The position numbers were made by a program, and so were the translations under genes. Below, piece after piece: positions 1 to 64,000 of a DNA stretch of 64,000 nt (positions are counted from its first letter, which is position 1; each line of letters starts with the position of its first letter). The stretch lies in the NCBI GenBank assembly GCA_029962745.1, contig CM057153.1:10230117-10294116 (forward strand), read 5' to 3'. A model generated the notes under the pieces. That model was not told the DNA's origin. It saw nothing but the letters and a program-made list of their open reading frames with translations, and ran no database searches. The DNA is from Echinometra lucunter. Its lineage: Eukaryota; Echinodermata; Echinoidea; Camarodonta; Echinometridae.

Positions 1-944
1 TTATTGTCAGACTACATATGGACTAGAAAAACAATTGGTGTGTATTTCTAAGAGAAGGGAATGACACAAAGTGAATGAAGACATCAGTTATGGGTTGAAT
101 TATTGAAGATTCAAATACCACATGATATGCGCAGGTCTGAGATACGTTTATCTATTTTTTTATGTGGATTATCACACATGTTACGTTTAACTGACCCTCA
201 GATCTGTACAACAAGCTGAAGCAATAACAGACCAACGTCTTCAAAAATACTATAGAACTAAGAAAAAAAAAACAAACAATACAACCCCATGAGTGACCAG
301 CCCGAGGACGGCGAGTCGGTCAAGGAGGCAGTCTACAACAGTTAGACAAAATTTCTCCCCATTTTTGTTTTGATTTTTGTTTCTATTTTTTTTAATTTCT
401 ATTTGAATGTATTATTGAACGCATCAATCTCGCAATGATTCTAAGACACAGCATAAAGTGAACCATGACTGACACGGACTATAGAATGATACGATTTCAT
501 TTTCAAGACGGAATTCAATTTACATCTCTATAATTATGGAGATAGTATGGTATAAGGTATGAAAGAACCTTAAAAACATGAGAAATACTACTGAAAGCTT
601 TTTCAAAATCTGATAACATTAGACATGTTAGAGTATACCTGCAGTTTTTGTATTTCAACATAATTATAAACAATAATGGCATTTATAATTCTATGTTTTC
701 GCCGATGAAATGACCAGGCAAAACTCCTTTTGATCTGTATGTATAATAAACCCGGTGTAACCATGATCGTTCGGCAACCCAGAATTTGACTCGTATTTTG
801 CGGTGTTTCAAGTACATTTTCAGCCATTTTTACCCCTATTTGGCACAAAACGGGTACAAATTGGCCTTGAAGAAACACCACTAGTTTTGAATTCCAAGTA
901 CACTTTTACTAAACCACCCCTTTCAACTTCAATTCACGTCTGAG
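1..944. other. intergenic, no gene seen
   Basis: AT-rich sequence with no convincing coding frame, no recognisable repeat and no splice-bounded exon. Short open frames here lack codon character. Nothing can be assigned. Confidence 0.6.
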
Positions 945-1202
945 CAGGGGCGGCGCTACAGGGGGGCAGGGGGCGAATGCCCCCCGATGATTTTTCAAGT
1001 GATAAAAAAAAAGGAAAAAAGAGGAGAAAAAAAGAAGAAAAATGAAGAAAAAAGAGGAGGAAGAAGAAAGAAGAGGGTGAGAAAAGAGAGGCCTCTGGCT
1101 TGCAACTATATAATACCCCTATTTCTTCATCTAAAACGTCATTAAACCTATGGATCATCTTGCTCCCCCCCCCCCTATCAAAATACCCTGGCGCCGCCCC
1201 TG
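945..1202. mobile_element. hAT-like MITE with 12-bp inverted ends
   Basis: The element starts CAGGGGCGGCGC and ends GCGCCGCCCCTG, a perfect 12-bp terminal inverted repeat. The flanking octamers CGTCTGAG (937-944) and CTTCTGAG (1203-1210) match at 7 of 8 positions, as expected for an 8-bp hAT target duplication. The inside is an A/G-rich stretch followed by a C tract and has no transposase. Close relatives lie at 19747-19984 and 20625-20883. The hAT assignment rests on duplication length and end sequence only. Confidence 0.75.
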
Positions 1203-2113
1203 CTTCTGAGTCAAAAACAGAAACTTGCAAACAAGGACCAGAAAAAACACCCTTTTTCAATTTCGAGTACAAGCTCAAAAACACCCCCCTTTTTTTTTTT
1301 GAACATGCTCAAAAATGACCCCTTTTTACGCAAAATTCGAACGATCAAGCGTACACGAAGTCAATACAGAGTGACAAAACCGGGATAATAAAGGGTAAAA
1401 CTTTCCGCAGTCTATTTACAAACCACGGGCATAAAATCTTGTAAATTACATTAAGAAGAGATATCGGTCTTCAATTTCCAATAAAAATGACGGGCTGTTT
1501 TACCTTATAGAATTAGAGTTATGAGACCTAGGTTTTGTGAGAGAGATAACTCACCACACAAGTTAGCATAATAAAACCTCTCCACATGTTCTCAGTATTA
1601 GAAAAATAGCCCTTTCTCGCTCTCTCGCTCTGCTCGCTCATAGAAACAAGATCAGGAGGCAAGCGCTCTTATTCCCTTGAACATGTCCGAATATTGTAAT
1701 ACTTCTACAGCGAGATGTAAAACTTTTCTCGAATACAGGTAAATGGTACATCATAAAATTCATCTAATTTATTTTGGTGGAAATAATAAAAAAAACGGGA
1801 TGGTTTATTCTCTACGTAATTGTTCAAGTCCCCTACACTTCTCATTCAAGTAATGAGGATGTACCTCTGCGATATTGTTTGAAATCAATTTTTTGTGCGG
1901 TTAATTGGAGGAAAGTTAGATTAGACTAATAACACAGAGATATGGGCAGCAAAAACAGATCCTACCCCCCCCCCCCCCTGCATATTAAGTCTATTTCACG
2001 TTTGAACCTACACACCCTTTCCCCGATCGGTCGCTTTGCTCCGCGGTCGAGGATATTCGGCATCAGTCATCCCCCCCCCCAACCGCGAACACAAATCGAC
2101 ATCCATGGCATGA
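1203..2113. other. intergenic, low-complexity tracts
   Basis: Contains poly-C tracts near 1965-1978 and 2071-2080. A TTTATT near 1767 would read as AATAAA on the minus strand, so it could be a distant polyadenylation signal for the minus-strand frame at 2114-2731. No other feature is supported. Confidence 0.4.
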
Positions 2114-2731
2114 TTACTCTTCACCAGCAGATGCATCTGCACCAGCGTTATCTTTTCCATTCGTTCCTTCCTCTGGTTTCACCTTCTTCTTTTTGTCCCA
2201 CCTCCACTTCTTCTTGGCCCACTTCTTCTCCCTCTTTTCCTCGATCCCGAAGCCGATCTTCGACCCAAACGCGGTGACGGCGAACCCCTCTGACGTGTCT
2301 ATGCCAGTGCCCATAAGTTGAGCTTCTACACTATCATGAGTGAATGTCAGTTTCGTGTCCAGAGCGAGGCCCAGTGTGCAGAGGAGAGACCCGCAGAGAT
2401 AGTTGACGCTGCAGAGCTCGAAGGTCCAGTCGGTGACGATTGCCGGAAATTCATCGCAAGACATGACGCAGGCGACGTTGGGACCGACGTATTCGGCTTT
2501 TGCTGCCCCGTCAAGATACTCCTTAGACGCGGAGCCGCAACCTGCCGCTGCCGACACGCAACCTTCCTCGCCAGATGGATCAATTCCAATCTCTGCACTA
2601 GGACCTTCTTGATCATATGAAGATTTATCACCGTCACTGGGTGCACTGGTGCTATTCTTCTTCGGTTGTTGTGTCACCACCTCATGTGAGACGAGAGATT
2701 TGGACAAGAGAGAAAGATGGAAGATTATCAT
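2114..2731 (-). CDS. probable terminal exon of an unidentified protein gene
   Basis: A 205-codon frame on the minus strand with no stops, in a region where most frames are short. The upper part may not be coding: a pyrimidine-rich run ending in AG just below 2690 on this strand could be a splice acceptor, so the exon may start near 2682 rather than at the ATG at 2731. The middle (about residues 70-165) has a regular, beta-like pattern with a DSVEAQLMGTG segment followed by a FGSKIGFG segment. I recall this style from uncharacterised animal proteins but cannot name the family. The C-terminus is a lysine/tryptophan-rich stretch followed by an acidic/alanine tail, then TAA at 2114-2116. No partner exon was found. 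It could also be a processed pseudogene. Function unknown. Confidence 0.5.
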   Translation of the reverse strand: MIIFHLSLLSKSLVSHEVVTQQPKKNSTSAPSDGDKSSYDQEGPSAEIGIDPSGEEGCVSAAAGCGSASKEYLDGAAKAEYVGPNVACVMSCDEFPAIVTDWTFELCSVNYLCGSLLCTLGLALDTKLTFTHDSVEAQLMGTGIDTSEGFAVTAFGSKIGFGIEEKREKKWAKKKWRWDKKKKVKPEEGTNGKDNAGADASAGEE

Positions 2732-2768
2732 GATAAATTATGATGATTATAGTATACAGTAGCAGTTG

Positions 2769-2826
2769 TTATTGTTGTTGTAGTAGTCGTAGTAGTAGTA
2801 GGCCTAGTAGTAGTATAGTAGTAGTC

Positions 2827-2861
<35 letters not shown>

Positions 2862-2975
2862 CGTCGTCGTCGTCGTCGTCGTCGTCGTAGTCGTAGTAGT
2901 AGCAGTAGTCGTAGTCGTCATCGTCGTCGTAGTGATAGCAGTAGTAGTAGTAGCAGTAGTAGTAATAGCAGCAGA
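2769..2975. repeat. GTA/GTC trinucleotide microsatellite
   Basis: Long run of GTA and GTC triplets (about 2769-2975). All six frames are open only because of the triplet period, and the resulting Val, Ser or Tyr homopolymers are not genes. Confidence 0.95.
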
Positions 2976-4813
2976 CTTGCATGCAAGTACAAATATATGA
3001 AGTGGTTTACTTTAAAAAAAAAAACAGCAACAGCAACAACTAACTATTCTTCTCCCAGCATGTAGATGAATAAACCCTTTTGTATCATGAGCAAAGGGGC
3101 GGGCGCAACTATCTTGAGGGGAAAGGTGGATCGTAAAAAAATTCATCAAAATTAATTACGTTTTGTATTTGGGAGTATTGTTCCGCATTTCTTTTTTACA
3201 AACATTTTTTCCCTTTGACCAACGGTCACTTTCCCAACTAAATTCTGACTTCAACTTCACCCAACTACTTGGTAAATTGTTCTCAACTCTTATGCATGTT
3301 GTTAGTATAGGGTTGGGTAAAAAGAAAGACCCAACTTTGGGGAATTCCTTGACCAACCATCAATTGCCCAGCTAAGTTTACCCAAACTTCTGAGTGTTGT
3401 TGGAAAAGAAAAGATCGGCCGTAAGGAAGCAGAAGAAGAAGAAGAAGAAGAAAAACAAAAACTGAGAAAGCTGTTATTACTGTGTTTGAAAAGAGAGTTT
3501 TCCTATTTATTTGCTTTCTCTTTACTAACTTGGGTTACAACAGCACCGAATAGAAATCCCCTAAAAATTCTTTTTTTCCCATAAAATTCACGCCAAATTA
3601 GTTTCTTTTGGTTTTGTCACGCCACATATATCGTCCATGGATATTTTGTCGACCCTAAAACAACATGTTTAACCACAAAATAGGTTGCGGTTTTTAGCAC
3701 TTGAATAGGTGACCTTCGTACAATATCAATTGTAAATTAGGAGTCCTTCGCACAATATCAATTGCAAATCCGGAGTCCGGATTTGTTGAGAATTAAAAAA
3801 AAAACCCTCGGAATTAAGCCTATGCATGTATATTAATGTACATTAGTATATTCTGAGAATATTTGGAATTGATATGTAGTTTTTTCCTGTAGATAAACAC
3901 TGATTAGTTTATTTTCAAGTTCTTATGCAAATCCTAAGTCAAGATGAAAGAGACAAAGAAATATAAACAGATATATAAAAATGTAAATTAGTTCGACACT
4001 GGGTAAGATTTAAGTGCTGTTTTGAAGATAGAAAGAGTAGACAGGTTCTTTATTCCATTAAAATTGATAGAGGGCACCTTTTTTGGGGGGGATGGAGTGT
4101 GTACTTCAAAAATTGTAAACGACTTCGAATTTAAGAAGATACGGGGGCCAGGTGTCCCCTCCCCTTAAATCCTCTAGTGCTATGACATAAGGTCTATTTC
4201 ATAGTTCCTCTGAAAAACAAAGAAGAAAGAAAAGCAAAACATAACGAAAAAAAAACGAAAATGAAGGAGACGAAGAATTTGGAGATTCCCCCCCCCCCCC
4301 CCCCCACAGTCTGCACGATATTTGATATTACAAATAAGAATAGAAATCTGCTCTGGACGATGCTCGTAATGAGGTGACTATACTTCATCATTAAAACTCA
4401 CATGAAACATCTTTTAGTTTGAAATAACGGAACCCCAACTTGAACTTTTGAACTTTGTTCAATCAGTTCCACGTGGTATACATGACAGCTTCATACACCA
4501 GTACGGAGCATTCATGTATAGTTCAGCGTTTCCGTTTCACTCAAAAAAAAAGTTTATTTTATTCGTTCTTTTATTGATGAATTCGATTTCATCATGAATA
4601 AATTGAATTTGGAATATTTGTATTCAAACTGTAAAAATTATGCAATTCCGGACAGTATCATTTTATTCTATTTGCTGAATTGATGAATATTATGCTCTCT
4701 CTCCCGGATATGATTTCAACAAAACAGTTTGATGTAAAATGCCTAGAATAGAGTTTTCATTTTAACTCGGATGCCTTTAATTTAAAAACATTCATATTTA
4801 AGTCATAAATTAT
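2976..4813. other. intergenic, simple repeats
   Basis: No gene. Contains a short 33-bp-period duplication around 3715-3775 (copies of CAATATCAATTG followed by GGAGTCC), GAA runs near 3430-3450 and a poly-C tract at 4289-4305. Confidence 0.5.
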
Positions 4814-4978
4814 TCAGTTATTTATTTATTTATTTATTTATATTCATTTATGCATTTATTTATATTTATTTATTTATTTATTTCATTTATCTATTTATAC
4901 ATTTACTTATCTATTTATTTTATCTATTTATTTATTCATTTATTCATTCATTCATTCATTCATATCTATTTATCTATG
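4814..4978. repeat. ATTT-type tetranucleotide microsatellite
   Basis: Imperfect repeats of TTTA/TTCA/TCTA spanning about 160 bp. Confidence 0.9.
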
Positions 4979-5353
4979 AACAGGGTAGCCCAGATAACAT
5001 TGTCTCCAATGGGGCCCTGCGAGTAAAATCACAGGTATGACTAACTCGTATCAAATTGATGAGATATAATGACATAATTGTATTATCGGTTTTTGGGGGA
5101 GGGGCTAAAGAAAATAGATATATCATCAGATATTATTTTTATCTCAAAAGCACAGAGGAAAATCAAGAATCTACCCGCAAATGATAACTAAATATTTTCA
5201 AAAAGAAAAACATTTATAGGTGTTGATATAATGAAAGAGATCGAACATTATTAGACTCTGCCAATTTATACGTATTGAAATAACCAGGGGAAAGCAAGAC
5301 TATCCGCGCCATGCGCCCCTCTCCCTTCACCCGCTATTAAAAAAGGCATCCAC

Positions 5354-5528
5354 AGAACTCTGGGGAGCGTTCATGAAAGGACTTGTCGGATGTTTTATCC
5401 GACAAAGTCTGTTTTATCCGACAGTTGCCATAGTAACGATGCTTCTCAGCCAATCAAAATCAAGGAAAGATGTCAGATCTGACAACTTGTCAGACAACAA
5501 ATGTTGATGAAATGCTCCCCAGGGTTCT
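5354..5528. mobile_element. palindromic MITE
   Basis: Imperfect terminal inverted repeats: the left end reads GAACTCTGGGGAGC and the right end, reverse complemented, reads GAACCCTGGGGAGC. The similarity continues inward, with a GTCGGA/TCCGAC hairpin near the left arm. No coding capacity. Confidence 0.6.
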
Positions 5529-6121
5529 TCTGTAACTAGGTGACGCTTTACTCTCCGCACACTCCCTCAGTATTTACCCCCCCCCCCCTCCGTTTAACAA
5601 GCTTCAACGACCTAACCATTCTTCGATCATATGCATTAACAAGACAACAAGACTGAAGAATCTACCTGCACATCTTGGTTGCTGTCCGTGGGGTCGTCCA
5701 TTCTTCTCCAAACTATTTCTTTTCCAATGTTTTTTTAGATGAATAGTCCCTGCGGGGTGAACCACATTTGAAGTATGAGAATGACTAAAAAAATATACAT
5801 TTATTTTTCAGCGCCCAAACATGCAGTCAGCGTTGTACAAATTTATGTATTGTAAGTCAAGTCATGATGATGGGAAGGGGAACAGGGGGAAAACTTTAGA
5901 GTTCTATAGGAGTGGATGATTAATGAACGCGACTGAAAAGGATTTTTTTTTTTTAGATGGATACAAAATGGGCATATTGCCAATGAATCAAACGCCACGA
6001 TGGTTACCAAGAATACAATTTTTATAAAGAAACGAAAATGAATAAATAAATAGATGAATAACAGTCTTTCCTATTCTTGATAACAGGGCTGTTGCCAAGG
6101 GTTAGAATGAATATCTCTTGA
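5529..6121. other. intergenic, nothing recognised
   Basis: Contains a poly-C tract at 5578-5588 and T/A runs. No gene or repeat boundary could be supported. Confidence 0.4.
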
Positions 6122-6523
6122 GCCCGGCGCACACTCCGACTGCGATCCGATTTTCGAACAAATGGCATTTTGCATTAAATAAAGTTTAAACAAGTAAAAT
6201 TCTCTTTTTTGAAGTTCGGCATAATGATAGGAAAACTAAAATCGAAATTTTGCTAACTGCAAGCCTTGTGTTCGGAGTAAAGGCCAAATCGGCTTCAAAT
6301 CTTAGCTGATCGCAAGATTGCTATGACGTCACTACGATTTGAAATTGAATTCGCTTTTATTCCTACAGGGAGGCTCGCAATAGCCCGGAATTTCGAAATT
6401 TGTGTTCATACGAAAATTGAACTTTGATCATGAAGATTTTACATGTTTGAATGTTCATATCAAATGCTATAACATTTTTTTCCAAAATCGGATCGCAGTC
6501 GGATCGTGCAGTGTGCGCCGGGC
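6122..6523. mobile_element. 402-bp MITE with GCCCGGCGCACACT ends
   Basis: The first 14 bases, GCCCGGCGCACACT, are the exact reverse complement of the last 14. Both ends then share an inner CCGACTGCGATCCGATTTT block, displaced by 7 bases at the right end. There is no coding sequence. A diverged part of the same family lies at about 45040-45270 in DNA2 intron 15, in the opposite orientation. Confidence 0.75.
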
Positions 6524-6944
6524 TTTAGGAGGGGAGGGGAGGGGAGGGGATGGGAGGATGGGTTTAGATGCCTATCGATTGACTATAATTTCCTTGCCGG
6601 AATCATCATCCGATAAAAATGTCCTATACTCTCATGATTAAACTTCTTGAATGGATGAAACACTGTCCTGGGATACATTCTTAGGTGGTCGTTGGTGGTC
6701 GGTAATATTAGAGGATCAAAATAAAACAAGTATTCTGAATAAATACATGTACATGTAATTTTGCAATTTTTACTTAGAAAAGAAGCAATAAAGATGTCAT
6801 ATTAAAAACTTTTGATCAGAAAGTCTTCAAACAGGAAGCAACTTTAATAAATCAACAAATATATGTATAAGGGAAATGAGGGACGTAGCGTTGCTTAAAT
6901 CAAGGTAAATTGATTTTTTCTTCTTTTTTTTTAAAATAATTTTT

Positions 6945-7022
6945 GCGAGGTCGCAATTCCTCCGCCAGGAATTGAACCTGCGTCCTTGGTTTGAAGCTTC
7001 TGCTTTAACCAACAGGTACCGG
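6945..7022 (-). repeat. tRNA-like fragment, possible SINE head
   Basis: On the minus strand there is a B-box-like GGTTCAATTCC, preceded by a GGTTAAAGCAGAAGCTTCAAACC stretch laid out like a D-arm plus anticodon arm. A proper acceptor stem and A box are not evident, so this is more likely a tRNA-derived SINE piece or tRNA relic than a working tRNA gene. Confidence 0.35.
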
Positions 7023-7067
7023 TACTTTCATTATACAAAATATGCCAACCTTAATTTTAGGGTGATG

Positions 7068-7430
7068 TTCGTTATTCCGAAGGTTCGTTATTCCGATGGT
7101 TTGTTATTCCGAAGGTTCGTTGTTCCGAAAATGAAAACAGGGTTCGTTAATCCGAACATTTGTGGCGTTATTCCGAAGGTTCGTTATTCCGAAGGTTCGT
7201 TAATCCGAAAATGAAATGGGGTTCGTTATTCTTGAGGTTCGATAGTCCAAAAATGAAATAAGGTTCGTTAGTCAAAAATAACCAACGAACTAACGAACCT
7301 TATTTCATTTTCCGACTAACGAACCTTCGGACTAACGAACTTTCGGAATAACGAACCATCCAAAAAAAAATGTCCCTTCGGACTAACGAACCTTCGGAAT
7401 AAACGAACCTTCGGAATAACGAGCTGTAAC
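7068..7430. repeat. inverted array of TTCGTTATTCCGAAGG units
   Basis: The left half repeats GTTCGTTATTCCGAAG several times. The right half carries the complement, CTTCGGAATAACGAAC and CGGACTAACGAACC. The whole can fold into a long imperfect hairpin. It is non-coding. Confidence 0.8.
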
Positions 7431-7584
7431 CAACCTTTATACCTCTATCACTGACAAAAAATTGACCTCCTTTATTTCGTTAAAAGTGCACTATCCTTAC
7501 CCTCGTTATTAACAAAAAAACCAAAACAAAACAAAAAAGCGCGTGAAAATATTTCCTCTTTCGGTTCTAATCTCGATAATTTCT

Positions 7585-7690
7585 CCGGGTCTCCGGGTCG
7601 CGAAATTTTTTTTCCTACAACATTTTCGCTCCTTGCGCGTGCGCACATGGTCATTCTCCACGACTTCATAAATATTCATATGTACATCAT
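7585..7690. repeat. left copy of a widely spaced inverted repeat
   Basis: The sequence from CCGGGTCGCGAAATTTTTTTTCC through TTGCGCGTGCGCACATGGTCATT recurs as its reverse complement at about 9830-9932. The copies are about 2.2 kb apart and may be the ends of one large element or two independent insertions. Confidence 0.6.
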
Positions 7691-7846
7691 TGTGCCATTG
7701 ATCAACGCATGCGCACATGGTCATTCTCTGAGACGACCTCACAAAATATTCGTAGGTAGGCTACGTCATAATGCCATTAATGCGCGCTTCGCTTCTCTCT
7801 AGATCTAATTCTGTCTGTGATGAGATTACAAGTGCGCGTGCAAACA

Positions 7847-8263
7847 TTAACCCATTCGTGACAGAGGGTCCACATTATGTGGTTTGGTTTAATAATTTTT
7901 GATGCAGAGCTCTAAAAATCATACCAAATACATGAGCAGAAAGAGCAAAAAATTCTACACATACTGTGCCCATTTTGGTTGCATCAGTATTTGTTGTTTG
8001 ATGCTGAAATCTTTTTAAAGGAAAATAAGCATTAAAATCCTTAAATTGGCAATGCGATGAAAATGTTAAATTTACCATTTCCCCCTGCAAATTGGCAACT
8101 TTATGACTTCTCATCATACATTCAGTCAATTTATATTTATTTCAGATACATGATGTTTTATAAGAAAAATGTAGCAATAAAAGAAAAATGTTGGTGTTGC
8201 CAATTTGAAGAATAAAAGCTGATCAAATTTGGCTTTAAATAATTCCTGTCACGAATGAGTTAA
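7847..8263. mobile_element. TTAA-flanked piggyBac-like MITE, copy 1
   Basis: Begins TTAACCCATTCGTGACAG and ends CTGTCACGAATGAGTTAA, so TTAA lies at both edges and the ends are inverted repeats. TTAA targets and a TTAACCC start are typical of piggyBac-class elements. No transposase is present. A second copy in the opposite orientation is at 60631-61044, with extensive internal similarity (CAAATTGGCAAC, TTTATTGCTACATTTTTCTT). Class assignment is inferred from the ends. Confidence 0.75.
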
Positions 8264-9829
8264 CTCAACGTTGAATATTTTTTAAAGTATCACAGTGAGG
8301 CAGAATTTGTAAAGTATGATGATTGGTTTACTCACCCTAAGATGGTTGAAAAGTAGAATTACGAACACCAACCTCAAATAGGATTAATCTTGTTTTCAAA
8401 TTTCTGTCACATTCCTTTCCACTCGTCGTGTCTTCCCACTCCCCTGGCCCCCCCCCCCCCTCTCTCTCTCTCTCTATCTATTTCTCTGGCCCTCTTTGTA
8501 TTTTTTTAATCAAACCACTGAATTATTGATGAAATGATTGAAACATTTATTTTCATTGTTATTTGTAATCTACACTTTTTTTAAAACCACCTTTTATGAA
8601 TCAGCCAAGAGAATATAATAAAATCCAGGTTACATGTTCTTATCGTGGTCAACATAAAATAAGGTTGATATTGTGACAACAAAATCTGACATGTAGATCG
8701 TCATTTGCATATATATGAGCTAAAACCACTTTCACCAGAATAACAATTATGATATACAATTAATATATAAATATACACATGTTTTATGGAACTAGATAGA
8801 TTCTCGACTGGAGCAGTCAGAATTAATGCCTCTGCCCTGTTACGAGATAAGAATGATATGACCTTTAACCTATGACCTCTTGACGTTTCTGGTTCTTTAT
8901 TCCGTTCCACTAATCATCAATGATTCTCTGTAATCAGCAATGAATCAACAATAATAAACACATTATAACAATTTGCATAACCGATGAACACTTGCACTAT
9001 ATAGGTAATGAGGATGGTAGTAACCGCATTGACTATACATGCATAATTTCCAACATGTATGATATGCATGATATAAATCAGAAATATATGTTAGACTTTC
9101 AACTGATCCTTAATGAAGCTTTTAGCAAATACATTAATATTGACGTAAAATGATTAAAATAATCATATCCAGTCAACGTATACCAAAACCTAATTTACAT
9201 AACCATAACGTTACTCAGTCTGCTTTATTAATAATCCTTGGACAGCCTAACTAAATAAATGTTAGCTTTATGAGAGCTTGGTGCATAATCACATAGAAAT
9301 GTTATATGTTTACGCATAAATTATGCCCTTGTGCCCCATCACATTTAATGCTTTATTGCAATACAATATACTAAGCACAGTATATACACTATATACACCT
9401 CTTGTTGATCCTTATACACTGGTATACTAGTAGGTCCTAATTAATACACCTTTCTGAAAGGAACTATAAATGGTAACAGCTAACTATCTACAACAACCAA
9501 TAACTCAATCATTGTATCAGTTTATGGATGGTTTCCTTGTTCCTAGTCCATTATTACTTCAACAAACACGCCCTTATTTATTGTGCAAAGGGGCCTAAAT
9601 GCACATGACACCATTCAGCCTGTCCACTCGAGCTGATCATTCAAAAAGGGCTTCATTTACACAGACAAACTCCAATATTATTCATAACAACATTTCCTAC
9701 ATTACTTAAGCTATACAATAATTACGGGGGCTTCCAACACATCATTTAATTTGTGCACAAAACGCGCGCCAGCGCGCGATCCTGATTTATGAAGTCGCGC
9801 GTGCGGAGAATGACCTGATAATGGTCTAG
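8264..9829. other. intergenic, nothing recognised
   Basis: AT-rich sequence with a C tract and CT run at 8448-8475. No exon-like frame was found. Confidence 0.5.
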
Positions 9830-9932
9830 GGACGTACATATGAATATTTATGAGCTCTCGGAAAATGACCATGTGCGCACGCGCAAGGAGCGAAAATGTC
9901 GTAGGAAAAAAAATTTCGCCTCCGGGTCGTGT
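9830..9932. repeat. right copy of a widely spaced inverted repeat
   Basis: Reverse complement of 7585-7690, including AATGACCATGTGCGCACGCG and GGAGCGAAAATG. The block just upstream is CpG-rich (CGCGCGCCAGCGCGCG near 9764). Confidence 0.6.
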
Positions 9933-10090
9933 TCGGATAAGATCCTATTATTTTCAAGATTTTAACCGATTTACACCAAATTTGGCACAAAAGGATTTTG
10001 ACATGTCATTTTAAAAACAATGTTGCTCAGAGAAGCGTGTGTTGATTAATGTCACCAAAGTATAACTTCAAAGCAAAGTACTTAGCCTAC

Positions 10091-10418
10091 ACACTAAGAA
10101 AAAAGGTTAGGTCTTGCACCCTTCAAATGATAAACTGTAGGCACCCAAAGAAGCATTATGCACCATTAAAGTGCAGTGAGCTACATTATGATAATTCAGG
10201 ATGCAGAGTTGTACCCTTAGGGAAGGTGCAAATTTGCACCCTTTTTGTTGCAAATATTTCTGCACCCTTTAGGGTGGAGATGGGCATTTTCGGGTGCAAA
10301 CCAGTACAAATGGATGCATACTTGCATCTTTGCCATTTAGGGTGCAAGACTGCACCCCAAAAGATGCTGCTATTGTAGCATTTGGAATGCAAAATTGCAC
10401 CCTTTTTTCTTAGAGTGT
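10091..10418. mobile_element. MITE with ACACTAAGAAAAAAGG ends
   Basis: Left end ACACTAAGAAAAAAGG, right end CCTTTTTTCTTAGAGTGT, an inverted repeat with one mismatch. The inside repeats GGGTGCAA/TTGCACCC boxes in both directions. Open frames crossing it are incidental. Confidence 0.65.
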
Positions 10419-10501
10419 AAAATCTGTGGAAATTTTAAATTTATTGTCCAGAACACATATATCACGTATACTAGTATACGGTAGTTTGATATTCTTGTGT
10501 T

Positions 10502-10989
10502 TTAAAGTGATTACACAATGGTAAACAAAATTTTGATATATGATCGAGAATAGAATTCTAAGAAGAATGACATTAAAAATATGATGATTTTCAGTCGAAA
10601 TCAATGCATTTTGGCTAATTTTCTCATGAAATTTATGAGCTGACCAAAAATAATTGAGTATGAGGTATGACGTAAAAGTGGGTACCCAGCTTCGCGCATT
10701 GCAGTTGTGCTACGCGCTAGACTGTACAACATGTATTATACCTTGCGCGCATTTTGCTAGAAGTGCGCGACAAGGTACCCACTTTGACGTCATTTTGACG
10801 TCAAAGTGGGTACCCAGTTGAAACTGGGTCACAGCTGAGGGGTCAAAAATATCATGAAATCTTACCACATTTGGGGGTTTCCTTGGCAACACGACTTTTT
10901 AAAAAACTTTAGGCGGATGATTTTCTGCTAATAAAATCATGCTCTTTTAAATGAGTTGACATTGTTTCAGCATTGGGTACCCCCTTTGA
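10502..10989 (-). mobile_element. TTAA-flanked MITE with CRE palindrome, copy A
   Basis: One of four copies of a roughly 480-bp family; the others are at 39990-40480, 46541-47024 and 52737-53212. Ends are TTTAAAGTGATTACACAATG and, read inward from the other side, TTTAAAGGGGGTACCCAATG, matching at 16 of 20 positions. The target is TTAA on one side and a decayed TTGA on the other. A perfect 19-bp hairpin at 10774-10814 holds two TGACGTCA sites separated by three bases. Confidence 0.8.
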
Positions 10990-11375
10990 GGTTTCCTTTC
11001 TCTATAGGGCGCACTGTATCTACTGTTTTAAAAAATGGATTGTCCCAAGTCTACACTGTAGGCCCATTCGAGCTCAAAGTCAGATATACCAGAGTGGGGT
11101 GTTTCCCTCTAAAGCTGTTCGTAAGTTACGAACAACTTTACGAACGACTGGTGATACCTTCTTGGGTGCTAATCAGTTTCTCATTCATTTACATGTAGCA
11201 CAAGAAGGTATCACCAGTCGTGCGTAAAGTCGTTCGTAACTTACGAACAGCTTTATGAAACACCCCCAGTAACTGTTAATAAGACGTTATCAAAGATGAG
11301 AGAGAGAATGAGTCAAATGATGATACATATAGATAAAGCCAAATGTAAATTAGGCATTATGCATAGTTTACATTT
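10990..11375. repeat. segmental duplicate, unit 1, with hairpin
   Basis: About 390 bp that recurs at 11631-12019 with roughly 90% identity. Each unit contains a hairpin MITE (here 11096-11267) whose arms read GGGGTGTTTC...AAAGCTGTTCGTAAGTTACG. A diverged relative of the hairpin is at 58393-58718. Confidence 0.75.
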
Positions 11376-11630
11376 GGATATAACTCTTTATGATAACAGA
11401 CAATACTCCAGTACTCACTTAAAAAACAACAAGAACGTTGATCGAGAGCTTTCCAGAAGCACCTTCCTCTTCGAAAGCAAGTCCAGAAACTGAAAAAAAC
11501 ACGATCGGATTACTTTTGTGTCGAACCATGACGCAAAAATGTTTATATTATGCGTACTCATTATTAAGTAATACTGACGATCAATTCGGGGAGTAGTGGG
11601 GAATTCCCTCTTCCTGTGTTTTAAACAGTT

Positions 11631-12019
11631 AAAGTTTCCTTTCTCTATAGGGTGCACTGTATTTACTTTTTTTTTAAAAATGGATTGTCCCCAGTCTACA
11701 CTGTAGGCCCATTCGAGCTCAAGGTCAGAAATGTTGTACCAGAGTGGGGTGTTTCATAAAGCTGTTCGTAAGTTACGAACAACTTTACGAACGACTAGTG
11801 ATATATTGGGTGCTAATCAGTTTCTCATTCATTTACATGCAGCACAAGAAAGTATCACCAGTCGTGTGTAAATTCGTTCGTAACTTACGAACAGCTTTAT
11901 GAAACACCCCCAGTAACTGTTAATAAGACGTTATCAAAGATGAGAGGGAGAATGAGTCAAATGATGATACATATAGATAAAGCCAAATGTAAATTAGGCA
12001 TTATGCCTAGTTTACATTT
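11631..12019. repeat. segmental duplicate, unit 2, with hairpin
   Basis: Second copy of the 10990-11375 block, with its hairpin at about 11746-11910. The 255 bp between the copies carries no recognised feature. Confidence 0.75.
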
Positions 12020-12310
12020 GGCCTACGATCAGCGTACGGAGCCCATATCCTGCCCGTAACCCATAACCCCTCATCCGTGCGGCCTCCGTGAGGAGGCAGA
12101 AGGCGATCGTAAAACTTTCGTACGGATCCACGGGCTCCCCAGCCTCTACGATTTTGTTTCACGAGGAGTTATACAAATTCGAAAAATCGCAAGCCCGTTT
12201 TAGCCCGTAAACATATCGTAGGTGGCATTGCACGATTCCTGCACGGGCCCCGTACGATTTTTTCGAGGAAGCTGCGGAGATTGCACGATTATCGTACGAT
12301 TATTGCTTAA
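12020..12310. repeat. GC-rich CGTACG-containing repeat
   Basis: CpG-rich block containing CGTACGGA, GGGCCCCGTACGATTTTTTC and ATCGTACGATT. Related GC-rich sequence occurs at 21540-21980 and 22575-22870. No coding frame. Confidence 0.5.
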
Positions 12311-12447
12311 GGCAATTTAGTTGTCTGTTTTTGACTGCTGCAACGGTGAATGTTCGCCACAGTCCGAGGTATGTTTGGCCCTATGAGTGCCTTTCACCCT
12401 CATTATTGGCAATTAAAATACCTGCAATTAAAATACGCCATAATTCA

Positions 12448-12762
12448 TAGGTGCAAGGTTGGAGAACAAACGGGTGTGTTGAGATAAAACTGTTCCTTTA
12501 TGCAGACGATATGAATGTATTCTTGAATAAAGAAATGACGATCAAATTTCTTTTTGACGCGCTTTTAAAATTCCGGCGGGTTTCTTCTCTTATTATTTAT
12601 TTACATAAAACAAATGGCATGCGGATTGGCTCTGCTAGACTCAATAACCTACCACTGGAAAGTATGCAGGTGGTTACAACACTGACAGTTCTCGGTGTTC
12701 ATGGTGTTGGTGGATCACATTTACCGGAAGTGCTCGACTCTCAGTTCAAAGAACTTTGTGAG
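12448..12762 (+). pseudogene. non-LTR retrotransposon reverse transcriptase fragment
   Basis: About 100 codons with the palm-domain active-site motif YADD in the string LFLYADDMNVFL, followed by a fingers/palm region containing VSSLIIYLHKTNGMRIGS and then VVTTLTVLGVHG. This order is that of a non-LTR (LINE) reverse transcriptase. The fragment has no endonuclease, no N-terminal part of the polymerase and no C-terminal part, and it ends at a stop just after 12762. It is a dead 5'- and 3'-truncated relic. Confidence 0.75.
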
Positions 12763-12769
12763 TAAAAAA

Positions 12770-14800
12770 AAAAAAAGGGGGTCCTCAAACATGTCAAATG
12801 AAGTTGAAAATAGGACAAGTACAGGCTGATCCCGGAACCGAAAACATACCACACTTCACACTGTCTCTCCACCCCTCAATAAGCATACCCCCGTTGAGAA
12901 AAAAAATGAAAAGAGCGGTAAAAAAAGGGGAAAAAACTAACAAGGGAAGAACTTGACCTCGATTTGCAGTTGCAGGACCCCTCTTCCTCTATAAAGAACA
13001 AAAACATCGAATGAATCAGGAAATTAAGAGTATAACATTCAGCCCCATTGTAACTCTGGAGTGAGCATCATATAAAGAAAGAGCCTTCGCTATAGCAATG
13101 GAAGAAAGAACAAACAAAGAAAGAACTTGACCTCGATTTGCAATTTGCAGGACCCACCTTCCTCCATAAAGAAAAGAATAAATAGATAGGGAATCTTAAA
13201 GTATATAACATTTGCCCCATCATAACGGTATACATTTATACAATCAGATTCAATGTTGCAAAACCAAAGTATATAACAGCACCTAACAATAACAAATATA
13301 ACGTCATGCACATTTGCATTATGACTGTAATACGGACATTTGTGACTCATTGCAAAGATATTAACATTAAGTGATAGTCATTTTCAATGATAAGACATGG
13401 GTTTGCCAACACACCCATATTCAATGATAAAATAACATTTCAGCTCAAATCATGTGAAAGTATAAAAAGACGAAGTTCATATAATGCAAGATATATGAAG
13501 ATATATATATATATATATATATAAGCTAACAGCCTATTGGCTATACCCAGGTGTTGTCTAGACTATAGTGTTGATTGAGGAACCAAAACAAACAAACACT
13601 TGAAAGAACATATTGGCAAATGAATTCTGCTTTATTGACGACCATAATATAAAAGTATATAGGAGCACACAATATTCATCAATAAGAAATATATTTGTCA
13701 CATTTGCATTATTACTGTAATAAGGATATTCGTAACTCACTGCAAAGATATGAACATTTTGTGGTATTCACTTTCCATACTGAAGCAAACAACACACCCA
13801 TATTCAATAACAGTGACAAAACATTGCAGGCCGAATCTTGTCAAAATGCAAAAAGACTGTTCATATATTGTAAAATGTATAAGATATTCAAGATATATAT
13901 ATATAAACCAACAGGCAATTGGCTATACCAAGGTGTTGTCTAGGCTAGATGAATGTTGATTGAGGAGCCAAAACAAACAACACACTTGAAACAACCTATT
14001 AGCCAACAAATGTTGCATTATTGACAACTGTATTAAGGATATCCGTGAACTCATTGCAAAATGATATTTTTTATTTTGTGGAATTCACTTTAAACAGTTT
14101 GAACGTTACTGATAACCCCCACCCCCTCAAAAAATACAGTAAACATATGCATAATTTATAATCATCTCCGCCACAGCCATTTGATATTTTCGATTTGGCT
14201 TTTTACAACTTGCAGGAAGAATTTGAAACAAGTAACCTCAGCCCATCATAACAGTATACATTTATACATGCAATGAAATTCATTGTTGCAAACCTAAGTA
14301 TAATTATAGCAGCATCCAGTTTTGAACAATAGCAAATATCATGTCATGCACATCGATATTCGGAACTCATTGCAAAGATATTAACATTTAGTAGTAATCA
14401 TTTTCAATACTGAAACAAGGGTTTGCCAACACACCCATATTCAATAACAAAATAACATTTCAGCTCAAAACATGTGAAAGTGTAAGAAGACAAAGTTCAT
14501 ATAATGCAAGATATATGAAGATATATATAAGCCAACAGCCTACTGGCTACCCTTGTCTAGACTAAGTGAGTGTTGACTGAGGAACCAAAACAAACACTTG
14601 AAACAACATATTAACCAACAAATTTTGCATTATTAACGGGTATATCAAGGATATCCGTGAACTCATTGCAACATGAAATATTCAGTTTTGTGGCATTTAC
14701 TTTAAACACTTTGAACATGATTGATTACACACCCCCCCCCAAAAAAAAAAAAAAAAAAAGATTTACAATAAACATATTCACAATTTAATCATCTCAGCCA
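12770..14800. repeat. tandem block of diverged 0.4-0.6 kb units
   Basis: A unit starting near GAACTCATTGCAAAGATATTAACATT and running through CACACCCATATTCAAT, ATATGAAGATATATAT and GAGGAACCAAAACAAACA occurs at about 13330-13640, 13735-14040 and 14360-14640. Partial units precede these (the CTTGACCTCGATTTGCA block at 12954 and 13127). No coding frame. Confidence 0.7.
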
Positions 14801-14900
14801 CAATCATGATGTGATATTTTTAATCTGGCTTTTTACAACTTGAAGGAAATATTTGAACCATGCATCAGGCAATAGACAAGTTGAGTATTAAACGGGGACA

Positions 14901-14901
14901 G

Positions 14902-14934
<33 letters not shown>
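14901..14934. repeat. GA dinucleotide repeat
   Basis: Uninterrupted AG repeat just outside the left end of the hAT-like element at 15022. Confidence 0.9.
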
Positions 14935-14935
<1 letters not shown>

Positions 14936-15021
14936 AAGAAGAAAAAAGAAAACATCGCTCAGCTTTTGACTTAGTATGAAATACAATGACAATTGAAACA
15001 GACTCTACCACGTATACCGGA

Positions 15022-15139
15022 CAGAGGCGTCGATCCATTTTCCAGATTGGGGGGGGGGGGGGGGCAAGACGACAAAGCGGAGATGAACCCACGGCTACTA
15101 TTTGTAAACACACACACACACACCCTCACACATATGTAC

Positions 15140-15194
<55 letters not shown>

Positions 15195-16603
15195 CATATA
15201 TATACATACACCCATATATATATATATATAACCTAGGCCTATATCAACGTGAAGCATTTTCAAATTGGGGAAATTAAGCAACTTGCTATGTGAACCATCC
15301 TGCTGTTTTTTCTTTTTCAATTTTGCGAGCGAGCGAAGCGAGCGAGCAAAAAATAACAAATTTCTTGTTATGAGAGAAGAGTTTAGTTATCATATAGGCA
15401 TAAATGATACCTGATATATGTGTATGGTTACTTCGCTGCCAAATATGAACTCTATTTTGTCACATCGCTGGTCCATTGTTGCTGCCCCCCAACCACTCTG
15501 TTTTTTAATATTACGAGCGAGCGAAGCGAGCGAGGAAGCACACACTGTTTTTCATGATAGATGTAGTAAACCCTTCGGCAAATTACGCTGTGAGCCAATG
15601 AAACATCTACATTATCTATTCGGTCTCATCTCACCGAATTCATTTGCTTTTCAAAACCATTAATATGAAACGAGCGAGCGCAGCGAGCGAGGAAAAATAT
15701 ACCCTTTTCCATATGATAGAAGTGTTATTTCGTCATCATAAAAATGTTATAAAAATGTGATATGCGGTATACAAGAACGGAATATTATTGTTATCATTAT
15801 CATCAGAATACACTATAAACCTGTCATGCCTGTATGATATCTAAATGATACATCCGATCACCTGTGTGCCGAATATGACACTGTTTTAGCTACCTCGCTT
15901 GCAGTCCGAATCCATTCTGTTTCTACTACAGCGAGCAAAGTCAACGACCGATCCCGGCAAAATTATATGGATTCGTCCCAAAATCGTTGTCAACCACCTT
16001 GCTGCCCAAATATAATGATACTTTGGAATCTCGCTGCTATAATAAGCTACTTGCTGCCCGAAATCATCTTGTATCTAGCTTTTACCAGCGAGAGTACAGT
16101 GGAGTAGCGAGCGAGTTAACGAAAAATATGTTTTTGTTTTGCGTTTTCTTTTATCCAGGCCGTTATCTCCTGAAATTGTATCTATTTTTAGGTCAACTGG
16201 CCGCTCGATTTCTAGGAGTGATATCTTGTTTGGTTATATTACTTCATATGAATAGAGGAATAGTATAACATTAGACAGAAACACAAGACGCAAACCGATT
16301 TCCTTTCATAAGAATAGAAATTATCATCGGCATTGGTTAAGATACAATAAATGCGAGCGAGCGAAGCGAGCGAGCGAGCGCTTCCCAGTGTCCCATTTTC
16401 TTTCTTTTTTCTTGTTTTATGCTTTCATTTAACTTCCTTCCTTCCTTTTCCTTTCTTTTCTCTTTCTTTTTTCTTTCTTTCTTTTTTTTTTTTTGGTTGG
16501 GAAATTATTGGGGAGGCAAAATGATATCTTTGCCCCCCGAAATTTTCTTTGGGGGGGGGGGGGCAACTGCCCCCCCCCTGCCCCCCCAGGATCGACGCCT
16601 CTG
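15022..16603. mobile_element. complete 1.58-kb non-autonomous hAT-like transposon
   Basis: The ends are perfect 15-bp inverted repeats, CAGAGGCGTCGATCC on the left and GGATCGACGCCTCTG on the right. Exact 8-bp duplications ATACCGGA lie on both sides (15014-15021 and 16604-16611). Next to each end is a poly-G or G/C tract. The interior has CA and TA microsatellites (15109-15230) and a CpG-rich word GAGCGAGCGAAGCGAGCGAG repeated at about 15325, 15513, 15670 and 16352, with degraded versions near 15930 and 16110. There is no transposase, so movement would have needed a partner. Family is inferred from duplication length and ends. Confidence 0.85.
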
Positions 16604-16630
16604 ATACCGGAGTAGCAAGAAAACAATCCA

Positions 16631-16631
16631 T

Positions 16632-16666
<35 letters not shown>

Positions 16667-16695
16667 GTCTCTCTCTCTCTCACTCCCTCTCCCTC
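16631..16695. repeat. CT dinucleotide repeat
   Basis: CT/GTCT run immediately right of the hAT-like element. Confidence 0.9.
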
Positions 16696-16699
16696 TTCC

Positions 16700-18300
16700 T
16701 TATAGTAGCAACAACAAAAAAGTGTTTGCATAACAGCAAAGCCAAATGTAAACCCACTTGATTCATTCGCCACATTTCGAAACAATGCGGAGATATCACA
16801 AGATCTGTGACCTGTAATATCCGTAACTGACCTGAACCATCATGAGCTTAAACAATTATCATGCAAAATATGAAGAACACAAAGTTCACATCTATGCCTA
16901 GACTCTTGTCACTATGAACATGACGGACAAAGAAGGCGGACAAATAAACAACCCCTCATTCTACCCTTCACAATGGTTCTGGTAGTCAAAAGAACATCCC
17001 TTCACTGCTATTGTCTAAAATATGTGGAACAGGTGTCACATGCATATTCACCTGGAACTACATGATTAAACATAATAGCTGTGAAGGGATGTTCTTTTGA
17101 CTACCAAAACCATTGTGAAGGGTAGAATGAGAGGTTGTTTATTTTGTCCGCTACCTTTGTCCGCCATGTTCATAGTGTGTCTTTCCAAAGTAGTACCTGT
17201 AATGTTTAAAAATATATTTATTAAAAAATCCAAAGTCGGACTATTTAGAAATGCGATATCAGTAACTGAAAGGATCTATGGCTAGTATGAATAATCCTGT
17301 AAAAAAAAATTATGAGAACAAAAGCTTCGATGCATATATACTGTTTTCTATTCAATTAATTGGGCCAATAATCTCCGAGGAATAAAAAAAGAAGACACAC
17401 GAGCGGACCCCCTCCCCTAAATTCCGCGCATCATTGTCTATCAATACCGGCCAATCGGAAAAGCCTAGGAAGACCGCAGCAATTTAGAACATAGCCTATT
17501 TGTTTATCCATAACTGTTCCTTGCTGTAACATAACACTGAAAAGAGCTATCAGCCAAAAGATGTAGGGAAGGGACATACTCGAGCGTACTCCGGCCCTCA
17601 AATTCCACGCAAAAGTAGGCCCATTGTCTGTCGATTTTGACTAAGCAGAGTAGCCAGGAGACAAATCTGTTTTTCTCTTATAGTAACAAAAAGTATTTGA
17701 ATAACAGCCCAGCCAAATAGGAACCTAATTTCTTAGACCTATAATCGAAACATTCCAGTGACGTCTCAAAACTTGTGACCTGTTATATCAGCACCTGACA
17801 GAGCTATCACGAGCTTGACTAATTATGCCAAATATAAAGAACACAAAGCCCTAATATGCATACATAGAATCTTGTCTGTCTGTTTCGGCTTAATGGATCA
17901 GGAGGAAAAGGTATTACAAAAGGTATTAAGCCCTCCTCTAAAACTCCGCCCAAAACCGGTTTGGCCAACTAGCATGACCAAGGGACAAAGAACATCGGAT
18001 GTTTGGATTGCATTCCAATCAGTTTTTCTTTTCTTTCTCTTTCTTCTTCTTTGACAGGGTATTTACATACAAGTCAGTCGCATGCGAACTTTTAATTCGT
18101 ATATGACCTTAAAAAATTTCAGGGATATCCCCCATTCTGTAATCTGCTAACTATCACCAGCTTGAATGATGATGCAAAATATGCAAGCATAACATGCAAG
18201 CATAACAAAACTAAGACTACTTCTATCGTCTGCCTGTAATGGGTCAGTTTTAAAACTCCTAAGAGTAATGGGATTGTTAACAGTGACCACTCTGTGTTTT
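16700..18300. repeat. tandem block, three diverged copies
   Basis: A unit recognised by AACAGC..AGCCAAAT, CATTTCGAAACA or equivalents, CTTGTGACCTGT and ATGAGCTT..AATTAT, and ATGAAGAACACAAAG occurs at about 16700-16910, 17680-17885 and 18055-18240. The first copy is interrupted at CTTGTC by the hairpin element at 16910-17177. No gene. Confidence 0.6.
16910..17177. mobile_element. long-hairpin MITE with about 95-bp arms
   Basis: Left arm starts CACTATGAACATGACGGACA, and the right arm is its near-perfect reverse complement ending TGTCCGCCATGTTCATAGTG. A spacer of about 75 bp separates them. Non-coding. Confidence 0.85.
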
Positions 18301-18654
18301 GGAAGAAGAAAAGAAAAAGAAGAAACAAAAAGAAACAAAAAACAAAAAACTAAAAGCTTTCAGCTTCGTATAGCCTTCCATTTTCTTACAAACAAACAAT
18401 TAATCAGTTTGAATAATCTGAAGAAACCCCACTGGCTTTTAAGATTTTTTTTTTTTTTTTTTTTTTTGCACATGTAGATCTTCTTACGAATGCCCCCACC
18501 CCTCCTCAAAATATTGCAGGAAACTTTTTTTTCTATCAAAGGTATGTTCTATAGAGATGACTCCGAAATCCCAGCAAAAGATTGATACGTGTCGTTTAAA
18601 TTAATATCAGGGCCTCAAGACAACCATTTTGGTGAAATGTGCTACCCTGTATAA

Positions 18655-18691
18655 GATAAATAGATAGATAGATAGATAAATAAATAAATAA

Positions 18692-18727
<36 letters not shown>

Positions 18728-18918
18728 ATAAATGAATGAATAGATAGGTCTAAATAAATGAATAAATAAATAAACAAACAAATAAATAAATAAATAAATA
18801 AATGAATAAATAAATGAATAAAATAATGAATAAATAAACAAATAAATAAATAGATAATTGAATAAATAAATAAATGAATAAATAAATAAACAAATAAATA
18901 AATAAACAGATAAATTGT
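18655..18918. repeat. GATA/AAAT tetranucleotide microsatellite
   Basis: Over 250 bp of GATA, AATA and AATG tetramers. Ile/Phe/Tyr/Leu-rich frames on the minus strand across it are products of the repeat. Confidence 0.95.
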
Positions 18919-19164
18919 AGAATTATGCACTTCATGTATTACGGCAAATGGCAATACTTCAAATTCAGCTGAAACCAGTATAAGCAATATTTCAAGTACA
19001 ATAGCTTTGGTTGCATGGACACTGCATCACTAAAACGTAACGTTAGAGATGTGAAATAAAATAAACAAAGATCTTTACCATGGTTACAGTGTGTTGCTCT
19101 TTCTTTCTTACGATGCGCCGTACCGTAGAATGTTTGATCGCTATTACTCAGAAAGCCTTATATC

Positions 19165-20045
19165 TTTAGGGTGACGGATGGAAAAATGATATTGGGGGAT
19201 TTTGCCTATCAATCTGTTGGGAATTTTATTATTTTCATTTTCATCATAATGATAATGATGAGCCTACACATCAATACTTGTTTACATGACTTGTATTTAA
19301 ATGTACCAAGTTTGTCCAACTGCGAAGTGAATTTTAGTCAAAGCGTATTGATTTCCTGTTCTATTAATTCTATTAATAAAACCAAAAGTAATAAGTATAA
19401 TATCCTGTAGTGCACGAGACTTAAAGTTTTACCTTAAAATAAAAAAATGAATTTTTATATAGATGGTTGAATATTCAATGAGTATACACACGATATAACA
19501 AACTTTGTTTACCCTTCTTGCCTTGATTCTCCTTACTTTTGCATCATTACAAAGTTACGAATATCACTGTTCGTACAGTGGCTTTTAAAATGTGATCACG
19601 TACATGTAGATTTTACAAATGCCCCCCCCCCCCTCGCCGCCTCCCCAAAACACTGAAAACGTTTCTTTGTCTCGAAAAGGGCAGCATAAATGATACTACA
19701 ATTAGTATACAATAACTTTTGTTGCATGGGCACTGCACCACTAAAACAGGGGCGGCGCTACAGGGGGCAGGGGGAGAATGCCCCCCTGTGATTTTTCAAG
19801 TGATAAAAAAAAAGACAAAGAGGAGAAGAAAAAAGAAAAAGAAAGAGGAGGAAGGAGAAAAAAAAGAGAGTGGGAAAAGAGAGGCCTCTGCCTTGCAACT
19901 ATACATTATCCCTATTTCTTTATCTAAAACGTCAATAAATTGACCTATGGGTCATCTTGCCCCCCCCCCTATCAAAATACCCTGCACTAAAACATAAACG
20001 GTGGTCAGGTGGTGAAACAAATTAAACGAAGGTCGATAGTCGATC
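19165..20045. repeat. 0.88-kb tandem duplication, unit 1
   Basis: Begins near GTGACGGATGGAAAAA and runs to the start of unit 2 near 20050 (ATGACGGATGGAAAAA). Both units contain TTTTCATCATAATGATAATG, GTACGTGATC-type segments, a poly-C tract and a copy of the same hAT-like MITE. Further diverged relatives carrying CACCGTACCGTA and TGTTTGATATCAC words occur near 21085, 23005, 24160 and 26490. Confidence 0.8.
19747..19984. mobile_element. hAT-like MITE, copy 2, exact 8-bp duplication
   Basis: Starts CAGGGGCGGCGCTACAGG and ends AAAATACCCTG. The flanking octamer CACTAAAA is identical on both sides (19739-19746 and 19985-19992). The right end stops at CCCTG, shorter than in the copy at 945-1202. 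Confidence 0.8.
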
Positions 20046-20940
20046 ATTAGGATGACGGATGGAAAAACAATATTGGGGGGATTTCGCTTACCAGTCTGTT
20101 GGGGAATTTTATTATTTTCATTTTCATCATAATGATAATGATGAGCCTACACATCAATACATGTTTACATGACTTGTGTGTATTTGAATGTACCCTGTTT
20201 GTCCAACTGCGAAGTGAAATTTAGTCAAAGCGTATTGATTTCCTGTTCTATTAATTCTATTAATAAAACCAGAAGTAATAAGTATAATATCCTATAGTGC
20301 ACGAGACCTTAAAATAAAAACTTGAATTTTTATATAAATGGTTGAATATTCAATGAGTATACACACAGATATAGCAAACTTTGTTTACCCTTCTTGCTTT
20401 TATTCTTCTTACTTTTGCATCATTATAAAGTTACGAATATCACTGTTCGTTCAGTGGCTTTCAAAATGTGATCACGTACATATAGATTTTATGAATGCGC
20501 CCCCCCCCCCTCGCCGCCTCCCCAAAACAGTGAAAACGTTTCTTTGTCTCGAAAAGAGCAGCATAAATTATACTACAATTAGTATACAATAACTATTTTG
20601 TGCATGGGCACTGCACCACTAAAACAGGGGCAGCTCTACGGGGGGGGGGGGGGGGCAGGGGAGGCGAATGCCCCCCTAGACTTTTCAAGTGATAAAAAAA
20701 AATAAAAAAGAGGAGAAAAAAGAAGAAAAAAGGAAAAAGAAAGAGGAGAAAGAAGAAAAAGAGTGTGGGAAAAGAGAGGCCTCTGCCTTGCAACTCAGAA
20801 TACCCCTATTTCTTTATCTAAAACGTCAATAAATTGACCTATGGGTCATCTTGCCCCCCCCCCTCCCCTATCAAAATACCCTGCACTAAAACATAAACGG
20901 TGGTCAGGTGGTGAAACAACTTGAACGAAGGTCGATAGTA
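20046..20940. repeat. 0.88-kb tandem duplication, unit 2
   Basis: Second unit of the 19165-20045 block, about 90% similar by eye over its length, including the same transposon insertion at the same place. Confidence 0.8.
20625..20883. mobile_element. hAT-like MITE, copy 3, inside duplicated unit
   Basis: CAGGGGCAGCTCTACGGGG start, AAAATACCCTG end, with the same CACTAAAA octamer on each side (20617-20624, 20884-20891) as copy 2. The shared target site shows that the insertion came before the tandem duplication. Confidence 0.8.
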
Positions 20941-23900
20941 CAGTTGTCTAGTTCTTTTTTATTCAGGATGCACCGTGCCGCATTGTTTGTTTGATATCAC
21001 ACTTTCAGAAGCGGTATTTATTGAAGATGAAATTGCGTCACTGTAACCGTTATATTAGTAACAGTGTGTTGCTCTTTTTTTCTCAGGATGCACCGTACCG
21101 TATTCTTTGTTTGATATCACTTTTTAGGAAGCCGTATAAGATGAAAGCTGCCCCCCCCCCAATATTTAGGGCCATTCTTCTCATCCTTCCTTTGGGGCGT
21201 TGCATTATTTTCAGGTACATCAAGATGATGAGCCTATATCATGTCGAATACGTGTTTTCATGAGACATGAGGGCCTACTTGTATATAAATTATCACCCGT
21301 TTGTCTAATTTTCAAGTGAAATTGGGGCAAAGTTTTATATTCTTTTCCTGGTCTGTTATTTCTCTTGATAATGAAACCGAAAGCAACGCATGTAGGTCAG
21401 ATGATTCGAGAAAATGCCAGCAAAATATTACTATGTTTTGTATGACATATTGAATTGTAGAATCAGTTATCACTGATTATCTGAATTGCGGAAATTCGCA
21501 CTAATTAAGTCTGAACCAGCATAAAGGGGCTTTCACATATCCACTCTGGGGCCCGTATGGCGAGTGAAAACAGACCTTTTGGCCAATTTCGTTCGGTGCC
21601 CGGCCGGGGCCCCTACGGCTCCCACGGGTATCGGGAAATTTTTCACTAGCCATACGGGCGCTGCGGTGCTGAACTGGCTGCTCCCAATTCTTCCAGCGTT
21701 TTCATCTCACCGTTAAGCCGTAGATAGCCCGTAGAAGGTCCGTGGTGGCACCTTAGGGGTCCCGTGCGGACTCCAGCTCCGCACGATTTTCCTGCCATTT
21801 CTCGTGAAAAAAATATTGACGGGCGCCTTACGGTGCTCAAGGATGCTGCACGGCTATCCTGCGGTTCCCTCAACGGCCCCTCAAGGGTCCCGGGCGATAT
21901 GTCCAACATCGGGCACCTGCCGTACGGGGACCGTTTGATGCAACAATTGCCTGTGCGGGCCCCTCACGGCGGCATCGAATCCATCCGTTTGACATATATA
22001 CAGTGAGTGACATTGCCCCCCCCCCCCCCTTCTCTCTCTCTCCTTCTCTCTTTCTGCCAAAGTCAGTTTAAAGTGCTCATTACAGCACAAGTGAAATGGA
22101 TAAAGGATTTTTAAGGCCGGAATTATTGAGGGAAAATCTGATTGTATGGCACCCCTCCCCCACCCGCCTTCCCCTGAATATTGAAATTTAACCTAACAGG
22201 TGACTTTGGGGTTCAGCACCCCTGTGAAAAATCATTACCTTAGTTCTATTTTGGAAATGTATATGTCACCGCATGTCACCGTATATCACTATTTGCTCAT
22301 ATTAACTATTGCTCCCTTCCTCCCCCCCCCCCCTCCCCCTCCGACAGGTTTAGATACTCTGTGTAGCCATACGTGGGGGGGGGGGACAAGAATAGGTAGA
22401 GGAAGAGGAAGGGGACTATAGTCAAAGAAATAAAAGAGGGCAAATGAACAGAAGAAGAAGAAGGGAATCTGTCCATGTTGCACCTTGACAAATATGTATG
22501 CATGAAGTTTTTTATATTGAGATATCCACCGAGTGGTGGATGTTCTGATTAAATATGAATATAATCATATACGCAAACAGTGCTACGCACGGCACCCGGC
22601 AGGGCGCTGGCCGGGCCCCAACCGGGCACCTGTTCATCGGACGAAGCCAAGAAGATTAGCGTACAGCACCCGGGCGGCAACCTTACAGTTTGTTGACGGG
22701 TGCTTTGCGATTACAATCCACCAATTTTTAAGGAGCATCGACAGGACCCTGCAGAATATGTGACCACAAACGCCGTAGAAATGAAAATCGTATGGGACCC
22801 GTATGGTCTCTAAAATCCACGGCAAGCCGCCGGGTTGGAAAATCGTACGGGGCCCGGTGGATTTGTGACCTAGGCATTATACTACAAGTAGGGTAGCCTA
22901 TCCAATAGCCTTGGTTGCACTTACAGTTCGTAACGTTAGAGTAGTGAGAAAAAAATAATATAATTAGAGCATGACGGTTAGAGTGGGTTGCTCATTCTTT
23001 TTAACGATACCCCGTACCGTAGAATGTTTGTTTTGTCACTATTCTACGGTAGAAGCTGTATTTCTAATTGATGAATGATGGAAAAACCCAACAATATTTG
23101 GGGGATTTGACTTATGAATCCTCGGGGGAATTTTATTCATTTTATTTCCATCACAATAATGGGTCTACTCATCACCTGTTTTCATTACTTCTATTTAAAT
23201 GAACTTAATTTGACCAAGTGTGAAGAGCACTTTTAAAAGTCAAAGTGTATTTATTTCCTGCTCCCGACCCCAAAAGTAATGAGTAGGATGACCCTGTTGG
23301 TCGAGACCTAAGATTCTACATAAATATAAAACTCTGAATGTGAATATTCATTGAGTATGCAGACAGGATCATACTAGTAGTCGTACAAAGCACATTTTGT
23401 TTATGAATATTTTCTGTAAGTAGCTATCAGGAAATGATTGCAAGGCTATAGTAGTACTTCTTTCTTTCATTCGCCTTACTTTTGAATCACTGTGAAAAAT
23501 ATGCATAGCAGTGTGGATGGTGGCTTTGAAACATGAACATGAACATTTAGTTTTTCTTACGAATGCCCCCGCCCCCGAAGCGAAGGTCAAAATGTTTACT
23601 AGTCAGAGATGACTAGGGTAAATCTCACCAAATTATTCGACGTGTCGTATAAATAAACATCTTGAATTTACTGCAGAATTAGTTATTCGTGACTTCCTGA
23701 TTTGGTGTAAATCCCGGCGGAATGGGAGTAGGCCTACATATCATCCCACTCCCTTCTCCAAAAAGTAGGGGGTGCCACTTTTCAAAGAAGAGATATTTTA
23801 ATCAATCAGTTCTTGAAATTATTGATAAATCCATTAAATCCATTGTAAACAACGTTTATAATTAAATTTCTGTTTGAAATGCTAAACCAGAAGACGGGAG

Positions 23901-24600
23901 GCTATATGTGTGGGTGTGTGTGAGGGTGGATGAGGATGTGCGTGTTCTCGTGTTATGTGTGAGTTCGGGCTAGAAATTTCGGTGAAAGATTTCGAAAATC
24001 CCCACCCCACTCCTCAAAACAGATTTACGCCGGTGCTTCCTGAATTACGGAAATTCGCATCAACTGAAACCATAATCTACAATACAATCACTTTGCACTG
24101 TGGTGAAACAAAGTTAACAAAGGTCGTTACAGTGCGTTGCTCTTTTTTTTTTTCTTAGCATGCGCTGTATCATATTATGTTTGTTTGATATCACTATTTA
24201 AGAAGTCGAATTTATTTAAGATGAAGGATGGGAAAGAAAAAATATTATTTTGGGGATTTTTAAAAAAAAATCAATATTTTGGGATGGGGGGGGGGTATAT
24301 TATTTTCAGTTACAACACATACTGGCGTACTCAGGATTTCATTTTGGGGACGGCGGCGGTATTAAGCACGCGAAGCGCGCTCATTATACCGGGGAGGGTG
24401 CAGGGAGGGGGAGTTTCTCCCTCCAGGCCCTTCGACGTTTCTTTATCATCGTTCCTTGTCTGCCCCTTCTCTACATAGTTATGTGCTCTCTTCTTTTTCT
24501 CTTCTCGCTCTCTCTTTTAGAGGGGTGACCACCCGCATCGCCCCCCCCCCCCCCCAGCTACGCGGGTGACATCACAAGGATGAGCCTACACATCAAATAT
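20941..24600. repeat. diverged continuation of the repeat block, GC-rich inserts
   Basis: Diverged units with words such as CACCGTACCGTA and TTGATATCAC recur around 20960, 21085, 23005 and 24160. GC-rich sequence related to 12020-12310 (GGGCCCGTA, CCGTACGGGG) is at 21540-21980 and 22575-22870. A possible further element, with GGCGTACTCAGG on the left and AGCTACGCGGGT on the right, spans about 24324-24566. Poly-C and poly-G tracts are frequent. No coding exon was found. Confidence 0.5.
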
Positions 24601-25093
24601 ACATGTACGTGTTTTCACTATGAACTCCGTTTTTTGTTTTTATTTTTTGTTTTTTCGTTTCCAAGTGATATTTTGTCAAAGCCTATTCAGTTCCGGGTCT
24701 GTATATTTCTGATGATAATGAAACCAATAGTGACAAATATCATATTATAATTCTCTTGCGCGTGACCTTAAATTCTACATGAAGATAAAAGTCTCTAGGT
24801 ATCTAGATATATTCAATGAACCTACAAGCGATATCGAAAATGAATAATTTTGTTTAGAATCATTTCTGCAGGTCTACAGGAAATGAATACACGCCTATTA
24901 TTAAGCGGAATTGCTTGTAATCAAAACTAATGACTATCAATGTTGATACAGTGGCTTTAAAACATGAACAATGTACATGTAGATGCATGGCCTTATTTCC
25001 ACATGTCTTCCCCTCCCCCAAAAAACAACAAAACTGGAAACTTGCCATTTTCCATGAAAACGCATAATAGGCAAAAGATATGGCTATGAATCA

Positions 25094-26281
25094 ACGGTTC
25101 GGTGTAAACATGTCAGAGGTAAAAATGTCAGAGGTAAAAATGTCAGAGGTAAAAAAGCCAGAGGAAAAAATGTCAGCTCTGGAAATGCCGAAGTGAACAT
25201 GTTACAGTACAGGTAGGCCCCCTACGAATATTGAATTAGAAAAGCTTTGGCCGCTTCACATGCACTGTGAAACATAATTTTGACAATTGAATAAGTAAAT
25301 TGCGCCTTCTGCGTAAGAAATGTCACGTGGGATGATGTCCATTGTTTTCTTTGAGATTAATGGTAAATAAGTTCTTAATGAAATTACAGAGTGGAAAGAA
25401 AATATTCACGTTTGATGTTTTGCATATGCTAACACAATTAACTAATTAAGTACAGGTAATTCTTTTGAAAAGATGTAAATTCCGCAGCGTATCCGATGAG
25501 CGACTATACAAAGATCGAATTAGTTCCATTCGCTTGCTTCCTATTCCATGTATTAGGAAAATAATATTCAGGCATTTCTTCACGTACACCACGGTTTATA
25601 TACGAAGAGGAATGTGCACATTTGTAATCGTGACTCTGTGAAATGAATATTGTCAGCTACTAATGTTACAAGTCAAAGTTTTTTCCCACCATCGTTTTTA
25701 CAATGTTCATTAACGTACAATTTTTAACTGTACATGTATGCTCAATTCCCCCCCCCCTCACTCATACATGTACTTAGTTTTTTTTCCTACATAATCAGTA
25801 ATGTAGAAACGATGAAAGATTGAACAAAATAGGCAGATATCTCGCGTGCCCCTTCCTTTCTATAATTCAATATCTGTACCTGTAACATGTTTACTTCAAC
25901 ATTTTCTAATCTGACATACCTCTGACATTTCTACCTCTGACTTTTTACCTCTGTCATATTCAAATCTGAGATTTTTACCTCTTGCATGTTCACCTCTGAA
26001 ATTTTTACCTCTGGCATTTCACCCTGGCATTTTACCTCTGACATTTTTACCTCTGACATTATTACCTCGACATTTTTACCTCAGACATTATTACCTCTGA
26101 CATTATTACCTCTGACATTTTTACCTCGACATTTTTACCTCTGACATTATTACCTCTGACAGTTTTACCTCTGACTCTGACATTTTTACCTCTGACATTT
26201 TTACTTCTGACATTTTTACCTCTGACATTTTTACCTCTGACATTTTTACCTCTGACATTTTTACCTGGCACCGAATCGGTT
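25094..26281. mobile_element. inverted element with subterminal 15-16 bp minisatellites
   Basis: The left side has ACGGTTCGGTGTAAA followed by four or five GAGGTAAAAATGTCA units (25112-25180). The right side has about twenty opposed units TGACATTTTTACCTC (25912-26268) followed by GGCACCGAATCGGT. The outer words are imperfect inverted repeats. About 0.7 kb of unique sequence lies between. No open frame suggests a transposase. Confidence 0.7.
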
Positions 26282-28340
26282 TGTATGATGAAGGTGACGA
26301 ATTCTCGAGCGAGATTTTCGCCTGAATTATTCACCATTGACTTCATGGATTAAAAATCGACGATAATCCACTCCGAACAAGTGTATTTTTATGGGGGAAT
26401 TTTGAACAAGGCTATGGAACAAGGACTGCTAAGTACAGTGTGTGCTCATTCTTTTCAGTGTGCGCACACAGTATAGTCAGATTGTGTAATGTTTGTTTGA
26501 TATCCTTATTTACATAAGAAGACCACGTCTGTTGCATGAAAATAACCCGGAAAATAACATTTTGTTTCAAACAATTGAAACAAATACATGTATAATTATG
26601 TAAACTGGAAACCTTAAGATAACAGACACTGCTAAGATAGAAAATTATCATTTGGGGATTTCTTACAGAAATTAAGATCAACTTCATAACAATGAGCATA
26701 AAGAACGAAATGATACATAAACTGGTTATTGATAGCCGTGTATACCTTTATTGCTGTAGCCTACATGATACCGATGAAAGAAAGCGAAAACGAACAATCA
26801 AAACAAGAAAAGATACAAAATTGAGAATGAAAAGTAGAAGAAGAATGAGAAGAAGAAGAAGAAGAAGAAGAAGAGTGGAGTAATAAGCCTCAATTCTAAC
26901 AGGCATGAGCCCTATTAATGAGGGCCGAAGGCAGAGTTTGAATGGGGGGGGGGGCACATAACTGAATATTGATAGCCGTCCTGGCCGGGGAGCGGTCTAA
27001 GGGGAGGGGGGGGGGGTGTCTTCTTTCTCTTTGGAATTTTTGCTTATCTGAGAGGGCTAAGATGCAATATGGTGGACTTTCTGACATAAATTCCTCTGGC
27101 ATGTTTTTATTTTTTCACTACAATAAAATTTCGATCAACACAAACTTGCATAACTAATCTAGACCTATGCATGAGAAGTAGGCATGGGCTATTTGTGCCC
27201 CCTTAATCTGCCACCGAGAACGGGCTGCAGTCCCTTTCAAGTCATTATGCTGACCATCTGGGGTAAATCTTTAAAATATAAACTAATTTATACATAACTA
27301 AAAAAGAAAATATAAATAAAACATCAATGAAATTCATCTAAATTCGTGAACGGTCACACCATCGACACACTCTGTGATTTCAGCTATAGCGCCAGCTACG
27401 GCGAAGAACGTACATATTCGTACTCTGATCTGATGTGGCGCGCGTTCTTCAAAATTAAAAAACTTTGACTTGACTTGGGCTTGACTCTTGATGTCTTGTA
27501 AACTGGAATGTCAGAGAGCTGCAAAAGACGCCGTTTTGCACTTGTGGTATTTTTTAAATGTATATTTTGGGGTAAGAAATCATGCAGCTTTCTTATTTCA
27601 GCAATATTTGAAAAAAATAGACGTGAGCTTGAGAAAAAGATTGTGATGTAACAAGTTAGATCTAAATGAGACTGACAAAATTTTGGAACGAGTGGGACTG
27701 TAATGAACGTGTCGTGTGTTGCTCATGATCTGTGCTGCTTGGAAATGAAACTGAAAGTGAAAGTTAATTTGGAGGATGGCATGGGTGGAAGAGTTCAAAA
27801 TTAAATTTTGATTTTTGGAAAAAAAGTCTTCAGCTTTCTGCTTTCTTCTGTTTTTCATTCAGGTTTGACAGTTTGAAACTTGTTTGAGTCTGATCAACAT
27901 GTCATGATGACAGTGAGAGTGTCTGTCTCTGACTTTCCGGGGGGGGGGGGGTATAGATCTAGTTTGTGGAAAGGCTCCATGGCCCATGCCCATGAAGAGA
28001 GAGAGAGAAACAGCTTTTTCTTTCACTCTCCATGTAGCCTTTCCAGGACCAGGCAAGGGGGGGGGGGGGGGGGGTCCTTCCCATCCCATGCCATGGCCAT
28101 TGACAGGCAGGTGAGGCAGCATTTGCACCCTGGTCCCAGATTGTGGAAAGGATTGGGGGGGGGGGGTAGACAGGGAGACACATCCCCACACAATTTTTTA
28201 GGGTTGGGAACATAATAGGGAACCCCCCCCCCAAAAAAAAAAAAAAAAAAATTTAAAGCTTATAACTTTGTCTCGCCTGCTTACATGTAGCAGAGACTAG
28301 ATATATAGATCTAGGCGTCACTAATTGTGACATCGGCGTC
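26282..28340. other. intergenic, upstream of DNA2
   Basis: GAA/AGA runs near 26840-26880 and several poly-G tracts (27938-27950, 28057-28074, 28154-28166). A mixed-composition stretch at 27370-27480 with several CpG could belong to a promoter or untranslated exon of DNA2, but no TATA box, initiator or donor site could be fixed. Confidence 0.35.
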
Positions 28341-28344
28341 ATAA

Positions 28345-28950
28345 ACAATCATACTGTAATCACTATAGCTTTCTGTGCATTTAAGGTAGAATCACCAAAT
28401 TCATACCACAGGTACATCTCTTTAAGCCGCATATGTTCGAAAATGAGTTGGATCTGACCAAGTTCAAAGGTCGAAAGGTCAATGAACTTTCTGCCAAAAA
28501 ACTGTAATCACAAGAACTTTCTATGGATTTGAATTAGAATCACCAAATTCATACGGGGGGTGCATCTCTTTAAGCTACAGGTCAAGTTCGAAAATGAGTT
28601 GGATCTGACCCAGTTCAAAGATCGAAACGTCAATGAAGTTTCTGCAAGAAGCACTCTAATCACTATAACTTTGTATGAATTTGAGGTAGATTCACCAAAT
28701 TCATACACAGGTACATTTCTTGAAGCTGCATGTCATGTTTGAAAATGAGTTGGATCTGACCAAGTTTAAAAGGTTTAAACTAAAGGTCAATAAATTTTCT
28801 TTAAAAATCACACTAACCACAACTTTCTATGGATTAAGGTAGAATCACCAAATTCATACCACAGTTGCATCTTTTGAAGGTACAGGTCAAGTTTTAAAAA
28901 AATCAGAGGTCAAAAGGTAAAACTTCATTAAAAGCCACTAAACATATAAC
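28345..28950. repeat. four tandem units of about 148 bp
   Basis: Each unit contains a variant of AGAATCACCAAATTCATAC, a TACATCTCTTTAAGC segment and AAAATGAGTTGGATCTGACC, ending with GGTCAATGAA-type sequence. The fourth unit is truncated and diverged. Non-coding. Confidence 0.85.
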
Positions 28951-30352
28951 TTTTTGTACCATCTTTTGAGATGCAGGTGAGACCGCTTGACGTTTGCCTT
29001 TTTTTTTTTTCTTTTTTCTTTTTTTTTTAGCTCATCAGCAATTTTTGGGGTATTCCCCCCTCCCCAGTTTTAAGTGATGGACCTGCTTTTTTTTTTGTTT
29101 TTTTTGTTTGCTTGTCAGCAAATATTTGGACAGTATCCCCCCCCCCCCCCATCCAAAGATATGAAACAGATTCATGCCCCTTATAAAATGAGACTGCCAT
29201 GCACAATTGAAGTAACATTTTGAGAAGGGGTGGATATGACTTTCAGACTGATATTTACCATTAACTTTTTATGTGTTGGTAATCTGCATGGTGAAAAAAA
29301 AATGTTTTGAAAACCCCTCAAAGTTCAAGTTTTTATGGTGACTTCAAGTTAAGCAAAGACATGCCATGGGCAAGCTACACCATGTAAGTGCTCAAAACAC
29401 AAGTCAGTTACAGAATCATCCATGTGTGGTTCTGTTGCAATCTGTGTCATTTTTAGCAATGACAACTGCTAGGTTGAACTAGAAGTGATGAAATCACCAG
29501 AATAATCAGCACAATTTTGAAAATTCTCACTTTTTTGCACCATAGGATGATAAGATTATTGTAATGGTCTATATGTAATTCTATCGGATCTTTATGACCT
29601 CTGAATTTTGTAATGAAGTGAATTTTCCGACTGTTTTTGGCTGACTATCTTGGTTAGGTCTTTGAAGTTCACTCATGAATACAAAATCTAATTGATGTAG
29701 GCAGTGTTGACAGGACAGACATCTTGGCATAGTTCTCACCAGTACACAACACCCATGGTTCCAATACCATGTGTGCAGCATTTGAGACAAAAGAGAACCA
29801 TGCGTGAAATTGCTGCAACATGCGTAGCAACAAGCGTAAAAAAGTAGTTTAGTAGCAGTTTTCAATAAATGCTACAGATTATTTTACTTTTTGGCAATAT
29901 ATTTCTGCTATTACGCCTTTAGCAGACAGCTCCCCTGACCTATATCTTGTATTTACATGTACAGTACTTATAATATATTAAAAGAGGAAGTACTTTTTGT
30001 CCTTTTGCTATAAAACATATACTGCCGACACTCCGACCAACCTAACTTAAGGTGTTATTTCATAACACTCCCCAAGCTTCTGCGCTTTGCGTCGGGGGGA
30101 ACCGTGTGTGGATTTTTTTCTAGTGAGAACCCTGCATCTTGGGATCAAAAGTTGTACACTGTACATAAATACCTCATACTAGTACATTTACAGCGAGTAC
30201 AAACAAACCTTGAATAACTTCCTCAGATTTTAAGAAGACAAGATTTTTCTTTTTCCAACTCCAGACCTAACAGTTTTGCTGATGTTGTCCAGAGACCAAC
30301 CCAGATGATACTACATATTCAGATCATTCTCTCCCGACTTCACTGATCCCCT
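28951..30352. other. DNA2 upstream region
   Basis: T-rich and poly-C tracts up to 29155, then AT-rich unique sequence. No clear promoter element. The pyrimidine-rich run before CCCCTAG at 30346-30352 looks like a splice acceptor, so the first coding exon may be preceded by an untranslated exon further upstream. Confidence 0.35.
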
Positions 30353-30361
30353 AGAAGCAAG

Positions 30362-30397
30362 ATGGGCAAACCGACAAAAACAAGGCAGCCTTCAAAG
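30362..30397 (+). other. DNA2: DNA2 exon 1, start codon
   Basis: Twelve codons, [12 protein letters not shown], lysine/arginine-rich, ending at a GTGAAA donor in phase 0, which matches exon 2. CCCCTAG just before AAGCAAGATGG may be an acceptor, in which case the exon starts at 30353 and is preceded by an untranslated or further coding exon. The start is chosen for its strong context (A at -3, G at +4). Confidence 0.65.
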
Positions 30398-33300
30398 GTG
30401 AAAGAAGAATCTGTTGCACATATCTTTTCTTTCAATGACACTGTGCTCTTAAAGTACTTGTAATTTGCTGAACAGCTTGCTCGCTTATACTCGGCTTGAG
30501 CATATGGAATGTCCATAAATCCTAAAAGTGAGGAATAAAAGTTATAACAGGGCCCTCTTGCATAAAAAGTTGTGATTAAATGTAACTCCAAAAAGTAAAC
30601 ACAACTTGTTTTTCAGTCAATCAGAGTCAAGTATTTGGGTTTTTTTTTTTTTTTTTTTTTTTTTTAGTTGCGTTTAATCGCAAATTTTTATGCAAGAGGG
30701 CCCCAAATTTTGTGTTGTTTTTTCCAGAACAGTTGTTACTGACTAAACTCACAATCTGATTTTACAAAAAGCAGTATTGACAAATAAAGTATTTCTGTAA
30801 ATTCTGTTTCATGTAATTTAATATTTCTGCAAGACTGTTTCATTTTTATTTTTCCTTTCTTTTTTTTTTTTTTTTACATTAGAATTTGTCATGAACTCAT
30901 ATTTAAAAATATTATGAATTATTCTTCAGACTCCAGTATCATGAAATAGCATCCTAGTTCACGACTCACTCTGTTCTAATTTTTTTAATTTTTATCTATG
31001 TTTTTCTTATTTTTTAAGTTGGTTCTTAGTGAAATTTTAAGAGGTCTGTTTACATGTGCCCTATTTTTGTAAACATTAGAATTTAGGGGTCTGGACCAAG
31101 AGTTTTGGCCCATTGTCCCAGATAACCTTTCACTGAAGACCCCTTAGTTTTAATCAATCTTTATCTACAACTTCTCTGAACACCACTTTACACAATACAA
31201 TCAAATTTATATTTAACTTCTTTAAAGTCAGTTTTTTGTCAAGAAAAAACCAATGTTTAATTTTTCCACTTTCAGGTGGATAGTCAGTCCAAACAGGGAC
31301 ACCAGTCTTCATTGGATACTTTCTTTAAAAAGGTAAGGGATATTTCGTCTTCAATTTGACTTTCTCTATTCTATTCAAATGTAGGCAATTTCAGGTGAAA
31401 ACTGTAAAGGACTTTTATTCATACATTGTAGATTGCTTTTGCTTATTCCGACAAACACATGTCATAAATATGCCACGCAATTGTTGTTTTGCTTACATGT
31501 ATGGTATGTCATCTCAGTGTTGTTGTAGAGGAAGTACACACAAATACCAGGCATGTGTAGCAAAGGTACAATATTTACAGAGCTGTATATGTATGAAGTG
31601 CCTGTATGAAAGCTTTGAAATGTTGGCACGTATTTGAGTATGCATATAGACCTTTAAAATGGCTAGAATTCCATAGGATTTGAGGGCATTGGGAAATATA
31701 TACTAGTAAATTACCATATATATATATATGTTCATCTAAGAATTGATAACATTTATTCGTTTTGGTATCATTATTTGAGTTGTTATGCTGGTATAATCAT
31801 CTGAACAGATTTAAACCAGTCAAAATATCCACTCTGAAGAAAAGAAATCTCTCAAACCAATAAGATTTCTCTCTCTATTAATGTTTCTTTCACTTGGAGG
31901 CAAATTTCCCTCCAGAACCCAAAGTTTAATGCATCGTTTCTAACTACATACATGAGATCTTGACTTATTTTATTTGAATTTCTCTAGAAATCTGAACTAC
32001 CATCCCCTCTCTTCACCAAAGTTATTGCAACTTCACAGAAAGGTGGGTCTAATATATTCATTTTGAGTTTGATGTCTTCGTACTGCACTTGCATAATTCA
32101 TACTACACATTCTCATGCTACAATTGCTCTGTGTCAGTTACGGAAAGTAAAGTAACAAAAGTATAAAGTTCAACACTAGGCCAAAGTTAACTCTTACCCT
32201 AATATCTTGACCTGAACCCAATCCCCATCCTGTCCTAAGCCTGGAGCAATCATCGGGGCGGCATATGTTGGAAGTACTTCCTCTGCCTTGAAGGTTGAAG
32301 GCCATGTAATGTTGTAGTCGAGGCCCAAGACATTTTGTCAGATTCTTTAAAAGGTTCCTTACATTTCACAAATTTATGTATTTTTTTTAATTGCTTTTCT
32401 TTTGTTTTCTAACCCTAGATTAGAGTTAGTAAACAATGTACTCTTTAATTTCATACATGTATTTGACAAATTGACCAAACTTCTGTCACAACTCCACACG
32501 AAACCTGCCAAACATTGGAACCACAAGTAGGTATTTTCTTGTGAATTGTGATCAGTGAAGAACTGTGTCAGTTTTCACTGACTGCACACCGCTCATTCAA
32601 TAAACCACATGTCAGGGGCATTTTTATTCTGTTTTTACTTGTTTGAGGCAGGAGGGGCATTAAGGGGAAGAATGTTGTTTGTTGAAATTTTGTTGTTCAT
32701 AAAACTGTTTAAAACAGAGAAACAAACATTTTTGCCTACATGTATATGAGCTCAAACTATTAAGATTATGACTGTACTGCTCCAGAAATTAGAAGAGACC
32801 AAAAGATTCAAATCTCTTGGTCGCATTTCTGTGTTACAACATGACCTTGAGATATTTACAAAGAAATATTACTGTCATTCAAAATTGGATGCACATGCAA
32901 TATTTGCACATTGATAAATATGTGATGTGAGCTATGCAAGAAAATTTATTATTATTACTTGGCTCACTGTCCATTGTTTTATCACCAACTGATGTTCATA
33001 TCATCCTTGCTATGTATAAGCACAGCTTGTCATAAAATTCACTTGTACTATAAATGGACCAGTTTGAATATATTCACATGTTTTGTATAATGTTGCTTTT
33101 TATAACCTGCCGAATGCCTGCTGCATTCAAGATGAATCTTTGAATGACTAATGCTGTGTAAGTAAAGGGGAATGCAATACAAAACAAAACCTTGGTTAAA
33201 GATGGGGGGGGGATGAGTTAGTATATTTTAGTAAATATTCAAACTGGTCCATTGGTTATTTCTGTAGTCTCTTTTTCCTTTCGTGCACTTTACACCAAGG

Positions 33301-36300
33301 CATTTTAAACTACTTCACTATAGGGTTGAAGAAAAAGAAGGAGAGTATCTTGTCTCAGAAGCGCACTTCCAGTGTCACTGCCAAGCGATGGCCTGCCTCT
33401 TCACTGCCTTCTTCAGACCAGCACGACATCTTAGGTGTGTTACACTCACCCAGTATCAGCCACCTTATTCTTTTTAATTTGTTTTTATTTGATAATTGTC
33501 ATAGACCTTGTCCATATTGAATAATCGGGGAGTACTTGTACAGGTATGGTAGTCTAATTGGGTAGTTTTGTTGGCATCACTTTCAGTTTATGTGCACACC
33601 TCTCTGGATATTGTCATTCTTCACATTCATTATCACTGCTCCATTCTTAGTCTTCAGAGTGATTTCTGTTGCCTTCTGTCTTTTCTAATGATTGTATTTG
33701 ATTTGAATTTTCTTTATATTAACTTGATTTTCTACAGTAATACCTCCTACCCCAGAATCTATGCAGTTAAGTCCCAAGGAGTGTTCCCTTTCTCCACTCA
33801 AAGTCAACAAGCCAGATGTGGCTGATTCTTCATTCTCACAGACAGTTATTCCAGATACACCAGATAATGCATTACCAAAGAAGAGGCCTTTCACCAGTCT
33901 CCTGAACCACAGCAGGGATATCTCAGGTAGCACCCTCAAGCACAACAATGACAGCAAGGAGGATTTATCTAAAGAATTGAAATTTGGGAAAGAGGTTGGG
34001 AGACTGCCTGTACAGTTACTATGTGCTACTGATTCAGAAATACCAAAGATGAAGTTGAAAGACAAGGAAATTGATGAAAATTGCTTGAAAGTTGAAAAGA
34101 AGTTGGGTGCTTTTGGAGTAGAGAATGTAATTACTAGTGAGAAGAGGGATGTTCACCCAAGGCCAAACAACAAACTTAGCAGGCTCTCAAGAAAAGGGAA
34201 CAAGTTATGCAAGCTAGCAAAATCAAACAGTGTGGTTGCACCAAAATCTGCTAATGGAATTGAAAATGGAGGATCAAAGGCCAGAGAAATGGAAGAGCAG
34301 GGTACAGAGTGTCAAGAGAACAGGATAGAGCTAAAGCCAGCTGTGTGCAGGGTCAGAAACTCCTCTAGAAAGAATGCCCCAAAGTTGAGCCTGTCCAGGA
34401 AAGTCCAGAAGGACATGTTGGAGACCAGCATCAAAGCTGTCAAGAGATCACCAGTCAGAGGAAACTCCCCATACTCCAAGCGATTCCAAGATTCTGAAGA
34501 TACTCGAGATGAAAGCAACGATGGAATAGAGAGGGTTAAGAAATCTCTTCTGGATGAGTATGGCCGTGGAAAAGGTGTAACTAAAGAATTGCCTGTTGTT
34601 TCAACAAAGGTAGAAGGTCATGCAGCTGGTGTGACAGATCCTTTCAAACATGATGCAAAAGATACCGATATCATAGTGATTTCATCTGGAGAAAAGGTGG
34701 CAACTTGTGGAGATTTAGCTGACCGGATGTCAGGGTCGGATAAGTCGTTGTTTGGTAATGAGACATCCGTTTCTGGGCATGCAAGCTCCTTTGTTAAAGA
34801 TTCTGCCAGTAGTCTTCTATTATTGGATGAGGTCACCTCTCCAGAGCAACCAACAGCTCATGTTTCAAAGGAGGCAGGGGTACACAGAGATGTAAATGAG
34901 CTAGAGGAGTTTGTGTCTGTCATTCCAGATTCCTGTCCAACATCAAGCATAAAGCAACAGGATGTACTTGTCATTCCAGATACTTGCCCACTTGTAGAGG
35001 ACACTCCAGAAAAGACACAACATGATACTAGGTTTCAGTGCACCTCTAAGGCACTAGAGTTACCTATGCATAGAACTTTGGGAATTCCAGCTTCTCAGGA
35101 GTTAAAAGACAAAGTGCAATTTGATACATACACTGCCAATCATACTGAGAGTTCTTTATCTTTAGAACATCAAAGTATTCTACAAGATATGGGCAATGGG
35201 TTTGGAGCAAAAGGTGAGGTGGACAGATTAGGGAAACCTCAGCATGAATCCATTGAGAGCAATGCCACTGATGAAATAGCCTTGAGGAAATCCATTGACA
35301 GCAGCAGGTCGAAGCTTGTAGAAGACATAGATGATCAAACAATGGAAGAAACAGTGCCGCCAGGTGTTGAAGTTGATGTTGTGCAGGAAACTCCTTTAGT
35401 TATTCCTTCCAGTGACTACAGTAGTCCTGGAAAACATAAACATGGAATTGTGGATCACACAACCAATGTAAGCAGTCCTGGAACAGCTGCTCTTTTGGAA
35501 GGATTAGATGACTCATTCCTGGATGAAATCAACCTGGATGAACTGGATGGCATGCAAGATACATGTAGCAAGGTAAATCCTTCATTTAGATACCAAGGAC
35601 ATATCTTAAAGAGATGGAAAAGGAAACGGGAATGCATGTCCAGAGGAACAGTCTAACTAATTTATATTTTACATTTTTAGTCCAATTAATTTATACGTAT
35701 TTAATATGGTTTTTTTAAGTTTGAAACATCAAATAAAGTAAATTTCATAGAAATTAACAGTATATATTTACGGTGCTTGTTTTTATTTACTCACTATCCT
35801 CCACTTGTTTCCTTCTGTCTTCCAGATGAAAGGAAATCCCATTTCCAATGTTGAGAAGAAGTTCAGTCAGATGTCACCTTTTAAGATGAAACCTGAAGAA
35901 GGCAGCAAGCTTTTCAGTCACCCTCTTGCTGATCTTTGCAGATACCTTGTGACAGGTGTGCAGAACAGCAACAAGTAAGTGTATATGGGAAATTATTTGT
36001 GTTAGCAATGACATTTGTTGAATCATATCATTGATATACTACGGTTTTTCGTACAGGGAGTTGGTTGCCTGATTTTAAATCCTGTAGCTCTGCCAAGTTT
36101 TGTTACCCCTTCTACCTATGTCTTATTTTCAAAATGGCCAGTTTGGAAATATAGGATCTAAAGTAATGGTCAAGTAACACAATGGAATCACTTGTTAAGA
36201 TAAGAACGTGCTTGAGTATATGGGCTGGTCAATAAGGATTTTGCTTTCTGAAAATTTTACATTTTAAATTCTAGACTAAGTCCAGTCTCTGATTGGTTCT

Positions 36301-39300
36301 TCATATTGTTTATCTTTCGTTTGAACAGTGAGAAGAAGCTTACAGTACGGAGTATATCAGACCAAAGAGATAGGATCTGTATCCTCAAAGATACATGGTA
36401 AGATCATTGGTGTAGTCATAGAAATTTATTTCCATCATCTAATTAGCTTGTTCTTCTTGAAAATGGCAACAATGATAATACAGTTTTAGCATCATGGAGC
36501 TTTTAAGGATGATTATAGTTAGTAATGAGGACAGATGCCCTTTAACATTATGATCACCTTCTATGTATAATTCTTTGTGAGAATAATTCCTTCATTAATA
36601 CTGATATCTATAGCTGCAATGAATAAAAGTGATAATGTAGTACAGCACAATGATAGGAATGCAGATCTCCCAGGCAGATTCTTAATTTTATGTAACGTCC
36701 GCTGTATCACCATCATATACCCAGGAAGGAATGATAATAAAAAAGATAAAGATATTTATATTCCATGTGCAATTTTTTCCATCTCAAAGGGTGCTCAAGG
36801 AAGGTGCTTACAAGGCAATTGTCATTAACATTATTATTGCCCCCAGCAGTGTCAGGTACCCATTTATACATCCAGGTAGAGGACAAGAATTCACTGAGGA
36901 AATTGATATCAAGTCTGATTCAGATATCCATTTGGAAATTTAAAAAAAAAAAAAAAAATCAGAAAACACTAAGATTGTCATCACCATCTGTGATATTGTT
37001 AGTGCAGTAAATGATATTGGTAATAATCCTCATTTTGTGTAGGCAAGGAACTCTGGTTGAAGAAGGTATGGTCATTGCTATCCATGGGACATTTGGTGCT
37101 GATGGAATTTGTGAGCTTAACAACCAATCAGGCTACCTTGTTGTCAATCCGGATCACCTGCTCACTGGAACAGCAGTGTCAAACAGCATCAGGTGTATGA
37201 GAAGGTTGGTGTTAAGTTTATGTTTATTGTTTGTTTATGTTTATTTAATTTACAAGAACATATAACAAAGTATAATGACATGACAGCAAATTTTCATAAC
37301 AACATACATATAACATAAATGACAACCAATGCCTGGGAATTACCTAAAACTAATTATTACCAGTACTTCTGTTTAAAGACGCAAGGTCGTGGGCTTTCAT
37401 GGGGAATGAATCATAATTTGCTGACACTAGACTTTGTGAAAAGCACTGGAAATACCTGTAATATAGAGCTACATTTCTGGAGCACAGCAAAACAAGCTGT
37501 CCCACCATAAACATTCTTCGGCCTGCTTCGGGCATTCTCGGGCCAGGAAAAGTGAGATAATGAATTTGACATATGGGTCAAAGGGTGGAATATACAGAGT
37601 ACTACATGAGGTCTGTTGGTCATAAAACTCATAGTGATGGACAACACCTGTTACTGGGTAAGCACCCACAGTGTCAAATTCCCCATGAAAGCCCACGACC
37701 TTGCGTCTTTAAAAGGCTCTTCTCATTGGTTGTTGACTTCTTGTAATACGAATTAATCAAAACAAAAGAGGCAGCATGTATGTGGCAGAAGTAAAAAGGA
37801 TAAAGACGAAACATAGAAAAAAAAAAAAAAAACATGCCTGTGGCATTTGCCGGAAAACCATTGAACATTGTGAACATAAACCAATTATAACTACCATGCC
37901 AGCAGAATAATTTCTATGTACATGTATTTTAAGTAAGTAAGTATCACCTGGTGTTAGTGTAAAAGTAAAGGATTGAATAAGTGTTTGTCAGCAGCTTGTG
38001 TATGTGAAGTTTGGTGTCAAAACTATGAAGGTTATAAAACACCTTTTGATCTGAAGCTTTATGAGAATTACGAGTATCTTGCGTATCGTGTATTAGAGCT
38101 CCAAACTTGATACACAAGCCACAATCCTTACACCACCCAGATTCTTGTGCAGTATTTCGGTACATTCATTCATGTCCTACATGATCCCTTTAGCAGCTTT
38201 TGCTCAGTTTTAGAAACAAACATCAATACATTTTGTAAAAAGGGATGTGTTCTCATTGATTTGAATCATTAGCTGACTTTGTATAACATGTTTTTTGTGA
38301 ATCAAATTGTACTAATGGCCAAAGAAAAATGGATGAACTTGTTGATATGTCTAGATATGTGACTCCCTATCAACTCATTCTGAAAACTTGCTTTCACAAA
38401 CCCATATCTTCTCCCCTAAATGGAGTACCAGAATATTCCCATTTTTTTTCCTCTCTATTTCAGATCTGTGTTGAGTGAAAAGTTCAAGGTTTGTTTCTGC
38501 TTCATATGTTTTGTTTTCACTTTTGATTGGGCATTGGTACTGTTGTATCTTAATGTCTGAGCTAGTTTTAACAAATTTTCAAGATTTTCAAAAGGACTGT
38601 AGGATTTTTTTCTGGGAAATCGCATTTTCTTGATACTTTCATTTCTCCCAAAGTGGCACAATTATACAGTGTACATGAATATAATTATTATTCATTAATT
38701 CATCTCTTGTATAGGAATGAAGGTCATCAGTCATATTTGCTACACTGTACAACCCATTATACAGCCTGCACTGTCTCCTTCTTTGTTACATAATAAGGAC
38801 TTTTCGATTTGCATGTTCATGTAGTGGACTGCAACATAATGACCATTCGAAAAAACTTGATTCTAGAAGGTACAACGTCATTGGGTCTCAAAATGGATGA
38901 AATCGGGAGCTGGTGATGGGAGAGGGCAGGGCCATGATGTAGTGAACGTACATCTACTGAAATCGAAATGAGTTCCAACTGGGTAGACGTAATGAGTGGA
39001 CAGCAAGCATTTGGACGGCTAGAGAACGAGGACAGCGTCCTCGTTTACACAATCGAAAAGTTCCTAATATCTTTCAGCACATTCAATCAGTAGCAGTTTT
39101 AACATAAAATACTCTCAAATTGAAAAATAAACAGCTGAATTATAAATAGAACTTGACCTATTTGCTCACCATCCTGATGTTTGGTATATCTTTCTTGTTT
39201 CATTAACTCAGGGCCTGGAGAGAGGAAACCGAGCAATGCTTCTTGGATCTCTCCTTCATGAAGTCTTTGATCAGGTGAGCCTCACTCGCTCCAAATGGGG

Positions 39301-39359
39301 CATGGATGATAATTATGGTGATGATGATGGGGACAGTGATGATGTTTATATTTATAATT

Positions 39360-39396
<37 letters not shown>

Positions 39397-42300
39397 CGAT
39401 GACGATGATGGTGGTTGATGGTGATGATGATGATGCTGCTACTGCTGCTGATAGATAGTGATGATAATGATGGTGATAATCATTGGAAGTAATTCGCATC
39501 ATTCATTCAGTGCTCTAATTCCACAACCATATTTTAAGGAATGCAACTGCAGGCCTTCTCCAGTGATTTCAATATTTACTCCTCGCTGAAACAAATCAAG
39601 CTGTATTTCAGAATTAATTATCCCAATCCCATGCCCCTTCCTTGTTTCTATGCCCGCTAGAGATTGTTGATATTACCCATGCTGGACTAGGATATCTTAT
39701 TCCTTATATGATGAATCACCTGTTTGGAGCAAAAAGGGTGTTAATTCATATAAATATAATTCAACACAACACAACGAGTGTAGACTAGTCAGATAACATA
39801 TTTCTTTCTTTTTTCTATGTGTTTGTTCTTTTGTAGGCGATCTTGCACAATCAGTTTCAGAAAGCTGAACTGATGCAGATAGCAAGTGATGTTTTGAAGC
39901 AACCAGCATTTCTCTGTGACATGTAAGTACCTCTAAACACTTGTTCACGTATGAAGCAGCGAACCCCTTTGGTAAACCCCACGTTTGGTTTAAAGGGGGT
40001 ACCCAATGCTGAAACAATGTTAGTTCATTTAAAAGAGCATGATTTTATTAGCAGAAAATCATCTGCCTAAAGTTTTTTAAAAAGTCGTGTTGCCAAGGAA
40101 ACCCCCAAATGTGGTAAGATTTCAGGATATTTTTGACCCCTCAGGTGTGACACAGTTGAAACTGGGTACCCACTTTGACGTTAAAATGACGTCAAAGTGG
40201 GTATCTTGTCGCGCACTTCTAGCAAAATGCGCGCAAGGTATAATACATAGTGTACAGTCTAGTGTGCAGCACAACTGCAATGTGCGAAGCTGGGTACCCA
40301 CTTTGACATCATACCTCATACTCAAATTTTTTTGGCCAGCTCTTGATTTTTTATGAGAAAATTAGCCAAAATGCATTGATTTCGATTGAAAATCATCGTA
40401 TTTTTAATGTTATTCTTCTTGTAATTCTATTCTTGATCATATATCAATTTTTTTTTTTTACCATTGTGTAATCACTTTAATGCCTAAAGTGAATGGTACA
40501 TGAGGCAGTAGAAAAAATGAAGGCCTGGCAGCAAAAATGTGTGGACCAATCAAAGTCTTATAAAGTTAGCCAAAAAATATGATGTCACAGGTTTGCCTGC
40601 ATAATTTTTGGCAAGACTCTCTTTTATTTGAGCATCAAATACTATTGAAGCTTTAGTGCCCATCTTATCAAAATAAACCACGTGGGATGGGGTGTGCTGC
40701 TGGATATCTGAGCCATATTAAAGTACAAAACATGTCATTTTTTTAGCCATAAAAAAATCTGTGTTTGATAAAATGAGTTTTACCATTCTAGCTCTCAGCA
40801 GATGATTGCTTGATTCATTTAGTGATAGGATCTTGGTTATGTGAGACAAGGTCACTGTATGACCATTGTAATTGGTAATAATTTATTCAAACTCAGTAGA
40901 GCATTACATTAACCCTTTGATAACTAAATATGAATTTAGAAACTTAATTTTACTCCCCTAACATGTGAGTGTTCTACAGGTAAGCATGGAACTGCTATGG
41001 GTTGAATGATTACATTGGTTTTACTTGAAGTTACTCTATGAAGGTTGATGAGAGTAACCTGCTAGAGGAGGTTGAGGAGTATGTATTTGATTTGATTTGA
41101 TTTGAACTCATTACATTGGTTTGACTTGAAGGTACTCTTTGAAGGTTGATGAGAGTAACCTGCTGGAGGAGGTTGAGGAATACGCAGACACCATCAAGAG
41201 ATGGAGTGACATCTATCTAGGATCAGTACCTACAGGCAGTGTTGACATCAAATGGTGAGACTAACCTTAATGCTTTTTCGATAGACTTTGAAAATAATAG
41301 GTGAATTAGTGAGATCTAAGCAGTCTATGGCCTGAGCCAGAAGAGTGTTGATTGTATCTTCAACCTAACATGGAGTTTATGCCCTTCTGGCACTATGCCG
41401 ATGGTATGAATTAATTTAGATGTAAATCAGTTGACATATTAAAAAGCCTCATCATATATTATACAAATATACAATGACACTCGAGGATCTTGCTCAAACT
41501 ATTCGCATCGAAGGAACATCAAACGGTGCTATGCACCATAATGTTCCTGAGTGCGAATAGTTTGAGCTTGATCCAAGAATGAGTCATTGTTTATTTATTT
41601 CATATCCCTAATTGTTCCTCGGACACTCGTGTAATTACATGTACTCACATTCACATCACATTCAAGGAAATAATTAGCGAGAAGTGAAGGAAACAGCTCT
41701 GAATGACGTGCCCACAGTTCGAATATCTCTGCGAGTTGCATCGCATTCAGCATGATTACCGCGGCGCTACTGTAAGCACTAGTGCTAGCTAGCTGCATAG
41801 GTTGCCCGTGCCGCTCCATGAGGTAGGGTGCAGGTTGGCTCAGCATTGAGCTGAGCCGCTGCTGCTTGTCATTGGCAGGTCATCCGTGTCGTGAGGGGGG
41901 GGGGGAGAAAAAAAGTATAGTTCATTTTTCCCTAGGGAAAATGTGAACTATGCGTGACGTCAGCAACGAAAACTGAAATATACGGAGGAAATGTCTGTTC
42001 TGGTTAAAGCTATTCATTTCCTTGTTGCGTACATTGGTAATGCAACAATCTTACGATGAGGGATAAAAATAACATTAATCTTTGTCAGGAATTGTATAAA
42101 AAAAAAAAAAAGAAAGAAAAACAACTCACTGCGTTTTTTGTTTGTTTGTTTGTTTGTATAAAATAAATGGTAAGTAGGACAAAGGTGCTATACACCTACT
42201 CACTTACCTGTTTGTTACGACACAAAAATATGACGCTTAAAAAACGCTGCCTTTTCAGTGAAGCGCTTTACAGCACATGTAAACCAGCCTTAAAATAGTT

Positions 42301-43410
42301 GACAGATTTTCAGACATTGAGGCACGAAATTCACAAAGGAGGTTTAAACCATGGGCAAGGTTTAAGGCCTCTATGAGCGTACTATAATAAGTGTAAATAG
42401 GTGTATATAATGCCCATGCATGCGTTAAAAGTTACATGATCCTTAAAGTATGCTTAAAGAGGCATTATTGATGTGCTGAATTGTAAATATGTAAGGTAAA
42501 TGATTGATTGATTGATCCATTGAGCCATTGAGTCATGGGAATTTTCATTAGCAATGTTTAATCAAAAAGAAGAGGTTATGTAAGATAAAGTACATATTTT
42601 TTTGTTGAATTGAGTTTTTACAGACGTGTATCAATCAGATATGATTATTTACATCTGGGACCAAAGCACCCTTTTACGTCACCATCCGAAAGATGTGACT
42701 CAGACTCGAACCTGGGTCAGCTGAATCAGTTTATAACTTCCACTGTAAGTTGGATAAGGCGCATGCCACAACACCCAGCATATATCCATCACCAAACAGA
42801 ATCCTCTGCCCCGTTATCCAGATTAAGTGTAATTGATATGAGAGATATCATGGGATTTAATAAAAGCATGAAGTTTTGTCCTTTACAGAATGATGGAACT
42901 TGTTCTTCTATGCATTTTTGATGAATTATCCTCCTCTGTTTATGTACATATGATTAGGAAACTAAATTCAATTAATGACTTTCTTCATGTGTTCTCACAG
43001 GCCTGGTTCCTTGAAGCCTGAGAACTGTGGCCTGAGTGTGAGCAAGGTGACGGACATTGAGGAGACTATCTGGTCACCGAGATGGGGTGTCAAGGGCAAG
43101 GTTGACCTTACAGTCGAGGTCATGGTAAGGTCATGACCCTTCCCTCAAATCACAGAAAAAAGGAAGGGAACTCAGTGCATGCTCATGATTTAGAATAATT
43201 CCACTGCTCTGGCTTCTTGGGAGAAAAAATGTTGTTTACCTGTGGTCCAACTTGAGTGGAAGGTTGTTGCATACCAAGGTGTGTGCTACTGCATATAGAT
43301 CTCGAAAAAAGGAGCTGATGCTTAACCAAATTCTATCTTTGAAAAAGTTGGTCATACGTTTTTATGAGAGTTACAACCATGTTTATTGCTTTTGTAGCTC
43401 ATGCAGAGTT

Positions 43411-43444
<34 letters not shown>

Positions 43445-46400
43445 AAGTAGTAGTAGTAGTAGTAGAAGTAGTAGTAGTAGTAGTAGAAGTAGTAGTAGTA
43501 NNNNNNNNNNNNNNNNNNNNNNNNNNNNNNNNNNNNNNNNNNNNNNNNNNNNNNNNNNNNNNNNNNNNNNNNNNNNNNNNNNNNNNNNNNNNNNNNNNNN
43601 NNNNNNNNNNNNNNNNNNNNNNNNNNNNNNNNNNNNNNNNNNNNNNNNNNNNNNNNNNNNNNNNNNNNNNNNNNNNNNNNNNNNNNNNNNNNNNNNNNNN
43701 NNNNNNNNNNNNNNNNNNNNNNNNNNNNNNNNNNNNNNNNNNNNNNNNNNNNNNNNNNNNNNNNNNNNNNNNNNNNNNNNNNNNNNNNNNNNNNNNNNNN
43801 NNNNNNNNNNNNNNNNNNNNNNNNNNNNNNNNNNNNNNNNNNNNNNNNNNNNNNNNNNNNNNNNNNNNNNNNNNNNNNNNNNNNNNNNNNNNNNNNNNNN
43901 NNNNNNNNNNNNNNNNNNNNNNNNNNNNNNNNNNNNNNNNNNNNNNNNNNNNNNNNNNNNNNNNNNNNNNNNNNNNNNNNNNNNNNNNNNNNNNNNNNNN
44001 CTCTTGGTAATTTTATTGTCTTGCCAAATACCATCGTTCTTCTGTGCCATTACCAAATTTGTTATGCAATCCTGATTTCCACTATCTACAGAACTCATCC
44101 ACCTGCGAAACCAGCTGGCTTACTACCTCTCTCGTACAGCTAGGTCCACAACCACGCCCTCGGTCCCCTCCTCAGACGACTGGCCCTCCCAGACCAAACC
44201 CTCTTTGATCCCGCCTATCCTCCCTGATCCCATCCGAGATGACTTCACCTGTAAACGTTGTGCTCACCTGCAAGCATGCAGCAGCCTTCATAAGTAAGAC
44301 TAATTCCAGTATTTATGATGTGTGTTCCAGCGACAGTCGCTCCACATCAATTTTGTGAAATAATCATATCCTGAACTTCACTCTTGACCAAAAACTATGT
44401 CTATCCCCTACCCTGACCAAGTGCTTTCAATTTTTTTTTTCATTCTAATGTGAGTTTTCTACATTTTATTTTTGGAGGGGAAAGATCTGTTTTGATTGAA
44501 TTTGCTCTTTTTTCTTCAAAGGGTAAATATGCTTGTTATAAATCACTTACATCTATGACTTTATTGGAATGAACAATTTATTTTATTGGAGAGCCACATG
44601 GTGTGGTTTAGTCATTCCTGACAGAAAAATCTAATACATTTCATTTCTTTTTTCATCTTTCCTCTTTCTATCAGATTGGAAGGCTCCCCATCCCAGCTAT
44701 CTTCTTCTGTACAAGACCTCTTCAAAGAGAGCATTGAGCATTTACCGGACTCCCACCTCCAGTATTTTTCTCACTGGTATCTCCTGTGCTGCCTGGAGCA
44801 CGAGACTACACAGAAGAGGAATAACAGTAAAAACATCTGGTGCAAGGAGTCTACCGAAAGGTGGGAAAATGCACAACACTATCTGCCTGCGATTAGATTT
44901 TGCAAAAGAATGTTGTAGAATTGGATATGAACATTCAACCATGGAAAATCATACAGACCAAAGTTCTAAATAGTTGTATGAATACTAAAGTTGAAATTCC
45001 TGGCTATTGTGAGCCTCCTTGTAGGTATAAAAGTGAAGTCAGTTCCGAATCGTAATGATGTCATAGCAATCTTGCGATCGGCTATGATTTGAAATCGATT
45101 TGGCCTTTACTCCAACCGAAAGGCTGGTAGTAAACCAAAATATCTGTTGTAGCTTCCCATATTTATTCTGAACCGCGAATAGGATTATTTTACTTGTTTA
45201 AACTTTCATACTGAATACAAAATGCTATTTGTTCCCACACCTGGTCGTAGAAGGATCGTATAGTGTGTGGTGGTCTTTACATTGAATTTGGAGGAGGGGT
45301 GGAGGAAGAGGACATTGAAAGCTTGTTCGCAAGTACAGTGTTAAACTGCTTTTAAAAGAATGCGAGCATTTTTCTGTGTTAAAAGTGAATGCAAGTGATG
45401 TAACAAAGGTGTGCTGTTTGCAAACTAATGCATCTATGTGTTTCAAGAACTGGCAGGGTTTTTTGTAAAGGGATTTGGCCTATCTGAACAAGCTGTATAT
45501 CTTTAATCTTTAAACAGATGATTGGATAAAAGGGAAAATTTGATATTTCATTGGATGGCCAGAACAAAGGGAAATAGTGAGGATATTATAAAAGTTAAAT
45601 ATAAAATAGGTAGTGAGGAGAACATTGAGTTACTAGTATCTCTCTTACCTTTTAGCCCATAATGTTACAAGGGGTGAAAGATAATATGTAATTTAAGAAA
45701 GGTACAAAAAAAAACCAGCAGGAATTTTAAAAATTGAGCTTTTTGACCTTTCAACGTGTATTTTCAGTGCTTTGTGAGCAATAAGCTTTCAATATTAACT
45801 CCTGTCCTAAAAATTGTTGCAGAGAGAAAGATGGAGAGTGCTGGAGTAACATGGTGTTCATCAGTTCTACACACAAGGACCAACAGAGTGGGGGATACAC
45901 TTTGGTGTTCAGAAGAAAACAAGGAAAAGGAGGGTAGGATTTATGAGTATATCCATTATTTAGACCCTACTTTTGGACAAATTTTGACTGCTTTAAGGGG
46001 CATGCATGAAACTATAGCCCAAGGGTGACCTTGAAACTGCACTGTGCCCCAAGACAAAGATCACCAAGGGAGCACAGCTTTAATCGGGATCAAAAAACAT
46101 GAGCAGTTTTTATTGGTTTGATAAATCACATCCTGAAAGTGGATTCCTGAAAATTTTATTCTCCCAAAGTGGATATTTCAACAAAAAATGCCTTTTTCAA
46201 TGTTTTGTAGGGAAAATTTACCATTCTAAGATTAGTTCATGTGTCTCACCGCTTCTATCCATTGTTACATGTAACTTATGTAACTCCAAGCACCTACAAT
46301 AATTGCTTTGTATGCGCAAGTAGAGCTATGCCAGATCAATAAATTTTCACTATATTGCCCTGTAATGAATTTCATGCCTGCTGAATTGACCAATCAGACA

Positions 46401-49400
46401 TGCGGTACAAATTATTAGATATACAGTGTATGCTTGTATTCATGGGATAAAGACATGTAGTTTTTGTAGCGGCGGATGCAGGATTTTTCAGAAGGGGAGG
46501 CCGAAGTCTGCACAGGCACCCCGCATTTCTGAACAAGTCTTTAAAGGGGGTACCCAATGCTGAAACAATGTTAGTCCATTTAAAAGAGCATGATTTCATT
46601 AGCAGAAAATCATCTGTCTAAAGTTTTTTAAAAGTCCTGTTGCCAAGGAAACCCCCAAATGTAAGATTTCAGGATATTTTTGACCCCTCAGCTGTGACCC
46701 AGTTTCAACTGGGTACCCACTTTGACGTCATTTTGACGTCAAAGTGGGTACCTTGTCGCGCACTTCTAGCAAAATGTGCGCAAGGTATTATACATGTTGT
46801 ACAGTCTAGTGCGTAGCACAACTGCAATGCGCGAAGCTGGGTACCCACTTTTACGTCATACCTCATATTCAATTTTTTTTGGTCAGCTCATAACTTTTTA
46901 TGAGAAAATTATTCAAAATGCATTGATTTCGATTGAAAATCATCATATTTTTAATGTCATTCTTCTTAGAATTCTATTCTCGATCATATATCAAAATTTT
47001 GTTTACCATTGTGTAATCACTTCAATGATTTGAAAATAAAAAATCTTGAATGTTTGTTTGTTGTTTTTTTTTTCCAGGGGTACTGAAGCCAGCTTGGATA
47101 AATGCCATATGAGGGATGGAGACAGAGTGGTGATTAGTGAGGAAGGGAGCAGGAGAGTAGCAATCTGTGTAGGGGTCATTGAAGCAATCCATAAAACAAC
47201 TATCAAGATCAACTCAGACAGGTAGGTTAGTAGATTGATTGATAGATAGATGAAGGGTGGATGACATGGGAGTGGAATAATGGATAGATGGAATTGTGAT
47301 AGACTGAAGAAGGGAGTAGGAAGGTAGGTCAGTGGATTGATAGATAAATGAAGGTTGGATGAAAGAAGAGTGATTGATAGGTGGAGTTGTGATAGAGTGA
47401 TGAAGGGAGTAGGGAAGTAGGTCAGTGGATTGATAGATAGATGAAGGGTGGATGAATGAAGAGTGGAATGATTGATAGGTGGAGTAGTGATGAAGTGAAG
47501 AAGGAACTAGGTGAGTAGTTGATTGTGTAGGGGTCATTGAAGCAATCCATAAAACAACTATCAAATCAACTCAGACAGGTCGGTTAGTGGATTGATAGAT
47601 AGATGAAGGGTGGATGACATGGGAGTGGAATAATGGATAGATGGAGTTGTGATAGACTGAAGAAGGGAGTAGGAAGGTAGGTCAGTGGATTGATAGATAA
47701 ATGAAGGTTGGATGAAAGAAGAGTGATTGATAGGTGGAGTTGTGATAGACTGAATAAGGGAGTAGGGAGGTAGGTCAGTTGATTGATGGATAAATGAAGG
47801 TTGGATGAAAGAAGAGTGATTGATAGGTGGAGTTGTGATAGACTGAAGAAGGGAGTAGGGAGGTAGGTCAGTGGATTGATAGATAGATGAAGGGTGGATG
47901 AATGAAGAGTGGAATGATTGATAGGTGGAGTAGTGATGAAGTGAAAAAGGAACTAGGTGAGTAATTGATTGTGTAGGGGTCATTGAAGCAATCCATAAAA
48001 CAACTATCAAGATCAACTCAGACAGGTAGGTTAGCGGATTGATAGATAGATGAAGGATGGATGAAATAAGAGTGGAAGGACTGATAGATGGAGTTGTGAT
48101 AGGCTGAAGAAGGGAGTAAGGAGGTAGGTCAGTGGATTGATAGATGAATGGTGAATGAAAGAAGAGTGGAATGATTGATAGATAGAGTTGTGATGGACTG
48201 AAGAAGGGAGTAGGAGAGTAGCTGGCTGTGTTCGGTTCAGTGAATAAGTCAGTAAATTGGATATCAAGATCAACTCAGACAGGTAGGTTAGTGGATTGAT
48301 AGATAGATTAAGGGTAGATGAAAGAAGAGTGGAATGATTGATAGATAGAGTTGTGATAGACTGAAGAAGGGAGTGGGGGAGTAGCTGGCTGTGTTAGGTT
48401 CAGTGAATAAGTCAGTAAATTGAATATCAAGATCAACTCAGACAGGTAGGTTAGTGGATTAATAGATAGATTAAGGGTAGATGAAAGAAGAGTGGAATGA
48501 TTGATAGATAGAGCTGTGATAGAATGAAGAATAGAGTAGGAGAGTGACTGGCTTTGTTGGGTTCAGGGAAATAAGAAGTGAAGCAGATATCAAGGTCAGC
48601 TCAGGTTTAGGATGATGGATGGATTGATAGATGGATGAAGAGTAGATGAGAGAAGAGTAGAATGATTTATAAATGGAGTGATAATAGCATGGAGAAGGTG
48701 GATTGATAGCAAAGTCGCTAACGGTATCTGTTTAGGAGTCAATTGAGGTAATGATTAAAAAAGATATTAAGATTAACTCTGACGAGTTGGTTGAAAAGGG
48801 AAAGGATTGATAGATAGATGAAGTATAAATGAGAGAAGAGTAGAATGATGATAGATGGGTGATAGTACAGTGAAGGGGACAGGTTAATAGGGGAACAAAA
48901 TATGTTGAGGGGTCATTTAGGCAGCTATTAAAACAGATATGAAGATCAACTTTGACGCATGTGTTAAGAGGTGCTTAGATTCATAGTTAGATGAAGTATA
49001 GATAACACAACAGTGGACTGACGAAAGGGAGATGGTCTCTGAAGAATGGAGTACATGGCTAACCATCTTCTCGGACCAATGGGTTGCTTGTTGTATGGAT
49101 CACTGGATACATGTAAATGAAGAGTGGGCAAGGGGAGCGAAATCATAGATAGACAGAGTGGCAGTCATTCAGAGAAGGGATTAGCTGGTTTGTTCTTTAG
49201 GAGGGGGTAGGGGATATTATTAGGGGAGGGTGGGCAGAAGAAATAAGGCCATTATTGTCACATGCGTAACATACTGTGGGTACATGGACATTGCAGTTTT
49301 ATGGCAGAAAAATCTAATTACTAACTACAAATTAAAACACAATCATGTAGCTTCTATATTTTATATGAATATTTCTCTCTTTGACTTTCATACTCTAGTC

Positions 49401-52400
49401 AACTGAAAAAGGACGGTGGAAGAAAGCTGGTTTATCGGATCGATAAGGACGACAGCTACAACAGCATGGCAGCTAGTCTTGTCAACCTTACCAAGCTCAT
49501 GAAACCAGAACATACGAAGTAGGTGTACATCACCGTTATGTTAAAAGTGTAAACAACAGCACACGAAGAAAATACTGTCAAAATATTGTACAGATATATG
49601 CTAAAGAAATACATACATCTACAAGAAGAAGCAGAAGAAGGAGGAAGAGGAGGAGGAGTTGGAGGTCCATCTAGAAATGGTGTATTCTGAGGTGCACAAG
49701 AACAAAACAGAAGAGACGAGAGTCCAGATGAATATCCTTGTATGAAGTATTGTTCAAAACAGATAGGATTTCACCTTGGATATGAGGGTTTCTAAGGATG
49801 TTGTAATTCTCAACATCGTTGGTAGCATGATCTGTCTTTTATTCTACAATTGTTGAAACAAAATACAATATTTCCTTCTGTTTTTATCTTTTCTTCAACA
49901 TTTGCAGATTGCGTAACATTGTGATCGACAAGCAGCCTCCGACATCCATCCAGAAACCTAACCTCCCGTCCCGGGCAAGGGGTGAGGTGGCAGCCATCAT
50001 GAGAGGCTTGAACGAAGACCAAAGGGCAGCTGTCAAGGCCGTCCTTCGTAGCCAGGATTATACACTCATCATTGGCATGCCTGGTACAGGTAAGATGAAT
50101 TGAGAGGACTGATGTGGAAGTATCGCCCTGAACACTAAACCTAACCCTGAGTTTAAAATTTGTTTGCAACCATAATCTTAACCTTGTGCATACATCTTTG
50201 AGGATATACAGCCTGGAGCAAATGTTGGATCTAAAAAGATATTATCCCGTTGAATACTATGCCAGAGATAACTCGTTCTAGAGTCTATATGGAATATACT
50301 ACACAGACAAAATTTGGACAGCTGATGTGCTTCTGATACTGATTTCAATATTGACATGAATATTGAAAAATTTGAAATATATTTTTAAAAAAGATAGAAA
50401 AACAAAAATATGTAAAAAGTATCATAAAGGTTGCAGATGGAATGTCATATTGAATATGATTCAGAGGAGCCATGATATACAATGTGAAGTGTATGATAAA
50501 CAACCTCTCCTCCGAAAGTGCTTGTCATAATCTATCTTTAAAATTTTTGTTCAGGTAAAACCACAACCATTGTAGCCCTTGTGAGAATCCTTGTAGCATG
50601 TGGGATGTCTGTTCTTCTAACCAGTTACACTCATTCAGCAGTGGATAACATCCTACTCAAACTTACCAAGGTAAGTTTTGTAATCTGCATTCTTGCAATA
50701 AAACATGTATAAGACACATGCATCGCATGTCTTTCTGGGCATACTTGGTGCTCATGGTTGTATTTCTAAAGATAAACTGGAGTTCTAGTCATGCGATCAT
50801 AATGTGAAGTAATTGTTCCAAAGCAACTGGGAGAGTTAGATTAGTTGTATATAAACACAGGTTGAGATTTGGAGATTATTGAATTGATAAGAAATTCACT
50901 TACTGTCCCCAAAAAGTACTTGCATTGCACAAAGAAATGAGTATATGGGACCACACACAAATCTGGCATGAATGTTACCCCCAAACTGTTCAACTTCTTC
51001 CTGTCTTATTTTCATATCAGGGCATTTTAAGAGTGATCCTTTTTAGGGGACATTTTGCTATGATATTCTATGGAATCTTTTAGACAAAGAAATAAGAAAT
51101 TCGCCTGATGTAAAGACTTTCAAAGAAAATCTGGACCTGTTGGATATAGAGAATTTAGTTTCGAAAGCAAATTTCAAAATGTAGATATAGGCGTGTTTGG
51201 TGCTTGACAAAATCCTTGTCCTACATACGCGACAACCAGGCTGATGTTTGTACATTACGAACAGATATCAAAGAAATATACAGTGGAAACTCAGTATAGC
51301 GAGGTCCTTGGGACCATCAAAATTACCTTGTTATAGCAGGAATCTCGTTATATCAGGGTTAAAAAACAATAAAATATAAAAAGCTGGGACCAGAATATTA
51401 CCTTGTTATATCAGGAATATTGTTATATCAGATCTCTTTATACCGAGTTTCCATTGTACCAGGGAAGCAACTTTCAACTTGAAGCATTCATACATAGGAT
51501 TGTTTCTTTCCTGTGGGATATTTAGAAGATGGCTTCGACTGGTCAATGTCTTTGGTCGAAAAGTTTGAAAGAAAGAAGTAGTGTATATGCAACTTATTTT
51601 TCTTCCCAGTACAAGATTGATATCTTACGTCTCGGGGCACAGCACAGCATCCACCCTGAATTAAGAGAGTTCTCTGATACCAAGTTGATGAAGGAAGCAT
51701 CTGGTGTGTCACAGCTAGCAATACAGATGGAAAGAAAGGTATTAAATAATCAAAATTATATAACACCTGAATAGATCCCTGTCATTTGATTGGTTGTTTG
51801 ATATTGATCATTTGTCCCATTGCACTATGACGTCATCATTCGTGCAATTGTGGCTCCATTTACCGTGCAATCTTGGATCCATACGATTTGCTCCATTGCA
51901 CGAACGCCGAGAGCCCGGCACACTACGTACATAAAGCACTTGCGTTTGCAGTGTGCACCACGAACAGCGCGCTAGCGTATAGCACTGTTGATTTATTGCA
52001 ATTTGATCTATTTTAGGTGTCATATAAAACAAATAATGAATGTTTTTTTTCATTTGTGCAATGGACAGAATATTTCATTCGGTGATAGATGAAATTATTT
52101 TTCCATTCAACGAGGCTAATCATTTCATCTTTCACCTCATGAAATATTCTGTCCATTGCACTCATAAACATTCATTATTTGTATACTGAATTAGTTTTGC
52201 AAATGGATGTGTAGAATCATGCTCATTTGTTGTAAAGATTCGTCCATTTTTGGTTGAATATTTTTATGTGCACATTTAAAAACACTGCATTGTGTAAAGG
52301 TATCAAAATAAAAGTTCAGAGGTAAAATGGTTTGATAGAAAGGGATAAAGATTCAATGGCAGAACCGGTTTAAATCGGGTCACTACGTACTAACATTTCT

Positions 52401-55400
52401 AGATGATACCATGGTTTATTATCTATGAATATTGAAAGTTTGATGATAATTTCCTTTACGTTAAGGATATTATTTCTACTGAAAGAATTAATCACAGTAT
52501 TAAGTTAAAGGGTTGATTAATGGTATATCATTGCAATCTTCACAGAGAATGGTTGCCACTACTAGCTTGCATATGAAGCATGCTTTCTTTCTGACTCATC
52601 ATAGCTTAGATGTTTGTATTGTATTTGAGGCATGTCAGATCAGTCCACCAGTCTGTTTAGGTCCACTCTTTAATTTCAACATTTTTCCTACAGAAACTGG
52701 GTGTGCACTGTATTAAACCTATTGGAGATTCAGTAGTTAAAGTGATTACACAATGGTTAAAATTTTTTTGATGTATGATTGAGAATGGAATTCTGAGAAC
52801 AATAACATTAAAAATTTGATGATTTTCAATCAAAATCAATGCATTTTGGCAAATTATTTGTGATTAGTCAAGGTTTGACCTAAACATTTGAGTATAATGA
52901 ATGGCGTAGATGTGGTTACCCAGCTTCGCGCATTGCAGTTGTGGCACGCGCTAGACTGTACAATATGTATTATACCTTGCACGCATTTTGCTAGAATTGC
53001 ATGACAAGGTAACCACAATGACGTCATTGTGGGTACCCAATCGAAGCTGGGACACAGCTGAGGGGCCAAAAATAGGCTGAAATCTTACCATATTTTGGGT
53101 TTTTTGTTGGCAACACGACTTTTTTTAAACTTTAGGCAGATGATTTTCGGTTGATAAAATCATGCTCTTTTAAAAGAAGGAGCATTGTTTCAGCATTGAG
53201 TACCCCCGTTAAGGGGTTAATTAATTGAATGTGTTTCATCTCATTACACTCTTCATAGAGAGTGGTTGCAACAACAAGTCTTGGATATGAATCATGCTTG
53301 ATTCACCCATCATGGCTTTGATGTGTGTATCCTACATGTAGATGACAAATCCCAGATCATTCAGCCAGTCTGTTTAGAACCACTCACCAATTGTAACCTA
53401 TTTCCTACAGTATGCCATGTATTAAGCCTATGAGAATAAGAAAAGGTGTAGTCAAAGGGTTATTTTTTTTTCCCCATCTCGTTTCCCTCCTCACAGAAAG
53501 TTGTTGCTACAACAAGCTTAGGTATGAAGCATGCTCTCTTCACCCGTCATAGCTTTGACGTGTGTATCGTGGACGAGGCATCCCAGATCAGCCAGCCAGT
53601 CTGTCTGGGTCCTCTCTTCTCTGCTTCTAAGTTTGTTCTGGTGGGAGATCAGTGCCAGCTACCACCTTTGGTCCAGAGTTCTAGAGCAAGGTAAATGACC
53701 TTTGTGATGTCTTCTTGATAAAGCTATTGGTGCCACCAATGTTACAAACATGTTTGTTTTTTTTAAAGCTGTTCACGAGTTCCATTTGTCATTATGGTGA
53801 CATATTTGAATTATCCTATTCAAGAATTGTTCCATTACAAAGAATTTTACAATTCATGAACCTATTATCAATATCAAAGAAGAAAATCAGCTTTCCTTGT
53901 GCAAAATTGTCTAATCAGTATCAAAACTTGGGCAGATTAAACTGTTCCTGGCTGTGCAATGTTTAGCTGTACTTTGTCAAGATTTTCCCAATGAGCATTG
54001 TTTAGACAATTTATGAGACAGTTCTGTATAATTAGCCCATTTGATAAGATTTGATCATGGTATAGTACACATTTTCCAAGATTCCAGACCAAACTGTTTG
54101 GGCCTAGTACTCCCAAGTGGGGGAATCACCGGTACTACCATTGTCAAAATGCTGCTTAGTTGCTTTTTTTAGTGGTTTTTAGTTTACCTGTCGTTATTTC
54201 CTCAAAAAAGTCTTGAAATGCAAAGTCAGTTGGACATTTATTATAGTTATTTGGTAATGCTAACATTTGATTACTGTTATTTAAAATCATGGGATTTTTT
54301 TTGTTAATCTTTCCAACTCTCTTACCCCAGAGATTTGGGTATGGATGAGAGCCTGTTTCAGAGACTGGTGTCAGCTCACAACTCAAGTGCTATGAGGCTT
54401 AGTCTCCAATTCAGAATGAACAGGGAGATCATGTCTATTTCCAATCACATGGTGTATGATGGAGCTATGAGATGTGGTAATGATGCAGTTGCCAAGGCAA
54501 CCATCTCGTTGCCTCACTGGGATGAATGGTGTAAGGTAAGAGATAGATAGTTTGATCTCCGTAGTGATGAGATATGAGCAGTAGCTTTTTTTCAGTGAAT
54601 GCTTGGGTAGCAGAAGAAATACAGACATACAAATGTACTTATGAGGTAAATAAAAATGTAAACAAATTGGAAATATCCCCAAGCTTATGAAATAAAGCAA
54701 TAAACATCCCATGAATTAGCTTTATTTCAAATGCTCGTTATGGCTCCATCACCATGGTGTTTGAGGTATTATTTTGTCCGTCTGCCTGTTTGCTCATACT
54801 CAGTTCCTTCATCCATCCGTAACCTTCTTTGTTAGTGTGAGAACCATTAAACTGACCATTAAAAAGCTTTTAACCAAACTCAAATTAGTATTAAGAAGTC
54901 TAAAGTTGTAGATCAAAAAATTGTTTTAAGAGAAAAGAACTGGTAGGTAGATTCAATTAATCTAAGCATAGTTGTCCTTCCCCAACACCAATCTTGACGT
55001 GTAAAGTTTTCTCTCTTGTGTACTCCTAGTCTTTAGATGCATTGAATCCTAGTCCTCTGTGTCTTTTCTGAACCCTGTCACTTTGTTTCTTCTCATCCTC
55101 TTGTCTTTGTCCAGGAATCCCAATCAGATGCCTGGTTGGTAGATGCAGTAAATCCAAGCACAGTGGTGTCCTTTCTCAACACAGATCAGGCCTGTGGTCC
55201 GACTGATGAAGCTTCTTCCCAAAGCAACACCAACATGCTTGAAGCACTTCTGGTCAGGAGAATCATAGAGAGCCTTATGCATGTAAGTCAACGTCATTCC
55301 TCTTATTATTTTTTTTCTTCCTAGATTACATTACGAAAACTCAGCTATTGTGAGGTAATTTTTGTTTTACAGGTGGAACATGGTTGTCTGTGTCATAGGC

Positions 55401-57055
55401 TTCCACCTAGCAGTCTCTTTCTGCCTAGTCCGAGGTTGATTGGGAATTTCTTTAAAATTTTTAAAACTATTTTCCTAAGATCAGTCAGTGAATAATGAAT
55501 TGACACAACACAAACCCTAAAACATAAACAGACACTCACCTGTTGTTCCTGTGTGATGTCATGAGAATTCATTTAACAAGCAGATGCCTCCTGATAAGTT
55601 TGAAATCTTCGAACTTGTGAAGTAAGTCCTCTGATGAGATCACTGGAGAAGTTAGCTTGTTTGGGTAACCAGATAAGTTGGAAGTTTTGACTGCTGACTT
55701 CAAATAAATTATTCCTATTGAGTACCCACACACTTTACCTGGGTCGAGGATGGCAAAAGTAGATTGGTGTAATACCTAATCATATCAGGTGAGGCTTTTG
55801 TGTGGCTCTTGCCAAAGTGTAAATGATCTTCAATAAGATTTGAATTTGTATCTTTGCACTGCTTTCCTACAACTTCACTCAGGCTGGCTGCTCTGCTGGT
55901 CAAATTGGAGTCATCTCACCATACCGTAGACAGTGTCAACTGCTCGTCTCCAAACTTGCAGACCTTGGGTCAAAGGTCAAGTCACTGGAGGTCAATACTG
56001 TAGACAAGTACCAAGGTCGTGACAAGGATATCATTGTAGTGTCCTTCTCCCACAGTAGGACTGATTCACAGGTATGTCAGGGTTTCACTTCCATGACAGT
56101 GTTAAAGTCTCAGGAAATGTTATGTACCATCAAGGAGATATTGCATCAGTCTTCCATTATGCAATTTTCCAATGCTGACACAGCATTTGGAATCTGGGAT
56201 GATACCTTTCAATTTGTTATCCTTTAAGGTATGAATGATCCGCAACTACTGTGTGGTTGGTTAGTACAGTGATCCTCACATCAGAAGACCTCATATGGTG
56301 AAAGATCTGTCTGTGTTCTACTGCCCATAACTGAGGCATTTGTCCTGCTATGGAACCTATACTAGTCAGGAACAGTTAAAAACATAGCAAGATAAGCAGA
56401 TCTAGCTGGTCAGATCAGTTATATAATATCTAGTCTCAGTTGTTTGGACTTATGGTTCAAATGATTTTCAGCAAGTATTTGCTCGTTTGTTTGCATTTGT
56501 TTACAAGCCTTCTACTACATATATATGATAAGCAATTCAGTATAATCATAATTCGTTTCCTCTTAAATTCAGTTCCTAGTGACCACTCCAGATAACCTTT
56601 GCGCTATGTTGGCCGAATTGCTTATCAAATGGAACATGTTTTTTTAAAGCAGCTCTTCTGATTACTAACTTCCTGGAAGAAATGTATATGTCTGATTGGG
56701 GTTTTTTTAAGTTTTTTTTTTCTTCATGTTTTTCTTTTTCTTCTATGCCTTGTTGCCACAGGGTGGATCTATTCTGAATGATCTCCGTCGTTTGAATGTT
56801 GCTATGACGAGGGCCAAGTACAAACTGCTTCTGATTGGTAGCCTCAAGTGTCTCGCCCAGTTTGAACCAGTCCAGAAACTCATTGGTTTCTTACAACAGC
56901 ATCAACTCATATCCTTGACAAAATACAGATGTTCTTGTTTAAGTGTGTTTTCCAGTTTTAGAAAATACACACACACACACACACGCACACACACACATAC
57001 ACACACACACACATCAAAACAAAATGAAGAGTTTCTGTCTGAACACATTTATTGA
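30362..57055 (+). CDS. DNA2: DNA2 replication helicase/nuclease, 26 visible exons, gap inside
   Basis: DNA2 cuts and unwinds 5' flaps at Okazaki fragments, resects double-strand breaks with RPA and acts at stalled forks. Identification rests on exon-by-exon agreement with the known family: [72 protein letters not shown] and NVAMTRAK, in the right order. Exons: 30362-30397, 31276-31332, 31988-32042, 33324-33434, 33738-35572, 35826-35974, 36329-36397, 37043-37204, 38464-38488, 39212-39274, 39837-39922, 41132-41254, 43001-43124, [gap], 44092-44293, 44675-44860, 45823-45933, 47078-47221, 49399-49518, 49908-50089, 50555-50670, 51610-51738, 53497-53690, 54331-54535, 55115-55282, 55883-56071, 56762-57055. 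All are GT-AG and phase-consistent. There are 965 codons before the gap and about 745 after. The start ATG has a purine at -3 and G at +4. The C-terminal end after QLISL is uncertain. Confidence 0.95.
30550..30703. mobile_element. short MITE in DNA2 intron 1
   Basis: Ends GGGCCCTCTTGCATAAA and TTTATGCAAGAGGGCCC are a perfect 17-bp inverted repeat, with partial complementarity continuing inward (TTGTGATTAAA / TTTAATCGCAA). The middle holds a long T run. Confidence 0.8.
31276..31332 (+). other. DNA2: DNA2 exon 2, PCNA-interaction (PIP) box
   Basis: Nineteen codons, phase 0 on both sides. Residues 22-29 read QSSLDTFF followed by KK, a textbook PIP box (Q, two residues, aliphatic, two residues, two aromatics) of the kind that docks FEN1-type nucleases on PCNA. 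It sits about 800 residues before the nuclease active site. Flanking splice signals are CTTTCAG and GTAAGG. Confidence 0.85.
31988..33434 (+). other. DNA2: DNA2 exons 3 and 4, basic linker
   Basis: Exon 3 (31988-32042) and exon 4 (33324-33434) join in phase 1 and encode residues 32-86. Exon 4 starts LKKKKES and contains SQKRTSS and AKRW, so it is a candidate nuclear localisation region, rich in Ser and basic residues. The 1.28-kb intron between them shows no recognised repeat. Confidence 0.75.
33738..35572 (+). other. DNA2: DNA2 exon 5, long disordered N-terminal region
   Basis: A single exon of 1835 bp encoding residues 87-698, rich in Ser, Lys, Glu and Asp, without recognisable folded domains. 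Visible short motifs: VIPPTP (87-92), VIPDTP (123-128), VIPDSCP (from 481), VIPDTCP (from 498), VIPSSD (from 641), and DIIVISSGE (397-405), which fits a SUMO-interaction motif. The end, about [16 protein letters not shown], is acidic. Yeast Dna2 also has a long unstructured N-terminus while the human protein lacks one, so a long extension is plausible. If the intron is not removed, translation stops at 35654-35656. Confidence 0.85.
35732..35737 (+). promoter_or_regulatory. DNA2: possible intronic polyadenylation signal
   Basis: AATAAA 76 bases after the stop codon reached by reading through the exon 5 donor, followed about 35 bases later by GTGCTTGTTTTTATT, a G/T-rich element. Together these would permit a short transcript. 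Use in vivo is unknown. Confidence 0.4.
35826..37204 (+). other. DNA2: DNA2 exons 6-8, start of conserved core
   Basis: Exons 35826-35974, 36329-36397 and 37043-37204 encode residues 699-825. They correspond to the beta-barrel-like N-terminus of vertebrate DNA2, including ICILKDTW followed by a [14 protein letters not shown] segment. SIRCMRR ends exon 8. Its Cys (about 822) is the first of the four cysteines that bind the 4Fe-4S cluster in this family. Confidence 0.9.
37373..37710. mobile_element. TTAA-flanked MITE in DNA2 intron 8
   Basis: TTAA at both edges. The next 31 or so bases, AGACGCAAGGTCGTGGGC onward to GGGGAAT, are perfectly inverted at the right end. No transposase. TTAA targets suggest a piggyBac-type mobiliser. 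The very low divergence of the ends suggests a recent insertion. Confidence 0.85.
38464..38488 (+). other. DNA2: DNA2 exon 9, 25-bp microexon
   Basis: Encodes SVLSEKFK after completing an Arg codon. Acceptor TTTCAG and donor GTTTGT. It matches the RRAVLSE segment that follows the iron-sulfur cysteine in vertebrate DNA2, and phase is kept on both sides, so it is real despite its size. Confidence 0.85.
38793..39067. mobile_element. MITE in DNA2 intron 9
   Basis: Left end AAGGACTTTTCGATTTGCAT, right end reverse complemented AGGAACTTTTCGATTGTG. Imperfect inverted ends, with an inner GAGGACAGCGTCCTC palindrome near the right end. Confidence 0.6.
39212..39922 (+). other. DNA2: DNA2 exons 10-11, nuclease motif with His
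   Basis: Exon 10 (39212-39274) encodes GSLLHEVF. The His (about residue 849) corresponds to the conserved His of RecB/Cas4-like nucleases. Exon 11 (39837-39922) continues with a helical segment through LKQPAF. Between them is a GAT trinucleotide repeat (39362-39480). Confidence 0.9.
39990..40480 (+). mobile_element. TTAA-flanked MITE with CRE palindrome, copy B
   Basis: In DNA2 intron 11. TTAA is at both edges (39990-39993, 40477-40480). The internal TGACGTCA hairpin is decayed: one arm reads TGACGTTA. Confidence 0.85.
41008..41083 (+). pseudogene. partial tandem copy of DNA2 exon 12 in intron 11
   Basis: Acceptor region plus the first 50 or so bases of exon 12, nearly identical to 41110-41185 (shared TACTTGAAG, AAGGTTGATGAGAGTAACCT, GAGGAGGTTGAGGA). 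It breaks off into a TTTGATTTGAT repeat, has no donor of the right phase, and reads into a stop, so it is not a usable exon. Confidence 0.85.
41132..41254 (+). other. DNA2: DNA2 exon 12
   Basis: Encodes a helical segment beginning [19 protein letters not shown] and ending VDIKW, equivalent to the segment before motif II of the nuclease in vertebrate DNA2. Acceptor GAAG and donor GTGAGA, phases 2 and 2. Confidence 0.9.
41471..41590. mobile_element. hairpin repeat in DNA2 intron 12
   Basis: ACAATGAC...CTCAAACTATTCGCA on the left is matched by TGCGAATAGTTTGAG...GTCATTGT on the right, with about 50-bp arms around a short loop. Confidence 0.75.
42630..42725 (-). repeat. SINE fragment with tRNA-like B box
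   Basis: On the minus strand the sequence carries CCCAGGTTCGAGTC (B-box-like) followed by TTTCGGATGGTGACGTAAAAGG and GGTCCCAGATGTAAATAATC. The same series occurs on the + strand at about 57840-57925, so this is an interspersed repeat and not an exon. Confidence 0.6.
43001..43124 (+). other. DNA2: DNA2 exon 13, nuclease catalytic Asp
   Basis: Encodes a segment ending [17 protein letters not shown]. The Asp of GKVD (about residue 959) is the motif II metal-binding residue of the PD-(D/E)XK nuclease. It ends in phase 0 at GTAAGG. The following (E)xK motif and QVxLY-type motif are not visible because of the gap. Confidence 0.95.
43412..43500. repeat. TAG trinucleotide repeat leading into gap
   Basis: TAG triplets with regular GAA interruptions running up to the first N. 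It probably caused the assembly break. Confidence 0.9.
43501..44000. other. assembly gap, 500 N
   Basis: Exactly 500 undetermined bases, likely a placeholder. Exon 13 ends in phase 0 and exon 14 opens with two bases, so the missing coding sequence has length 1 modulo 3. Comparison with vertebrate DNA2 suggests about 60-80 residues are lost, including the catalytic Glu/Lys pair. Confidence 0.95.
44092..44293 (+). other. DNA2: DNA2 exon 14, iron-sulfur cysteines
   Basis: Starts [12 protein letters not shown], which matches the end of the nuclease domain. Then comes a Pro/Ser-rich stretch and [10 protein letters not shown] at 44250-44279: three cysteines spaced C-x2-C-x5-C, which with the Cys in exon 8 complete the 4Fe-4S site. 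Phases 1 and 2. Confidence 0.95.
45040..45270. repeat. diverged MITE relic in DNA2 intron 15
   Basis: Related in reverse orientation to 6122-6523 (shared TGCTATGACGTCA/GATGTCATAGCAATCTTGCGATC and GGCCTTTACTCC words). Ends no longer clear. Confidence 0.5.
46541..47024 (+). mobile_element. TTAA-flanked MITE with CRE palindrome, copy C
   Basis: In DNA2 intron 16, ending about 50 bp before exon 17. TTAA on the left, decayed TTCA on the right. The palindrome at 46712-46752 is intact, with two TGACGTCA sites. Confidence 0.85.
47222..48960 (+). repeat. tandem array seeded by the exon 17 tail
   Basis: Intron 17 begins with a minisatellite-like array of GATTGATAGATAGATGAAGG and GGAGTTGTGATAGACTGAAG units. 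Interspersed are copies of the exon 17 end and its donor: near-exact at 47526-47578 and 47968-48025, then diverged ones ending near 48282, 48445, 48603, 48786 and 48960. Similarity falls with distance from the true exon. Extending exon 17 past its donor meets TAG at once, so downstream donors would truncate the protein. Confidence 0.85.
49399..49518 (+). other. DNA2: DNA2 exon 18
   Basis: Encodes a segment with [19 protein letters not shown] and then LVNLTKLM, equivalent to the FRLDQEEK...NLSKLM segment ahead of the helicase in vertebrate DNA2. Phases 2 and 2. Confidence 0.9.
49908..50670 (+). other. DNA2: DNA2 exons 19-20, Walker A
   Basis: Exons 49908-50089 and 50555-50670. Exon 19 carries the Q-motif region ([13 protein letters not shown]) and [12 protein letters not shown]. 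The intron splits the Gly codon of GMPGTGKTT, so the Lys and Thr of the ATP-binding loop are the first codons of exon 20. Exon 20 also holds [14 protein letters not shown] (motif Ia). Confidence 0.97.
51281..51456. mobile_element. Tigger/pogo-like MITE in intron 20
   Basis: Starts CAGTGGAAACTCAGTATA and ends TATACCGAGTTTCCATTG, with TA on both sides (51279-51280, 51457-51458). TA duplication and these ends are typical of Tc1/mariner, pogo subgroup, non-autonomous elements. Confidence 0.75.
51610..51738 (+). other. DNA2: DNA2 exon 21
   Basis: Encodes [20 protein letters not shown] followed by a helix ending MERK, between helicase motifs Ia and II. Phase 0 on both sides. Confidence 0.95.
52030..52181. 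mobile_element. hairpin repeat in intron 21
   Basis: CAAATAATGAATGTTT...GCAATGGACAGAATATTTCAT on the left is matched by ATGAAATATTCTGTCCATTGC...AACATTCATTATTTG on the right, with arms of about 65 bp. Confidence 0.8.
52546..52694 (+). pseudogene. pseudo-exon 22a, broken copy of the Walker B exon
   Basis: Acceptor CACAG followed by a reading frame [14 protein letters not shown].. through VCLGPLF, clearly a copy of exon 22. The Walker B string VDEASQ has become VFEACQ, so the metal-binding Asp is lost. The part encoding the GDQCQLPPL motif is absent, and the frame runs to TAA at 52714-52716. Confidence 0.85.
52737..53212 (-). mobile_element. TTAA-flanked MITE with CRE palindrome, copy D
   Basis: TTAA at 52737-52740 and 53209-53212. 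Inserted between the two pseudo-copies of exon 22. The central palindrome has lost one TGACGTCA. Confidence 0.85.
53259..53410 (+). pseudogene. pseudo-exon 22b, frameshifted copy of the Walker B exon
   Basis: Starts RVVATTSLG in frame. An inserted base then shifts the frame within ten codons (GGATATGAA against GGTATGAAG in the true exon) and a stop follows. The rest aligns with exon 22 up to CAGCCAGTCTGTTTAG. Confidence 0.85.
53497..53690 (+). other. DNA2: DNA2 exon 22, Walker B and motif III
   Basis: Encodes [14 protein letters not shown], then [13 protein letters not shown] (DEAS at 53572-53583) and [11 protein letters not shown]. This is the only one of three tandem copies that keeps all catalytic residues. 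It starts in phase 0, matching exon 21, and ends in phase 2, matching exon 23. Confidence 0.97.
54331..55282 (+). other. DNA2: DNA2 exons 23-24, helicase motif IV region
   Basis: Exon 23 (54331-54535) has [11 protein letters not shown] and [16 protein letters not shown]. Exon 24 (55115-55282) has VSFLNTDQ and a Ser/Asn-rich stretch before a conserved helix. Phases agree. Confidence 0.95.
55883..57055 (+). other. DNA2: DNA2 exons 25-26, helicase motifs V and VI
   Basis: Exon 25 (55883-56071) has [10 protein letters not shown] and [20 protein letters not shown]. Exon 26 (from 56762) has [20 protein letters not shown], including the motif VI arginine. After HQLISL the frame runs through a CA repeat (Thr-His runs) to TGA at 57053-57055. 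That tail is unlike the family's C-terminus, so the coding sequence may instead splice to a further exon, for instance near 57571. Confidence 0.9.
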
Positions 57056-58392
57056 TAATCATTTTGTAATCATTTACTTTGTTAATGTTTAATCAAGCAT
57101 TGTAAATTTCATGCTCAATTTAACTAATTTTATAAGAACATTAAAATGATTGATAACTCTTTTGAAAGAACTGAACTTTTTGTGAAGGCTGTAATGTTTG
57201 GATCTGCTGAATCCAATTTCCAAAACCTCTACAATATTACTGTGAAAGTTAATATATTTGAAGAAAAAAAAACAGCTTCACATTATATACATCTATTTTT
57301 TATGTGAATGTTCATTTGATATGCTTTTAAGTTTTAACCCTGAGTTATGCTAAACTCAGTGGAAAATGAATATGCAGTAAACATTGTAGTTTGTCAGGTT
57401 TGTGTATTAAAATTTGAAAGACATACCCTGTACCTGCATCACACTTTGTTACAGGTGGAGAAACTTCTATTATGAAGGATTTATTTTGTTTAGTTGTTGA
57501 TCTAAATTACATTGATGCTGAGAATGTATTGATGAAGACTTATAACCCTTGACTGCCTTCTGCACATCAGAAACCTCCCACTTGATGCCATCAAGCAGTC
57601 AACTTGCTGAGTCTCCTGATCTTCCAAGACATGGTGCAACTTAAACCATCAAGAATGGTGCAGGGAAGTAATGCATAGGTCAAGGTCTCTTTTAGATTTT
57701 ATGTACCTTCACATGATTATCACATGATTACAAATTTGTGATCACATGATTACAACTCCTTAGAGCAAGAATTGGTCTAGCGGTATTAAATGTCCGCGGT
57801 TAGTTTTTTTTGTCTTTGCTTACAAACTGACTCTGATCGGACCCAGGTTTGAACTGGAGTCCGTCTTTTGGATGGTGATGTGAAAGGTTGGTCCCAGACA
57901 TAAATAATCATATCTGTTTCACACATATGTAAACACACAATAACCAAAATTTCAGATTCACCATTTTTCCTTATTGTGCAGTCTTGCATTTAAATTTGTG
58001 ATAGTCCTGCACCTGTGATATACACGTCATTGAGTGTACAACTTTCAAAGTATTTTTAGATTATATGTACCTTCAAATGATGCCCAATTTCAGGTTCACC
58101 ATATTTGCAAATTTTTGGTGTGGTCTTGAAATTGAATTAGTGATAACACTTCACAGTGATATACATTTACATGTACGTGGCATCAATGTGATTTCAGTTT
58201 ACAACCTTCAAAGTGCTTCCACTGAAAAGCCTAGTTACCAGTGTCAAAATTTATCTTATTATTCCCAATTCATAAGCCAAAGATTTACCTATGCAACTGT
58301 AAAGCTAACATCATTACTGATCATGGAATCAGCTCCATTTTGGTTAACATCTAGGCTGTGTTTCATAAGGTGTATTCAGTCGTGTTGAGAAT
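57056..58392. other. 3' side of DNA2, SINE fragment
   Basis: AT-rich sequence, probably 3' untranslated region. On the + strand at about 57840-57925 is a SINE fragment (ACCCAGGTTTGAACTGG, then TTTTGGATGGTGATGTGAAAGG) related to 42630-42725. No polyadenylation site can be chosen with confidence. Confidence 0.5.
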
Positions 58393-58718
58393 GGGGGGTG
58401 TTCCATAAAGCTGTTTGTAAAGTTACGCATGACTTTAGGAACAACTTAAATATGAAGTTCCAAGATGGATGCCCAAAGTTATTTCTTTAGTTTACCAAAG
58501 TGTGACTGCAATTCCCATAATCTCAATTAAATTGTGGTAAAAAATATACTTTGTAATAAAAATGTTTGTAAACAATAGGAATGTCAATTGACGTCTGCAT
58601 TTCACCTTTAGCTGATGCGATTTGTAATGATTGAGAATCCCATTTGGCTTGCCATACTCAAAAGTCGTTTTGTAAAAACATTCACAACTTTATGAACAGC
58701 TTCATGAAACACCCCCCG
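58393..58718. mobile_element. diverged hairpin MITE
   Basis: Ends GGGGGGTGTTCCATAAAGCTG and CAGCTTCATGAAACACCCCCC. Same family as the hairpins at 11096-11267 and 11746-11910, but more diverged inside. Confidence 0.7.
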
Positions 58719-60630
58719 GGTGATCCTTGCATTAAGCCTACGGGAATAGGAGAATTTAGTAGCCAATGGGTTAACCAGTAAAACACCTTGAGTGAACTTA
58801 TCATTAAGTGTTTACGATGTTAACATCATCTATCCAATCATCTTTTCTGTGCATGTGTATTCCCGAAGAGGACTCGAAACCGAGAGATATGAATTCCAGT
58901 ATCAACTCTCTAGCAGCATAGTGTTTTACATCTTATGAATAAATATTTCCCTTATAAAAATTTCTTTATGATGTAATCACTTATTGTTTGTGTTTATATA
59001 TCTTGCTGTTGTTTTTTTTTTCTTTTGAAAAAAAAAATCTCTTTTTTGGTATTATAATTTCTAAAATGTTTGTTTCATAATTGTATTACGATGTTGTGGC
59101 TCCAAAGTAAATTCATTGGATGAAGTTGTGACTTTAATACTGTTTTAATGTTAATACTTCCATTATATTATACAACTGTATGTTGTACGTGCAAACTCAT
59201 TATCTCTCACAGTATTCCTTCGCGGACAGGGTTAAAGGTTTTAATTGTTTCGATTAACAGATTTCATTTACTTATGTGCAAAAATGCCCAATTTGGATTG
59301 TCTTGAGGCCAACCAAATGCAATACAAGTATGTTTCAATATTCAAGAGAATTCTCAAACATCACCTAATTTTCCCTTTCCTTTTAGACAGGTAGCCTTCC
59401 TATCGAAAGGGTTTCCTTAGGAGGCATGATATTCTTATTTCCTAGTATTCCAAGTCTCAAGACTAAGAAGAGATCAATTTTAAAGACTCATGTATACCAT
59501 GTTATGTGTAAATTTTGAAAAGAGTTTAGCTTCATTTATCTTTTACAGTAGACAGAAGCACTCATATTTAAAGTTTCATCATGTTATCACTGATGGAGTT
59601 AATGATATCTAATTAACTAATAAAAAAAATGCATATTAAACAAAAATTATTGAATGAGTGTAAAGGTTAGCCAGAATTGGAGTTATATTTATTGAGAGAT
59701 GAAAAGGGGGTGAAAGGGAATTATCTATTTACACAAAGTGAATGAGATAAAATAATCTGCTTTTGTATGTTACAGTATTCATGACAAAAAGAGTGGTAAA
59801 ATACAGACAGTGTATAATGTTCATAATGAAGTAAAGGGAAAAATACATGTATGCCAGACTGCCAATGAAAATTACCATGCTTATTTCTGTTTTATCTCTT
59901 TAATCATGGAGGTATGCTGTTAAAAATTGATTTAATTACAAACAAAAGAAATATTAAAAAGTCAAAGAGAATGAAAAACTATAAAGTAGTAAATATCACA
60001 ATGATATCGGAACAGAATATGATGCTTTTCATGTGGACAACTTCTACAAAGCTGTTATCTACACTCTGCTGTGCACATATTTGATAAGAGTTACTGATGT
60101 TTGCAAACAAATTCTAATTCACAATCACATACATGTAGCTATGCAACCTTGGCAATAGGGATAATTTTGTCCCCTTTTTGCATTTTTATTCCTTTCTAAG
60201 AATGTGAAGGCTTTGGTGCCCTCCATGAATATATGTATACTTTGTCATCTAACATACCAGTACCTGTAGAAAGTAATTTGACAAATGATCTGATGTGAGA
60301 GCAAATAAAAGCATGTGTGCTTTGAAATAAAAGTTCTGACATTATGTACTTTTTATCTGTGAAACTAGTTGTTCATGATATAATGAAATAACTCATGACC
60401 TGCTGTCATCAATTTGAATTGAAAAACCTATTGATAAACTCTCAAGGAGAATCCTAGACAGCATTTTGAAACAGAAAATATAATAGAGTTTTGTAGAGTT
60501 GAGATGGGGGTCGAATATACAGTTGCAGGATATTGGACAAAATATTGATTTTTCCAGATGTAAAGTTTTAAAGAATTTTTATTCTTCAACAGTGATCATT
60601 ACATAATGATGTTCAGCCGTGTGTGTGATA
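58719..60630. other. intergenic, nothing recognised
   Basis: AT-rich sequence. The block GCATTAAGCCTACGGGAATAGG (58733 onward) resembles ATTAAGCCTATGAGAATAAG at 53422 in DNA2 intron 21, which suggests a minor dispersed repeat. No exon-like frame was found. Confidence 0.4.
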
Positions 60631-61044
60631 TTAACCCATTCGTGACAGGAATTATTTAAGGCCTAATTTGATCAGCTTTTATTCTTCAAATTGGCAACAC
60701 CAACATTTTTATTTTATTGCTACATTTTTCTTATAAAACGTCATGTATCTGAAATGAATATAAATTGACAAATTATGATGAATAGTCAAAAAGTTGCCAA
60801 TTTGCAGGGGAAAATGGTGATTTTAAACTTTCTATCACATTGCCAATTTAAGGATTTTAATGCTTATTTTCCTTTTAAAAATTTTCAGCATCAAACAACG
60901 AATATTGACGCAACCAAAATGGGCACAGTTTGTGTAGAATTTTTTGCTCTTTCTGCTCATGTATTTGGTATGATTTTTAGGGCTTTGCATCAAAAGATAT
61001 TAGGCCAAACCACAAAATGTGGACCTCTGTCACGAATGGCTTAA
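60631..61044. mobile_element. TTAA-flanked piggyBac-like MITE, copy 2
   Basis: Reverse-oriented copy of 7847-8263: TTAACCCATTCGTGACAGGA at one end, CTGTCACGAATGGCTTAA at the other. An open frame across it is shared with copy 1 and is an accident of the repeat. Confidence 0.75.
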
Positions 61045-61200
61045 AGGTACCAGATATTGTACATTTTTATTTAAACCATTATAATTAAACCATTATACTG
61101 TATATCTAGTAATCTGAAAGGCATTGAGAGAATATATACTTGAAATCCAGCATAACCAATTCATTATTTAAATTCGTGATCCCCATGATCTATCTCGTAC

Positions 61201-61374
61201 CTGGCAGAGTGCACCATAAATTCAAGCGTGCTTTCAGCTCCCGTGATAACCGCTTGAGCACTGCCGATGCTGGGTACTTCGCAGTCAGAAGATATTGTTC
61301 AGGAGTTCCTTGTGGGCAGGGGTTTTCAACATCCGATGTATCATTTTGGTTGCATACAAGCGCATCGTTAAGTC
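61201..61374 (-). CDS. probable internal exon of an unidentified gene
   Basis: On the minus strand, a CATTGCAG acceptor is followed by 174 bp that stay open in one frame and end at CCAG/GTACGA. Both edges are phase 1, the usual arrangement for exons of extracellular proteins. It encodes 57 full codons: LNDALVCNQNDTSDVENPC.., then GTPEQYLLTAKYPASAVLKR and LSRELKARLNLWCTLPG. There are three Cys and one N-glycosylation sequon (NDT). There is no recognised family, and no partner exons were found on this strand, so they may lie outside the window or be missed. The plus strand is also open here, which lowers confidence. Confidence 0.45.
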
Positions 61375-61797
61375 CTGCAATGATTCCAAAAATAATCAGG
61401 AAAAGCTAGGGAAAAGCCTCTTTTCTAAAGTCTTATATTCCAATTGCTGAAAATACTAAAATATATAATAACGTTTTGGGGAGTAAAAATTGTGAGATAC
61501 GTACTAGGCCATGGGCCGAGGCATGATTTAGGGCTTATTTTTTGAGTTCCGTGGTCCACATCTCAGTACCTAATTTTGTGCTAGTTATGTCCCAAAGAGG
61601 TATATGAAGCATGAATGCAATGTTCCCACGTCTGAATTTTGGGCGTTAAGGATTAACAGCCAAAAAACAAAGAACAAGTTAAATTTGGTTGCTAAGGACA
61701 TATTTTTCCCTAGCAACGGTGGTATTTATACCTGTATATCACCCAGAACAATGCTAGATGTGGTACACATGACACCAAACATACAATCCTTCCACAC

Positions 61798-61962
61798 ATG
61801 CATACACACACCCACACCCACACACACTCAAGTTATATATACATGTATACAGTATATGTATGTATTTCGTTGCTGATAACATTTTTCCTATGTTGAAAAT
61901 GTATCTGACCTTTGTGATTTATTAGATATGTGAATGACACAACGAAACACCCACAAACACAC

Positions 61963-62009
<47 letters not shown>

Positions 62010-62010
62010 A
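61798..62010. repeat. CA microsatellites
   Basis: CACACA runs at about 61800-61830 and 61965-62006. Confidence 0.9.
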
Positions 62011-62519
62011 ACAAACAAATAAATATTTTGAACACCTCCCCCCACTCTACTGCTATCCATGTATGTATTTCTCCAACAAGTTCTTAGCAAAGCAATTACA
62101 TACATGTCACCATATAAACTCTAATGATTCTCATCCCAAGAAATTAAATACCACTCATTCTTAATCAGTTATGTGGTGCTTTATTTGATTCATTGATTTA
62201 CACATTTTATATAGTCAAATTTGTTATTCTGAGTTTAGGCAGGGCCATGATGTCCACAAACTCCATTACATATTAGCGAGTCGTAACATATAATTATAAA
62301 AGGCAAACTTAATCAAAGATTTTATTTTATTTTCTTCTTTACCCAGGGCAACATAATCGATGGTACGACACTACTGGGCCCTGAAAATTTAGTGAAAATT
62401 AGTGGAAAGTAGTACTTATATTATTAACAGTCCTCAGCAGCAACAATAAGAGGCAAATATTGATAATAATGATGATGAAGATGATAAAGATAGCATTAGC
62501 ATTACTGCTACTACTGCAT

Positions 62520-62810
62520 GTAATCTAAAAAAGGATCTAGTCAGAGTTGACTAGATTGCCGGATCCCAGGGCTACACTATTCTAGTCAAAATTGACCACA
62601 ACTCTAGTAAAGTTAACTTAAGTCCTCACGCGAATCAAAACTTTTACTAGAATTCTGGTCATTTCCACTGTTAAATTAATGTTTGAGCCAGTGTGATCCT
62701 ATGTTGTAGTCAAATATCGCGTTATATTTCTGGTTATTTTTCCTAGTATTGAGTCAATTTCTACTAACAGAACAGTACTAGTCAGTCAAATTCGACTAGA
62801 TTTGTTTTCA
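62520..62810. repeat. cluster of CTAGTCAA/TTGACTAG words
   Basis: Begins with the perfect palindrome ATCTAGTCA-GAGT-TGACTAGAT and repeats related words (CTAGTCAAAATTGAC, TAGTCAAAT, GTCAAATTCGACTAGAT) through about 290 bp. Probably a degraded inverted-repeat element. Confidence 0.5.
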
Positions 62811-62963
62811 GAATGAGAAAAAAATAATAATAACAAAAAGAGTAAAAAGGAATACTTGTCTGATGATGATGATGATGATGACGATAGGACGATAACTTAT
62901 CACAATGATGATGATGATAATATCTTACGACTATTCGCTGACATAAGGAGGATACGGAGAAGA

Positions 62964-63000
62964 ATGGCGACAGCATTATTTTTCATGTTCATATGCTGGG
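62964..63000 (+). CDS. weak candidate signal-peptide first exon
   Basis: ATG with A at -3 and G at +4, encoding MATALFFMFICW, then a GGG/GTTAGT possible donor in phase 1, where signal-peptide exons often end. The hydrophobic run suits a secretory leader. The stretch is short and could be chance, and any partner exon would lie beyond 63000. Confidence 0.22.
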
Positions 63001-64000
63001 GTTAGTTGGATCGGTATAAATAAAAATAAACAAAAAAAATTAAAGAAAACTCAACCTATGAGAGGTATCCTGACGCGAAACTAGATGTTAGACCGATATC
63101 CTTTCTGTCCTCGGTATTATCAAGTAAAAAAAAAACAATCTTCACATCATTTCACCCATCACGATGGTATAGCCGACTTTATAGATGAAACAAAAGGTAT
63201 TAAGCTGGGGTAACACTGGTGGGATATTTCTGGGTATTTGGGTGTGTTTCCTCCTGAAATCACAACGGTGATAAGAAGTATAGTGGTTCAAGACACGCAC
63301 GAGAAATGACTAATTTATTAAAAACTGCGCACTTATGGTAACAATAGAATAGTCACGTAAGTTACCGTTCCTCACTGACCGTTGGCTAGGGAATTCATAT
63401 TTCATTTTGATCAAATTGGTCGTGATGTCCACTCTTCATGATCAGCCCTCGACGCAGGTTTCGATCGTGAGTTGTTGAAGGTCGATGATTCTTCGGAACC
63501 GAGGCACCGTAAACAGATATGACTGAAACACATATATAAACATGGTAAAGACATACGGCACGCACGCACACCCTCATGGGGCGTGCACACACGCAACACC
63601 CACGGCTCCCCATTCAGCTACACTGTTATGTTTTTTCAAAGCCAAAGAACAAAGTAGATTTAATGTTTTGCGTATTATCGCCCAATTTGAATATTTTGAA
63701 CAATCGTGGTAACTTAGTGGTTTAAGTCATGTACCAAGTCTAAACCTTCTTTGTCAAAAGACATGCCAAATAAAATTCAGAGTTACTTGTTAATGAAACA
63801 TGTATATCCACAGATCTTTCAAATCTTTAAAGGAATCTTTGTACATTTCGGAAGAAAAAATATCATACTGAAATAAATAGAGATGCTTTATGAATAGCTC
63901 ATGCTTCCTCTTTTTAAAAAAATGCTTCCCTCATCACACCAAGCACTGTTGGTATATAATTATATTGGTAGTAATGACATAGCTTTCATGGTCACAAACC
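63001..64000. other. intergenic, nothing firm
   Basis: A 43-codon minus-strand stretch between a TTTCAG at about 63526 and TGA at 63397 is open and has CpG-containing codons, but no partner supports it. The remainder is AT-rich without recognised features. Confidence 0.3.

Follow-up and report, generated by a model that had tools for sequence, protein, structure and literature searches.

Partial tandem copies of the motif II exon in a DNA2 gene of Echinometra lucunter

In the window, the whole stretch of 64,000 nucleotides of Echinometra lucunter DNA that we analysed, the DNA2 exon encoding motif II is preceded by two decayed tandem copies of its front part, each with a copy of the intron end and acceptor. 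We regard the array formed by these copies and the true exon as very probably the neutral debris of a tandem duplication of a known kind. The initial annotation described three units of about 240 bp, two of them dead, and our analysis supports this description. It also took the whole exon, with both of its motifs, to have been triplicated; on this point it needs correction, as only the front part of the exon, up to the codons for PVCLGPLF, is detectable in the copies.

Results

The host gene and the layout of the array

We used the true exon to search for relatives among solved structures. The best matches in the PDB are the Dna2 chains 5eax, 5eaw and 5ean (E 2.2e-23), followed by UPF1 (1.8e-6), and on this similarity the exon is assigned to DNA2, matching Dna2 above other SF1 helicases. 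A tblastn search with human DNA2 as the query placed DNA2-like stretches between 37056 and 56911. In the same search, no convincing counterpart was found for the nuclease stretch around PLELKTGK, which is expected between the matches at 43127 and 44091. A gap of 500 Ns, the sole run of Ns in the window, occupies 43501-44000, and because of this gap and the missing counterpart, a DNA2 exon is probably absent from the assembly. The intron that holds the array also contains a near-palindromic 154-bp segment (52029-52182), which matches its own minus strand at 78% and may be a further small element of the hairpin type. Elsewhere in the window, the open reading frame at 33728-35656 has one relative, P0001, which is 59% identical over 95%.

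The three exon-derived segments each start directly after an acceptor (Table 1). The distance between acceptors is 713 bp from copy 1 to copy 2 and 238 bp from copy 2 to the true exon, and the first interval shrinks to 241 bp once 472 bp (a transposable element together with one TTAA) are taken out; these spacings reproduce the annotated ones exactly. In local alignments of the exon fronts, copies 1 and 2 agree at 95 of 130 positions, copy 1 and the exon at 88 of 117, and copy 2 and the exon at 95 of 125, scores that in each case were reached by 0 of 2,000 dinucleotide shuffles. The flanking intron is also similar over its last 43-51 nt including the acceptor, in alignments beginning at 52503, 53208 and 53450, such that the three segments align across both exon and intron. 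The copies are direct, lie in the same gene and the same orientation as the exon, and resemble it beyond chance.

Table 1. Features of the array and related sequences in the window
Feature	Position	Strand	Basis
DNA2 exon preceding the array, donor at 51739	51610..51738	+	tblastn with human DNA2; AG/GT borders
Unit 1 leader, a copied intron end with acceptor TTCACAG	52503..52545	+	Alignments
Copy 1, matching the exon front; Walker B Asp lost (VFEACQ); frame runs open until a stop at 52714-52716	52546..52670	+	Alignments, shuffles, reading frame
Unit 1 tail, common to unit 2 and absent from the exon	52671..52736	+	Alignments
TTAA-bounded MITE of 476 bp at the unit 1/unit 2 junction	52737..53212	.	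Three more copies in the window
Unit 2 leader, acceptor TTCATAG; first bases TTAA shared with the element target site	53213..53258	+	Alignments
Copy 2, matching the exon front; frameshifted by +1, with a 6-nt insertion; reaches a stop after 20 codons	53259..53385	+	Alignments, reading frame
Unit 2 tail	53386..53451	+	Alignments
Intron end preceding the true exon, acceptor CTCACAG	53452..53496	+	Sequence, alignments
True DNA2 exon (DEAS and GDQCQLPPL), 194 nt, donor AAG/GTAAAT at 53691	53497..53690	+	PDB Dna2 match, donor 8/9, length
Sequence resembling tail and leader start, probably a dispersed repeat end	58715..58774	+	nhmmer, two-tail profile, E 2e-8

The copies contain the front of the exon only

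Similarity to the exon ends at 53616-53618, and the copies match only the first 120-122 of its 194 nt. The alignments show no trace, in either copy, of the half that carries motif III (GDQCQLPPL) or of the donor. When the sequences following the break were compared with the 3' half of the exon, global scores were equalled or exceeded by 660 (copy 1 tail) and 1,281 (copy 2 tail) of 2,000 shuffles and local scores by 775 and 1,998 of 2,000. Anchored extension scored 1.0 for the copy 1 tail, a value matched by 148 of 300 shuffles, and 0 for the copy 2 tail, matched by all 300. Duplication of the full exon was rejected on these chance-level figures.

Both copies lose their similarity to the exon at one common point. 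Beyond it each has a tail of about 66 nt, and the two tails resemble one another, agreeing locally at 42 of 62 positions with 0 of 2,000 shuffles as good. An nhmmer search of the window with a profile of the two tails found one further place (Table 1), where the match extends past the tail and into the start of the next unit's leader. Judged by this match, the place is probably the end of a dispersed repeat, and the tail looks like old intron. Because tail and leader recur there together, the passage from tail to leader would have been contiguous before the duplication, and the passage from exon to tail would be the new junction. The duplicated unit probably ran from the end of the intron through the first two thirds of the exon, and it is likely that the copies have been partial from birth.

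This reading is weakest upstream of unit 1, where a counterpart of the tail would be expected but is faint or invisible. In alignments with cheap gaps, tests that included the leader were inflated by it, and we use only the leader-free figures: 19 of 3,000 shuffles did as well against tail 1 and 1,078 of 3,000 against tail 2. In anchored extension the corresponding counts were 203 and 37 of 300, local tests ranged from 21 to 1,638 of 2,000, and nhmmer found no match upstream of unit 1. Our guess is that most of this counterpart was lost by deletion in unit 1. An unclear ancestral tail would, however, also be predicted if whole exons had been duplicated. In that history the two copies would later have lost the motif III half and donor, or the tail would have taken the place of these parts before the duplication that made the third unit; a repeat period of about 240 bp is also compatible with an exon plus a short intron. 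We nevertheless consider this history unlikely, because the 3' half of the exon has left no trace in either tail although the fronts retain 73-76% identity, and because a match to the tail occurs at an unrelated location in the window.

A TTAA-bounded element entered the first junction

The element between copies 1 and 2 carries TTAA at both ends (52737-52740 and 53209-53212). Three relatives lie elsewhere in the window, at 10502-10991 on the plus strand and at 39990-40480 and 46541-47025 on the minus strand, with 80-82% identity, and the annotated 476-bp TTAA element is real. A putative terminal inverted repeat is imperfect, matching at 13 of 17 positions in a hand count on the M_10k alignment for one of the four copies. 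In its TTAA ends here and its four copies in 64 kb, and perhaps in its putative inverted repeat, the element resembles non-autonomous DNA transposons (MITEs) that target TTAA; it differs in that some ends of the other copies in the window are degenerate and read TTGA or TTTGAG. The TTAA target is linked to piggyBac-like elements.

If the two flanks of the element are joined, they can be aligned with the junction before the true exon, which holds no element, and no gap falls at the join. This gap-free match indicates that the element inserted after the units existed, in support of the annotated order of events; had the element been present before the third unit arose, both junctions would be expected to carry it. 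We also tried to order the events by a neutral clock. Measured against the majority of its three relatives, the array element shows a divergence of 0.162; the relatives, each measured against its own majority, show 0.036-0.058. The divergence between units is 0.276, which corresponds to about 0.138 for each lineage. With 0.162 for the element and about 0.138 for each unit, the clock does not order insertion and duplication and was set aside as uninformative, leaving the flank match as the basis for the order.

The copies are decayed and lack a usable donor

The lesions annotated in the copies were confirmed. Copy 1 contains a 3-nt insertion that keeps the frame, and it reads VFEACQ where the exon reads VDEASQ, the catalytic Asp having been lost; copy 2 contains a +1 shift and a 6-nt insertion. 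Both copies retain acceptor-like AGs, as had been claimed (TTCACAG in copy 1, TTCATAG in copy 2), preceded by pyrimidines at 13 of 22 positions in copy 1 and 17 of 22 in copy 2, compared with 19 of 22 in the true exon. The best donor-like sites in the copies match 6 of 9 consensus positions, against 8 of 9 for the true donor. Splicing from 51739 into a copied acceptor is predicted to meet a stop after 56 codons (copy 1) or 20 codons (copy 2), so that a truncated protein or a decayed message would be expected. The proposal that mis-splicing could yield an inactive helicase is thus not borne out: with these early stops and donor-like sites of at most 6/9, no full-length dead helicase is predicted.

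We assessed past constraint from the changes private to each segment. Those of copy 1 fall on the three codon positions 3, 3 and 9 times, and 8 of the 15 are synonymous (expected fraction 0.258, p 0.02); those of copy 2 are distributed 2, 4 and 4 (2 of 10 synonymous) and those of the true exon 2, 3 and 8 (9 of 13 synonymous). In copy 1 the synonymous bias hints weakly at past constraint, but if this copy split off first its private counts also absorb changes in the exon lineage. Among simulated neutral copies of 40 codons with 15-29 substitutions and no indels, 53-71% were stop-free. As the signal is weak and simulated neutral copies often stay open, we did not retain constraint on copy 1. For the copy 1 frame, no candidate relative was found among about 5.8 billion proteins, in a search that needs three shared 5-residue words and therefore provides weak evidence.

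A second DNA2 exon in the window has partial copies

We extended the comparison to 15 DNA2 exon segments, and partial tandem copies were present at two of them, the motif II exon and the exon ending at 47221. The 3' part of the latter is matched by five downstream stretches (47482-47596, 47928-48043, 48180-48300, 48343-48463 and 48899-48951), four of which keep the donor CAG/GT, and the copy at 47972 agrees at 63 of 64 positions over the exon end and donor. Exon and copies lie within 47078-48956, the copies inside a minisatellite-like array in the next intron. The copies that precede the motif II exon are acceptor-side copies and those that follow the exon ending at 47221 are donor-side copies. 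Thus, with copies at two exons, partial exon duplication is not special to one exon of the DNA2 gene.

A parallel partial triplication in another organism

Searching a protein collection with the exon frame gave 162 relatives, of which 120 were listed, with candidates restricted to 44-140 residues. One of these 120, P0002 (138 aa, from another organism), contains three exon-like units. Two are partial, ending after NEVSRV and DEASQV, and a full unit follows; the partial units run into sequence that ends in YSMLQ and resembles read-through intron, and in the first unit NEVS stands in place of the DEAS of the full unit. In a phmmer search of 121 proteins, the best E-values of the P0002 stretches were 2.2e-17, 2.6e-10 and 0.00097. 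Units 2 and 3 share 28 of 31 residues. The full unit shares 20 of 31 residues with the exon in the window and 15 of 32 with copy 1, and copy 1 shares 24 of 32 with its own exon. Given these identities and the different break point, the partial triplication in P0002 is apparently independent of the array in the window.

The phmmer search also returned weak second stretches in P0004, P0030, P0094 and P0106 (E 1.6-9.6), which we took to be chance or one split exon, and a second DEAS-like motif at the end of P0043 was taken as chance. BLASTP gave multiple matches for none of the 121 proteins, P0002 included; having missed this triplication, the BLASTP repeat check is insensitive. A combined reading, in which partial tandem duplication strikes the front of the DNA2 motif II exon recurrently in animals and the extra acceptors are kept or tolerated because they tune DNA2 output through decayed messages, seems highly improbable.

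Discussion

Origin of the array

The following sequence of events would account for the array. First, about 240 bp of sequence would have undergone a head-to-tail duplication; this stretch would have held the last ~110 nt of the intron, in which part of an older repeat lay, and ~124 nt from the start of the exon. A further exchange, this time unequal, would then have added a third unit with an identical junction. The last unit alone continues into the rest of the exon and the donor, and for this reason only the last unit is expected to be in use. The two upstream copies, being donor-less, would have decayed, and a TTAA-targeting MITE would later have inserted at a TTAA in the junction between units 1 and 2. 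We infer both the exchange mechanism and the absence of function.

The retained acceptors could instead serve as decoys, such that part of the transcripts is spliced into copy 1 or copy 2 and, because of an early stop, broken down, tuning DNA2 output. The kept AGs and pyrimidine tracts are consistent with such a role, as are the open frame of copy 1 and its weak synonymous bias. However, the tract richest in pyrimidines is that of the true acceptor, and no relatives of copy 1 were found in the protein search, within the limits of its three-word requirement; we consider decoys very unlikely. The open frame and the bias would also suit a copy 1 that is, or once was, an alternative (mutually exclusive) exon, yielding a DNA2 isoform whose Walker B motif is altered. 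This copy, however, has neither a donor nor the motif III half, its catalytic Asp is replaced, and the true exon is 194 nt long, so that adding or dropping it shifts the frame, which leaves the probability of an alternative exon close to nil. An assembly artefact, arising from collapsed or misjoined haplotypes, might be suspected from the N gap 9 kb from the array, but the segments differ by about a quarter, which would be far above haplotype differences, and there is no N near the array; an artefact is therefore scarcely credible. Neutral debris of a tandem duplication is the reading that we carry forward.

Relation to known exon duplications

Tandem exon duplication affects about 10% of animal genes, according to a 2002 study cited in PMC9013439. 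Like such cases, the array consists of head-to-tail exon copies that adjoin the exon in the same gene and include flanking intron; unlike them, the copies here are partial (front and acceptor), dead and two in number. No complete copy of the exon is detectable, given where the similarity ends, and we class the case as a partial exon duplication. PMC9741552 concerns functional substitution exons. The array shares with such mutually exclusive tandem exons the presence of homologous exon sequence side by side, but it contains no complete second exon or donor, copy 1 has lost a catalytic residue and copy 2 is frameshifted, so that neither copy combines an acceptor, a donor and a compatible frame. 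PMC2891723 describes novel intron positions created when coding sequence is duplicated in tandem. There too a short duplication includes coding sequence and a copy is left within an intron, whereas here an existing intron grows and no new intron position is created. Exon duplication in DNA2 was not found in the open-access literature, in titles and abstract openings among the matches listed. The array is an ordinary, decayed and partial case of a known type of duplication.

As such, it clearly records, in fossil form, a short tandem duplication that spanned an intron-exon border, and it places this duplication in order with the insertion of a transposon. It carries a warning for annotation, as copy 1, with its open frame, may be predicted as an exon by gene-finding programs. 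It suggests that exon copies can be born partial, and with the parallel array in P0002 it becomes testable whether duplication affects the DNA2 motif II exon more often than other exons across animals.
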